This document shows, one piece after another, positions 1 to 47,225 of a DNA stretch of 47,225 nt. The DNA comes from Candidatus Poribacteria bacterium. Lineage in GTDB: Bacteria > Poribacteria > WGA-4E > WGA-3G. Position numbers and translations under genes: made by a program. The DNA lies in contig VXPE01000088.1 in the NCBI GenBank assembly GCA_009839745.1, positions 2,309 through 49,533 of the forward strand, written 5' to 3'. The notes beneath the pieces were generated by a model. That model saw nothing but the letters and a program-made list of their open reading frames with translations, was not told where the DNA came from and did no database searches. Each line of letters starts with the position of its first letter. The first letter of the stretch is position 1.

Positions 1-93
1 CAGATATCGCCGATGTCCGATCAGAACTCAAGGCAGATATCGCCGATGTCCGATCAGAACTCAAGGCAGATATCGCCGATGTCCGATCGGATA
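1..93 (+). repeat. 33-bp tandem repeat inside the coiled-coil gene
   Basis: Two base-identical 33-bp units (1-33 and 34-66) are followed by a third that diverges near position 89. The unit length is a multiple of three, so each copy adds one 11-residue hendecad without shifting the frame. More copies may lie upstream of the window edge. DNA-level identity suggests recent expansion by slippage or recombination. Confidence 0.85.
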
Positions 94-245
94 TTCAATC
101 TTTAGATGATCGATTTCGAAATGTTGAAACCGCTGTAGCGGGAACGACAGCCGTTGCGACATACAAGAAAACATTGATTGACTGGTTATTTCGTATCGCA
201 GCCGCAATCGGTGTCGGCGGTGCAATCAAGGCGTTTTTGTCTTGA
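1..245 (+). CDS. C-terminal part of a coiled-coil protein with a terminal membrane segment (5' end outside window)
   Basis: The frame is open from the window edge to the TGA at 243-245. It begins with perfect 11-residue repeats (DIADVRSELKA), then a degenerate unit, a short linker and a C-terminal hydrophobic helix (WLFRIAAAIGVGGAIKAFL), ending FLS. Eleven-residue periodicity is typical of hendecad coiled coils. A coiled coil followed by a C-terminal membrane anchor resembles DUF1640-like and Borrelia Bdr-like proteins, though I claim similarity of architecture only. The start lies upstream of the window, so length and function are unknown. The protein at 14363-14788 has a comparable coiled-coil plus membrane-helix plan. 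Confidence 0.7.
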   Translation, partial: DIADVRSELKADIADVRSELKADIADVRSDIQSLDDRFRNVETAVAGTTAVATYKKTLIDWLFRIAAAIGVGGAIKAFLS

Positions 246-352
246 AGGCGATCATGTCCGAGGCGCCGACTGGGGCAACGCGTCCGTGAGTGTTCGCTAT
301 TGAAGGAAACCCATCCAAGCCATTTTCCATTAGCAGAGGTTATCAAAATGTT

Positions 353-1825
353 CTATTCTAACAGATACACATGAATCGTCCTGTCTTTTGCCCGTGAAAA
401 CGCAGGCAGTGTTTTTACCATGCGTCCCCGTTGGCGAATCCAAGTGCGAACCCTCGCCTCAGCGTCAAAGACGTTAAAACTCGCTACATCCACAAGAAAC
501 CATAAGCGTTCCCTTTCCGAAGTTTTCCATTCTCTTTCAAATGCTTCCGAATCTTCTAATAACCCACCGATGTAAATGGGTGTTAATTCCGGAAGATAAT
601 ACCGACCCATCTCAGGTTCTGAAAGCACAACTTTATCGGTCGGTTTCTTCTCCGCTTCTACGACTTCAAACGCCTCTCGCCACTGCGGTCTCCCACCGTT
701 TTCAATTTTAAAATAGAGATAATCTTGCGACAGGAGTGTCACCAAAAGCACACACGGCACAAGTATACCGAGCGTGTTTCCCGATGCCGTCCCTGTTGCT
801 TCCCAGACCCGTTCGCACCCACCTTTCCCTGTAGGAGCGAGCTGTGCTCGCGATTGCTGTGTCTTTTCACAAATTCGTTCGCACGCAACACCTGCCAGAA
901 TGAAATAGGCAGGTGTTGTCCAAAATAGGTAATAACCCGCAACGTTTTGGAGCTGCGATGCGATCAGAAAAAGAATTAACGGGATACCCGCATAACAGAG
1001 TAAAAAAAGCGTAGCTCTGTTGAATCGGGTCGCGATGGGGGCAAAAAAGGCGGTAACAGCGACTGGAATACTTACGCCTTGGACGAGCGTTAGCACGATA
1101 TAGAGTGGACTCCGCTGCCAGACGTTGCGTCCCCATCCAGAGAAGAGATAACCTCGCACCTGTGGTAGTATGAGTGCCAACACCGGCACCGCGAACGGGA
1201 GAAAGAAAATGAGGAGATTCAACCACCGCTTTCTGTTGGAGTTTTCTAATAGGCAGATCAGGGTGTATGCCGCTAAAGCCGGAACGATCACAACGGCGAG
1301 CGTATGCGAAAGAATTAAACAGAGACAGGAAACGAGCGCGCCTATGGTTAAAAGCGTTGAATCGCGTTCAAGGGAGGCATAGAATAACCACCCCGTCAGG
1401 ACACCAAAGAAAAAGGTGAAGACCGGATAACGCGCATTTTGTGCCCAGAACAGGTGCCAACTTGAGCATGCCACAAAGGCACTGCTCAGGAGTCCGATCC
1501 GCCAATTGAAAAGGGCTCGTCCGAACCCAAAAACCATGGGAATCGAGGCGATTCCGACCAGGCACGGAATTAAGCGGCTCCCCCACTCACGACTGCCAGC
1601 AATTGAGATTGATAGTTTCACTGCCAGATAGGGGATCGGGTTTGGGATAACTCGCCAACTGTCGCCTGAAAGGTTTTGTGCGTCTCGAACCGTGAAAACC
1701 TCATCAATCCAGAAACTCCACTGCCCAAGGTTCAAAAATCGGAGTGCTGTCCCGAACAATACAACAACGCTCAAAAACATAATATGCATCTTTTTTGGGC
1801 AATGTTTTGTTGAAAATTTCAGCAT
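353..1825 (-). CDS. GT-C fold membrane glycosyltransferase (ArnT/PMT-like, GT39-like)
   Basis: 490 residues with many hydrophobic segments. The first large loop carries an acidic pair in the context WIDEVFTVRDA (D41-E42), which is the expected position for the metal/lipid-phosphate-sugar binding motif of PMT_2/ArnT-type enzymes. Such proteins sit in the inner membrane and move a sugar from a polyprenyl-phosphate carrier to an acceptor in the periplasm. The acceptor cannot be read here. The start at 1825 has no clear Shine-Dalgarno, and an internal ATG near residue 13 is an alternative. A palindromic repeat lies in frame inside the gene (829-856) and encodes a linker-like stretch just before a predicted late membrane helix. 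Confidence 0.75.
   Translation of the reverse strand: MLKFSTKHCPKKMHIMFLSVVVLFGTALRFLNLGQWSFWIDEVFTVRDAQNLSGDSWRVIPNPIPYLAVKLSISIAGSREWGSRLIPCLVGIASIPMVFGFGRALFNWRIGLLSSAFVACSSWHLFWAQNARYPVFTFFFGVLTGWLFYASLERDSTLLTIGALVSCLCLILSHTLAVVIVPALAAYTLICLLENSNRKRWLNLLIFFLPFAVPVLALILPQVRGYLFSGWGRNVWQRSPLYIVLTLVQGVSIPVAVTAFFAPIATRFNRATLFLLCYAGIPLILFLIASQLQNVAGYYLFWTTPAYFILAGVACERICEKTQQSRAQLAPTGKGGCERVWEATGTASGNTLGILVPCVLLVTLLSQDYLYFKIENGGRPQWREAFEVVEAEKKPTDKVVLSEPEMGRYYLPELTPIYIGGLLEDSEAFEREWKTSERERLWFLVDVASFNVFDAEARVRTWIRQRGRMVKTLPAFSRAKDRTIHVYLLE
829..856. repeat. REP-like palindrome within the glycosyltransferase gene
   Basis: The sequence GTAGGAGCGAGCTGTGCTCG forms a short GC-rich hairpin (GCGAGC/GCTCGC). 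It resembles the REP palindromes of Pseudomonas, which typically start GTAGGAGCGAGC. It is in frame in the host gene and adds residues such as QQSRAQLAPTGKGG on the minus strand. Only this copy is obvious in the window. Confidence 0.5.
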
Positions 1826-1847
1826 TTTTTTAAGAGTTTGTCTCGCA

Positions 1848-1990
1848 GTGAGAGTTATCCGTTATCTGTTATCAGTTTTAAAAATTGTCCGCTATCCATT
1901 ATCCACTATCGGTTAAATGCTTGTGGTGTTTACATTACTAACAACTGAAAATGAGCGAAGCGAATGTACTGACAACCGATAACTATTAAT
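1848..1990. repeat. Intergenic repeat-rich spacer with TTATC/GATAA inverted repeats
   Basis: The 412-bp gap between the glycosyltransferase start and the barrel gene holds a tract of near-direct TTATC words (1853-1875), an inner part with GAGCGAAGCGAA, and an inverted counterpart (GACAACCGATAACT) near 1970. The same AGTTATCAGTT/AACTGATAACT words recur at 2966-3056 and, weakly, near 14945. This looks like a dispersed non-coding repeat. No gene is seen in the rest of the gap. Confidence 0.5.
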
Positions 1991-2237
1991 TGGCACGCGT
2001 TTTGCTTTAAGCGAAAACAGGTGCACAATACGCACGGGTGAAAGCCTGTTCTCCTTTTATTCAAAAAGTGTCGAAAAGGAGAGGCAAAATCACTATATCA
2101 CAAATTTATGCTGAAGTCAAACGGTCTCTTTCGCTATGAAAACCGCAGACTGACAGTATCGCACCGTGAAAGTACGTTGCTCAAATTTTAATATAACCTT
2201 GTAGACGCGTTTCAAAACGCGTATAAAGGAGATTTTG

Positions 2238-2954
2238 ATGAAAACGCATACGTTTTGGATGGTTCGTTTGTTGGTAATGGTTTGTATTTTCGCAGTTGGT
2301 AGTATCCCAATGGCTTATGCAGACGCGCATGAAGCCGGTGAAGAGATGGCAGAAGAAGAAGCATCAGAGGTTTCTGGGTGGTTCCGGACGGATACAGATA
2401 GTTTAGGGACACAGATCTGGGTGGGTGCCAGCCATTCTCCAAGTTTCCTCGGCGGTCTTTCTCTGGATACCGATATTTACGTCGTTGGCACATTCGGTGA
2501 ATTAGACATCGGACTCGGCATTCCCGTCGTCGATAGCGATGACCTGTCCCTTAGTTTTCTCCCCATGGTGGGTATTGGGTTTGATTACGCCGCCGCGGAC
2601 GGCCCTTCTTCCTTGATTGCCCCGCAGCTGTTTACATATCTCACCGCGGGTTCCATCTATTTTGAATCATGGATACAAGGGTTCTTGAATTCCATGTTTG
2701 ATTATGGTGACGATTCCTTTTACACACGCAATTTTGTCCTCTATTCGCTGAATGATACCGTTGCTATCGGTCCACAAGTAGAAGTGACCTTTGATTTGAC
2801 CGCAAGCGAAATCAGTAGTATAGCACCCGGTCTCCGTGCCAATGTCGGCTATGGGGAAAATAACACGCTCGGCGTTTTTGTCGGATTTGAGACCCAAAAA
2901 GGTGAAGATGAAACAGGGATCACCGGCAGAATGACTTTCGTCCGTTCCTGGTAA
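2238..2954 (+). CDS. Small outer-membrane beta-barrel-like protein
   Basis: 238 residues from the ATG at 2238, which has an AAGGAG ribosome site six bases upstream (an overlapping TTG at 2235 is less likely). There is a signal peptide with an ADA-type cleavage region, then an acidic linker (HEAGEEMAEEEASE). The rest alternates hydrophobic and polar residues in strand-like blocks and ends in an aromatic residue (FVRSW), as outer-membrane barrels do. It lies 127 bp upstream of an ammonium transporter in the same direction, so a role in nutrient passage across the outer membrane is possible. That is inference from position only. No named family is certain. Confidence 0.6.
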   Translation: MKTHTFWMVRLLVMVCIFAVGSIPMAYADAHEAGEEMAEEEASEVSGWFRTDTDSLGTQIWVGASHSPSFLGGLSLDTDIYVVGTFGELDIGLGIPVVDSDDLSLSFLPMVGIGFDYAAADGPSSLIAPQLFTYLTAGSIYFESWIQGFLNSMFDYGDDSFYTRNFVLYSLNDTVAIGPQVEVTFDLTASEISSIAPGLRANVGYGENNTLGVFVGFETQKGEDETGITGRMTFVRSW

Positions 2955-2965
2955 GGATGGAAACT

Positions 2966-3056
2966 ATCGGTTGTTAGTTATCAGTTATTTTAGTACCAAG
3001 AACGGGTTTGATGTATGAGTCTTTCTTCACTGACTGCTGACAACTGATAACTGACT
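2966..3056. repeat. Dispersed inverted repeat between barrel and ammonium transporter genes
   Basis: Left arm GGTTGTTAGTTATCAGTT near 2969 and right arm TGACAACTGATAACTGAC near 3036 form an inverted repeat of about 90 bp, occupying nearly the whole intergenic gap. It shares words with the repeat at 1848-1990. It could act as an mRNA hairpin between the two genes. It does not look like a U-tailed terminator. Confidence 0.55.
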
Positions 3057-3081
3057 GCTGCTCTACAAGGAGATATTTCAA

Positions 3082-4419
3082 ATGAAAAGTAAGGTTATCA
3101 TAACAGTTTTGGTACTCACCTGTTTGCTGAGCCTGAACGTTTTCGCCTTAAACGGATCCATTGAGGGTGAGAAGGTTTCTGACGCGAAGTATATGGCAGA
3201 CACGTTGTGGGTGCTTGTTGCTGCATTTCTGGTTTTCTTTATGCAGGCAGGCTTCGCTATGGTGGAGTCTGGCTTCACCCGTGCCAAGAACGCCGTCAAC
3301 ATTCTGATGAAAAACTTGCTGGACTTCTCGATGGGTTCGATTGCTTATTGGGCGATCGGGTTTGCCATTATGTTTGGCACAGGTAGCGCATTCATGGGAT
3401 TGAGTGGTTGGTTTGTCCCCGCTGATTCTACAGCGTTTGCTTCATTAGAGTGGAGCTCCGTCCCGACACACGCCGCTTGGCTCTTCCAGTTGGTGTTCGC
3501 CGCAACCGCCGCAACTATCGTTTCTGGGGCAATGGCGGAACGGACACAGTTCAAAAGCTACCTGATTTACAGCGTCTTCATCACAGGTATCATCTACCCC
3601 GTTGTTGGACACTGGGTTTGGGGCGGGGGTTGGCTATCAGACTTCGGTATGTCAGATTTTGCGGGATCTACAGTTGTTCACTCAACCGGTGGCTGGCTCG
3701 CCCTGACAGGTGCCGTCGTTTTGGGTCCCCGTGCAGGTAAATACGATAGCGATGGAAATCCACGACCGATTGCTGGGCACAACCTACCGCTCGCCGCACT
3801 CGGGGTCTTTATCTTGTGGCTCGGTTGGTTCGGATTTAATCCCGGGAGTCAGATGGGTGCGGATGCAGCCGAAATTTCAGGTATTGCCGTAACAACGAAC
3901 CTCGCAGCTGCCGCAGGTGCCATTACTGCGATGATTACCGCATGGATTTTCCTTGGCAAACCCGATGCTGGTATGTCACTCAACGGTGCACTCGCTGGAT
4001 TGGTAGCAATTACTGCAGGGTGCGCATCGGTGAGTCCTGTCTCCGCAGCGATTATCGGTGCACTCGGTGGTATTGTGGTCGTTTTGAGTGTTCTGATGTT
4101 TGAAAAACTTCGCATTGATGATCCGGTCGGTGCCATCTCTGTCCACGGAACGTGTGGTGCCTTAGGCACAATCCTCCTTGGATTTTTCGACAGTTCAAAC
4201 GGGGTTTTCTTCGGTGGAGGCTTTGGACTCCTCTGGGCACAAATCGTCGGTGTCGTTTCCGTGCTTGTATGGTGTCTCGTTACTGGTTTTATTCTATTCT
4301 ATGGAATTAAGGCTGTTACAGGGTTAAGGGTTAGTGAAGAGGAAGAACAAACAGGACTCGACTATGAAGAACACGGCGCGAGTGCGTATCCTGATTTTAA
4401 TGTTTCCTCAATGCGTTAG
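3082..4419 (+). CDS. amt: Ammonium transporter, Amt/MEP family (first of two)
   Basis: 445 residues with an N-terminal signal peptide (LSLNVFA) followed by the typical Amt start (WVLVAAFLVFFMQAGFAMVE) and about eleven membrane helices. The twin pore histidines are visible as H200 (VVHSTGGW) and H355 (SVHGTCGALG). The C-terminal tail (LRVSEEEEQTGLDYEEHG) is the standard cytoplasmic tail that GlnK-type proteins bind. The product imports ammonium/ammonia across the inner membrane. The start has AAGGAG eight bases upstream. It is followed by a strong terminator and a second Amt gene. No glnB/glnK gene is nearby. Confidence 0.95.
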   Translation: MKSKVIITVLVLTCLLSLNVFALNGSIEGEKVSDAKYMADTLWVLVAAFLVFFMQAGFAMVESGFTRAKNAVNILMKNLLDFSMGSIAYWAIGFAIMFGTGSAFMGLSGWFVPADSTAFASLEWSSVPTHAAWLFQLVFAATAATIVSGAMAERTQFKSYLIYSVFITGIIYPVVGHWVWGGGWLSDFGMSDFAGSTVVHSTGGWLALTGAVVLGPRAGKYDSDGNPRPIAGHNLPLAALGVFILWLGWFGFNPGSQMGADAAEISGIAVTTNLAAAAGAITAMITAWIFLGKPDAGMSLNGALAGLVAITAGCASVSPVSAAIIGALGGIVVVLSVLMFEKLRIDDPVGAISVHGTCGALGTILLGFFDSSNGVFFGGGFGLLWAQIVGVVSVLVWCLVTGFILFYGIKAVTGLRVSEEEEQTGLDYEEHGASAYPDFNVSSMR

Positions 4420-4473
4420 ATATATTTCAATGTAGTCTTCGCTCCAAATAGGACGGAGACATAAAACCGAATA

Positions 4474-4547
4474 GGAACGTCCACATGAAGTTTCACTTAT
4501 ATCCCTGAGTTTACTTCACGTGCTGTGGACGTTCCACTTTTTTTATT
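4474..4547 (+). terminator. Rho-independent terminator after the first amt gene
   Basis: Arms GGAACGTCCACA (from 4474) and TGTGGACGTTCC (ending near 4534) pair perfectly. Flanking GAAG/CTTC can extend the stem, and a T-rich run (ACTTTTTTTATTT) follows. It separates the two amt genes into independent transcripts. Confidence 0.85.
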
Positions 4548-4580
4548 TACCACTTAACCGAAAGGAAAAATTAAAAACGT

Positions 4581-4609
4581 TTGATACTATTCTGATATTC
4601 TGATAAAAT
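4581..4609 (+). promoter_or_regulatory. Sigma-70-type promoter for the second amt gene
   Basis: TTGATA (4581-4586), 17-bp spacer, TAAAAT (4604-4609). The site lies about 190 bp before the second amt start and just after the terminator of the first, so the leader is long. Confidence 0.6.
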
Positions 4610-4756
4610 GCTGAAGTAATAGATTCTCAGAATTAATATCTCTTTCAAGAAACCGTGAGTGGGACACAACTACCTGTCCCTACAAAAATGGAAGAAGTAG
4701 ACAAAGTTGTCTACTTTCAAAGAACAAAAAACAAGCAACATCTGCTTGTGCTGAAA

Positions 4757-4850
4757 GCAAGCCTTGGCTTGCGAGATTCATCGAATGGAGGATACAGATG
4801 CAACAACGATGTGCATCGCAATCTGCGCTTTTCACAGCAAGTTTTGGCTT
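4757..4850 (+). repeat. GCAAGCC palindromes before and inside the second amt gene
   Basis: GCAAGCCTTGGCTTGC (4757-4772) is a perfect palindrome. A related one, GCAAGTTTTGGCTTGC, lies at about 4838-4853 inside the coding sequence and gives the unusual N-terminal residues (TASFGLQAAP) ahead of the signal peptide. The start region of the gene therefore seems to have absorbed a repeat. Confidence 0.5.
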
Positions 4851-6207
4851 GCAAGCTGCGCCAAAAAGCCGATCTGGTTATACACGAATTAGAACGCTAA
4901 TTGTTATTTTACTGTTGTGTGGCGTGCCGAGTTTAGCGATGGCGCAAGAGACAGCTACCGCTGATTCAGGCGACACGGCTTGGATGCTGACGGCTACTGC
5001 CCTGGTGCTCTTTATGACGATCCCTGGACTTGCACTTTTCTATGGCGGACTCGTGCGCGTCCAAAACGTCCTCTCTGTGCTTATGCAATGTTTCGCATTG
5101 ACAGGCTTGATTACGATTGTGTGGGTCGTCTGTGGCTACAGTCTCGCCTTTAACACTGATGGCATGGAGGCAGGGACCTTGACCGTCACTTCTTTTGTCG
5201 GCGGATTCGGGACCATGTTTTTACGCGGTATCGGTGTGGACACCCTCTCTGGGACTATCCCCGAAACCGTTTTTATTACGTTCCAGTTGACCTTTGCCAT
5301 CATCACACCCGCCCTTATTGCGGGAGCATTCGCGGAACGGATGAAATTCTCGGCAATGTTAATCTTCTCCGTGGTTTGGTCGATTATAGTATACGCCCCC
5401 CTCTGCCACATGGCATGGTCAGGGGATGGTTCGTTATTTGGCGATATTATTGGCGCGCTTGATTTCGCAGGCGGGACCGTTGTGCATATTAACGCAGGTA
5501 TCGCAGCTTTAATTGCTGCCATCTTAGTCGGAAAACGACTCGGTTACCAAACAACAGCGATGCCTCCACACAGTTTGACGCTCACCGTCGTTGGGGCTTC
5601 CATGCTCTGGGTAGGCTGGTTCGGCTTCAATGCTGGCAGTGCTGTTGCTGCTGATGGGGCCGCTGGTATGGCGATGCTTGTCACCCAGATTTCAACAGCT
5701 ACCGCTGCTGTTGCGTGGATGTTTGTTGAATGGGCGAAACACGGAAAACCGAGTGCCTTAGGCATTGTCACTGGAGCCGTGGCTGGCTTGGTTGCTATTA
5801 CCCCCGCCTCAGGTTCTGTCGGACCGATTGGCGCACTTGCTATCGGTATTGTCTCTGGCATTGTCTGCTTCTGGGGCGCAACCAGCCTGAAGGCACAACT
5901 CGGTTATGATGATTCTTTGGATGCATTTGGCGTTCACGGTATCGGTGGAATTGTCGGTGCCTTAATGACTGGCATTTTTGTCGCTGAGGGCTTAGGCGGT
6001 GTTGGATTAGCGGAAGGTATGACAATAGGCACACAAGTATGGGCGCAGCTACTCAGTATCATTGTTACTGTTGTTTGGAGTGGCGGGCTTTCATTTATTA
6101 TCCTCAAAATTGTAGATGCCACAGTCGGCTTACGCGTAGAAGAGGATGACGAACGGATGGGGCTCGACCTGTCGCAACACAACGAACGTGGATACAACCT
6201 CTCATAG
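4798..6207 (+). CDS. amt: Ammonium transporter, Amt/MEP family (second)
   Basis: 469 residues with an Amt core: WMLTATALVLFMTIPGLALF, pore histidines H230 (VVHINAGI) and H380 (GVHGIGGIVG), and the C-terminal LRVEEDDERMGLDLSQHNE tail. A signal peptide (LLLCGVPSLAMAQ) is preceded by about 35 repeat-derived residues. The start at 4798 is supported by GGAGG seven bases upstream, and no later ATG precedes the signal peptide. The second helix contains GLVRVQNVLSVLMQ, the usual form for this subfamily, unlike the first transporter (ESGFTRAKNAVNILMK). The two are different Amt subclasses rather than a recent duplication. Confidence 0.95.
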   Translation: MQQRCASQSALFTASFGLQAAPKSRSGYTRIRTLIVILLLCGVPSLAMAQETATADSGDTAWMLTATALVLFMTIPGLALFYGGLVRVQNVLSVLMQCFALTGLITIVWVVCGYSLAFNTDGMEAGTLTVTSFVGGFGTMFLRGIGVDTLSGTIPETVFITFQLTFAIITPALIAGAFAERMKFSAMLIFSVVWSIIVYAPLCHMAWSGDGSLFGDIIGALDFAGGTVVHINAGIAALIAAILVGKRLGYQTTAMPPHSLTLTVVGASMLWVGWFGFNAGSAVAADGAAGMAMLVTQISTATAAVAWMFVEWAKHGKPSALGIVTGAVAGLVAITPASGSVGPIGALAIGIVSGIVCFWGATSLKAQLGYDDSLDAFGVHGIGGIVGALMTGIFVAEGLGGVGLAEGMTIGTQVWAQLLSIIVTVVWSGGLSFIILKIVDATVGLRVEEDDERMGLDLSQHNERGYNLS

Positions 6208-6241
6208 AGGCATCTGCTTTCTGATTTTGTGTGGTTAATGT

Positions 6242-6270
6242 AAGGGCGGATCCTTGTGTCCGCCCTTTTA
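6242..6270 (+). terminator. Rho-independent terminator after the second amt gene
   Basis: AAGGGCGGA and TCCGCCCTT pair around an 8-base loop, followed by TTA. It lies about 35 bp after the amt stop and upstream of the convergent hydrolase gene. Confidence 0.75.
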
Positions 6271-6288
6271 TGGTGCATTAGAAAAACC

Positions 6289-6312
6289 GGTAGGTGCGGT
6301 TTCTAACCGCAC
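6289..6312. repeat. Short GC palindrome, copy 1 (GGTAGGTGCGG family)
   Basis: GGTAGGTGCGGTTTCTAACC is followed by GCAC, giving a hairpin of GTGCGGTT with AACCGCAC. The same core occurs at 11840-11866 inside MITE B and at 32432-32456 inside MITE C. It therefore behaves as a mobile palindromic module that travels alone or inside larger elements. Confidence 0.6.
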
Positions 6313-6375
6313 GGATCCGTCGGTGTACACTCAATTTTCCTATAATGCGCAGCTCACAAATACATATTGCAAAGT

Positions 6376-8382
6376 CTATCCAATGACCTGTGTGATTATA
6401 TCCTCATCGGACAACTTATCTTTTTCGACAAGCAAGTTCTGACCTGCTCCGATATCCCCATAAACCTCAGTGATCCATCCCGTATCAAATACGTCACCAG
6501 TGTTATGGATAGCCAGCGGTCGCGGTGCGACAAGTGTTCCAGCTGTCCGAAGATCGCCTGCTTGACGGATGCTCGGTATCGGTAAGGTTTCCAAGAACGC
6601 CGCATCGCTGTTGAGGGCGTATGCGGCCGCATCCACGACAACGTTTTTGACCTCCGTAAATGCAGCTGCCAGTAAACTCCACAATCCCGCTTCCCCTATC
6701 CCGATCAGATTCACCTGTGAAACATCGCCTCTGTTTGTGAAGCAGTGCAGTGCCGTTACAATATCTTGCACGCGTAGGGCTGCGGTTGTTCGGTTATAGG
6801 TGGTGAAGTAATTGGTAGTTTCCGATCTCTCATAGTCGCTATGCTCACCCGTCCCAAAAACATCAATAACCAGTACTTTCTGGTCAGCACTGAGTAAATC
6901 CGTGATGAGCGAAGAAGGTTCGCCTGTCTCCGAATTGATTAAATTCGCCTTACCCTCTGGATGAACAATCAGTGTTACCGGATCGTGTTCTACTTGGGGT
7001 TCTCGACTAAATAGAAGAGCAGGGATGGCGTCCCCTATACCTTTTCTACCAATGACAAGATGTTTCGCGGATAAATTGGTATGATACGTTGTCGGAAATG
7101 CGCCGTCTGGTTCAACAAGCGTTACATCCGTGCTTTTCGGGAGGTGCAACCCGAGCGCGTGTTGTAACCCGCTACCTATTTCTTCGCGAAATGTTTGGAG
7201 TTCCGTTTCGTTCGTCGGCTTCACTTTTTCGAGGGCTTCTTGGGATCTGTTCGCCCAAACCGGTAGAAACTCGTCCTGTTTCATGGCGTGCGGCGGTAGA
7301 TCGCGTTCCGAGAAAACCAGCAGTGCCTCATCTGGTTCAACTTCAAACGCCACCTCTTTAAACGCCGAAGTGTCCGCTGCTTCCAGAAACCACTTCGCGA
7401 ACCATGCGTAGACCGCTTCACGGCTTTCCTTATTGTAGTTATGCTCTGCGTCTATCTGAACCTGATGTACTTTGTCTTCCGCATCGAAGTGCGCATAGAT
7501 ACTTCGGATAGCGGGATATTCAACCGTGGGTGTATTTACCGTCCAGTCGCCTGTCGCGGACACGAGTAGGAGTGGACGCGGTGCCATCAGCGCGCCGATT
7601 TCAATGTTACTCGCATCTAAACGCAGGTTCGGTGCGTTTTCACAGATACATCCGCCTTGCATCGTGGCTGAGATCATATTGACGGGTGCGGAGACCTTAA
7701 TGCGTTCATCAACCGCCGTCAATATAAAAGTCTGTGTGCCACCGCCTGATGCCCCCGTACATCCAATACGTTCATTATCCACATCTGGTAGACTCTCCAA
7801 AAAGTCGATGGAACGGATACTGTTCTGGAGTTGAAGTCCCATCGCATTGAGTCCCCACAGTCCTTCGTGTATGCCGCCGTAATTGTGTTCTATCTGTTTA
7901 CCGCTGTCGTTGTAGCCGATCATATCGTAAGCAAAAATGACGTAGCCCTGCTTAGCGAAGTTGATACAGCGACCGGGGATTGAACCCCGCTCGATACTCT
8001 CAAGCCTCCCGCGACTCCAGTGTCCATGGGGACTCACAATTCCTGGGAACGGACCGGATTTCCCAAGGGGTCGGTACAGATTTCCGGTCGTGAAGAAGCC
8101 GGGAAAGGGTTCAAAATAGACCTTTTCGATGGTGTAATCGTCTCGCTCGATTCTCCCGAAGATCTCGGCATTTAGGGGTGTCGGTTCGTGCATTGGAACC
8201 AAGCCGTTAGCGACACGAACCTGCTGACGCAAGGCTGCCGCTTTTTCAGTCCATTCCGCTTTCGTATAACCGGGAAAGGTATAAGGGGTGTTGAGGGTGC
8301 GCGGCGTGCCACCGCGGGCATCGCTAACACGCTGCGAAGCCTCAGCAAAAACGTGGGCGAGTTCGTGATGTTGTTCAGCCAT
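6376..8382 (-). CDS. Alpha/beta hydrolase with a duplicated, apparently inactive second hydrolase-like domain
   Basis: 668 residues with an ideal ribosome site (GGAGGAGAT). Residues about 80-335 form an acetyl-xylan-esterase/dienelactone-hydrolase-like domain: nucleophile elbow GASGG with Ser212, acid Asp279 (TGDW) and His314 (AEHNYN). The second half repeats the APRPL landmark (MAPRPLLLV early, VAPRPLAIH late), but its elbow reads GIGEAG, with Glu where Ser is expected, so it is probably structural. No signal peptide is present, which suggests cytosolic action on an ester or acyl-sugar substrate. The substrate is unknown. The gene is transcribed alone, convergent with amt. Confidence 0.75.
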   Translation of the reverse strand: MAEQHHELAHVFAEASQRVSDARGGTPRTLNTPYTFPGYTKAEWTEKAAALRQQVRVANGLVPMHEPTPLNAEIFGRIERDDYTIEKVYFEPFPGFFTTGNLYRPLGKSGPFPGIVSPHGHWSRGRLESIERGSIPGRCINFAKQGYVIFAYDMIGYNDSGKQIEHNYGGIHEGLWGLNAMGLQLQNSIRSIDFLESLPDVDNERIGCTGASGGGTQTFILTAVDERIKVSAPVNMISATMQGGCICENAPNLRLDASNIEIGALMAPRPLLLVSATGDWTVNTPTVEYPAIRSIYAHFDAEDKVHQVQIDAEHNYNKESREAVYAWFAKWFLEAADTSAFKEVAFEVEPDEALLVFSERDLPPHAMKQDEFLPVWANRSQEALEKVKPTNETELQTFREEIGSGLQHALGLHLPKSTDVTLVEPDGAFPTTYHTNLSAKHLVIGRKGIGDAIPALLFSREPQVEHDPVTLIVHPEGKANLINSETGEPSSLITDLLSADQKVLVIDVFGTGEHSDYERSETTNYFTTYNRTTAALRVQDIVTALHCFTNRGDVSQVNLIGIGEAGLWSLLAAAFTEVKNVVVDAAAYALNSDAAFLETLPIPSIRQAGDLRTAGTLVAPRPLAIHNTGDVFDTGWITEVYGDIGAGQNLLVEKDKLSDEDIITQVIG

Positions 8383-8566
8383 TTTTTATCTCCTCCAAAT
8401 GCTTTGCAATGAATAAATCCATGTAATGATACCTCGCAAATAGCGCATAGACTGTTTCCTCTTACCCCTACAGATTTCGCTGTAGCACGGTTGTTTACCT
8501 ATGTTGTAAATTAAGTCGCAGTCAGTATAACAGGTCGCGAGGGCTTTGTCAAATTAATAAACGTCC

Positions 8567-8595
8567 TTGATTTTCCGAACACATTCTGGTATAAT
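8567..8595 (+). promoter_or_regulatory. Sigma-70-type promoter for purD
   Basis: TTGATT (8567-8572), 17-bp spacer, TATAAT (8590-8595). The purD ATG at 8618 follows after a short leader with AAAAAGGA as ribosome site. Confidence 0.8.
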
Positions 8596-8617
8596 ACAGT
8601 CAAAAAGGATATGTAGC

Positions 8618-9889
8618 ATGAAAATTCTGGTTGTGGGGCAAGGCGGACGCGAACATACACTCGTCTGGAAGCTTGCACAAAGCCCACTCATTGAAAAAAT
8701 CTATTGCACCCCCGGTAATCCCGGTATTGCTAAAATTTCAGAACTTATCTCGATGCCGGATCGGTTTACCGAGTTAGCGGATTGGGCGGAGTCCCAAGAC
8801 ATTGCCTTAACCGTTGTCGGTCCCGAAGCCCCTTTGGCTGAAGGGATCGTTGACGTGTTTAGTGAACGCGGGTTGAAGGCATTTGGACCGGATAAACGCG
8901 CAGCATACTTGGAAGCGAGTAAAGATTTTGCTAAGCAGCTCATGGTAAAAAACGGAATCCCGACAGCTGAACACCAGACGTTTACGGATGCCGAAGAAGC
9001 CATGGCTTATGTCGAAGATCGCAATGCTCCTGTTTTCGTTAAGGCAAATGGACTTGCAGCAGGCAAAGGGGTTATCCCCGGACGCACCTTCAAAGAGGCG
9101 TTACAAGCCGTCACAACAATTCTGGTAGACAGGGCATTCGGAGAAGCGGGTGATAGTGTCGTCATCGAAGAGGAGCTCATCGGCGAAGAAGCCTCCTTCA
9201 CCGTGCTTACCGACGGCACTTACTGTCTCCCTTTTGTCAGTTCCCAGGACCACAAAATGTCCCACGATGGTGATACCGGCAAGAATACCGGTGGGATGGG
9301 GGCCTACTCTCCCGCGCCTGTTATCACACCAGAATTACACGACGATGTGATGCAGCGCATCGTTTATCCGACTGTCAATGGCATGGCAGATATCGGAAGA
9401 CCCTTCAAAGGTGTGCTATACGTCGGATTGATGATTACCGATGCCGGTCCGAAAGTGGTAGAATTCAACTGTCGTTTTGGTGATCCTGAGGCTCAAGTCC
9501 TCTTACCTCGCCTCAAAAGTGATTTGGTGCCTTTGTTGATGGCGTGTATTGATGGAACGCTTGAACAGCACGCTGACGTGCAATGGCATGATGCGGCAGC
9601 CGCATGTGTCGTTATGGCTTCGGGTGGGTATCCAGACCCCTACCAGACGGGGATAGTTATCACAGGACTTGAAGATGCCGATGCGGTTGATGGCGTTACC
9701 GTCTTTCATGCAGGCACAAAGCAGAACGGTGAAAACATTGTCACGGATGGCGGTCGAGTGTTGGGTGTCACGGCTATGTCGGGCGGATTGCGCGATGCGA
9801 TTCAACAGGCATATAAAGGTGTGTCCGCCATTCATTTTGATAACGCACACGTCCGAGATGACATCGGATATCGGGCATTGGAACGGTAA
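8618..9889 (+). CDS. purD: Phosphoribosylamine-glycine ligase (GAR synthetase)
   Basis: 423 residues from the ATG at 8618; an upstream in-frame TTG falls on the -35 box and is rejected. The N-terminus MKILVVGQGGREHTLVWKL and the motifs TPGNPGIAKI, VVGPEAPLAEGIVD, KANGLAAGKGV, GMGAYSPAP and EFNCRFGDPEAQ are diagnostic of PurD, an ATP-grasp enzyme. It joins glycine to phosphoribosylamine in the second step of purine synthesis, in the cytosol. It has its own promoter and is followed after 12 bp by the zinc-finger/winged-helix gene, so the two are probably co-transcribed. Confidence 0.95.
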   Translation: MKILVVGQGGREHTLVWKLAQSPLIEKIYCTPGNPGIAKISELISMPDRFTELADWAESQDIALTVVGPEAPLAEGIVDVFSERGLKAFGPDKRAAYLEASKDFAKQLMVKNGIPTAEHQTFTDAEEAMAYVEDRNAPVFVKANGLAAGKGVIPGRTFKEALQAVTTILVDRAFGEAGDSVVIEEELIGEEASFTVLTDGTYCLPFVSSQDHKMSHDGDTGKNTGGMGAYSPAPVITPELHDDVMQRIVYPTVNGMADIGRPFKGVLYVGLMITDAGPKVVEFNCRFGDPEAQVLLPRLKSDLVPLLMACIDGTLEQHADVQWHDAAAACVVMASGGYPDPYQTGIVITGLEDADAVDGVTVFHAGTKQNGENIVTDGGRVLGVTAMSGGLRDAIQQAYKGVSAIHFDNAHVRDDIGYRALER

Positions 9890-9901
9890 CGAGATAAAGA
9901 T

Positions 9902-10420
9902 ATGGCAGCGGAACTCACCTATAAAATTGCCAAATGTTGTATGCCCCAAGAGGGGGACTCGATCACTGGGTATTTTAAGGAAGACAGCACGATAACCGTC
10001 CATCACGCCGAATGTAATGCGGTACAAGGCTTCCGATCAGAACGATTGTTGGCAGTCGCATGGGATGAGATTCGGACAACCGAGACGCCGACGGATTCCC
10101 TGACACTTCCCCCTGCGTTTGCTGAACTCGATGAGACCGATTACTTTATACTGAAACACCATCAAGAATTGGGAATGGACTATTCAATCGTTGTTGCTGA
10201 AACCTTGAGAATTCCGCTTGAAGAGATGCACCAACGACATCGTAAATTGAGGAACCTCGGTGGTTTGAAACGGGTTGCGGGGCGTATCATCCATTATCGA
10301 AAAAATATCGTCAAGGGAAAATGGATCAAGCACCGAAATCATACCTATTATGAACTGACACCTGAAGGCAGAACGTGGATCCAGGCGTTTGAAAATCAGC
10401 AAACTGCGTCAGGGACGTAG
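9902..10420 (+). CDS. RelA/SpoT-type zinc-finger (RIS/ZFD) motif fused to a winged-helix (DUF2250-like) domain
   Basis: 172 residues in two parts. Residues 8-45 read AKCCMPQEGDSITGY ... ITVHHAECNAV, which closely matches the AKCC-P-GD-I-GY ... VH-C signature in the C-terminal half of RelA/SpoT enzymes. The zinc ligands would be C12, C13, H34 or H35, and C38. Residues about 75-165 look like a winged helix (DYFILKHHQELGMDYSIVVA ... IKHRNHTYYELTPEG), as in the archaeal DUF2250 family. No synthetase or hydrolase domain is present. Function is unknown; a DNA-binding regulator that senses a ligand or metal through the RIS motif is a guess. It sits 12 bp after purD. Confidence 0.6.
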   Translation: MAAELTYKIAKCCMPQEGDSITGYFKEDSTITVHHAECNAVQGFRSERLLAVAWDEIRTTETPTDSLTLPPAFAELDETDYFILKHHQELGMDYSIVVAETLRIPLEEMHQRHRKLRNLGGLKRVAGRIIHYRKNIVKGKWIKHRNHTYYELTPEGRTWIQAFENQQTASGT

Positions 10421-10509
10421 GCACACAGAAATCCCAAGACATATTGCTCACAAACCTTTGATTTTGAAAGAGAAAATAAAAATGGAAACGAAACGCGGAG
10501 GGCTTCATC

Positions 10510-11712
10510 ATGTTAAATCAATTGCTGAACTGGGGTGTTGATGCACGACGACGTAGGAACCGCACGCGCTCTGTCATCTTATTATCGCTTATTCTACACA
10601 TGATTTTCGCGATTGCCTACCTATTTCTCCCAATGAATCAACTCACCCAAGAACAGGCAGATGCCCTCGCTGTGGACCTGATTAACGATGCCGAACCACC
10701 CAGAAAACGGAAGCAGAAACCGAAACCACCGCTCACGAAGAAGATGTATGATCCCAACGAGGAACTTGCCAGAAATGCAGAGCAGAAAAAGATTGAAGCC
10801 GCTCGAAATAAAATAGATGAGGTCATGAAACTCAGTCCACGTGTTGTTCTCGAAGACGTAGAGGTCAACAAAGCGCCAGTGAGCGAGATTATTCCAGATT
10901 TGATGACGGATGCACAATTACGCGATGCGGAAGCCTCGAATCTCAGCAGACTTATCGCACAACCCGGACAGACAGATGGGCGCGGTGTTGTTACCGGCAG
11001 GGTCCGCGCGCGCGGCGACGGTATGGGTAGATTCCGTGGAGATGGACAAGGGGGTTCCGACGGTGGACTTCTCGGTGGCGGCGGAAAGGATGGTTCCGCA
11101 GACCGACTCGGCATCATTGATTTTCTCGATGAATTCGGGGGACCTAAAGATGTCGTCTACTGTCTTGATATAACCGCAAGTATGCAGGTACTCGGAATGA
11201 AAAAATTGCCACTGGCAATAAACGCTCTCAAAGATTCCGTGATGATGTTAGGGAACAATGACAAGCTGAACATTGTAACGTTTGCTGAAACAGCTGAACC
11301 TATGAGCGAGAAAATGCTACCGGCAAACGCTGCAAACATAAAACGCGTCTTGAAGTATCTTGACAGATTCACACCGGAAAGTATTCAGGGCAATACAGCA
11401 ACGAATATTCTTGCTGCCCTTGAAGTAGCACTAACACTGAATCCATCCGTTATCGTCTTAATAACTGATGGACTTCCTACGACAACTGCCAACTATCCTA
11501 TTGAAGTGAATAAGGACGTAATTCTTGAAAAGGTCCGAGAACAGAACGTCAACAACACAATTATCTATGTGGTCGCGCTGGAATTTGATTTCAAACTTTC
11601 CCATGCTGCCGCACTCCTTGTCTCTCTCGCTGAAGAGCACAACGGAAAGATAAAGGGTATTAATAGTGACCAATTGTTTGAATTCGCAGAACAGGATGGA
11701 CTGACCGATTAA
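10510..11712 (+). CDS. Membrane-anchored von Willebrand factor A domain protein
   Basis: 400 residues with GGAGGG twelve bases upstream. One N-terminal membrane helix (residues 21-41) is followed by a Lys/Pro-rich linker (PPRKRKQKPKPPLTKK), as in TonB-like or GltG-like periplasm-spanning proteins. A Gly/Arg-rich stretch lies at 157-196, and a VWA domain starts at about 214. The MIDAS motif is DITAS (D220, S224) with T296/T298 and D320 (LITDGLP); the second position is Thr rather than the usual Ser, which still fits metal binding. It probably acts in the periplasm as a metal-dependent protein-binding module. No ATPase partner is adjacent. Confidence 0.75.
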   Translation: MLNQLLNWGVDARRRRNRTRSVILLSLILHMIFAIAYLFLPMNQLTQEQADALAVDLINDAEPPRKRKQKPKPPLTKKMYDPNEELARNAEQKKIEAARNKIDEVMKLSPRVVLEDVEVNKAPVSEIIPDLMTDAQLRDAEASNLSRLIAQPGQTDGRGVVTGRVRARGDGMGRFRGDGQGGSDGGLLGGGGKDGSADRLGIIDFLDEFGGPKDVVYCLDITASMQVLGMKKLPLAINALKDSVMMLGNNDKLNIVTFAETAEPMSEKMLPANAANIKRVLKYLDRFTPESIQGNTATNILAALEVALTLNPSVIVLITDGLPTTTANYPIEVNKDVILEKVREQNVNNTIIYVVALEFDFKLSHAAALLVSLAEEHNGKIKGINSDQLFEFAEQDGLTD

Positions 11713-11727
11713 TCACGAACAATCTTA

Positions 11728-12169
11728 ATGCGTGGCACACACCCCCGAGAACTGCAATTCTATAAGGTTCCAAATGGAAAGGAACCTTTCACTGAATGGT
11801 TTATAGTAGATTTTGAAAATAAGTTTACACTTCTGCCCCCGGTAGGCGAGGTTTCCTAACCTCGCCGATGCAAAAAAGTGTAAAGGTAATTACGGGTTTT
11901 ACTATAAAACCATTCGGGATAAAAGAGTACAAAGTAATATTCGGTCGAGATTTATCTATCTTGAGCAGGGTAATTTCGGTGATTACCGTTCTGTTGGTAG
12001 TGGTGTTTTTGAATTACGTATTCATGTCGGGGCGGGGTATCGTGTTTATTTTGCAGAGGTAGATAACACGATCGTGCTTCTGCTTTGCGGTGGTGATAAG
12101 TCATCACAGACACAAGATATTCAACGAGCAAAACCTTATTGGCGAGAATACAAGGAGGCACACACATGA
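11728..12169 (+). pseudogene. RelE/HigB-like toxin gene split by MITE B
   Basis: The frame starts MRGTHPRELQFYKVPNGKEP and runs to EPFTEWF, then enters foreign sequence and stops. It resumes after the element as KTIRDKRVQSNIRSRF ... GSGVFELRIHVGAGYRVYFA ... LLLCGGDKSSQTQDIQRAKP and ends with TGA at 12167-12169. Removing 103 bp (11802-11904) restores one frame of 112 residues, the normal size of this plasmid-stabilisation toxin family (COG3657-like). RelE-type toxins cleave ribosome-bound mRNA. The stop overlaps the antitoxin ATG as ATGA. As it stands the gene should not give active toxin. Confidence 0.85.
11804..11904. mobile_element. MITE B: 101-bp element with TA target duplication, inserted in the toxin gene
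   Basis: The element lies between TA duplications at 11802-11803 and 11905-11906. Terminal inverted repeats are TTATAGTA (11801-11808) against TACTATAA (11900-11907). An inner inverted pair TTTACACTT/AAGTGTAAA and the GGTAGGCGAGG palindrome fill the middle. TA duplication is typical of Tc1/mariner-IS630 superfamily elements. A diverged partial relative lies at 27592-27650. Confidence 0.85.
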
Positions 12170-12570
12170 GAAAACTAAGAAAATGGCGCGATGTTCTCAT
12201 CGAAGATCTCGCCGCTGATCACGACGCTGCTATTGGATTTCTGCAAGCCGTATTGGCGGATTACCAAATATATGCAAACCCTGGCGCGCTGGTAAGCGCG
12301 CTCCGAGCGGTTATAGACGCACAGGGAGGGCTCTCGGAACTTGCCAAGCAAACTGGAATGGATCCACAAACGCTTTTGGAAGTACTCTCATGCGAGACGG
12401 CACCGCGCGTTGATATGCTCGTAACTATTCTTACCGCGCTTGGATGTCGACTTTCAATTGAACCCATAGAGAACAAGGACTTTCGTTCAGCGTGTGTAGA
12501 GGTGGATACTCGGGTTGCACCACCAGAAGCTATCAAATCCGATCCAGCACTCGCCACAGATAACAAATAG
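12166..12570 (+). CDS. HTH antitoxin of the toxin-antitoxin pair (HigA-like/COG3636-like)
   Basis: 134 residues from the ATG at 12166, chosen because it overlaps the toxin stop as ATGA and has GGAGG eight bases upstream. The helix-turn-helix region is AVIDAQGGLSELAKQTGMDP ... LLEVLS, followed by the family's VDMLVTILTALGCRLSIEP block. Such antitoxins bind the cognate toxin and repress the operon. With the toxin split by a MITE, this is a solitary antitoxin. It is followed 52 bp later by an SDR gene. Confidence 0.85.
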   Translation: MRKLRKWRDVLIEDLAADHDAAIGFLQAVLADYQIYANPGALVSALRAVIDAQGGLSELAKQTGMDPQTLLEVLSCETAPRVDMLVTILTALGCRLSIEPIENKDFRSACVEVDTRVAPPEAIKSDPALATDNK

Positions 12571-12622
12571 GATTGGACGCAATAAACTTAGTGAATTGAC
12601 ATAACATGAATCGGAGTAAAAT

Positions 12623-13429
12623 ATGAATCAAAAATCTGCTACGGGAATCGTTGAACAATTTCGGTTAGAGGGTAAAGTAAGTCTCGTCACTGGGGCGAGT
12701 CGCGGCATTGGGCTTGCAATGGCAGAAGGGCTTGCGGGTGCAGGTTCAGACCTCGTCGTTGTGGGCAGAGAAATAGAGACCTTGACCCCCGTCGCTGAAC
12801 GGATTGCCGATGAAACCGGCAGAAACGTTCTCCCTATTCAGGCGGATGTCAGCGATCTGACAGAAATTGACGCGCTCGTCGCACAGACTGTGGAGACTTT
12901 AGGACGACTTGATGTCCTCGTCAACAACGCTGGCGTCAATATACGCAATCCTGCCTTGGAATTTACCGAGGCGGATTGGGACTTCGTTACGGATATTAAT
13001 CTAAAAGGAGCATTTTTTCTCGCAAAAGCCTGCGGCACTGTCATGCAGCGACAAAAATCAGGTAAGGTTATCAACACGTTGTCGCTCACCTCAGCGATTG
13101 GGCTCCCCACGAGTGTCGCCTATACCGCAGCGAAGGGGGGACTCCTCCAATTAACGAAGTTGCTCGCCGTAGAATGGGCGGAGCACAACATCCAAGTCAA
13201 CGGCATTGCCCCCGGCTTCATCCGAACCGAGATGACTGCTCCCGCACGCGAGGACAGCCGAAACCGATGGATTCTCAATCGCACCCCGGCAGATCGGTGG
13301 GGTGAACCTGAGGACTTGGCAGGATTAACAATTTTCTTCGCCTCTAATGCCTCTGACTTTGTTACCGGACAGATGGTTTTCGTTGATGGTGGGTTCATGG
13401 CGGGTAGCGATTGGAGGCGACAGTCTTAA
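12623..13429 (+). CDS. Short-chain dehydrogenase/reductase, KduD/gluconate-dehydrogenase-like
   Basis: 268 residues. A Rossmann TGASRGIG motif (residues 23-30), NNAG (101-104) and a catalytic triad in the classical spacing (Ser154, Tyr167, Lys171) identify a classical SDR. The C-terminus has the usual ASDFVTGQMVFVDGGF. The closest-looking subfamily is the sugar-acid/deoxygluconate dehydrogenases, but the substrate is not certain. It oxidises or reduces a hydroxyl/keto group with NAD(P). The ribosome site is CGGAG. The following small gene starts one base after its stop, so the two are translationally linked. Confidence 0.85.
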   Translation: MNQKSATGIVEQFRLEGKVSLVTGASRGIGLAMAEGLAGAGSDLVVVGREIETLTPVAERIADETGRNVLPIQADVSDLTEIDALVAQTVETLGRLDVLVNNAGVNIRNPALEFTEADWDFVTDINLKGAFFLAKACGTVMQRQKSGKVINTLSLTSAIGLPTSVAYTAAKGGLLQLTKLLAVEWAEHNIQVNGIAPGFIRTEMTAPAREDSRNRWILNRTPADRWGEPEDLAGLTIFFASNASDFVTGQMVFVDGGFMAGSDWRRQS

Positions 13430-13430
13430 G

Positions 13431-13667
13431 ATGGCAAGAGATCCGGATACGGTGCAAGCCGAAAGTCTCGCAGCATTGGTAGAGGTGAAGCAGATCCTGA
13501 GCGAATTCGCGCTTGAAGACGTTTCACTTTTTGACCATACGCCAGTGTTGCGGATACAGGTTTCGGAAGCACAATTTACGCGTGCCCTCCAATTGCGGGA
13601 AACCTTAGTCGATCGGATAAAACCCTTGGGATACCGATTCATCGCACTCGATTTGGATGAATTATAG
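13431..13667 (+). CDS. Small protein resembling the C-terminal tail of LarE
   Basis: 78 residues from the ATG at 13431, with GGAGGCGA ten bases upstream overlapping the end of the SDR gene. The pattern RIQVSEAQFTRALQLRE ... LGYRFIALDLDEL closely follows the end of the sulfur-transferase LarE (R-I-E-V ... L-G-F-R-Y-V-T-L-D-L-x-G), which makes the nickel-pincer cofactor of lactate racemase. The ATP-pyrophosphatase part of LarE and its catalytic cysteines are absent. It may be a free-standing module or a remnant. Cofactor biosynthesis is not claimed. Confidence 0.55.
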   Translation: MARDPDTVQAESLAALVEVKQILSEFALEDVSLFDHTPVLRIQVSEAQFTRALQLRETLVDRIKPLGYRFIALDLDEL

Positions 13668-13759
13668 AACGTAAACAGTGAAGGAAAACACTTAACAATC
13701 CCAATGCTTTAGCTTTGGGTCAATCCCACGTTATCCGTGCCTTCGCAAGTGATTTTTAT

Positions 13760-13788
13760 TTGACAAACACCGTAAAATGTAGTATAAT
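13760..13788 (+). promoter_or_regulatory. Consensus sigma-70 promoter in front of the structured region
   Basis: TTGACA (13760-13765), 17-bp spacer, TATAAT (13783-13788): both boxes are perfect consensus. The transcript would begin near 13795 and enter a region with dense hairpins and no convincing reading frame. Confidence 0.8.
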
Positions 13789-13794
13789 TAGAGT

Positions 13795-14195
13795 ATCCAA
13801 CAGTGGGAGTCAATGCATTCTTCACGAACCTTCGCGAAGTGGCTCCCCGTCCAAAATGCATAGAGGACTCTGTTGGTTTGTTGGAAACTCCGATTTAGAT
13901 ACCGATATACCTATAGAGGCGTATATCGCCTAAACATAGATGAAAGCACTTTACGCTTTCGCGACACGTGCCAACTGGGCAGTCGCGTATCAGGGAATTC
14001 CACAACTCAAAAACTTTCCCTGTAGTCGGGTCGGTGGTGCGCCCCGCGGTTGCTTGCATCAACCGTGTCCCTTCGGTCAACAGGTCACCCTCTGGGGACT
14101 TATACCGTTGGAGTTCCTATAAGGAACAAAACGCTGCCAGTATGCCTTGTGGGAGGCTGGTCTTCTAAAAGAAGCCCACGCATTTATGCGTCGGG
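13795..14195 (+). ncRNA. Candidate structured non-coding RNA (possibly transposon-derived, omega-RNA-like)
   Basis: Successive pairings can be read after the perfect promoter. CCAACAG (13797) pairs with CTGTTGG (13870). GGGAG (13805) with CTCCC and ATGCAT (13814) with ATGCAT (13857) cross each other as a pseudoknot or alternative fold. Then come GGCG/CGCC, GAAAGC/GCTTTC, CGCGAC ... GTCGCG with an inner TGCC/GGCA, CAGGGAA/TTCCCTG, GGTTG/CAACC, GTTCC/GGAAC and CTTCT/AGAAG, ending in the IS200/IS605-like right-end hairpin. No known RNA family was recognised. RNase P, tmRNA and 6S were considered and not matched. Confidence 0.4.
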
Positions 14196-14204
14196 AGTGC
14201 ATCA

Positions 14205-14289
14205 CGAAGACGTGAAGGCAGGAAAGCTTGACCATCTGCGCAAGGAGGCACTTGAGGATGTTCGGGCAGGGAGATTCAAGTATCTCTAA
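14205..14289 (+). pseudogene. C-terminal fragment of an antitoxin-like protein
   Basis: Just after the IS200/IS605-like right end, one frame reads HHEDVKAGKLDHLRKEALED followed by VRAGRFKYL and a stop. Ending in an A-L-x-D-x-x-A-G-x pattern is typical of small ParD/Phd-like antitoxins. No start or N-terminal half is found upstream, consistent with truncation by the neighbouring element. The call rests on a short stretch. Confidence 0.35.
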
Positions 14290-14362
14290 ATCAGGCTCAG
14301 AGTTTCCGGGATATATCCACAAGACAACACCTCGTTTTTGGGAGGGTTATCAAAGACATCCG

Positions 14363-14788
14363 ATGAAAACCATTCTCGTCCTCTTGATGCTCTTATATGC
14401 AATCGCCTTGCCAGCTCTCGGGGCGCTCACCGACGCGGACCTTGATAAAATTCGCTTGATTGTCAAAGAAGAGATCTCGAAAGAAACCAAACCTTTGAAG
14501 GTTGATATTGATAAGTTAAAAACGGATGGTGCTATTAGGCAGACCGAAATCTCGAACCTAAAACAAACCGTCAATACCGGCTTTGCCAATGTTCAAAAGA
14601 ATTTTGACAGACAAAATAACATCATTGCTTGCATCGGTATCCCTTTAGCGATTCTTGCCATCGGGGCAACTGTATGGAGCATCTTAGCACATAGGCGAAG
14701 CAGAAAAGATCAGACACTCGAAAAACAGATTGAAACGCTCACACAAGAAATCGAAACACTCAAACAACATCGAATCGTAAGTCCCTGA
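14363..14788 (+). CDS. Small exported coiled-coil protein with one membrane helix
   Basis: 141 residues from the ATG at 14363, where the signal peptide begins (LVLLMLLYAIALPALGA). Then comes an amphipathic coiled-coil region (residues about 20-80), a hydrophobic helix (IIACIGIPLAILAIGATVWSI), and a second charged coiled coil (LEKQIETLTQEIETLKQ). The nearest good Shine-Dalgarno is 17 bases away, so the start rests on the signal peptide. The plan recalls the partial protein at the left edge. No function can be assigned. Confidence 0.65.
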   Translation: MKTILVLLMLLYAIALPALGALTDADLDKIRLIVKEEISKETKPLKVDIDKLKTDGAIRQTEISNLKQTVNTGFANVQKNFDRQNNIIACIGIPLAILAIGATVWSILAHRRSRKDQTLEKQIETLTQEIETLKQHRIVSP

Positions 14789-14908
14789 CACCAATAGAAT
14801 GTTACACTTTCCGCCGATTTATTCTTTTTTTAAAGTAGAGGATAAAACAAAAAACGCCTCTAAACCCTTACAACCACTGGGTTCTCTGACCATAACCGAT
14901 GTACACCA

Positions 14909-14933
14909 AATGTTACACAAGTGTAACATTTTT
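14909..14933. promoter_or_regulatory. Perfect palindrome TGTTACAC-AA-GTGTAACA (operator or terminator)
   Basis: The 18-bp palindrome at 14911-14928 is flanked by AA and TT that extend the stem, with five T after it, so it could act as a weak terminator for the upstream gene. A half site TGTTACAC also lies at 14800-14807, which favours a protein-binding operator. The remaining 460-bp gap before the prenyl synthase holds only a promoter. Confidence 0.45.
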
Positions 14934-15103
14934 AAGGCGAATTCTCGTGAAAACTGACAACTGATAGCGCAGAATCGCAGAGTTATTCCGTTTTACGATA
15001 AGTTAATTTAGTTTTCACATTAGTTGTCTCTCTAATCCTATAATCACAAAAATCACAGTTCAGACAGTGGACAAATATTCTGCACTTCCTACCCAACAAA
15101 AAT

Positions 15104-15132
15104 TTGATTTTCACCCCGCAATGTGTTATAAT
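15104..15132 (+). promoter_or_regulatory. Sigma-70-type promoter for the polyprenyl synthase operon
   Basis: TTGATT (15104-15109), 17-bp spacer, TATAAT (15127-15132), about 115 bp before the start codon at 15252. Confidence 0.75.
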
Positions 15133-15251
15133 TTTAAAGCGAAACTCGCGAACCAACGCTTCATGAAGCTGGATGTTCCTGCTCAGGGACCCGACAAAAT
15201 CATGGGAGGGCTGAGTGAGATAAAAAGACGGCAAAATACATAAGGAAACCC

Positions 15252-16316
15252 ATGCAGAAAACTGGACAAGACCCCTCACCCACAAAGCATCTTGTCGCAA
15301 CATACCTCAGCGATGTCAAAAGTAAGGTCGATGCCTGTATTTTTGATTTTCTCCCGACTACCCACAAGCACCCGGATGTCCATCAGTTGTACCAGATGAT
15401 GTTAGACTACCCGCGCCGCGCCGCGAAAGGGTTACGTCCCGCGCTCTGCATGCTCATGTGTGAGGCGTTCGGCGGTGATACACAGCGCGCCGTTAACACG
15501 GCTGCTTCCCTTGAACTCCTCCAAAATTGGCTCCTGATTCACGACGATATTGAAGATGGTTCCGAGCTGCGCAGAGGCGAACCGTGTCTCCATCAAAAAC
15601 ACGGCATTCCAATGGCTATCAACGTTGGGGACGCGCTCCATTGCAAGATGTGGGAGATGCTGCACCGAAACACGGAGATTCTCGGACATCAACTCGCCTT
15701 CCGAATTTTATCGGAATTCATACAACTCAGCAACCAAGTCGTTGAGGGACAGCACATTGAATTGAGTTGGGTGAGCGATAACCGCTGGAATCTCGATGAA
15801 GATGACTACTTAACGATGTGCATCCAGAAAACCGCATGGTATACCTGTATCACACCCTGTCGGGTGGGGGCAATCATCGGGGGCGCGAGTGAAACAGAAA
15901 TAGATGGACTCGTAGAACTCGGTAAAGAGCTCGGCGTCGCCTTTCAAATTCAGGACGATGTCCTTAACCTGATTGGGGATGTCGGCAGGTATGGAAAAGA
16001 GATCGCCGGGGATATTAGTGAAGGCAAGCGGACCCTCGTCCTTATTCATCTTATCAATGCTTGCAGCTCCGCTGAAGCCAAGCAGGTGATTGACATCATG
16101 GCACGTCCCCGCGATGAGAAAACCGAGGCTGAAGTCGAGAGCGTGCTCCACTTAATGCAAAAATATAAATCCATCACCTATGCCCAACAGCGGTCTCAGG
16201 CACTCTTACAGGAAGCCGCTGGACGGTTTCAGAACAATTTTGCCCATCTCCCTGATGGACGGGCAAAGCAGTTGTTTTTCTCTTTAATCCGTTTTTTCGT
16301 TGAACGTGAATACTAA
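15252..16316 (+). CDS. Polyprenyl (geranylgeranyl/farnesyl-type) diphosphate synthase
   Basis: 354 residues of the IspA/IspB family. The substrate lysine region is AAKGLRPAL. The first aspartate-rich motif DDIED is at 98-102 followed by GSELRRGEP, and the second is QDDVLNLIGD (D235-D236). The enzyme condenses isopentenyl diphosphate with an allylic diphosphate in the cytosol. Product chain length cannot be set confidently. It may supply quinone, carotenoid or carrier-lipid precursors. It has its own promoter and is followed 17 bp later by a sugar aldolase gene. Confidence 0.9.
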   Translation: MQKTGQDPSPTKHLVATYLSDVKSKVDACIFDFLPTTHKHPDVHQLYQMMLDYPRRAAKGLRPALCMLMCEAFGGDTQRAVNTAASLELLQNWLLIHDDIEDGSELRRGEPCLHQKHGIPMAINVGDALHCKMWEMLHRNTEILGHQLAFRILSEFIQLSNQVVEGQHIELSWVSDNRWNLDEDDYLTMCIQKTAWYTCITPCRVGAIIGGASETEIDGLVELGKELGVAFQIQDDVLNLIGDVGRYGKEIAGDISEGKRTLVLIHLINACSSAEAKQVIDIMARPRDEKTEAEVESVLHLMQKYKSITYAQQRSQALLQEAAGRFQNNFAHLPDGRAKQLFFSLIRFFVEREY

Positions 16317-16333
16317 TGAAAAAGGAGAACTAA

Positions 16334-17398
16334 ATGAACGATATTTCCTCTGGTAAATTGCGGGGTATCATGAAACTCGCAGATGCGAATGGTCGCTTTA
16401 AAATGATGGCGATTGATCAACGGGGTTCTATGGTACAGGCACTCGCAGATGCGCTTAACAAGGATAACGCTGAAGTCCAATACGAAGATGTTGCAGCCCT
16501 GAAAACTCTGATTACTCGCATCCTTTCCCCAAATTCAACAGCGGTTCTCACCGACCCAATTTACGGGCACCCCTACTCTATTGGCGAGATTCCACGGGAT
16601 GTCGCATTGTTGTTAGCCTATGAAGAATCAGGCTATGTCAGCGAAGGGGTTGCCGAGAACGAACGCCTCTCCAATCCGATTGAAAACTGGAGCATCGCTA
16701 AGGCACAGCGTGCCGGTGCAGATGCCATTAAACTCCTCGCCTATTACCACCCTGATGCCTCCGCTGAAACCCTTGAACACCAGCAAGCCTTTGTGCGTCA
16801 TGTCGGGGATGAATGCGAAAAGCAGGATTTGCCGTTTTTGTTGGAATTAGTGAGTTATGCGCTTGAAGGCACCACCAAGAGCGTTGCCTTCGCAAAACAG
16901 AAACCCGACCTTGTGATTCGGAGCGTCGCGGAGTTCATAGATCCAAGTTACAAAGTCGACATTCTGAAGTTAGAATTTCCTGCCGATCTGAAATACACAG
17001 CGGATTATCAAGATGCCAGTTTTTACGCAGGAGACTCGGCGTATGAACTCGCTGAAGTGAAGGAAATCTGCCAGAAGTTAGATGAAACCTCAACACTCCC
17101 CTGGGTAATTTTGAGTGCCGGTGTGGATATTGAAGAATTCATTGAAAACGTTGATCTCGCGACCGGTGCCGGTGCGAGTGGTTTCCTCTGTGGCAGAGCC
17201 ATCTGGAAAGATGCTGTCCAATACTATCCTGACACTGGGGCGGTTAAGCAGTTCTTGCAGAACGAAGCAACAACGAACTTCAAGAACGCGAACGCTGCGG
17301 CGGAGAACGCGTTACCGTGGTTTGAGCATCGCCAGTTTGGGGGTGTAGAAAACGTTCAGATCACCAAGCAATCCGCAACGTGGTATCAGGACTATTAA
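16334..17398 (+). CDS. LacD-like aldolase (tagatose-1,6-bisphosphate aldolase family)
   Basis: 354 residues with an AAAGGAG ribosome site. The N-terminus KLRGIMKLADANGRFKMMAI followed by DQRGS is characteristic of LacD-type class I aldolases. The conserved AGADAIKLLAYYHPD and VDILKLEFPAD blocks contain lysines suited to Schiff-base chemistry. The family cleaves tagatose-1,6-bisphosphate to dihydroxyacetone phosphate and glyceraldehyde-3-phosphate, but related enzymes act on other sugar or sulfosugar phosphates, so the substrate is open. No lactose or tagatose genes are nearby. Confidence 0.8.
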   Translation: MNDISSGKLRGIMKLADANGRFKMMAIDQRGSMVQALADALNKDNAEVQYEDVAALKTLITRILSPNSTAVLTDPIYGHPYSIGEIPRDVALLLAYEESGYVSEGVAENERLSNPIENWSIAKAQRAGADAIKLLAYYHPDASAETLEHQQAFVRHVGDECEKQDLPFLLELVSYALEGTTKSVAFAKQKPDLVIRSVAEFIDPSYKVDILKLEFPADLKYTADYQDASFYAGDSAYELAEVKEICQKLDETSTLPWVILSAGVDIEEFIENVDLATGAGASGFLCGRAIWKDAVQYYPDTGAVKQFLQNEATTNFKNANAAAENALPWFEHRQFGGVENVQITKQSATWYQDY

Positions 17399-17400
17399 CT

Positions 17401-17880
17401 TTACCGGTTCGACGGCAGCGCACTCTGAATTTTCTTGGAAATTTTTTGGGCGATCTGGAGGGTTGTTTCCTCGGGAACCTGCCCTCCTACTTCGGCAACC
17501 AGCACGACTATCGTCTGTTGGACGAACAGAAAATTCGCGCCAGCCTGCCACACAATATCACCCAGTTCATGTTGATCGTTTGCTGGAGGTTGATAGATAG
17601 AATCGCGTCCACCTAATTTCGGCACAGTCTGTGCTGAAAGCCGAAATCTGCCTTCATCAGCGGCTGTGCATGCTTCGTCGTGTGACTCGAAGAACCAGTA
17701 ATTGATGACAACTTGCTGGGCTGCTGTGTGGTTTAACCACCATCTATCGCGCCAACCGAATTGGGCAATCGGTCGCCTTGGGGCTGTGGGAGAGTAGATT
17801 TCTTGGGCAGAAGCACGACGCGCGGCTACGTCCGCCAAGTCATCCGTTGTGAGTTGAATGGATTCAAGCGTAAATTCCAT
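17401..17880 (-). CDS. Hypothetical soluble protein, convergent with the aldolase
   Basis: 159 residues from the ATG at 17880 (an upstream in-frame TTG at 17916 would add twelve residues with no supporting ribosome site). It starts MEFTLESIQLTTDDLADVAA. It is rich in Trp/Gln (FGWRDRWWLNHTAAQQVVIN), with an isolated hydrophobic strand block (FLFVQQTIVVLVAEV), and no signal peptide or membrane helix. I do not recognise the family. Its stop is two bases from the aldolase stop on the other strand, so the genes are tightly convergent. Confidence 0.6.
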   Translation of the reverse strand: MEFTLESIQLTTDDLADVAARRASAQEIYSPTAPRRPIAQFGWRDRWWLNHTAAQQVVINYWFFESHDEACTAADEGRFRLSAQTVPKLGGRDSIYQPPANDQHELGDIVWQAGANFLFVQQTIVVLVAEVGGQVPEETTLQIAQKISKKIQSALPSNR

Positions 17881-18027
17881 GTAGGTATGATAACATCTTT
17901 TATACCAAAATTTCAAATTAAATTATGAAGGTTTTTCCGGCACAAATCAACTAACAAAAAAGGACTGCATCAGTTCTCTGCTTCGTTTACGGAAAGCTAC
18001 GGTTACAGAAATTATCTTAAGACAGCA

Positions 18028-18085
18028 GCCTGTAACAATACGCAGAAATACGCAGAAACGCCCAAGCAAGACCCCAAGCGAAAAC
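18028..18085. repeat. Dispersed repeat module (CTGTAACAATACGCAGAAAT) upstream of lptF
   Basis: The words CAATACGCAGAAATACGCAG and CCCAAGCAAGACCCCAAGCG recur upstream of nusB (27852-27877) and, inverted, upstream of the NHL gene (28430-28490). Together with the AATTAAAAAATG start motif of lptF, this places the gene among those with composite repeat leaders. The rest of the 277-bp gap shows nothing else. Confidence 0.65.
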
Positions 18086-18157
18086 ACGCAGGCGGATATA
18101 AGGAAAACAACTCATAAACAGACCATCTTATTTTAACGTCTTGTGAACAATTAAAAA

Positions 18158-19357
18158 ATGAGAATATTAGCGCGGTATATACTTAAAGAATTTCTTCCAC
18201 CATTCATCATAGCACTTATCTGTTTTACCTTTATCCTCATCTTCGATGACCTTTTTCGGTTGACGAAGCTTTTCGTGCAAAAGGGGATAAGTCCGGTTTA
18301 CCTTGTTGAGTTGCTCCTCTATGTGATGCCCGCTTCGGTTGTGTTATCTCTTCCGATGGCGGCTTTGGTCGCGATTTTACTTTCTCTCGGAAGACTCTCT
18401 ACCAATAATGAAATTATCGCAATGAAAGCACACGGGGTCGCTTTCCATCATCTGATGCTTCCGCTTTTAGGCATAGCAGTGGTGCTGAGCGTCGCTGATC
18501 TCGCATTGATGGACTACGCACTACCAAGGGCAAATCTCGCTTACGCCACACTCAAACGCGACATTCAAAGACACAATCCGACGTTCGTTCTGGAAGAAGC
18601 CACCGTTATGAAGGAGCTGGAGAGAGAAGGCAAGTTATGGATGTACGAATCCACAGATGCTAAGAGCGGACGCATGCAGGATGTCAAAATATGGGATGGT
18701 ATTTGGACTGGACGCCCTCGGTTCAGTCACGCGCAAGAGGGGACCCTCGGTTTTGAAAATGGCAGAGCCGTGCTCACGCTTTACGATGGACTCACTTATG
18801 AACCGACAACCGATAATTTAGATGGATATCGTATAACAAAGTTCCAGCAACAACAACTTGCACTGCAGTTGACCGAGGATCTGGAGCGTGGTGCCTTACA
18901 GAACCAAACACCACGGTCAATGACTATTGTCCAACTCAAGGCATTCATCAATAAGTTAGAAGCCTCCGTCCCAACGAGTCAGAATCCTGATTATACCCGT
19001 AGTAGACTCCGTTTGGCGGAGGTTGAATACCACAAAAAGTTTTCTATCCCTTTCGCGTGTTTAGCGTTCGGATTAATGGGCGTGCCCCTTGGGTTGATGG
19101 TAAAACAGGGAGGTAAGATGATTGGGTTTGGCATCGGCTTAACTGTCATCTTGGTTTACTACCTCCTGCTTCAAATCGGTCAAAGTGCGGGTTTGAACGG
19201 CATGGTATCCCCTGCCCTTGCCATGTGGCTTCCCAATATTGTTATTGGTGCGTTCGGCATTTTTCTGAGTGTCCGCATGATAGGCGAAGGAACGCTGCGG
19301 ACGTGGCGTGCCCGAGACAAGCTGACGCTTGTCGTCAATAGGAAAGCCGAATCTTGA
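18158..19357 (+). CDS. lptF: LPS export permease subunit LptF
   Basis: 399 residues of the YjgP/YjgQ family. The N-terminal helix (MRILARYILKEFLPPFIIAL) is followed by further helices, a periplasmic beta-jellyroll part (residues about 130-250), and C-terminal helices containing FSIPFACLAFGLMGVPLGLM. LptF and LptG form the inner-membrane part of the LptB2FG machine that extracts lipopolysaccharide toward the outer membrane. The start reads AATTAAAAAATG with no classical Shine-Dalgarno. Its stop overlaps the start of lptG. This pair supports an LPS-bearing outer membrane. Confidence 0.9.
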   Translation: MRILARYILKEFLPPFIIALICFTFILIFDDLFRLTKLFVQKGISPVYLVELLLYVMPASVVLSLPMAALVAILLSLGRLSTNNEIIAMKAHGVAFHHLMLPLLGIAVVLSVADLALMDYALPRANLAYATLKRDIQRHNPTFVLEEATVMKELEREGKLWMYESTDAKSGRMQDVKIWDGIWTGRPRFSHAQEGTLGFENGRAVLTLYDGLTYEPTTDNLDGYRITKFQQQQLALQLTEDLERGALQNQTPRSMTIVQLKAFINKLEASVPTSQNPDYTRSRLRLAEVEYHKKFSIPFACLAFGLMGVPLGLMVKQGGKMIGFGIGLTVILVYYLLLQIGQSAGLNGMVSPALAMWLPNIVIGAFGIFLSVRMIGEGTLRTWRARDKLTLVVNRKAES

Positions 19358-20415
19358 ATATTTTAGATCGATACCTGCTTCGCGAATACCTGAAAGCCTT
19401 TTTTGTGGGGCTTTTATTTTTTATTGCACTGATTATTATCGTCCGTTTGCTGGATAAGGACATCAAGAAGTTTGATGATGATGTCGCTTATATAACGGCT
19501 GTTAAAATCGTTCTCTACCAAGCACCTCGTCGGATTATGGAGGTAGTGCCTGTTGCTGCATTTGTCGCTATCTTTTTTGTGCTGGGTAGGATGGTCCAAA
19601 GCAACGAGTTCACTGCTATGAAGGCGGGGGGGCTTAGCGTTTACCGGCTCCTCGTTCCTATTGTGATTGTAATGATCGTTATTTGTGGATTCTTCGCGCT
19701 TTTTTATAACCGAGTCGCGGCACCCGCCTTTCATGAAGCACATCTTTTACAAAATAACGTTAGACCGCGTCGCGGCAGAAACATCGTCTTCAAAGGCAAG
19801 GGCGACCGTATTTTTTACTCGCAGCGAATTGCTTTGGACGCACGTAAAATCCAACAACTCACCATCTATGAACATGATACAGAGGGGAAACTCGCTCGCG
19901 TAACCTTCGCAAAGGCAGCGGAGTGGACCGCTACCCACTGGCAACTAACGGATGGATACATTCGCCACTTTGAAGGCGGGATAGAGGTTGGTTATGATGC
20001 CTTCGATAGGCATGCGATTGAACGATACGAGGATCCTGCCCGTTTTATCGGGAGTGAAAAAGATCCGAGAGCGATGACCATTGAAGAACTCCGCCAGCAG
20101 ATCACCTATAAGCAGGAAGCCGGACAGATTTCGCGCAAAGAGCAGGTAAAGTTGTATCACAAAACAGCGTACCCGTTCGCGGCTGTCGTTGTTGTTATGC
20201 TTGGCGCGCCTATTGCTATCCGTTTTGGGAGAGCAGGTTTCTTCGCGGGGCTCGTGATGGCTTTCTTCCTCTCTTTTATCTATTGGGCACTCTCCTTCGC
20301 AACACTTGAGGGATTGAGTGAAAGCGGAAAACTTCATCCCTTTCTTGCCTGTTGGGGCGCGAACATCCTCTACGCTGCTGTCGGAGGTATCATGATCTGG
20401 CGCACCCCGAAATAA
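19354..20415 (+). CDS. lptG: LPS export permease subunit LptG, TTG start
   Basis: 353 residues. The frame opens with NILDRYLLREYLKAFFVGLL, the usual LptG N-terminus, directly from a TTG codon that overlaps the lptF TGA (TTGA). No ATG is available nearby, so a TTG start with translational coupling is the best reading. A periplasmic domain lies between the N- and C-terminal helix groups, and the last helices contain YPFAAVVVVMLGAPIAIRFG. It works with LptF and the LptB ATPase, which is not in the window. Confidence 0.9.
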   Translation: MNILDRYLLREYLKAFFVGLLFFIALIIIVRLLDKDIKKFDDDVAYITAVKIVLYQAPRRIMEVVPVAAFVAIFFVLGRMVQSNEFTAMKAGGLSVYRLLVPIVIVMIVICGFFALFYNRVAAPAFHEAHLLQNNVRPRRGRNIVFKGKGDRIFYSQRIALDARKIQQLTIYEHDTEGKLARVTFAKAAEWTATHWQLTDGYIRHFEGGIEVGYDAFDRHAIERYEDPARFIGSEKDPRAMTIEELRQQITYKQEAGQISRKEQVKLYHKTAYPFAAVVVVMLGAPIAIRFGRAGFFAGLVMAFFLSFIYWALSFATLEGLSESGKLHPFLACWGANILYAAVGGIMIWRTPK

Positions 20416-20416
20416 T

Positions 20417-20568
20417 CAAACCGACTTCACCGAACCGCAAGGAAAATTAGGCGAATAGTGTATGGGTAAACCCAGAGCCAATAGCCCGTAATGAAATGGA
20501 GGGCGGCTATACGGAGAGGCATATAAAAGTTCAAACCGACTTCACCGAACCGCAAGGAAAATTAAAAG
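20417..20568 (+). repeat. Composite dispersed repeat with duplicated right end
   Basis: A right-end unit (CGACTTCACCGAACCGCAAG then GAAAATTA) occurs twice, at 20417-20449 and 20532-20564, as a 33-bp direct repeat. Between them is the left module GCCCGTAATGAAATGGAGGG (20484-20503). The second right end runs straight into the reading frame of the downstream methyltransferase. It belongs to the family described at 27826-27962. Confidence 0.7.
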
Positions 20569-20647
20569 AATTGGCAACTTCTTCTTCAAAATTCGCAGTT
20601 TCACGCCTATCCCTTTCATCCTCGCACTCCTCTATTTTGCTGAACCT

Positions 20648-21136
20648 GTGTGGTACACTGTAGGCATTGGCGCGTTGTTCATTGCTGCAGGTGAGTTTCT
20701 CAGGATATGGGCGGTCGGATATGCCGGAGCCTCCACCCGTGCGCGGACACTCGGTGCCGCCCGCGATCTCGTCACAACAGGTCCCTATAGTTACGTCCGC
20801 AATCCACTCTATCTCGGTAATTTCCTGCTCAGTCTCGGTGTTTGTTTTGTTGTGAATGTCTATTGGCTCGTAGCCGTGTTAGTTGTTGGGTATTTCCTCC
20901 AATACTTACCGATTATTGCAGTAGAAGAGTCGTATCTGATGGAATCCTGTGGTCCCGCCTATCAGGCATACCGAGACCGAGTTCCCCGCTTTATTCCCAA
21001 ACTTCGTTCCTATCCCGAACCCTCTCCACACGATTTCTCTTGGACACGCGCCATCAAAAGCGAAAAGCGGACTTTAACAGCGATTGCCTGCGTCATCGGC
21101 TTGATGTTCACAAGACAGATTATAGGTACACTATAG
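20648..21136 (+). CDS. Isoprenylcysteine carboxyl methyltransferase-like (ICMT/PEMT family) membrane protein
   Basis: 162 residues from GTG 20648. The frame stays open upstream to about 20558 and reads RIGNFFFKIRSFTPIPFILA, which looks like the true N-terminus of this family, but no ATG/GTG/TTG is in frame there. The start is therefore unresolved; ATT at about 20562 or 20571 would be needed. Motifs: GEFLRIWAVGYAG, TTGPYSYVRNPLYLGNFL (SAM and substrate region) and EESYLMESCGPAYQAYRDRV. It is a multi-pass membrane enzyme that methylates a lipid-like or cysteine carboxyl substrate, identity unknown. The composite repeat appears to have replaced its original 5' end. Confidence 0.75.
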   Translation: MWYTVGIGALFIAAGEFLRIWAVGYAGASTRARTLGAARDLVTTGPYSYVRNPLYLGNFLLSLGVCFVVNVYWLVAVLVVGYFLQYLPIIAVEESYLMESCGPAYQAYRDRVPRFIPKLRSYPEPSPHDFSWTRAIKSEKRTLTAIACVIGLMFTRQIIGTL

Positions 21137-21282
21137 TAACCCAATTTTAAAGTTAATCAGTCCTATCCGCATAATTTCTTTGTAAAGCAGTTATGGTCGA
21201 TCCTAAAAATAAATAGACACAACCCCCTCTTGGTAGGGTTCTGCTTGGATGTTTCTTCAAGATTTCCTATTAAGCATGGGCC

Positions 21283-21702
21283 TCACTCTACTCTAAGTTT
21301 AAACTCTATTTTAAAGGTATAGAGATCCTTCCCTTCTGCATTTAGTGATTTTTCTACTTCCTCCCAAGTCATTAATTTCTCTTTCAACACATCCTGATAT
21401 TCCTCCGGTGCTCCATTATCTTTGGCCATTTCCAAGTTTAGCCGGCTAAGTTGCAGCATATCAGGTAGCGCGGCTATGCCTGCACGATCTATCCTAGATA
21501 CAAGATGTGCCCACTCAACCGACTTCTCGTGATTTTGAAAGGTTATCTTAGCGTGTTGTGTTAGTTCTATTAACGCTGAATCAGGATTTTTCTTCTTCAA
21601 CTTCATATAGTTTCTCAAATGCATTCTCGCAGGATCATCATGAGAATGATCGTGACAACCTAACACTATTACACAAATGAGTGATGCTATTAGAATTTTC
21701 AT
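21283..21702 (-). CDS. Small lipoprotein, paralogue B
   Basis: 139 residues with a signal peptide and lipobox (VIVLGC, lipidated Cys15), then a His/Asp patch (HDHSHDD). The mature part (KLKKKNPDSALIEL ... WAHLVSRIDRAG ... DMLQLSRLNLEMAKD) aligns by eye over its whole length with the lipoprotein at 21913-22431 (ELKTKNPDDALVAL ... WALLIFQMDTQG ... DMIRRVELEIQMAEE). The ATG overlaps the stop of the preceding membrane-protein gene as ATGA. Family not recognised. Confidence 0.75.
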   Translation of the reverse strand: MKILIASLICVIVLGCHDHSHDDPARMHLRNYMKLKKKNPDSALIELTQHAKITFQNHEKSVEWAHLVSRIDRAGIAALPDMLQLSRLNLEMAKDNGAPEEYQDVLKEKLMTWEEVEKSLNAEGKDLYTFKIEFKLRVE

Positions 21703-21968
21703 TCAGACGAACCCTGTTCCTGATTTTTACTAAGTCTTTCTTTAACCCTTTGCTTAGCTAAGTTCACACGGTTACAGCAATCACAATCTTTTTTTTGTAG
21801 TTCTTCGCTTGTAGGATTATTGGTTGAATCAACCTGCGGACTGTATAACAACATACCTATTGCAAGTAAACAAATCATCCCAAATACGATTAGTAGTATT
21901 CTGTATTTCAATTCAGTTATCCTCAACTCTGATACCGTTGAATCTGACAGTTGGTTCATTTGGGTCAC
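21699..21968 (-). CDS. Small membrane-anchored protein with a CDCC motif
   Basis: 89 residues: a short cytoplasmic N-terminus, one membrane helix (LLIVFGMICLLAIGMLL), then a polar tail with a cysteine cluster (KKDCDCCNRVN) that could bind metal or form disulfides. The start overlaps the end of the upstream lipoprotein gene by about 50 bases; the next ATG at 21959 would reduce this. It overlaps the next gene by ATGA. It lies between two paralogous lipoproteins and is presumably their partner. Function unknown. Confidence 0.6.
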   Translation of the reverse strand: MTQMNQLSDSTVSELRITELKYRILLIVFGMICLLAIGMLLYSPQVDSTNNPTSEELQKKDCDCCNRVNLAKQRVKERLSKNQEQGSSE

Positions 21969-22431
21969 GCCCGTGCGATTCTTCTATTTTTTTTCTATTT
22001 TCCCAAAACTCCAATCTGCCTTTCAAATATTCAACTTGTTGTTCGTAGGGGCTGCTTTCTTCAGCCATTTGAATTTCTAATTCTACTCTGCGGATCATAT
22101 CCATTACAGATACTTTGCCTTGTGTATCCATCTGGAAGATGAGTAGTGCCCATTGTTCAGACAAAGGGTTACCCCACCAAGAAATCTTAGCTGCCATTTT
22201 GAGTGCTACAAGAGCATCGTCTGGATTTTTAGTTTTCAGTTCATTGTATCGTTTAGCATATCTTACAAACTCTTTACCGCGTTCTTCTTCCGTTAATTCC
22301 TCAATTCTTTTTTCTGTAGTAATAATTTCGTCTTCACTATAATCAGGTTCAGTTACTACAGTGTCTGTATTAGAACAGCCAATAAAAAATATGAGTAGCA
22401 ACACGACAGGAGTACAGACTACATATTTCAT
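21913..22431 (-). CDS. Small lipoprotein, paralogue A
   Basis: 172 residues from the ATG at 22431, preceded by an AAAAAGGA ribosome site. Signal peptide with lipobox (IFFIGC, then SNTDT). An acidic linker is followed by a helical domain (YAKRYNELKTKNPDDALVAL ... LEFWENRKKIEESHG). Clear intragenomic paralogue of 21283-21702. The repeated KNPDxAL and SxxWAxL landmarks suggest a short helical-repeat domain. The protein is presumably attached to the outer membrane. Confidence 0.75.
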   Translation of the reverse strand: MKYVVCTPVVLLLIFFIGCSNTDTVVTEPDYSEDEIITTEKRIEELTEEERGKEFVRYAKRYNELKTKNPDDALVALKMAAKISWWGNPLSEQWALLIFQMDTQGKVSVMDMIRRVELEIQMAEESSPYEQQVEYLKGRLEFWENRKKIEESHGRDPNEPTVRFNGIRVEDN

Positions 22432-22488
22432 TATGTATCCTTTTTTGTAGTGTATATTCAAAAAAATGAATATACACTACTTTTGGGG

Positions 22489-22737
22489 CTAATCACAAGG
22501 ATCTCCGTGCGGCCAGAATTTTCCGTGCCAGAAATCATCGCAATCAGATTCTTCTTCCCACACCCAGACATCGCCACCGGCTTTCAACGCAGCCCACGTA
22601 TTACTTTTCTTATAAACCAATACAGTGGTGCAGCAAGAATGATGGGGCCAACTGTCAACTGTATGAGTAGTGATAAAAGTGAGACTAACCACTAATATCG
22701 CTGCTATAACAATTCCAGTCAAAATTTGAGGCTTCAT
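22489..22737 (-). CDS. Small exported Cys/Trp-rich protein
   Basis: 82 residues from the ATG at 22737 (AAGGGG nine bases upstream; the upstream in-frame start lacks a site). A hydrophobic N-terminal helix (ILTGIVIAAILVVSLTFI) is followed by a short exported part with four Cys and several Trp/His (SWPHHSCCTT, DCDDFWHGKFWPHGDPCD). Disulfides or metal binding are plausible. It is the first gene of the four-gene minus-strand cluster. No family recognised. Confidence 0.6.
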   Translation of the reverse strand: MKPQILTGIVIAAILVVSLTFITTHTVDSWPHHSCCTTVLVYKKSNTWAALKAGGDVWVWEEESDCDDFWHGKFWPHGDPCD

Positions 22738-22970
22738 AGTGTACCCCTTCAAATAGAATTTAATATGCAAGAAAAGTATACAAAAAAACATTAATTTTGT
22801 CCATCAAAAAATTTCAAGACTGTGAAGTGCCAATGTTTATTCAGACCAAAAATTAGCAAATTTAAGACGAGTATTGTCGTTCAAATTCGATAGGAGTCAA
22901 ATACCCTTTCTATGGGACATTTTTGGGTGATGTTGAAACTGTAAATCTGTTTCGGAATTCACAATTTTTC

Positions 22971-22999
22971 TTGACATTATTTTCACAATAGGGTATCAT
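22971..22999 (+). promoter_or_regulatory. Sigma-70-type promoter for the secreted protein gene
   Basis: TTGACA (22971-22976), 17-bp spacer, TATCAT (22994-22999), about 100 bp before the ATG at 23102. The 179 bp between this and the 22.7-kb gene start show no other feature. Confidence 0.75.
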
Positions 23000-23101
23000 G
23001 AAAAGCGATGATGTTGTTCGACTTTCAGATGTATGTTCACGAGTTACCGCCCAGATAACCTGAGACACACAGTTTTTCAGAAATAGAAGGAGACGCATCT
23101 C

Positions 23102-23791
23102 ATGAAAAAAATAGTATTCTCGCTCATGATACCTTCCGTCCTCCTGATACTGTTGGTTCTGCCGGTTAACATCGCCTCAGCGCGAGCGTTTAACAACGAT
23201 TTCGAGACGGGCGACCTCACGGATTGGGAGCCAGATGGAGAGGCATTCGATTTCCAACCTACTTGGGGAGATAATCCAACAGCACGAAACCGCGGTCAAC
23301 CCTCTGAACATCAAGGGGATTGGTGGTTAGGTTTATACGAAAAGTACCAAGGTCCAGATAAAGGGAAAAAACTCGGACAGAATCCGGGTGCTACGCAAGG
23401 CGATGGACCGCAAGGCACCCTGACATCAATTGAGTTCACGATTATCGGCAAGACGATGAACTTCCTTATCGGCGGCGGCAATCACCCGTGGAAGGATGCC
23501 CCTGCTCCATGTTGTGTTAACCTTGAGATTAAGGGAAAAGTCGTGCGCACAGCAACAGGGAAGGCTACCGAAACAATGGCACGCGTAGAGTGGGATGTCG
23601 CCGAATTCAAAGGCGATACCGCCCAAATTGTTGTTGTGGATAACAATAGCGGCGGATGGGGACATCCGAATTTTGATGATATACATCAAGCCGATTCCAA
23701 AGGAAAGAATATTCCGTGGGAACAGGTCCTATCTGTCGATGCTCGCGGGAAGTTGGCTGTCACTTGGGCACAGATGAAAAAGTACTATTAG
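23102..23791 (+). CDS. Secreted beta-sandwich protein (domain as found next to GH32-type enzymes)
   Basis: 229 residues with an AGAAGGAG site and a clear signal peptide (cleavage near IASARA). The domain begins NDFETGDLTDWEPDGEAF and contains HQGDWWLGLYE, GTLTSIEFTI, VVRTATGK, RVEWDVAEFKGDTAQIVVVD and SGGWGHPNFDDI. This pattern is often found as an N- or C-terminal carbohydrate-binding-like module in fructan-degrading and related glycosidases. No catalytic domain is present. A C-terminal tail (KLAVTWAQMKKYY) follows the domain. Binding a polysaccharide outside the cell is an inference. Confidence 0.65.
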   Translation: MKKIVFSLMIPSVLLILLVLPVNIASARAFNNDFETGDLTDWEPDGEAFDFQPTWGDNPTARNRGQPSEHQGDWWLGLYEKYQGPDKGKKLGQNPGATQGDGPQGTLTSIEFTIIGKTMNFLIGGGNHPWKDAPAPCCVNLEIKGKVVRTATGKATETMARVEWDVAEFKGDTAQIVVVDNNSGGWGHPNFDDIHQADSKGKNIPWEQVLSVDARGKLAVTWAQMKKYY

Positions 23792-23835
23792 GTTGAAGGT
23801 TGAACAACATCATCGTTCATTCATTCATTATCTAA

Positions 23836-23948
23836 TACCATTTCTGATTGAAAATGCTTCAATAAACGAGATCTTTGTAGCATAGGCTGTTAGCCTGTGC
23901 AGTCTTTGAGGCGATCTGTCAATGCGATATAATCTCTTAGAAATGGTA
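23836..23948. mobile_element. MITE A, copy 1 (113 bp, TAA target duplication)
   Basis: Flanked by TAA at 23833-23835 and 23949-23951. Perfect 10-bp terminal inverted repeats are TACCATTTCT and AGAAATGGTA. An internal palindrome (GCATAGGCT-GTT-AGCCTGTGC) lies at 23880-23900. The second copy, at 44513-44627, shares the ends, flanking duplication, internal palindrome and most of the spacing. Here it lies between two genes and does no visible harm. Confidence 0.9.
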
Positions 23949-23980
23949 TAATAGACAAAATTCGCTTTGCTCAATAGCGA

Positions 23981-24928
23981 CTATATCTGCGCCAACCCCG
24001 CGCGCTCCCGGAAGCGATTGAACGTTTTCAGAATTCCACGTTCCATCGTGTAATCAGGCGTAAACCCCATCTCCTCAGCGATAGGTGTTGCGTCGTAGTC
24101 CCACGAGATTCCAAACACCCCTGGCTCCAGCTCAATCTGGGCATCTGGCACCAAGGTCTTGAGGTATGCCACGCCGTCCTTGACAGGTCGGATACCGCCC
24201 TTCACATTGAAGACGCGTGTTTGCGTTGTTCGACAGGTACAAGAGATAACGATCGAACGAGACACATCCTCTACATACTGCCAATCCACGGCATCATCGC
24301 CGAACGGACAGACGTGTGGTTTACCTAACGCCACTGCTTCGATCATTTGCGTCGTGAATGAACTCATGCCCCGGGTTCTACCGACCCCATAGACCGCAGT
24401 AAACCGAAGTCCGATCGAATCCACACCGTAGGCATCAAAATAGTGCATCGCGTATCTTTCGTTGAGGGATTTGCACGCCCCATAGATAAACTTTGGATAG
24501 TGGGGCGCATCATTGAGAATCTGTTCGTGGTTGTAATCCTCGGGTGCTCCAAAGACAGCCACACTGCTTGCCCACACGACACGTTTGAGTTTGAAAATAC
24601 GAGCCGCTTCCAATATGTTGATCGTGCCTTCGCAAACCACCTTTAACGCTTCTGGTGGATTCGCATTGCACGCTGGCACCTGCCACGAGGCGAGATGGAT
24701 GATCCGATCAATCTCATGGTCTTGGACAGTGCGTAAGATATGCGGCAGATCGGTGATGTCCCCCTGCACAAAGGTGAACCCTTCAAGGTGTTCATCCGTG
24801 AGGACCATTTTCGGAATCGTTAGGTCGTAAGCAAAATCGTAAACGACTACCTTTTCACCGGCGGTCAATAGGTCGCGGATGACGTAAGTACCGATGCACC
24901 CCATGCCACCGGTGATCAGATATGCCAT
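23981..24928 (-). CDS. NAD-dependent epimerase/dehydratase (extended SDR)
   Basis: 315 residues from the ATG at 24928 (AAGGAG site; the seven extra residues upstream lack support). Rossmann motif ITGGMGCIGTYV. Landmarks: GDITDLPHI, HLASWQVPAC, WASSVAVFG and the catalytic YGACK tyrosine-lysine pair. It probably acts on a nucleotide-sugar or a similar substrate, specificity unknown. It is the last gene of a minus-strand run with the Rieske protein, the collapsed SDR and gamma-glutamyltransferase. GC-rich hairpins lie in the gap to the Rieske gene (24950-25006). Confidence 0.85.
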   Translation of the reverse strand: MAYLITGGMGCIGTYVIRDLLTAGEKVVVYDFAYDLTIPKMVLTDEHLEGFTFVQGDITDLPHILRTVQDHEIDRIIHLASWQVPACNANPPEALKVVCEGTINILEAARIFKLKRVVWASSVAVFGAPEDYNHEQILNDAPHYPKFIYGACKSLNERYAMHYFDAYGVDSIGLRFTAVYGVGRTRGMSSFTTQMIEAVALGKPHVCPFGDDAVDWQYVEDVSRSIVISCTCRTTQTRVFNVKGGIRPVKDGVAYLKTLVPDAQIELEPGVFGISWDYDATPIAEEMGFTPDYTMERGILKTFNRFRERAGLAQI

Positions 24929-25006
24929 AATTTTTCTCCTTCTTTTCAACGGGCGCGATCGGAGGACCGCGCCGTTTTACCAAGTAGGGACGAGGTAACC
25001 GCGCCT

Positions 25007-25327
25007 CTACATGAGAGGCGTTTCCACATTCACAAGGATGTCTTCACCCTCCACTTTAACAGGATAGGTGGGTAATTTCTCCTCACCCGGCCACACACAT
25101 TCGCCTGTCGTCACATCAAACTCCCACATGTGGAGTGGGCAGGTAACACAGTTGTTATCTAAAAAGCCGTAACTCAAAACCCCACCGAGGTGTGGGCAGA
25201 TGTTGTTCATGGCGTAATACTCGCCTTTCACATTGTAGATACCGATGAAAACACCTTCAACTTTCACACCAATACATTTACCGGGTTCAATCTGGTCGGT
25301 TGTCGCGGCTTTTATAAATTGTGACAT
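25007..25327 (-). CDS. Rieske [2Fe-2S] ferredoxin-like protein
   Basis: 106 residues forming a single Rieske domain. The cluster ligands are C44-H46 (NNICPHLGG) and C63-H66 (VTCPLHMWEFD), in the NirD/dioxygenase-ferredoxin type. It would carry electrons to an oxygenase or reductase in the cytosol, but no oxygenase partner is adjacent. It stands between the collapsed SDR and the epimerase, which suggests an original small catabolic operon. Confidence 0.9.
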   Translation of the reverse strand: MSQFIKAATTDQIEPGKCIGVKVEGVFIGIYNVKGEYYAMNNICPHLGGVLSYGFLDNNCVTCPLHMWEFDVTTGECVWPGEEKLPTYPVKVEGEDILVNVETPLM

Positions 25328-25499
25328 AATGTCTCCGTCTTTTCGTGCCTTTTATGAAGCACGAGGTTGAAATCGCAATTGATATCGTTACTTCTAAAGA
25401 GTTCCGGTCCTCGGCTTTGGTTTCAAATAGAGTGAACCGCCTGCTACCGAAACCAGCTTACTAAATCACACGAAATTTGTAGCCCCTATTCTTTGTGAA

Positions 25500-25664
25500 T
25501 TAGGCATCATCCATTGGATACAGACTACATCCGCCATCCACGAGTAGTACTGTTCCAGTCATATAATCTGCAGCTGCGCTGCAGAGAAATAGAAATCCGA
25601 TCGCTCCGCACCCGCCGGAGATAACGATGTGTCGTCCAGCGAGTGCATCGTTACGGAAAGCCAT
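25500..25664 (-). pseudogene. Short-chain dehydrogenase reduced to its two ends by an in-frame internal deletion
   Basis: The 54-codon frame begins MAFRNDALAGRHIVISGGCG (the Rossmann start, GGCGAIG) and then jumps directly to the last SDR strand ADYMTGTVLLVDGGCSLYPM, ending MDDA. About 190 residues carrying NNAG and the Ser-Tyr-Lys triad are missing, yet the frame is intact. AGGAG eight bases before the ATG is retained. It sits between the gamma-glutamyltransferase and Rieske genes. It cannot be an active dehydrogenase. Confidence 0.75.
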
Positions 25665-25679
25665 TGCCAGATTCTCCTG

Positions 25680-27281
25680 TTATTTCGTCATTACCTTACC
25701 TTCACCACGCGGATCCGTCCCACCGTCATGATGCGTTCCATCGTCCGAGACGCGAACACCGTGTCCTGGACCCCCGATACCTGCACTCCGGGTGACTTCG
25801 TGCCCGAGTTCGCGTAGTGCTGCGAGCGTCTCTTCACCCGCACGAGGTTCGACTTGGATCGGTTCAGCACCGTCTGTATGGAGGCGTGGCGCGTCGAGTG
25901 CGCTTTGCATCGATCCCCGCAAATCGAAGAGACTCACGCTAATGTTAAACTGATTGTTCGGGATGGTTCTGCCGCCGGGGATACCGTAAGTAGCGAAAGG
26001 TTTGCCATCCCGCGTGGCGAGAAACGGTGCCATGTTGTGAAGTGGGCGTTTACCCGGTCCCACTGAGTTCGCAATTCCCGGTCGGGGATCGAAACGTCCG
26101 ACACCGTGTCCGAAGAGGAGTCCTGTGCCTGGGACTGTCACCATTGAACCGAAGCCACCCCCGTGCGTTTGCGTAAGAGATACCATATTCCCCTGTGCAT
26201 CCGCAGTAGAGATGTGACTCGTGCAGTTCATCGGTTCGTGGTAGACCACCTCTCCTGGTTGCGGTGCTTCAAGCCCAGCCTTCAATTTTTCACTGAGTGT
26301 AGCCGTGAAACTGTCGGAGAGTTCCGTTTCAATATCTATATCAACGAAAGTTGGATCCCCAAATCGACGGAGTCTTTCGGGCCAGCAGACTTTCATGGCT
26401 TCAGCGAAAAGATGGAACCTTTCAGAGACAGACATCGCTGCGACGTCAAACCCCTCTACCAACCGAAGCATCTGTAAAGTGGTCAGGCCACCAGCACCGA
26501 GCGGTGCTGTATAGACCGAGTAGTCTCGATACTGAATTCTGTAAGGTTCTGTGATGATCGGACGGTAGTTCTTGAGGTCATCCACGGTTAGGCATCCACC
26601 TAATTCCTGAATGTGGTTTGCGATTGTTTCCGCTATAGAACCTTCATAGAATGCGGCGTGTCCGCCTTCAGCAACCGCTTCCAAAGTTCGGGCGAGTTCG
26701 GGATTGGTGAGTGTTTCCCCTTTCTTCGGGGGTCTACCATTTTTGAGGAAAACACGTGCCGTTTCGGGGAAGTCCTGTTTCCATCGTTCCGCATTTCCTG
26801 CCATCCCCCCGCGGTTCGCGCTGTTCGGCGCATAACCGTAGCGGGCAGAATTGATGGCGGGTTGCAGGACTTCTGTGAGTGGCAGACTCCCGAACTCCTC
26901 TAAAGTCGAGCATAAGCCAGCGACGACCCCCGGCACACCGATAGACAAGGGGCCGTGAACGTTTACACGTCCGGGCACTCGGTAGCCAGCAGGCACATCG
27001 GGGGCATCTTCAATCGTAAACATTTCCTCGGAAGCAGCAGCCGGTGCTGCAGTGTTGTAGTCTATTGCGATGACATCTTGCCTCTGCTTGCGATAGATAA
27101 GAACACAGCCTCCGTAACCCGCGATACCGTTGTGCGAAGGCTCTACAACACCTTCCGCAAAAGCAGCGGCAACAGCGGCATCAACGGCGTTCCCACCCGC
27201 AAGGAGCATTTCAAACCCTGCTTTCGCAGTGCGAGGGTGTGGTCCAGCGACGGTCCCATATTCCCGTTTGTGTAAATTCAC
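25680..27281 (-). CDS. ggt: Gamma-glutamyltransferase family hydrolase
   Basis: 533 residues of the Ntn-hydrolase GGT family. The autocatalytic nucleophile is Thr354 (MNCTSHISTADAQGN), preceded by the large-subunit part (AGGNAVDAAVAAAFAEGVVE, GIAGYGG) and followed by GFGSMVTVPGTGLLF and the small-subunit GIPGGRTIPN. It should self-cleave into two subunits. No signal peptide is visible, so it is probably cytosolic and may be a GGT-like amidase rather than a glutathione hydrolase. It leads the minus-strand gene run. Confidence 0.9.
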   Translation of the reverse strand: MNLHKREYGTVAGPHPRTAKAGFEMLLAGGNAVDAAVAAAFAEGVVEPSHNGIAGYGGCVLIYRKQRQDVIAIDYNTAAPAAASEEMFTIEDAPDVPAGYRVPGRVNVHGPLSIGVPGVVAGLCSTLEEFGSLPLTEVLQPAINSARYGYAPNSANRGGMAGNAERWKQDFPETARVFLKNGRPPKKGETLTNPELARTLEAVAEGGHAAFYEGSIAETIANHIQELGGCLTVDDLKNYRPIITEPYRIQYRDYSVYTAPLGAGGLTTLQMLRLVEGFDVAAMSVSERFHLFAEAMKVCWPERLRRFGDPTFVDIDIETELSDSFTATLSEKLKAGLEAPQPGEVVYHEPMNCTSHISTADAQGNMVSLTQTHGGGFGSMVTVPGTGLLFGHGVGRFDPRPGIANSVGPGKRPLHNMAPFLATRDGKPFATYGIPGGRTIPNNQFNISVSLFDLRGSMQSALDAPRLHTDGAEPIQVEPRAGEETLAALRELGHEVTRSAGIGGPGHGVRVSDDGTHHDGGTDPRGEGKVMTK

Positions 27282-27725
27282 AGGTTTGTTCCTTTTTCTG
27301 CTTGGCTTCTACCAAAATCTGTAGTCCCTAATGAAATGGAGGTGTTCCTGCTTGGGGTCTTTGCTAATGTAATACGCGGAATTCTAAAAGTTTTTCACAG
27401 AATTGTCAAGTATTTCGAGCAATGTAAACGTTTTTTCACATATTATAACCCACATTGCTACTTACAACGTTTTAGACAGGGATATGGCATTTTCGTTTAA
27501 AAATACAAGGAATTTCCTCTAATTCTGGTTTTCTATGGGGTCCTATCCCTACAATTCTTGCTGATTTTCCATAAGGTGGCAACTTAGGTTATTATAGTAA
27601 AATTTGAAATTTAAGGGGACATTTTTGCGGGTAGGGCAATTTATAGTAAACGTAAAAAATAATCTCTAAAATTACGGATTTGAAGATCGCACCAGCAAAA
27701 GAACTGAACGCCTCTGGAGTTTTAT
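27282..27725. other. Repeat-bearing intergenic region
   Basis: No gene is seen in this gap. It holds a left module of the composite repeat (GTAGTCCCTAATGAAATGG, 27321-27339) with the associated GCTTGGGGTCTTTGCT word, and a partial MITE B relative (27592-27650). The rest is AT-rich without clear structure. Confidence 0.6.
27592..27650. repeat. Diverged partial copy of MITE B
   Basis: TTATAGTAAAATTTGAAATT (27592-27611) and the following AAGGGGACATTTTTGCGGG align with the left half of MITE B at 11801. A second TTATAGTAAA (27641-27650) is in direct rather than inverted orientation, so this is a rearranged relative. Confidence 0.5.
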
Positions 27726-27754
27726 TTGACATACCCTCCGAAACCGTGTATAAT
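27726..27754 (+). promoter_or_regulatory. Consensus sigma-70 promoter for nusB
   Basis: TTGACA (27726-27731), 17-bp spacer, TATAAT (27749-27754): perfect boxes. The leader of about 200 nt to nusB contains the composite repeat. Confidence 0.8.
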
Positions 27755-27825
27755 ACAAAGTAGCGTATACAAAAAAGGTCTGCGCGTTAGCGTTCTGAGT
27801 TAGATTGTGTCGGTTTGGAAAGCCT

Positions 27826-27962
27826 GTAGTCCTTAATGAAATGGGGAGCCTGCAACAATACGCAGAAATACGCAGGGTTCTTGAGAGGGTATCTCTTCAG
27901 ATTCAAGAAACGCACTTTAAAGATAGAACGACCGTAATTTCTCCGCAAGGTATAATTAAAAA
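27826..27962 (+). repeat. Composite dispersed repeat forming the nusB leader
   Basis: In order: left module GTAGTCCTTAATGAAATGG (27826-27844), middle module CAATACGCAGAAATACGCAG (27854-27873), a CGCACTTTAAAG word (27910), and right end CCGCAAGGTATAATTAAAAA (27943-27962) touching the nusB ATG. Other full or partial copies: 20417-20568, 28379-28562, 33488-33505, 35349-35368 (minus) and 46806-46890 (minus). The AAGG inside the right end may serve as Shine-Dalgarno, twelve bases before the ATG. Confidence 0.75.
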
Positions 27963-28379
27963 ATGTCTCTTCGTAGGCGATCTCGCATCGTTGCGATGCA
28001 AATACTGTATCAGATCCAACTCACCGCCTCGCCAGTACCAATCGTTACAGAACGGTTTTGGGAAAGTCAAGACACATCGGTAGAACTCCGACCTTTCGCT
28101 CTGGAACTTGTTAAAGGCACGACTGCGCATCTGGAAGCAATTGATACAGTCCTTCAAAACACATCCAAAAATTGGCAACTTCACCGGATGCCTGTCGTCG
28201 ATCTCTCTATTCTGCGATGTGCAACTTATGAGATTCTCTATATCGACGATATTGATCCAGCAACCTCGATCAACGAGGCGATTGAGATCGCTAAATCTTA
28301 CAGCACGCCAGACTCCCCTAAATTTATCAATGGTATCTTGGACAATATCCAAAAAAGTGCCAGCAATTCCAAAACGTGA
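27963..28379 (+). CDS. nusB: Transcription antitermination factor NusB
   Basis: 138 residues, the usual NusB length. The N-terminal RRRSRIVAMQILYQIQ and the C-terminal VDLSILRCATYEILYIDDID, TSINEAIEIAKSYSTPDSPK and FINGILDNI are diagnostic. NusB binds boxA RNA with NusE to promote antitermination of rRNA transcription. The start follows the AATTAAAAAATG motif at the end of the repeat leader. It has a perfect promoter about 210 bp upstream. Its TGA lies at the beginning of the next composite repeat. Confidence 0.95.
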   Translation: MSLRRRSRIVAMQILYQIQLTASPVPIVTERFWESQDTSVELRPFALELVKGTTAHLEAIDTVLQNTSKNWQLHRMPVVDLSILRCATYEILYIDDIDPATSINEAIEIAKSYSTPDSPKFINGILDNIQKSASNSKT

Positions 28380-28562
28380 GCCCGTCATGTAATGGAGGGG
28401 GGCTTGGGGTTTTTGATAGGGGTTTTTGATAGGGGTCTTTGCTTGGGCATTTCTGCGTATTTCTGTGTATTTCTGCGCATTTCTGCGTATTTCTTCAGGT
28501 CTAAGGAATGCGCTTTAGCGTTTAGAGACAGGTTGCTTCCCCGCAAGGAAAAATTTAAAAAA
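28379..28562 (+). repeat. Composite dispersed repeat before the NHL/barrel gene
   Basis: Left module GCCCGTCATGTAATGGAGG (28380-28398), a GGGGTTTTTGATA tandem pair, a run of TATTTCTGCG units (28448-28493, the inverse of the CGCAGAAATA module), a CGCTTTAGCG word, and right end CCGCAAGGAAAAATTTAAAA (28541-28560). Long open frames through this repeat create a spurious N-terminal extension of the following gene. Confidence 0.7.
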
Positions 28563-28577
28563 GGACAACTTAAAAAT

Positions 28578-30383
28578 TTGAAAAACTTGACGTTTTGTTT
28601 GCTACTCCTGCTTTCAATGCCTGTAAACGCCGCGCAGGAATTCAAATTCGTTAATGCGTTCGGTGAAAAAGGGGTGGGCGAAGCGCAATTTGCTAAAACC
28701 TTGTTCATGGCGTTTGGACCTGATGGTGCTATTTACGTAACGGATACAGATAATTTCCGAATCCAGAAGTTCAATGGAACTGGGGAGTTCGCATTTGACA
28801 TCCAGATGAAGGCGGAGAGCGAGTTTCGGTTCATTAACCCTACGGCTATCGCTATCGGCACGGATAGTAGTATCTATGTAATGGACTGGATGTTCGTGGA
28901 GATCTCAGACGCACACCTACAAGAAACACAAGGTCCTAAGGTCTTTAACTACGGTCCATGTATCCATAAGTTTGACGCACAGGGTGTATTTGTCACAAGT
29001 TATCCGATCCAAGATTTGAGCCAACGGATAAAGCCGCTTGAAGTCGCTGCCCCTGGTTTGGACGCAGACGGTAATTATGCCCTGATTATTCCACAGGGAA
29101 ACACGAAACGAGAATTCTTATTAGCAATTGACCTTCACAATAACCTCTATGTTTGCGACAGAGATGTCCCGAATAAGCTTATTGTCAAACTTGATGTGAA
29201 CGGCAAAACCGTTGCCCGCTATTTCCTTGATCAACCCGGCGCAGGACACGTCGCGCAGCCCACGGATATGGCAGTGGATAAAGTTGGGAATCTCTATGTT
29301 GTTGATAAAAAGGGGCATCGGGTCCTGAAATATAACGCCGATGGAAGGTTCGAGCGTGACTTTGGCAAATATGGCGACGCAGCGGCGGAATTTATCGCAC
29401 CTTTTCGGGTAGCCGCATTGGCGGACGGAACGCTCCTTGTCGCGGATACAGCGAAGTACTTAAAGGACTTCGCCTCCACGCTTCCGAAACGGCTTGACGA
29501 TCCGACGCGACGCTACGATGGCTATACAAGGCAGTTTCGCTACCGGCTGCGGCGCATCCAGCGGTTTACCACAGATGGCACCTATATACAGAAACTTCTT
29601 GTCCCGTTTCGACGAGAAGTTGAGACAGATGTCGCACTCCAGCTCAAAGGTATTGACGGACATGGAAACCTTTACTATCTGAATCCAGCAGAATTGCGAT
29701 TTAGGAAATACGCACCGACCACGTCATTGATATCTTCAATGTTTCAAACGGAACTCAAACTCCGGTATACACGCGACCTACACGACGTTGAAATCGACAA
29801 CCAAGATGATTTGGACGCAGATCTTTATACCAAGTCCGATTTTGATGAACAGATTATTCAGGATACGGCGCATGCAAATTTAATTTTTTCTTATGATCTC
29901 AATGAATCATACCGCATCGCATTGTCAAACCGACTCACTTACGTCCGAATGACCGATACGAGTTATTACCGGGCACGGGATTTTGAGGACTTCCGCGGAC
30001 GCTTCAATCAAGACGATCGGGCAACTGAGAACACTTGGGACGATCGCATTCAGCTTGATTTTACATGGGTTCGTGATCACAGTCTCTACAATTATCGGGA
30101 AGTACGAGCTTTTGCCTACTTTAGTGCCATCCGCCTCGATTTCATCAACGATGCCCTTGACAGTTTCAATTACCGCTTCTTTGACTTCAACGCGAATCTC
30201 TCCGACTGGGGAGCCGGGATACATTACGACTTAAGTCGAACGTTCCGCTTGAATTTTGAAATCACACATTTCTTCGGCAAAAACCGATATACCTATATTG
30301 ACGAAACGAATATCCTCTACGCCACAGGTTTTCAGGAAGGCGACCTGACACGCGCAGTTTTGTTTATAAATGGGATCTTTTAA
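28578..30383 (+). CDS. NHL beta-propeller fused to an outer-membrane barrel-like C-terminal domain
   Basis: About 601 residues from TTG 28578, chosen because a signal peptide (NLTFCLLLLLSMPVNAAQEF) starts there; the open frame upstream is repeat translation. AAGGA lies about 15 bases upstream. Residues about 25-330 carry NHL-type blades (AFGPDGAIYVTDTDNFRIQK, DKVGNLYVVDKKGHRVLKYN). From about 370 on, the sequence changes to strand-rich, aromatic- and charge-alternating segments (NLIFSYDLNESYRIALSNRL, FRLNFEITHFFGKNRY) ending in ...FINGIF, as outer-membrane barrels do. A surface-anchored propeller would be the result. The barrel call is inference from pattern. Confidence 0.65.
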   Translation: MKNLTFCLLLLLSMPVNAAQEFKFVNAFGEKGVGEAQFAKTLFMAFGPDGAIYVTDTDNFRIQKFNGTGEFAFDIQMKAESEFRFINPTAIAIGTDSSIYVMDWMFVEISDAHLQETQGPKVFNYGPCIHKFDAQGVFVTSYPIQDLSQRIKPLEVAAPGLDADGNYALIIPQGNTKREFLLAIDLHNNLYVCDRDVPNKLIVKLDVNGKTVARYFLDQPGAGHVAQPTDMAVDKVGNLYVVDKKGHRVLKYNADGRFERDFGKYGDAAAEFIAPFRVAALADGTLLVADTAKYLKDFASTLPKRLDDPTRRYDGYTRQFRYRLRRIQRFTTDGTYIQKLLVPFRREVETDVALQLKGIDGHGNLYYLNPAELRFRKYAPTTSLISSMFQTELKLRYTRDLHDVEIDNQDDLDADLYTKSDFDEQIIQDTAHANLIFSYDLNESYRIALSNRLTYVRMTDTSYYRARDFEDFRGRFNQDDRATENTWDDRIQLDFTWVRDHSLYNYREVRAFAYFSAIRLDFINDALDSFNYRFFDFNANLSDWGAGIHYDLSRTFRLNFEITHFFGKNRYTYIDETNILYATGFQEGDLTRAVLFINGIF

Positions 30384-30500
30384 AATCGTTGCAATATATC
30401 CCAAAATTAGGTATTATCAGACTTGAAACCCTATCGTTCAAATTCTGAAATCTATTGTCGCTAAGTATGTAAACATTCATACCTAATAGGAGGAATGACC

Positions 30501-31349
30501 ATGGCAACTTTTGGAACGGGTGATTATCAGTATGAAGTCGTGGAAGGGTGGGGGATGATTCCGCAACTCGGGCTCGTTTCGGGCGTAGCGTGTGATTCCA
30601 ATGACAGAGTCTATGTCTATAATCGGAGTCCACAGCCGGCTATGCTCGTTTTTGAGGCGGATGGCACATTCGTAACTGAATGGGGTAAGGATATTTTTCA
30701 GAAACCCCACGGTATTTGGATAAGTCCCGACGATGAAATCTATACCACAGACACGGTAGATCATACCGTCCGGAAATTTTCGCTTGATGGGGAGTTATTA
30801 GAGACATTCGGCACTGTTAACCAACCCGGAGCACCGGGAGGACCTTTTAATGAACCGACGCGTGCTGTCCTTTCAACATCTGGAGAGATGTACGTCTCTG
30901 ATGGCTATGGACAGTCGCGAGTGCACCGAATGACTGCCAATGGCGAGGTTATCGTCTCATGGGGGGCACCCGGCACGGGACCTGGAGAATTTAACCTCCC
31001 ACACGATGTTACCGTCGACCATAATGACCGCGTCTATATTCTTGATCGTGGGAACCTTCGCTGCCAGATTTTTAACAACAACGGCGAATACTTGACGGAG
31101 TGGACAGACCTCCGTTCCCCGAACGATCTCTTCATTGATAGTGATAATATCATTCACATCGCTGAAGGTGGACAGCGTATTAGTATCATGACGCTTGAGG
31201 GTGAAGTCATTGGACGATGGGGCGAGAAGGGAAATGCTCCGGGACAGTTCAGTGATTCCCCACACGGCATCTGGATCGATTCCAATGGGAACATCTATGT
31301 CAGTGAAGTCGTCGCTGATAGACGTTTCCAGAAATTCGCAAGGATTTAA
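30501..31349 (+). CDS. NHL-repeat beta-propeller protein (peptidyl-amidating-lyase-like)
   Basis: 282 residues from the ATG at 30501, seven bases after GGAGG (the ATG at 30495 is too close to it). No signal peptide. Successive blades show the NHL pattern: DSNDRVYVYNRSPQPAMLVF, GIWISPDDEIYTTDTVDHTV, DVTVDHNDRVYILDRGNLRC and GIWIDSNGNIYVSEVVADRR. The fold is a six-bladed propeller, like the lyase domain of peptidylglycine alpha-amidating enzyme. A lyase, lactonase or binding role cannot be distinguished. The metal transporter gene starts three bases after its stop. Confidence 0.8.
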   Translation: MATFGTGDYQYEVVEGWGMIPQLGLVSGVACDSNDRVYVYNRSPQPAMLVFEADGTFVTEWGKDIFQKPHGIWISPDDEIYTTDTVDHTVRKFSLDGELLETFGTVNQPGAPGGPFNEPTRAVLSTSGEMYVSDGYGQSRVHRMTANGEVIVSWGAPGTGPGEFNLPHDVTVDHNDRVYILDRGNLRCQIFNNNGEYLTEWTDLRSPNDLFIDSDNIIHIAEGGQRISIMTLEGEVIGRWGEKGNAPGQFSDSPHGIWIDSNGNIYVSEVVADRRFQKFARI

Positions 31350-31352
31350 TAA

Positions 31353-32408
31353 GTGTTGAAGAAACTTTATTTCTCTTTTAGCAGTGTAACTTGCAAGCGT
31401 GTATTGCAAGCGTGTATTATTTTTATCGGTGTTATGGCGTGCGCATTCGTTTTTGGTGATGAAGGACATGAGCATTCAGGGGACCGGATAAAAGAATTAG
31501 TAACCCAACCACTTACGCTTCAACTGGCGATTGTTGCCCTTGTTGTTTCGTTTGTGTTAGGGGGATTGCATGCTTTAACACCCGGACACGGCAAAGCTAT
31601 AGTGGCTGCCTACCTCGTCGGTTCTAAAGGTAGGGTCATTGATGCGGTGTTCCTTGGGCTTGTCGTTACCTTTACGCATACCTTCAGTGTTATAGCACTC
31701 GGAGTCGTCATGTTGGTAGCCCAAGAGTTTGCACCGGAGGATATCGTTCCGTGGTTGAGCCTGTTCTCTGGTGCTTTGATTGTTGGTATCGGGGCATGGC
31801 TGCTTGCCAGAAACATGAAGCAGTATTATAGCGGTGGCGCGCACAGCCGCGGTCATAGTCAAACACCCCATCCGCATGATCATTCACATGACCACGACCA
31901 TCCGCATGCAGACGACCACGATCACGAACACGATCCTTCACATGAGCATTCGCATGATGATGACCATGGACATTCACATGATGATGACCATGGACATTCA
32001 CATGATGATGACCATGGACATTCACATGACTACACGCATACACACAGTCATGGTGGGCGGACGCATAGTCATGCACCTCCAGAACGAACAGGTTTTTGGA
32101 GTTTACTATCGCTCGGTATCTCTGGGGGTATCGTGCCCTGCGTCGATGCGCTCATCGGACTCCTATTCGCGATTAGTCTTGGCAAACTTGTATGGGGCTT
32201 AATTATCCTCTGTGCTTTCTCATTCGGGCTTGCTGCCGTGTTGGTTGCTATCGGTATTCTAATGGTGATGGCGAAACCGTTGATTGCGCGGTTTACAGGC
32301 GAAGGTATTTGGCTACAACGCCTACCGATTATGAGTGCTGCCGTCGTCATTCTGCTCGGTGCGATATTAGTGTTCAAGGCATTTAACACTATCGGCGTTC
32401 ACATTTAA
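31353..32408 (+). CDS. NicO/RcnA-type nickel-cobalt transporter with long His-rich loop
   Basis: 351 residues starting with GTG, three bases after the previous stop. A hydrophobic N-terminus is followed by the family motif GGLHALTPGHGKAIVAAYL and about six membrane helices. Between helices, residues about 160-245 are mostly His and Asp (HSHDDDHGHSHDDDHG), a metal-binding loop. GISGGIVPCVDALIGLLFAI is the second conserved block. The protein probably exports nickel, cobalt or a similar ion across the inner membrane; direction is inferred from RcnA similarity. Confidence 0.85.
   Translation: MLKKLYFSFSSVTCKRVLQACIIFIGVMACAFVFGDEGHEHSGDRIKELVTQPLTLQLAIVALVVSFVLGGLHALTPGHGKAIVAAYLVGSKGRVIDAVFLGLVVTFTHTFSVIALGVVMLVAQEFAPEDIVPWLSLFSGALIVGIGAWLLARNMKQYYSGGAHSRGHSQTPHPHDHSHDHDHPHADDHDHEHDPSHEHSHDDDHGHSHDDDHGHSHDDDHGHSHDYTHTHSHGGRTHSHAPPERTGFWSLLSLGISGGIVPCVDALIGLLFAISLGKLVWGLIILCAFSFGLAAVLVAIGILMVMAKPLIARFTGEGIWLQRLPIMSAAVVILLGAILVFKAFNTIGVHI
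31947..32030 (+). repeat. 24-bp tandem repeat coding for the His-rich loop
   Basis: Three 24-bp units (31947-31970, 31971-31994, 31995-32018), the last two identical and the first with one change, plus a partial fourth. Each adds HSHDDDHG. The unit length keeps the frame, so copy number can vary between strains. Confidence 0.9.
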
Positions 32409-32413
32409 GATAT

Positions 32414-32501
32414 AGGACTTACGCACTTCCGCGGTAGGTGCGGTTTCTAACCGCACCGAGTGCGTCATATAAACCTAATTCTCTGATTTTGCGTAAGTCC
32501 T
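32414..32501. mobile_element. MITE C: 88-bp element with perfect 12-bp terminal inverted repeats
   Basis: AGGACTTACGCA (32414-32425) and TGCGTAAGTCCT (32490-32501) are perfect inverted repeats. The GGTAGGTGCGG palindrome is in the middle (32432-32456). AAGATA occurs one base outside each end (32407-32412 and 32503-32508) and may be a target duplication. The element fills most of the gap between two genes. Only one copy is in the window. Confidence 0.75.
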
Positions 32502-32551
32502 GAAGATAGATATTGTGCAAGTTATGTCGAAAAAAAGAGGAGCGGTAATCT

Positions 32552-33433
32552 ATGCTCAGCACTGTTGGAATATTAAGTCCCGGTGATATGGGGCACACCG
32601 TCGGGGATGTGCTTCGTCAAAACGGTTTGCGTGTTATCACCTGTCTGGAAGGAAGGAGTCAGCGTACCCGGCAGCTTGCTGAGAAAGCAGGCATTGTGGA
32701 TGTCCCAACATATCCACAATTCGTCACTGAAGCCGAGCTTATCCTCTCAATCATGGTACCTGCACAGGCGATGTCCGCAGCGTCTATCGTTGCAGAAACG
32801 CTGCAGCGGGTCGACACACCCTTAGCCTATGCCGACTGCAACGCCATCGCACCACAGACGGTTCGTCAATTGGGGAACCTCATCACCTCGGCGGGTGGAA
32901 CGTTCGTGGATGCGTCCATTATCGGGCCACCGCCTCGCACCCCAGGATCAACGCGGTTCTACACATCGGGACCCGACCTTAATCTATTTTCAGAACTCAA
33001 CAATCATGGGTTAGATATACGGGCAATCGGCGCAGAGATAGGATTCGCCTCAGCGATTAAGATGTGTTACGCCTCCTTAACCAAAGGATTGACAGCACTC
33101 TGCACCGAATTGCTCACAGCGGCATCCATGTTGGGGGTGTCAGAGGCACTCACTGCAGAGTTTCAATTGAGCCAATCCGCACTCTTTGAAAGGATGGAAA
33201 AAGGACTACCGAGCATGCCACCGAAAGCGAGACGCTGGATCGGTGAGATGGAAGAGATTTCAGAAACCTTTGCGCATGTCGGGTTGACTCCAAATATCTT
33301 GACAGGCGCAGCGGACATGTATCGCTTCGTGGGTGACACGCATCTTGCAGATCTTCCACCTGAGGCACGGGACGAGTTTCCGACCTTGGCAGAACTGATT
33401 GAAATCTTGGCGGCGAACCTCAAATCGGAATAG
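32552..33433 (+). CDS. 6-phosphogluconate-dehydrogenase-like NAD(P) oxidoreductase with DUF1932 C-terminus
   Basis: 293 residues. The N-terminal Rossmann-like start VGILSPGDMGHTVGDVL fits the beta-hydroxyacid dehydrogenase superfamily, as do DCNAIAPQT and DASIIGPPPRTPGSTRFY. The C-terminal half (KMCYASLTKGLTALCTELLT, MPPKARRWIGEMEEI) matches DUF1932, which pairs with this domain. It probably oxidises a beta-hydroxy acid; the substrate is unknown. The ribosome site is GAGGAG. It is convergent with the ABC transporter genes. Confidence 0.8.
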   Translation: MLSTVGILSPGDMGHTVGDVLRQNGLRVITCLEGRSQRTRQLAEKAGIVDVPTYPQFVTEAELILSIMVPAQAMSAASIVAETLQRVDTPLAYADCNAIAPQTVRQLGNLITSAGGTFVDASIIGPPPRTPGSTRFYTSGPDLNLFSELNNHGLDIRAIGAEIGFASAIKMCYASLTKGLTALCTELLTAASMLGVSEALTAEFQLSQSALFERMEKGLPSMPPKARRWIGEMEEISETFAHVGLTPNILTGAADMYRFVGDTHLADLPPEARDEFPTLAELIEILAANLKSE

Positions 33434-33500
33434 TGCTTCCTTAATTCAAACACGAAAAACGTTAAAGTCCTAACTCACATTCTTTATCCGCAAGGTAAAA

Positions 33501-35348
33501 TTAAAGATACCATTGCGCTTGTGCCCTGAAAAACTGGGCATACAACCCATCGTTTGCCAGTAGCGTCTCATGGTCCCCATCCTCAACGATTGTTCCATTA
33601 TCGATGACAAGAATCCGATCGCAGGAGCGGACAGAGGAGAGACGGTGCGAAATTAACACGGATGTCCGTCCGGCACTCCGCTCAATAAATCGTTCATAGA
33701 TCGCCTGTTCAGCGAGCGGATCGAGGGCAGCAGTCGGTTCATCGAGGACAACGAGCCATGGGGTTTCCCGCATGAAACTCCTGGCTGTTGCCAAACGCTG
33801 CCATTCGCCACCGGAGAGATCGCGCCCGCCAAATGTGGGCCCCAGTGTTGTTTCGTAACCCTCTGTGAGTCCATCAACAACCGAAGCTGCACCCCCCGCA
33901 ATTGATGCCTCTTCCATACGTTCGGGATGTTCTAAATCTCCAAAGATAATGTTTTCACGGGCAGTGAGATGATAACTGGTGAAGTCCTGAAAAACCGCAC
34001 TGCAATGCGTCAACCACGCTTGACGGTTCTCGTCGTTTAAGGAGACATCCCCTACGTGAATTGTGCCTGCCTGTGGACGGTAGAGTCCCAAAAGGACACG
34101 TGCCAATGTCGTTTTTCCTGCCCCGTTGGGTCCTACCAGTGCGACTCGCTCCCCTTTTTTCAATGTCACGTTTATATGATTTAGCACAGGGACTTGCGTA
34201 TTTGGATAGAGGAATGAAACATTTTCTATCCGAAGATATGGAGGTTCTTCAGCAGCCTGGAATGGATTCGTGTGAGCTTCCGAAAGGTGTTCGCCACCTA
34301 TCTTTGCTTTGATTGTGTCCGAGCCGCGATCTAAAAACGGATATAAATCTCCTGACAAACGGAGCATCTCGTTTCCTATCCACTGAAAATGACTAACGAC
34401 TTCGTTCCAGATACCATCCAATTGAACGAGGGCGGCGGCAGCAGCGATATAGGTCCCTACCGTCAATCCACCCCGAAAGACTTCCAGCAACAAGAGAATA
34501 AGCGAACACGCGTATAACAGACCGCGTGCTATGTCGATCGCAAGATGTGCGAAGAATTTGCGGCGTTCAATTACCTGTTGTTCTTCTATTAACGCCGTCC
34601 ATAAATTTCGCCAGCGTGTTATCCATAGGTCCTGCGCTTGGTATAACCGAACTTCTTTGCCTGCCCCGCGATCCGTCAGAATTCCTTCTAATGCGTCTCG
34701 CTCTCGCCGTTGTGGCGTTTGTTCTACATCAAGATTGTAAGCACTGGCGGCAAAGCGTGAACCGCTCCACCAAGAAGCTAAACCTGTGACCATAGGAAGC
34801 AATGCCAGCAACGGATGATAACGCCAAAGCACAATACCGAGTGCAACGGCACTGATTAATTGTTGGAGACTGTCAAAGATCCACCAGACAATCTCATCGA
34901 GTTCTATACCGGACATTGCACGGGCTCGCGCCAGTGAATTTTGAAATTCTGGGGTCTGGAATTCAGTCAGTTCTATTGTATTGGATTTCCGAACGATACT
35001 CTCATTCATCCACGCCTCAATGTTTGCTCCGACGTGAAGACGTAGCGGTTCCCGTAAATGATCGACAAGGATACTCAGAATTTGTAAACCGATCAGTCCT
35101 ATCAACCACGGAACGACTTGTTGCCACCAGTCAGCATCTCCTATAGCGGCGGTGATTGCATTGACTAAGCGTTCCGTCACAAAAAACTGACCGGCAGGCA
35201 CCACACCGAGCAACAGCGTGAGCAGCAGGACACCCAAAAGTGCCAATGCACCGTTCTGCCAAGTGATTGAAAAAGTTCGGATATAGGCGACGATGCTGTC
35301 TTTAACGACGGATCCCCATGATTTCAATGTTTTTTTAACGTTTCCCAT
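33501..35348 (-). CDS. ABC exporter (membrane domain plus ATPase), second of a pair
   Basis: 615 residues. An N-terminal six-helix exporter domain (residues about 15-340) is followed by an ATPase domain: Walker A GPNGAGKTTL (about 402), signature LSGGEWQ (about 509), Walker B WLVVLDEPTAALDP and the H-loop LISHRLSS. The start lies directly at the AATTAAAAAATG end of a composite repeat (AAGGAAGAATTAAAAAATG). It is homologous to the gene just upstream on the same strand, so the two could form a heterodimer. Substrate unknown; lipids, peptides or drugs are typical for the class. Confidence 0.85.
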   Translation of the reverse strand: MGNVKKTLKSWGSVVKDSIVAYIRTFSITWQNGALALLGVLLLTLLLGVVPAGQFFVTERLVNAITAAIGDADWWQQVVPWLIGLIGLQILSILVDHLREPLRLHVGANIEAWMNESIVRKSNTIELTEFQTPEFQNSLARARAMSGIELDEIVWWIFDSLQQLISAVALGIVLWRYHPLLALLPMVTGLASWWSGSRFAASAYNLDVEQTPQRRERDALEGILTDRGAGKEVRLYQAQDLWITRWRNLWTALIEEQQVIERRKFFAHLAIDIARGLLYACSLILLLLEVFRGGLTVGTYIAAAAALVQLDGIWNEVVSHFQWIGNEMLRLSGDLYPFLDRGSDTIKAKIGGEHLSEAHTNPFQAAEEPPYLRIENVSFLYPNTQVPVLNHINVTLKKGERVALVGPNGAGKTTLARVLLGLYRPQAGTIHVGDVSLNDENRQAWLTHCSAVFQDFTSYHLTARENIIFGDLEHPERMEEASIAGGAASVVDGLTEGYETTLGPTFGGRDLSGGEWQRLATARSFMRETPWLVVLDEPTAALDPLAEQAIYERFIERSAGRTSVLISHRLSSVRSCDRILVIDNGTIVEDGDHETLLANDGLYAQFFRAQAQWYL

Positions 35349-35408
35349 TTTTTAATTCTTCCTTGCGGTTCGATCAAGACAGATGACTTCCGGGCTTGTA
35401 AGCAGTTT

Positions 35409-37250
35409 CTACTGATACCAGTGTGCCTGTGCTCTAAAGAATTGGGCGTAGCGTCCATTTCTGGCAAGTAACGTTTCATGTGTGCCGTCTTCAACAATAC
35501 GTCCGGCATCCAGGACCAAAATACGATCGGCGAGACGGGCGGATCCGATTCGATGTGAAATCAGGAACGTCATTCGACCTGCCGCGAGTTCAACAAACCG
35601 TTGGTAGAGTTCGACTTCAGCCTGTGGATCCAACGCGGCAGTTGGTTCATCAAGAACGAGGACTTGCGGATTGCGTGCCAAAGCCCGCGCAAGCGCGACT
35701 TTTTGCCATTCTCCGCCGGATAACTCGGCACCTTCGCCATCTTTGCCGAGGGAAGGGTCCAGATATGTATCCAATCCGTTTGGAAGCGTTTGAAAACGAT
35801 CCTCGATGCCAACGGCATTGATGACACTCCAGAGGGTATCATCGTCAATATGGAGACCTGGCGGACCCGGCACGAGTTCTTCCCGCACCGGTCGGCGGAA
35901 CCGCGTAAAATCTTGGAAAACGGCGGCACAGTTAAGGGCAATCTGTTCCGGGGCAATTGACTTCACGTTCATATTGTCATAACGGATTGTTCCATCGTCG
36001 GGCTGGTATAGTCCGAGCAATAGTTTGATAAGTGTCGATTTTCCCGCGCCGTTAACGCCTACGATACTCACGACTTCCCCAGGACGCACGTGAAAATTTA
36101 TATCCTGTAGCACATCATCAGTTGCCTCCGGGTATCGGAAACGCAGATTACGAACCTCTAATCCTTGTTGTAAAGGCTGCGGAAACGTCTCTGTTCCCGC
36201 TTGTGTGCGCGCCTTTTCTGCGCGTTGTAGGAAGAAATGCAGGTCCCGAAGCAGGGGTAAATCCCTGAATATGTTTTGTATGCTTCCCAGCAATCCCTCC
36301 ATATTTCCTTGAAAGGTTGACGCTGCACCGGTAAGCACAACGTAATCTCCGAGCGTGAGATTCCTGTCTACAATGCGCGCCGCAAGTATACCGATTGCTA
36401 CCGCATACGCAACGATTTCGGCGACAGTTGTGCCGATGGAAGCCCGTATTTCTGTCCAAATCATTGAGACGGATTCTTCCCGCCATTTACGGTGGTTCGT
36501 TCGCCAGCGTCCAAAAAAGCGATCAAAGAGTCCGTAGAGTCTGACCTCCTGTCCAGATGATGAACCGAGGAGTAGACCGATCATGTAATCCATCATACGA
36601 CGGACAGGTGTTGTATGGTAATCGTAGATGTATTGCTTTTCGGCTGTTTTAACTTTGAACCACGCGGAAGGGATTGCGGGTAACACCACCACAAGCACAA
36701 GGAGCGGGTCGGCGATCCAGAGGAGAACACCGTATCCGACGAGGGTTACGCAGAGTTGTCCAATCTCTGTGAGAAACCGCAGAAAATTGGTGAGTCGATG
36801 ATCCAGTGCCTGTCGCGCCCGTTGTATCAGATCGTAGGTTTGTGGCTGATCGAACAGGGCAAAGTCAATATATGTTGCGGCTTCAATCAAGGCATGTTGT
36901 TGATGAACTTTAATACGGTTCTGCATTTTCCATCGCAAGTAACCGTCATAAGTGCCACTTATATTTCTGAGCGTCGCCAAAAGGACGAGTGCAATCACCC
37001 AAGGGGCTGCGGTCTCTAAGCTGGGTTCTGCCTCCTGAGCAAGAATGGCTGTGATGAAGTTCACCAGCCCCCGGCTTGCCCAGAGGATACCAATAGGGAT
37101 AAGTCCGTGGATGAGTGTTAGGAGTGCTTGTGCGATAGCTCCGAATGGACTAACATGCCACGCCACAAAGAAAAAACGGCGCAACGTCTTTACGGCGGAC
37201 GGACGAGGTTCTGATTCTGTGTTGGGGGGATGTGTGTTGTTGCTATCCAT
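35409..37250 (-). CDS. ABC exporter (membrane domain plus ATPase), first of a pair
   Basis: 613 residues from the ATG at 37250 (GGAG six bases upstream; the longer frame to 37280 lacks a site). Exporter helices lie in the first 340 residues. The ATPase domain has Walker A GVNGAGKSTL (about 395), signature LSGGEWQ (about 508), Walker B VLVLDEPTAALDP and H-loop LISHR. Its end (RYAQFFRAQAHWYQ) nearly repeats the end of its neighbour (LYAQFFRAQAQWYL), showing duplication. The 60-bp gap to the second gene contains the repeat right end. Confidence 0.85.
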   Translation of the reverse strand: MDSNNTHPPNTESEPRPSAVKTLRRFFFVAWHVSPFGAIAQALLTLIHGLIPIGILWASRGLVNFITAILAQEAEPSLETAAPWVIALVLLATLRNISGTYDGYLRWKMQNRIKVHQQHALIEAATYIDFALFDQPQTYDLIQRARQALDHRLTNFLRFLTEIGQLCVTLVGYGVLLWIADPLLVLVVVLPAIPSAWFKVKTAEKQYIYDYHTTPVRRMMDYMIGLLLGSSSGQEVRLYGLFDRFFGRWRTNHRKWREESVSMIWTEIRASIGTTVAEIVAYAVAIGILAARIVDRNLTLGDYVVLTGAASTFQGNMEGLLGSIQNIFRDLPLLRDLHFFLQRAEKARTQAGTETFPQPLQQGLEVRNLRFRYPEATDDVLQDINFHVRPGEVVSIVGVNGAGKSTLIKLLLGLYQPDDGTIRYDNMNVKSIAPEQIALNCAAVFQDFTRFRRPVREELVPGPPGLHIDDDTLWSVINAVGIEDRFQTLPNGLDTYLDPSLGKDGEGAELSGGEWQKVALARALARNPQVLVLDEPTAALDPQAEVELYQRFVELAAGRMTFLISHRIGSARLADRILVLDAGRIVEDGTHETLLARNGRYAQFFRAQAHWYQ

Positions 37251-37331
37251 TTTTTCGCTCCACTTGGGTATGCAAGTCATCGCATCTTTTCAGGTGGATT
37301 GCAATCTTTTAAACAGATGCTGCTGCCTGAC

Positions 37332-39803
37332 TTAAAATTCATATACAAGTCCAGCACTGATATTAAAGGGAAACCGCACTAAACTCCTATATTCCGGGGA
37401 TTCCAAGTCAAAGGGGAACTCGTCCAAATCACCCTCAAGTTCAGCTGCTTTGAATTCCTCAACAAGTTTATCAGCGAAACTGAACTTTGTCTTGTTTGGG
37501 CTGTTGTAGACATTCCAGATTTCAGTAAACGCTGTTACAGGGAGTCCCCACAAAGTTCTTTTGCGACTAAAACGCAGATCTAAGCGGTGATACGCCTGAA
37601 ATTCGGTCGGGACAATCGCACCTGCGACATCAGAAAGGACTGGATGCATCCCTAACGTCACAGGATCTTGAATCATCAGAAGCGTGCTAAGCGGGACTGC
37701 AGAGGTGCCGCTGGAATATTGCCACTTCGCGCCAATCTCTGTTTTCGTCGTAGGACTGTAGTTGGCAACGATGCTAACGATATGCGTATTATTGAAGAGG
37801 AAGGGTTTGTAGGGATCGTTGGATGTCTCACGCCGTTCAGCGTGGGTATAGGCATAAGATAACCATCCAAAGAATTTTTCGCTCACGCGGTGCCGCAGGA
37901 ATATTTCTGCTCCATTCACAAATCCTCTTCCTTGATTGAGGTATGCCGTTGTAACCGCTGCGTCCGAGTCATCAAAAAGTGCGTCAACATTGACGGATCT
38001 CGTGACTAATTTTTCCATCTCTTTGTAATAAATCGCGAATCTAAGCTCCGTTTGTGGTGATAACTCGTGTTCTAACTCCATAACATAGTGCTGGGTTAGA
38101 CTCGATTTTAAGTCTCTATTTCCGTTCTCCTTTAGCACCTGATAAGCGGATGGACTCTGTTCATATCTGCCGTAAGCGAATCGAAGTGTAGTATTTGTTG
38201 GCAATGTGAGACTGAGACTCCCACGCGGCTGAATTGAGATCTGTTTTGTCAAATTGAGATAGTCGAACCGGACGCCAAATGCCACGGATAAGAACGATAG
38301 TGGATCATAACGTGCCTGCAGGTATCCCTCAGCACGCCGAAATATGTAATGAAATTCGTCAAATTTCTGAACCCATGACGGTTGCGCGTCGCTTTCAAAA
38401 TCTATGTTTTCTGCAGAAAATGTGCGTGCAGAACTCTTAGCCGGACTAAAGGCAAGAAGGAATCCCGGTTCAAATTGGAGTCTCGGCGTTAATTTATAAT
38501 ACACATCTTCGCGAAGCGTATACGTTGGGGCACTAACTTGGACCTTGTAGATAAATTTTTCATCAGTAGATTTGTCATTTTGGTTCGATCCACTATCAAG
38601 ATTGATATTGAGGAAATTGTGGAAACGCGTTAGGGAAAGATGGGATGTAAGTTTATCAGTGAAATTGGAGCGGAGATGAATGCCTTCCGCTTCAAACCCG
38701 TTTTTGAAATAGGCGGAAAAATCGTCTAATTCTTGTGTCTCTTCCGACTCCAAATTAGAAAAGTCAAAATGATCTGTCGCTCCCAAACCGTTGAGTGTGA
38801 GAGAGTGTTTCTCTGTGAGTGCATAAGCAAATTTGAGTTGGTAGTCCGACCAAGTTGGAAATGTCCAATCAAAGAAAGGTCCCAGTATAAGATTAAGGCT
38901 ATTGAATCGCCCCGCAACGGACGCGTAACCTCTGTTCCCGATGTTGGTTTCAACAAAAATAGAAGGGGATAAAATGTTCAGGTCTATTACACCTGCCCAC
39001 CTCTTTTCCAACCGTTCGCGCGAACGGATGTCAATGACCGATTGTGAATCTAATCCAAATTCGGCACCGTAGCCGCCAGCGTAGATACGGATGTCCTCAA
39101 TACTGTCCGAGTTAATCGTTGAGATGAGACTGCCAAAGTGGAACGGGTAACCGAGTGGGGTTCTGTCAAGGTAAAGAAGCGTCTCCCCCGGCGCACTTCC
39201 CCGAATATAGAGGATGCCGAAAATATCGTTGGGGATACCGATGCTCGGCAGTGTTGTGAGCCCCTTGAACGCATCACGTCCAGTTCCGGGGATCCGTGTC
39301 AACTCGCTGCCACGAATTTCCTTGCGGCTCATCGTCGAGGGTAGCCGTTGCCCTTCTACAAAAATGGGTTTAAGTCGTGTTGCCGCCTCCGAACCATCGA
39401 GGGTTTCGACAAACGTTCCTTCTGTATTGATGGAAAATCGCCTGCGGAGCGTCTCACCTGCGCGAATCTTAATTGGAATTTCTGTGGATGTATTGTGAGT
39501 TGGATGGGATATGGACAGTGTATATGTCCCGACGGGAATTTCAATGAACCGAAAGGCACCATCTTCACCTGTTTTTTGAGACTGATCGGTTTCAACGATG
39601 CGGACCTCTGCTTCAACCAAGGGAACATCAATATCGCGTTGGTAGAGGGTGCCTTCTATATCACCTGTGCGTGGAAAGATTCGCTGATAGATGCTTCTTT
39701 TCGTTTTTGGGGATGTATTTTCTTTAGCATTGTCCGTTCCAGCGGAAACAGAGAACGGTATCATGAGCATAATACATAGAACAGAATATAAGCAAAATTT
39801 CAT
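37332..39803 (-). CDS. TonB-dependent receptor with carboxypeptidase-like regulatory domain
   Basis: 823 residues. Signal peptide (LCIMLMIPFSVSAG). A CarboxypepD_reg-like beta domain (GDIEGTLYQRDIDVPLVEAE, DGAFRFIEIPVGTYTLSISH) is followed by a plug (IPGTGRDAFKGLTTLPSIGI, YIRGSAPGETLLYLD) and a 22-strand-type barrel ending in an aromatic residue (ISAGLVYEF). It imports a large nutrient across the outer membrane with TonB/ExbBD energy. Those genes are not in the window, and the ligand is unknown. GGAGGTGA lies 17 bases before the start. It shares its direction with the ABC pair, 81 bp upstream of it. Confidence 0.85.
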   Translation of the reverse strand: MKFCLYSVLCIMLMIPFSVSAGTDNAKENTSPKTKRSIYQRIFPRTGDIEGTLYQRDIDVPLVEAEVRIVETDQSQKTGEDGAFRFIEIPVGTYTLSISHPTHNTSTEIPIKIRAGETLRRRFSINTEGTFVETLDGSEAATRLKPIFVEGQRLPSTMSRKEIRGSELTRIPGTGRDAFKGLTTLPSIGIPNDIFGILYIRGSAPGETLLYLDRTPLGYPFHFGSLISTINSDSIEDIRIYAGGYGAEFGLDSQSVIDIRSRERLEKRWAGVIDLNILSPSIFVETNIGNRGYASVAGRFNSLNLILGPFFDWTFPTWSDYQLKFAYALTEKHSLTLNGLGATDHFDFSNLESEETQELDDFSAYFKNGFEAEGIHLRSNFTDKLTSHLSLTRFHNFLNINLDSGSNQNDKSTDEKFIYKVQVSAPTYTLREDVYYKLTPRLQFEPGFLLAFSPAKSSARTFSAENIDFESDAQPSWVQKFDEFHYIFRRAEGYLQARYDPLSFLSVAFGVRFDYLNLTKQISIQPRGSLSLTLPTNTTLRFAYGRYEQSPSAYQVLKENGNRDLKSSLTQHYVMELEHELSPQTELRFAIYYKEMEKLVTRSVNVDALFDDSDAAVTTAYLNQGRGFVNGAEIFLRHRVSEKFFGWLSYAYTHAERRETSNDPYKPFLFNNTHIVSIVANYSPTTKTEIGAKWQYSSGTSAVPLSTLLMIQDPVTLGMHPVLSDVAGAIVPTEFQAYHRLDLRFSRKRTLWGLPVTAFTEIWNVYNSPNKTKFSFADKLVEEFKAAELEGDLDEFPFDLESPEYRSLVRFPFNISAGLVYEF

Positions 39804-39931
39804 GAAAAAGTTTTTTTCACCTCCACTTGGAACCTGAATTGCAGACTTTAACGCTCAATTAGACGTTCCCGTTGACACAGAAATCCAGTTTATCAATTTC
39901 TTCATTTTCAGAAAAAGAATGAGAAAATCAC

Positions 39932-39960
39932 TTGACATAACTGAGAAAAACCATTATATT
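39932..39960 (+). promoter_or_regulatory. Promoter giving a nearly leaderless MOSC mRNA
   Basis: TTGACA (39932-39937), 17-bp spacer, TATATT (39955-39960). The ATG at 39971 begins only 10 bases after the -10 box, so the transcript should have a leader of about 0-5 nt and no room for a Shine-Dalgarno. Confidence 0.7.
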
Positions 39961-39970
39961 AAGGCACATC

Positions 39971-40612
39971 ATGAAACTCTTATCTATAAACGTCTCAAAA
40001 CCGAAGCCTATTCAATACGGCGGTAAAACGGTCCAGACTGGGATTTTCAAAGAACCCGTGTCAGGCACCGTCATGCTCAGAGAGAAGAACATCGACGGTG
40101 ATGGACAAGGCGATCTGCGGGTCCATGGGGGCACCTATAAAGCCATCTACGGCTATCCGTTTGAACATTACGCCCACTGGCAACAGGCGTTGCAAAGAGG
40201 CGACTTGACCTACGGGCAGTTCGGCGAGAATCTCACGGTTGAAGGTCTACTGGAAACGTCAGTTTATATCGGCGACATCTTTCAGATAGGGTCAACGGTG
40301 AAATTACAGATTACGCAACCGCGCGTGCCGTGTTTTAAACTTGCGTATAAGATGGGACTGCCGGAGTTCCCCAAGCAGTTTTTAGAGAGTCGACGCGTTG
40401 GCTTCTATTTTCGAGTGCTTGAAGAAGGCAAAATCGCGGCTGGAGATACGATTGCCCGCATTGAAGTTGCCTCAGCGTCGATGAGCGTTACAGAAATACT
40501 CAACCTACGCTATTTTGATAGGGACAACCGCGAGAAAATCGCACGCGCCAGAAAACTGTCTGCCCTCTCGCCGAGTTGGAAAAGGGATTTTACAAAAATT
40601 TTAGCGCAATGA
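39971..40612 (+). CDS. MOSC domain protein (YiiM-like)
   Basis: 213 residues. Motifs typical of YiiM/MOSC proteins: [40 protein letters not shown] and the conserved Cys in [10 protein letters not shown], which in this superfamily contacts the molybdenum cofactor sulfur. YiiM-type proteins reduce N-hydroxylated compounds using the molybdenum cofactor. It appears to start from a near-leaderless transcript. The stop overlaps the next gene as ATGA. Confidence 0.85.
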
Positions 40613-41340
40613 ATATCTTTAAAGCAACAACCAAACGCGAAACGAGCGAAGCAGCAGCACATCTCGCAAGTAGAAAACTTCGAGAGGCATTGGATGCAAA
40701 TGGACATGCCAGTTTCATCGTTGCAACGGGCGCGTCTCAATTTGATTTCCTTGCCGCATTGACTGCTGATAAAACGATTGATTGGGACAACACAACGATG
40801 TTCCATCTCGACGAGTACATCGGCATTCCTGAGACACATCCCGCCAGTTTTCGCAAGTATCTGCGAGAACGGCTCGTGGACATCGTTCATCCTGGAACCG
40901 TCCATTTCTTGGACGGAGAAGCAGGCAAACCGCAAGCCGAATGTGATCGACTCAATCGGATTATCTCGCAACATCAGATTGACGTGGCGTTTGTAGGTAT
41001 CGGTGAGAATGGACATCTCGCCTTCAACGATCCACCGGCGGATTTTGAGACAGAAGATCCGTATATCTTGGTGGAATTAGATGAGGCATGCCGGCTGCAA
41101 CAGGTCGGCGAGGGCTGGTTTGCTGGCATTGATGACGTGCCGACCCAAGCAATTTCAATGTCCATTCGTCAGATCATAAAGGCGAAAACGATTGTTTGCA
41201 CTGTGCCGGATGAACGAAAGGCGGAGGCAGTGCGGAATTGCTTGCACGGCGAGATAACGCCATTGCACCCTGCTTCGATTTTACAGACGCACTCAGAGTG
41301 TGCGGTATTTCTGGACACCGGGTCGGCATCGTTGCTGTAG
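40609..41340 (+). CDS. Glucosamine-6-phosphate deaminase/6-phosphogluconolactonase-like protein (NagB family)
   Basis: 243 residues from the ATG at 40609, overlapping the MOSC stop (ATGA). Landmarks: [13 protein letters not shown] (phosphate loop), [38 protein letters not shown] and the late [20 protein letters not shown]. NagB converts glucosamine-6-phosphate to fructose-6-phosphate plus ammonia in the cytosol. The DEY and GENGH motifs favour the deaminase branch. Coupling to MOSC is unusual and may only be operon convenience. Confidence 0.85.
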
Positions 41341-41427
41341 AAAGTGGTAAAAACTCGCTGCTGGAACCTAACGCGCTGCTTTAATCTGTCCGCAAGTGAC
41401 AGCGAGTTTGTCACTTGCCCCCATTTT

Positions 41428-41631
41428 TTAGGACATTACAGCCGTTGGGCAATCGTTGTGATGGGCAGTCCATGGTGGTAGTGTAAGAGAAAGACGCGAC
41501 GCGGACTTCTGCACCAACGCAGAAAAGGCTTCCATCTCGCCAGATTGCACACGCTGAAGGTAAAACGAAGCGCAAAGCACAGGACGCAACGACTTCCCAT
41601 CACGCCCTTGCTCTTGGACCTCGAATGCCAT
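41428..41631 (-). CDS. Hypothetical 67-residue protein at the end of the envelope gene cluster
   Basis: The frame starts at the ATG at 41631, six bases after the stop of the Cys-rich pseudogene (stop at 41637-41639), with GGGGG about ten bases upstream. It reads MAFEVQEQGRDGKSLRPVLC ... FYLQRVQSGEMEAFSALVQK. There is no signal peptide or membrane helix. No family recognised. Its tight spacing is the main argument that it is or was a gene. It may be a remnant. The rest of 41341-41427 shows nothing. Confidence 0.3.
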   Translation of the reverse strand: MAFEVQEQGRDGKSLRPVLCASFYLQRVQSGEMEAFSALVQKSASRLSLTLPPWTAHHNDCPTAVMS

Positions 41632-41636
41632 TCAGA

Positions 41637-42702
41637 TTAACCCCCTATATGCCAACGGCTCCCCTGACACGACGTCGAGGTATTCGTACATTTCTGATAC
41701 GTATGACCACATCGCGTACACGTCCGCGTCGCATGCCACTCATTTGCTGTGCCACACGTCCAGTAACTATGACCCGCAGCACACGTCGCGGCATGGGAAC
41801 TCGAACCCCCACAATTCGTCCAGGAGTTGGCGGGACACGCCGATGTGGGTTTCGGTTTGGGTTTCGGAGACCTCGGTTGGCAGCGCCCACTCTCATGCCA
41901 AGAGGTTGCCGTGCCACACGTGTAATATGTATGACCGTAAGAACACGTCTTGGCATGTGAAACCGAGCCCCCACAGTGCGTCCAACTATTCGCAGGACAC
42001 TTGACGCTCGGCTTGGGTTTGGGTTTCGGCGTTGGACTCGGACTCGGACTTGGGGACGGACTTGGTGAGGGCGTGGTCTTTGGCGTTATCGGTGTTGTCG
42101 GTGTTGTCGTCGTCGACGTATGATTTTTATGTACCGCAACGGCGTTGACATTACACGCCCAATACTATCCTTCGGACACTCCCGCAACTGGTGCTTCGCC
42201 TCTTGGCAGGTGTAATCCCAATGCCCGCAGCTGTATTTCGCACGCACATGCCCCGGCATATCGTGACCACACGCCGCTTTCTCTTTCTTTGGCAGCAGAC
42301 ATTGATCGAGTTGGAACTGTGCGGAGTCGAGGGCGATCTGCGCTTTATCGCGCTTTGATTTTGCAGCATTAAACTTCGCTTTCAAGACGGGATTCGCGAG
42401 GGATTTTATTATCGACTCTATGGGGACTTTCAGCGGATCCGGGGAGGGCGGATCCGGGGGTGGACTCCACGGGTCATTAGAAGGCGGGGTTTTTGGCAGC
42501 TCTATGGGGGTAACAATCTTTGGCAGCAGTCCTGATGCGACGGCAACTTCAAGTGAGACTCTCTGAATTCGCGCTTTGCCGCTTCCAAAGTTTCTTCCGC
42601 AGTATCACGTATTGCCTTCAAGTCATCACATGCCAACGTAGCAACCGCGGAGGCGATGATCGCGACGATCAAGACAATGCCGAAAATGTGAATATGTTTC
42701 AT
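41637..42702 (-). pseudogene. Exported Cys/Trp/His-repeat protein broken by two frameshifts
   Basis: Three frames join end to end. Frame A starts at the ATG at 42702 with a signal peptide (MKHIHIFGIVLIVAIIASAV) and a coiled coil. Frame B takes over near 42560 (VAVASGLLPKIVTPIELPKT, a Pro linker, FNAAKSKRDKAQ, ACGHDMPGHVRAKYSCGHWD). Frame C takes over near 42180 (CNVNAVAVHKNHTSTTT, a Thr/Pro/Ser linker) and ends with two copies of a module: CPANSWTHCGGSVSHAKTC then SYGHTYYTCGTATSWH, and CPANSWTNCGGSSSHAATC then AAGHSYWTCGTANEWH. Either the gene is decaying or the assembly has indels. Family not known to me. Confidence 0.65.
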
Positions 42703-42716
42703 CAGAATACCCTCGC

Positions 42717-43469
42717 TTAGTGCGTATGCTTGGGTTTCGGATAAATAAGTTCATCACGATTCAGGGCATCACTGCGTTGGGTGTTGTCCTCCAACTGTGA
42801 GAAGATAACCTTTGTTCTCTCGATATCATTGAGGCGTTCGGATTCAGGGATGTGTGTCGCTTCGGCGACCGGGCTGTAGTTGTATTTTTCAAAAAGTTAT
42901 TCTAATTGCTTCATCAAGTAATCATGTTCAGCCGTGAGTTCGGAATATTTATCTGTGATTGCTTGATCGGCGAGCCGCCACTCGGCAAAGCGTTTTGCAT
43001 CGTCAATGACGGCTTGGTCTTCGGTGCAGTCAGGATACTCCTTTTTATGCTTTTGAATGTATGCATTGACGGCATACTTATAGGCACGTCGGTCATATTC
43101 TTCATCTGTCACCGCGCCACGTCCCGCGAGATCGGCAGCAATATCGGCTTGCGTGTAGTTTTCAGGATACCACACACCGTCACGCCATGTCTCGCCGGAG
43201 TCCGTCTCGGCGACGGAACTCTGTTCACCGGGTGTGTGTGCATCGGCGTGCCACTCTTGGCCATGCCAGTGTCCGCTCTCGGCGGTTTCCCCCGGCGGTG
43301 GCGGTTTCGGTGTCGCAGGCTTTGACGTATCAACAGGGTCAGCCGTGACAGGGTTGATAATCTTCACGGGGGCTTGACTCGCAACGTGCTGGTATCCCCA
43401 AAATGTGACACCAATGGCAACACCTATCAAAACGAGTAGAACAGGGATCCAAAACTTTTTTAATAACAT
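42717..43469 (-). pseudogene. Membrane-anchored His-motif protein with an in-frame stop (paralogue 2)
   Basis: The frame starts at the ATG at 43469 (AGGAG nine bases upstream): a membrane helix (FWIPVLLVLIGVAIGVTFWG), a Pro-rich linker, and a His motif (SGHWHGQEWHADAHTP). It runs to QLE and a TAA at 42897-42899. The same frame continues without further stops as LFEKYNYSPVAEATHIPESE ... ELIYPKPKHTH, ending at 42717. Read through, it has the same length as its upstream neighbour (250 versus 249 codons) and the same PKPxHTH end. The stop is therefore probably a recent nonsense mutation. TAA argues against selenocysteine or pyrrolysine recoding. Confidence 0.7.
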
Positions 43470-43483
43470 CTTTTAAAACTCCT

Positions 43484-44233
43484 TTAGTGTGTGTGCTGAG
43501 GCTTCGGTTCAGTAGGTTCTTGCTGATAGAATTCATCATATTTGTTGAACGCAGCCATCCTTCTTTTTGTCCACTCTTTTACCTCAATGAACATAGAAGC
43601 TGCTTCTTCAGGTGTTAGATTGTCGATAAACGCGTTGCGTTCTGACTCGGGCATGTCCATCAGGATCTGATAGCTGATACCAGAAAACTCATTTTTTTCG
43701 TGGCGGATTCTCTCCCATTCTGTATGAAGTTCATCCACTTCTTCGTTCCACTTTGAATATGTTTCTATATACCACTTTGAGTATCGCGCGGCATCTTCCC
43801 AGACTGCCTCGTAGTCTTGGCAGTCAGGATATTTCGCCCAATGCAGTTTGATCTGGGTTAGCTTCACGCGCTCATAGGTAGCGAGTTCTGCGTCTGTGAA
43901 GTCCGCCAGATCGGGATCGACGATCTCCTCGAAGGAACCATCTTCAAATGGAATCTCCTCTGCTATCACAGGTTCATGCGGTTCAGCGTGCCACGTGCCA
44001 TCGGCGTGGAAGTGTCCACCGCCTGTCTCGGTTTCTACGACTTCAATGCCGGATGCAGTTTGTGTTGCCATCTGTGTCGGTGTCAACGATTTTACGCGGG
44101 AAGCGGTCTCGGCAATCTCGCGTTGCCTCTGAACTTCAAGGTGTTTCAGATACAGAATGCCACCGGCGATAATAACAACGATCAAAAGCAATGTTCCAAA
44201 TACCACACGTCTGAAAAAAACATCTTTTAACAT
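43484..44233 (-). CDS. Membrane-anchored His-motif protein (paralogue 1)
   Basis: 249 residues with an AAAGGAG site. An N-terminal membrane helix (VVFGTLLLIVVIIAGGILYL) is followed by a coiled stretch, the motif GGGHFHADGTWHAEPHEP, an acidic region, and a helical C-terminal part (WAKYPDCQDYEAVWEDAARY) ending PKPQHTH. The HxHxDGTWHxxPH motif could bind metal. The WAKYPDC/HKKEYPDC and W-DAARYSKW blocks recur in its downstream paralogue. It is probably a periplasmic or surface protein. No known family is claimed. It is the only apparently intact multi-domain gene of this cluster. Confidence 0.7.
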   Translation of the reverse strand: MLKDVFFRRVVFGTLLLIVVIIAGGILYLKHLEVQRQREIAETASRVKSLTPTQMATQTASGIEVVETETGGGHFHADGTWHAEPHEPVIAEEIPFEDGSFEEIVDPDLADFTDAELATYERVKLTQIKLHWAKYPDCQDYEAVWEDAARYSKWYIETYSKWNEEVDELHTEWERIRHEKNEFSGISYQILMDMPESERNAFIDNLTPEEAASMFIEVKEWTKRRMAAFNKYDEFYQQEPTEPKPQHTH

Positions 44234-44272
44234 TTTTCTTTACTCCTTTATTCATTGAAAAATCACAATGGG

Positions 44273-44858
44273 TTAGTTGAGTAAAAAGGGTTTCATGCGT
44301 TTCCAAATCGCACGCTCACCGTCTTTTTCAATGAGTATCTGCTTTGCCTGTATATCAAGCACTTGGTATCCAGCGAACATCGACCCGACACCGACGGTTT
44401 TCTGATCGCCAGTGGCGATGTTCTCAACAATCGCTGTCGCTTTCGACGGCTCATCACGGGTAAACGTGGCTATCAGGTTCACACTTGCCCCAGGGACAGG
44501 CTTTTTGTGTAATACCATTTCTGATTGAAATTGTAGCATAAACTTCAGTTCGTACATGCTTGTAGCATAGACTGTTAGTCTGTGCACTCAGGGGCTGCTA
44601 ATGCAATATAAACTTTTAGAAGTGGTATAAGTCTGTTCCCAATGGGGCAAAGAGGTTATTTCTTATAATGGTTTGGTAGAAGTCCGAGTCGATGGACTCC
44701 GAGAACGTTGTGCGGGGCGGTTGAGTGACCTCGCTCCCCTGTGGTGTCGGTGCAGGTCTCTCCGGGAGTTGCGGTGCTGCTTGTAGGCGATAGATGCCAA
44801 ACAGACAAACAACACACACCACGAGACAGAAAAACAACGTCCATTTGTCGGAAAACAT
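44273..44858 (-). pseudogene. GspC-like protein gene split by MITE A
   Basis: The first part (ATG at 44858, AAGGAG site) has a membrane helix (WTLFFCLVVCVVCLFGIYRL), a Pro-rich linker and TIIRNNLFAPLGTDL. The element then brings a stop at once. After it the frame resumes as HKKPVPGASVNLIATFTRDE ... VGSMFAGYQVLDIQAKQILI and ends FLLN. Removing 118 bp restores 155 residues in one frame. The RNLF-PLG plus short beta-domain plan is that of GspC/PilP-type proteins, which link inner-membrane secretion or pilus parts to the outer-membrane secretin. The family call is moderate; the disruption is clear. Confidence 0.75.
44513..44627. mobile_element. MITE A, copy 2 (115 bp, TAA target duplication), inside the GspC-like gene
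   Basis: TAA at 44510-44512 and 44628-44630 flanks TACCATTTCT ... AGAAGTGGTA (one mismatch between termini). It shares with copy 1 (23836-23948) the start TACCATTTCTGATTGAAA, the central TGTAGCATAGACTGTTAGTC palindrome and a CAATATAA-like right part. No coding capacity, so it needs a transposase in trans. Three-base TNA duplications occur in some IS5-type groups; the parent element is not in the window. Confidence 0.9.
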
Positions 44859-45013
44859 GCCTTGACTCCTTAGGGGGTTTCAATGTCTCTACTGGGGAGG
44901 ACTACCGACGGGTGTCAACAACGCGAAGCTCAGGCAAACTGTCCCGTATAGGGTGCTGGTTTCCATTACGTCATCTCACACACAAAACGTGTCCTCTGCT
45001 ATAATAGAAACCC

Positions 45014-45043
45014 GCGCTGCCGTAAGTAATGGTACGGCAGCGC
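45014..45043. repeat. Perfect 11-bp inverted repeat
   Basis: GCGCTGCCGTA and TACGGCAGCGC pair perfectly around an 8-base loop. No T-run follows on either side, so a terminator is unlikely. It lies in the 578-bp gap upstream of the GspC-like operon and upstream (other strand) of the small HTH gene. It may be an operator or a cruciform repeat. Confidence 0.55.
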
Positions 45044-45164
45044 TAAGCGATGCGGGTGCTCAATCACCTGCGTCGCCTCTATAAAATAACGCCAGTTTGA
45101 AAAAAGTCCGATAAGTCAAGAAAAATGCCCATTTAACCAAAAATATCCCATTTTCACGGCGTTA

Positions 45165-45265
45165 ACCCCCTAAATCCCCCAACTCCCCTGACAAGAGGAG
45201 AAGAGGGGATCTTCTCCCCTTGTCTTTCTCCTCTTATCAGACCGGTTCAGGGGGACTTTAAGAGG
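45165..45265. repeat. Long imperfect palindrome with CCCCCTAAA / TTTAAGAGGG flanks
   Basis: CTGACAAGAGGAGAA and TTCTCCTCTTATCAG pair with an inner AAGGGG/CCCCTT-like core. They are flanked by CCCCCTAAATCCCCCAAC and GTTCAGGGGGACTTTAAG, which are themselves near complements. The whole forms a 100-bp hairpin-capable repeat of the kind dispersed in some bacterial genomes. No gene overlaps it. Confidence 0.55.
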
Positions 45266-45436
45266 GAATGCGTCTATTCTAAATATTTATCAAACTCACG
45301 TTAAAATAGGAACGCTGCCCTGTCGTTCTCTTTTCGAGCCCGACACCCGCATTCTATAAAAAAACACAAAAATTGCCAAGCAAAAAAGATGCGAATAAGG
45401 TATAATAGTCTTTAAATCTCATCACGGGAAGCGTTC

Positions 45437-45607
45437 ATGCCCAAAGACATGAATCCGAAGTTAATCTGTCAGGCGCGCAGACTGCACTTCAACAGCGATT
45501 TGTTAGGGGACATCGCTATATTGCTCGATGTCAACCCCAACACGCTCAGCAAATGGCGAAAGACGCAGATATGGCAAGACTATTACGCCAAACTTCTCGA
45601 CGAATAG
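45437..45607 (+). CDS. Small helix-turn-helix protein (56 residues)
   Basis: A TATAAT box (45401-45406) precedes an ATG with GGGAA eight bases upstream. The frame reads MPKDMNPKLICQARRLHF ... DIAILLDVNPNTLSKWRKT ... LLDE. The segment LLGDIAILLDVNPNTLSKW is a classical helix-turn-helix, like the N-terminal part of phage terminase small subunits or transposase-associated HTH proteins. It may be a whole small regulator or a remnant of one of those. Confidence 0.55.
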   Translation: MPKDMNPKLICQARRLHFNSDLLGDIAILLDVNPNTLSKWRKTQIWQDYYAKLLDE

Positions 45608-45674
45608 GAACTCGCACAAGGCGGACACACAACGAATCAAACCGCCACACAGGACACTTAAAAGGAGATAAACG

Positions 45675-45746
45675 ATGGTTCTTCGGTTAAAAAACGACAA
45701 AGTTATTAGTTTAACTAAAGTTTGGACAATTTTAAGGAATAATTAA
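45675..45746 (+). CDS. Possible 23-residue leader peptide before the Gfo/Idh/MocA gene
   Basis: AAAAGGAG lies seven bases before ATG 45675, a better ribosome site than that of the main gene. The frame reads MVLRLKNDKVISLTKVWTIL and stops (TAA 45744-45746) three bases before the next ATG. Translation would deliver ribosomes to the AATTAAAAAATG start. It has no recognisable regulatory codon run. It may be a leader peptide or the decayed end of an older gene. Confidence 0.4.
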   Translation: MVLRLKNDKVISLTKVWTILRNN

Positions 45747-45749
45747 AAA

Positions 45750-46799
45750 ATGAAAGAGGTCATCAGAGTTGGGATCATTGGTGTCGGTGGGACAATGAGT
45801 AGCACGACCGCTATTCTCGCCGCAGAGCCGAACGTAGAACTCGTCGCTTTGGCGGATCCGGATCCCACCCGCAGGAAACGGGTCTTGGATGGGATTAAAG
45901 GGGTCCGCGTTTTCGATGATTATCGGCAGATGTTTGACACCTGCGATTTAGACGCAGTCTGCATTGGGCTTCCAACGTGGATGCACGCCCCCGTCTCACA
46001 GGAAGCGGTGCAACTTGGGTTACATGTGCTCTGCGAGAAACCCCCCTCAAACAATGCGACAGAGTTAATACCGGTCACGCAGCTTGCCGCAACTAAAGGT
46101 CTTGTTTATATGTTTGTCCGTCAATCGCGGTTCACAGCCCAGTTGATGGAGGGGCGCAGGCTTGTGCAAGCTGGAGAACTCGGCGACGTATATTACGCGG
46201 AGACTCGGTGGATACGCACGCGATGGTGTTCCGCACGGGGATGGCGGCACGACAAAGCGAAAGGTGGCGGGGTCCTCCTGGATCTCGGTATTCACGCCAT
46301 TGATAACGTCTGGTTTATGATGGGCAATCCGCGTCCGACAGAGGTCATGGCTGGAATGTATTGCACTTTTTCTGACCTCGCACCTCCTGAACAAATTTAC
46401 ACCGCAGATGATGCAGCGTGCGGGTTTGTGCGGTTTGAGAACGGGTGCACCTTGCATTTTGCTGTCGCGTTTTCGATGAACACCACAAATCGGCAGACGC
46501 CAGCAAAGGGAACCGATCTGGTCAAAAGCGAGACGCAGGAGTTCCAACTTTACGGGACGAAGGCAGGACTCGAAAGCGGAAAACTCCTCGTTGGGACACC
46601 GGACGGTGTTAAGGTCAAACCCATAAAAGCACCGCCACAAAAAGCGGATGATATAACCCTTCAGGCGAGAGAATTCATTCGGGCGATTCGAGACGGAGAT
46701 GAACCCCTTAATTCCGGTTCGCAAGCAGTAATGCTGATGCAAATGCTCGATGGAGCAATGAAATCCAGTGAAATCGGCAGTGCTGTTACGATTTTTTAA
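45750..46799 (+). CDS. Gfo/Idh/MocA family NAD(P)-dependent oxidoreductase
   Basis: 349 residues. Rossmann start RVGIIGVGGTMSSTTAIL, then DLDAVCIGLPTWMHAPVSQE and the family landmark CEKPPS, which contains the conserved Lys. The C-terminal part (GGGVLLDLGIHAIDNVWFMM) carries the active-site D-x-x-x-H. Members oxidise or reduce sugars, inositols and similar compounds; the substrate is not predictable. It starts with AATTAAAAAATG and follows a short leader ORF. A reversed composite repeat begins a few bases after its stop. Confidence 0.85.
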   Translation: MKEVIRVGIIGVGGTMSSTTAILAAEPNVELVALADPDPTRRKRVLDGIKGVRVFDDYRQMFDTCDLDAVCIGLPTWMHAPVSQEAVQLGLHVLCEKPPSNNATELIPVTQLAATKGLVYMFVRQSRFTAQLMEGRRLVQAGELGDVYYAETRWIRTRWCSARGWRHDKAKGGGVLLDLGIHAIDNVWFMMGNPRPTEVMAGMYCTFSDLAPPEQIYTADDAACGFVRFENGCTLHFAVAFSMNTTNRQTPAKGTDLVKSETQEFQLYGTKAGLESGKLLVGTPDGVKVKPIKAPPQKADDITLQAREFIRAIRDGDEPLNSGSQAVMLMQMLDGAMKSSEIGSAVTIF

Positions 46800-46805
46800 T
46801 TTTTA

Positions 46806-46890
46806 ATTTTACCTTGCGGTTAAACAACGCTCGTTTAAAGTTTTAGGGCGTTCCTCAAATCCGCACTCCATTACATTACGTGCTACGGGT
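46806..46890 (-). repeat. Composite dispersed repeat, reverse orientation, after the Gfo/Idh/MocA gene
   Basis: Read on the minus strand: left module GTAATGTAATGGAG (about 46867-46880), then AACGCCCTAAAACTTTAAAC, and right end CCGCAAGGTAAAATTAAAAA (ending near 46800), in the same order as at nusB. No gene starts at its right end here. Between 46891 and 47032 there is only a TATACT-like box (46901-46906) and a CTGCC/GGCAG hairpin. Confidence 0.65.
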
Positions 46891-47032
46891 TTTGATGTTA
46901 TACTGGACAAATTCTCATGAGGGTTGTGGAGCCACCAGGTGTCTGCCTATAAGCGGAGCGGAAGGCAGGGCAGAAACTTAATGGTTAAAAAACCTGCAAG
47001 GACACTGCAGCCCAGGGGGACATAATTAAAAA

Positions 47033-47179
47033 ATGTCTACGCGACGTAATTCGGAAATACCTCAACAGAACGGACTCACACCTCAACAGAAGCAGCAATT
47101 TCATGATGATGGGTTTCTGTTCGTCCGAAATGTGCTGCCAAATGAGACTCTTCAGCCGTTGATTAATGAGTTAACGTGA
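47033..47179 (+). pseudogene. Truncated phytanoyl-CoA dioxygenase (N-terminal 48 residues)
   Basis: Starts with AATTAAAAAATG and reads MSTRRNSEIPQQNGLTPQQK then QQFHDDGFLFVRNVLPNETL, the standard N-terminal part of PhyH-family 2-oxoglutarate/iron dioxygenases (Q-x-F-x-x-D-G-F-x-x-x-x-x-x-L). It stops at TGA 47177-47179 after INELT. The metal-binding HxD...H residues would lie further on. The sequence after the stop (GAGTTTGAAAAAAGT) resembles 45095-45108 and may mark a repeat or insertion that cut the gene, but the window ends too soon to tell. Confidence 0.6.
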
Positions 47180-47225
47180 GTTTGAAAAAAGTTTAGTCTT
47201 TAGAAAAGCACGGGTAAATCGGTGC

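Follow-up and report, generated by a model that had tools for sequence, protein, structure and literature searches.

A dispersed repeat of Candidatus Poribacteria with a putative portable translation-initiation module at its 3′ end

The stretch of DNA that was analysed (hereafter the window; 47,225 nt, G000:C88:2309-49533) belongs to G000, a 5.04-Mb MAG of Candidatus Poribacteria. An earlier note, made from the letters of the window, had described ordered composite modules at multiple sites and had regarded them as a mobile repeat that brings a ribosome binding site and places itself against start codons. The modules do occur in the described order at 27826-27962 and 28372-28560, and further copies were located at 20412-20571, 33455-33505, 35349-35381 (minus strand) and 46796-46902 (minus strand).

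RESULTS

Copy number and phylogenetic distribution

The exact right end of the repeat, CCGCAAGG-N3-AATTAAA, is found 324 times in the G000 genome (153 and 171 on the two strands), and the reversed pattern, taken as a control, has no match there. The spacer is 3 nt long, or 2 nt (N2) in a shorter right-end variant; the four-nucleotide spacer given in the earlier note was mistaken, the N4-AATT pattern being without a single match in the genome. A profile built from full copies of the repeat recovered 197 copies in 1.52 Mb of G000, which extrapolates to roughly 650 genome-wide, and matched nothing when run on reversed DNA. Among 35 other genomes of the genus, the eight closest to G000 have 81-335 exact copies each and the remaining congeners 0-54, while genomes of other genera of the order have none or one exact match each, with a single match overall. 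The repeat thus belongs to one Poribacteria genus, and in one subclade its copies have multiplied into the hundreds.

Structure of the repeat

The element is ~60-220 nt long. Full copies are composed, from left to right, of an often present TCAGTTATCAGTTAAGAGG-like lead, GTAG, hairpin 1, GGAT, hairpin 2, CCGCAAGG, three variable nucleotides and AATTAAA. Hairpin 1 exists in two forms, GCCC GTAATGAAATGGA GGGC and GCCTGC AACAACGGC GCAGGC, the latter followed by CGG, and in some copies its loop is enlarged by AATACGCAGAAATACCC...AAAACACGCAG modules. The left part and middle modules distinguished in the earlier note are thus present, but they are differently delimited: the 'optional CGCAGAAATA' is an expansion of the hairpin-1 loop, and 'CTTTAAAG' lies within hairpin 2.

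Stem variants show compensation (GCCC/GGGC, GCAC/GTGC, GCTC/GAGC, GTCC/GGAC). RNAalifold, applied to global alignments of the two subtypes, returned only hairpin 1 and a mini-loop, probably owing to misalignment, and its place was taken by a covariation test in which partners were permuted among 184 copies. Pair 44-58 of hairpin 1 is formed in 99% of the copies (TA in 72, CG in 61) versus 76% after permutation; in hairpin 2, pair 69-104 is formed in 83% (CG in 85, AT in 32) versus 47%, and pair 75-94 in 71% versus 49%. When copies are folded singly, hairpin 2 is in many of them closed by GCGG(A)/(T)CCGC, and in those folds AAGG constitutes the first unpaired bases on the 3′ side, followed by an A-rich tail, NNNAATTAAA. 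An extended CC-GCAA-GG tetraloop stem was considered and rejected, the flanking bases being mostly unpaired (A..A or T..T). The 3′ end of the host's own 16S rRNA, GGATCACCTCCTTTCT, contains a canonical anti-Shine-Dalgarno (anti-SD) sequence, and the AAGG of the element is complementary to CCTCCTTT. AAGG is therefore a legitimate SD core, and the potential for pairing with 16S rRNA that the earlier note had proposed is upheld.

Copies within the window

The nusB leader copy (27826-27962, plus strand) starts with GTAG at 27826, has a loop insert in hairpin 1 (TAATGAAATGG, CGCAGAAATACGCAG) and a hairpin 2 made of the ACTTTAAAG region, and continues with CCGCAAGG at 27943-27950 and a tail to 27962. 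The ATG of nusB (Pfam NusB, E=1.8e-37) follows at 27963, 12 nt after the AAGG; in relatives L075 and L076 nusB begins at the same ATG and the element is absent. The same spacing is seen for the right-end copy (35349-35381, minus strand) adjoining the ATG of an ABC exporter gene (35348, minus strand), so that both genes, as the earlier note had pointed out, begin directly at a right end. It is also seen for a right-end stub, AAGGAATAATTAAAAA (45734-45749, plus strand), placed directly before ATG 45750 of a Gfo/Idh/MocA gene. Before lptF (ATG 18158), a degenerate copy (18025-18157, plus strand) has hairpin 1 with a loop insert and a decayed core, GTCTTGTGAACAATTAAAAA; at the matching position of L073 the core is intact.

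The copy between nusB and the NHL-repeat gene (28372-28562, plus strand) carries a long loop insert (GGCATTTCTGCGTATTTCTG repeats), with CCGCAAGG at 28541-28548, and runs into a second right-end-like stub, AAGGACAACTTAAAAAT (28561-28577, plus strand). A TTG at 28578, 13 nt after the AAGG of this second stub, corresponds in alignment to the fourth codon of the native ORF, which in relatives begins MFNLKNLT. The NHL-repeat gene probably uses this TTG. Downstream of lptG, a 5′-truncated copy lies immediately 3′ of the gene (20412-20449, plus strand) and a full copy (20460-20571, plus strand; CCGCAAGG at 20550-20557) precedes the ICMT/PEMT-like gene (hereafter ICMT). Other copies lie towards gene ends: a 5′-truncated one (33455-33505, plus strand) points with its right end to the 3′ end of the ABC exporter gene, to which TTTTAATT, read from the other strand, gives a TAA stop, and a full one with the compensatory hairpin variant GCAC/GTGC (46796-46902, minus strand) is directed towards the end of the Gfo/Idh/MocA gene (ORF end 46799). 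A degenerate right-end stub, ACCGAAAGGAAAAATTAAAAA (4553-4577, plus strand), is away from any start codon, and a solitary left half comprising hairpin 1 and a loop-insert module (27308-27361, plus strand) corresponds to a full copy in G023.

Some other features of the window were recorded. lptF and lptG overlap at 19353-19354 (TTGA), whereas close relatives have a full element between the two genes and more distant ones a spacer of 54-226 nt; comparison of these arrangements suggests a probable precise loss of the spacer. His-rich tandem repeats (CATGACCAC...) occur at 31875-32051 within a NicO nickel-transporter gene, and the window edge (1-99) consists of a 33-bp tandem repeat, with two identical copies and a divergent third.

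A fixed spacing between AAGG and ATG

Among 187 distinct copies, 66 have an ATG exactly 12 nt after AAGG, compared with 5 at +11, 7 at +13 and a mean of ~3 at other positions, an excess of about 20-fold. The spacing is keyed to AAGG and not to AATT, since, counted from the A of ATT, the distance to ATG is mostly 8 nt in the N3 form but 9 nt in the N2 form. Nearly all of these codons (62 of 66) begin reading frames that span 77 aa or more and in most cases far exceed this length. Exact CGCAAGG is found at the same offset for 49 of 1022 gene starts, and most gene starts in the genome have an ordinary SD consensus. By placement counts based on a crude gene prediction, 120 of 157 intergenic copies (76%) aim at a same-strand start versus 52% of random intergenic points, and 58 of 157 (37%) end at most 2 nt from such a start versus 0.4% of random points. 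The genome-wide check for a bias towards ATG that the earlier note had called for thus gave a strongly positive answer. In loci fetched from other genomes, 10 of 71 copies had ATG at +12 against ~1 per position elsewhere, a replicate partly biased by the choice of loci.

At orthologous loci (nusB, lptF and an SDR gene) the ATG is native and the native leader is gone or displaced. Four copies end immediately before a native AAAGGAG (AATTAAA|AAAGGAG), and at nine places two right ends are stacked, with an ATG following in seven; in these cases it is the element's own SD or an older one that remains beside the gene. The downstream genes (e.g. nusB, lptF, ruvA, hemC, fmt, an SDR gene and the ABC exporter gene) are functionally unrelated. 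About two thirds of the copies (65%) are away from ATG+12: they face stop codons, lie in frame in genes or upstream of a native SD, or are non-genic.

Replacement of native starts

At the NHL and ICMT genes the earlier note had suspected that the native start region was replaced, and this is confirmed by relatives without the element, which read ATGTTTAACCTAAAAAAC and ATGATCTCCTCAAAAATTGGC there. The genomes compared are MAGs, and start replacement appears independently in several assemblies. Without the element, most congeners have ATG ATC TCC TCA AAA ATT GGC or a close variant at the beginning of the ICMT gene; with the element, the sequence becomes AAGG AAA ATT ARA ARA ATT GGC. In the window, an in-frame ATT AAA is located at 20561 and a second ATT at 20570, the next in-frame ATG, GTG or TTG being GTG 20648. 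The element is present at this locus in 11 genomes, 8 of which have no ATG, GTG or TTG from the upstream stop to codon 26 or later. Over those 26 codons pN/pS is 0.08 in the start-less genomes versus 0.07 in the genomes with the native ATG; given the value of 0.08, the N-terminal segment is evidently translated and under strong purifying selection. Upstream in-frame start codons do exist in G026 (ATG) and in two low-copy genomes (GTG). Read-through of TGA was dismissed for the start-less genes, the TGA of ICMT being directly preceded by an in-frame TAA. In G033 (locus L148), the ICMT gene has its native ATG although this genome falls within the high-copy clade and close relatives carry the element there, which could reflect recombination, precise loss or repeated insertion.

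In an outer-membrane protein gene, ATT AAA AAT CTT AAA stands where relatives have ATG AAA CAT CTT AAA, and ATTAAAAATCTTAAA where relatives have ATGAAACATCTTAAA. An SDR gene, and in three genomes a formylglycine-generating-enzyme-like gene, likewise show no canonical start before the conserved N-terminus. ATT is in frame in all start-less cases, yet lies only 3-4 nt from AAGG, too near for normal SD use, and the second ATT of ICMT stands at +12; the exact initiating codon is therefore uncertain. As a universal start ATT was discarded: in most copies it is out of frame with the gene (ATG +8 from ATT in the N3 form), and in several fusions (CoaBC, hemC, GlnQ-like) an ATG in the frame of the gene is located within the element or shortly before it. 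ATT is thus retained as a candidate start only where ATG, GTG and TTG are absent, and it is at those genes that initiation at ATT may take place.

Copies inside genes and at gene ends

Twenty-eight copies are situated within ORF models, 24 on the same strand and 4 antisense. One frame is often open through the element (V-A-R-N-E-M-E-G-G-Y-T-E-R-...-H-L-T-E-P-Q-G-K-I-K). The clearest example is the RNase J gene (L273, G000:C65:3789-5588), where the linker before the C-terminal domain contains LEGGSTENDSHISTHLTEPQGKIR in G000 and G023 has the corresponding peptide; this linker peptide is absent from G008, from other congeners and from PDB homologues including structure 3zq4. In-frame copies also exist in a permease-like gene and others. 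Where copies point towards a gene 3′ end, 22 of 37 are within 15 nt of it. The proximity to opposite-strand gene ends is largely explained by the reversed tail TTTTAATT, which supplies a TAA stop, and targeting was accordingly set aside as its cause.

Mobility, ends and search for a mobiliser

About 220 kb of G000 were compared with G023 and G008, the flanks being mostly 92-97% identical. Of the copies for which both flanks could be mapped, roughly one third differ between genomes, one having the element and another lacking it, and with such presence/absence between relatives about 94-97% identical the repeat is, as the earlier note had supposed, mobile over evolutionary time. A near-clean empty site, ATTGG|AAAATGAATCG, has a filled counterpart in which the element ends ...AATTAAAATATGGATCG, corresponding to an insertion directly at ATG. 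In other empty/filled pairs the spacer is replaced; many 'empty' sites differ beyond the element, and clean single insertions are rare. No target-site duplication was seen in the empty/filled pairs that were read, whose flanks are remodelled. Terminal inverted repeats are absent, the left (GTAGCC...) and right (CCGCAAGG-N3-AATTAAA) ends being unlike. The 3′ end is intact in 190 of 197 copies, whereas 5′ sequence is missing in 77 of 197, and only two solitary left halves were found. Moreover, 109 of 188 3′ ends lie against coding sequence (within 5 nt) or run into it, versus 39 of 188 5′ ends.

The genome contains RAYT and IS200/605 genes. Nevertheless, the 30 RAYT loci of the genus yielded a single weak fragment of the element, RAYT counts do not follow element copy number across genomes, and no ends matching an autonomous transposon were found near Y1 transposases; a RAYT or IS200 gene as adjacent mobiliser was therefore rejected. 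At several of these loci the RAYT gene is bordered by a different REP, GTAGGTGCGGTTTCTAACCGCACCGG, which recurs in the window at 6288 and 32432. The window sites (6288-6315 and 32432-32459; GTAGGTGCGGTTTCTAACCGCACCG) represent a classical second REP, of the type that flanks RAYT genes across the genus.

DISCUSSION

The repeat is quite probably a non-autonomous dispersed element, similar to REPs, MITEs or Rickettsia palindromic elements (RPEs), with a portable translation-initiation module at its 3′ end. Its single-stranded form would present a GTAG-led REP-like hairpin, an imperfect second hairpin (GCGG/CCGC), an exposed AAGG and an A-rich tail. A copy arriving just upstream of a gene would cause the native leader and SD to be lost or displaced, and the ribosome would then initiate from the AAGG of the element at the native ATG exactly 12 nt downstream. 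From its sequence, the element may well function as a ribosome binding site in vivo. Where the native ATG is gone, the start would probably be at an in-frame ATT, occasionally at TTG or GTG. The often-open frame (...HLTEPQGKIK) would allow some copies to be tolerated in frame within genes, and in reverse orientation the tail would give a TAA stop. Such built-in compatibility with translation could let the element spread through operons at little damage.

How the 3′ ends came to lie so precisely is a separate matter. The earlier note had the repeat 'placing itself' against start codons; the proximity stands, but it could come from selection on survivors, which probably accounts for the exact spacing. 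The alternative would be an enzyme that recognises initiation regions (SD, ATG) and sets the 3′ end of the element there, instead of selection acting on rare insertions. It would fit the ~20-fold excess at ATG+12, the exact spacing of 4 of 21 copies in divergent spacers, which offer plenty of neutral sites, the copies that stop directly before native SDs or the SDs of older copies, and the contrast between intact 3′ and truncated 5′ ends. But neither an ATG nor another clear motif appears in the right flank of non-genic copies, 59 of the 66 exact copies sit between co-directional genes, where few other positions would preserve translation, and there is no candidate enzyme, so that such targeting appears rather doubtful. 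The broader proposal, of a 3′ end adapted to serve as translation start for the target gene by delivering an SD at a set distance and, in some genes, AUU in place of AUG, through 3′-end-led, initiation-site-directed integration, is suggested by the intact 3′ ends, the frequent 5′ truncation and the abutment to ATG, SD or coding sequence. It would be a mechanism not described for bacterial repeats, and we put it forward only tentatively. That the repeat is a classical REP/REPIN, moved by a RAYT (Y1 transposase) and near start codons only incidentally, is unlikely. Hairpin 1 does have the GTAG, palindrome and CGG layout of REPs and RAYT genes are at hand, but their loci carry another REP family, their numbers do not track those of the element, the unit extends well past a REP, and a start proximity of 37% versus 0.4% within 2 nt is far from incidental.

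Two further explanations dispense with a mobile element acting as leader. The repeat could be a cis-regulatory RNA, i.e. a riboswitch or protein-binding leader of a regulon that exposes or hides AAGG and was spread by duplication. Two covarying hairpins immediately 5′ of the SD and the one third of copies that form leaders at fixed spacing would agree with this. Yet Rfam covariance models at the gathering threshold have no match within the window, the genes downstream are unrelated in function, loop and hairpin-2 sequences vary freely, and many copies are at gene ends, in frame in genes, 5′-truncated or polymorphic between sister genomes, which makes a regulatory RNA improbable. That AAGG-N12-ATG with an A-rich spacer is simply the usual initiation region of this genome, reached by convergence of native leaders, is hardly credible, even though the anti-SD is canonical and A-rich spacers occur in the genome. 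The motif runs through more than 100 nt of homologous hairpins, which excludes convergence for full-length copies, hundreds of copies exist, also away from starts, other genera of the order have next to none of it (one match), and most starts have the ordinary SD consensus.

The non-autonomous element proposed here shares features with several known systems. AUU initiation is found in infC and pcnB; here too genes apparently begin at ATT, but the candidate ATT start would have been brought by a repeat to unrelated genes. With REPs and REPINs and their RAYTs the Poribacteria element has in common the GTAG tetranucleotide, a GC-rich hairpin with CGG, hundreds of intergenic copies and the presence of RAYT genes; it differs by a second hairpin, an SD and an A-tail, and the RAYTs of the genus have their own REPs. 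Correia/NEMIS and other regulatory MITEs are also small non-autonomous repeats immediately upstream of genes, and alter expression through promoters, IHF sites and RNase III sites (PMC10969869). In the Poribacteria element, by contrast, no terminal inverted repeats or target duplication were found, and the predicted contribution is translational (SD, start codon). RPEs are short palindromic repeats of which copies can lie in frame within host genes, adding a peptide (PMC10969869), as in RNase J and the permease-like gene here; the likeness is one of description, and the Poribacteria element, from a different phylum, is found mainly at the translation start, where it would supply the SD and sometimes the start codon. 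The roles that a 2024 review assigns to prokaryotic MITEs are promoters, IHF sites, RNase sites, inactivation, sRNAs, possible riboswitches and terminators, as well as in-frame fusions (RPEs) (PMC10969869); supply of an SD or start codon by a repeat is neither among these roles nor in the open-access literature searched.

If the proposal is true, roughly 5-8% of the sampled genes draw their ribosome binding site from a mobile repeat, automated gene calling will put many starts of these genomes in the wrong place, and the copies amount to an experiment made by nature in which leader replacement, SD spacing and near-cognate (AUU) initiation can be studied. The repeat suggests a low-cost route for spread through operons and, in these sponge-symbiont Poribacteria, it appears to move a portable translation-start signal between genes.
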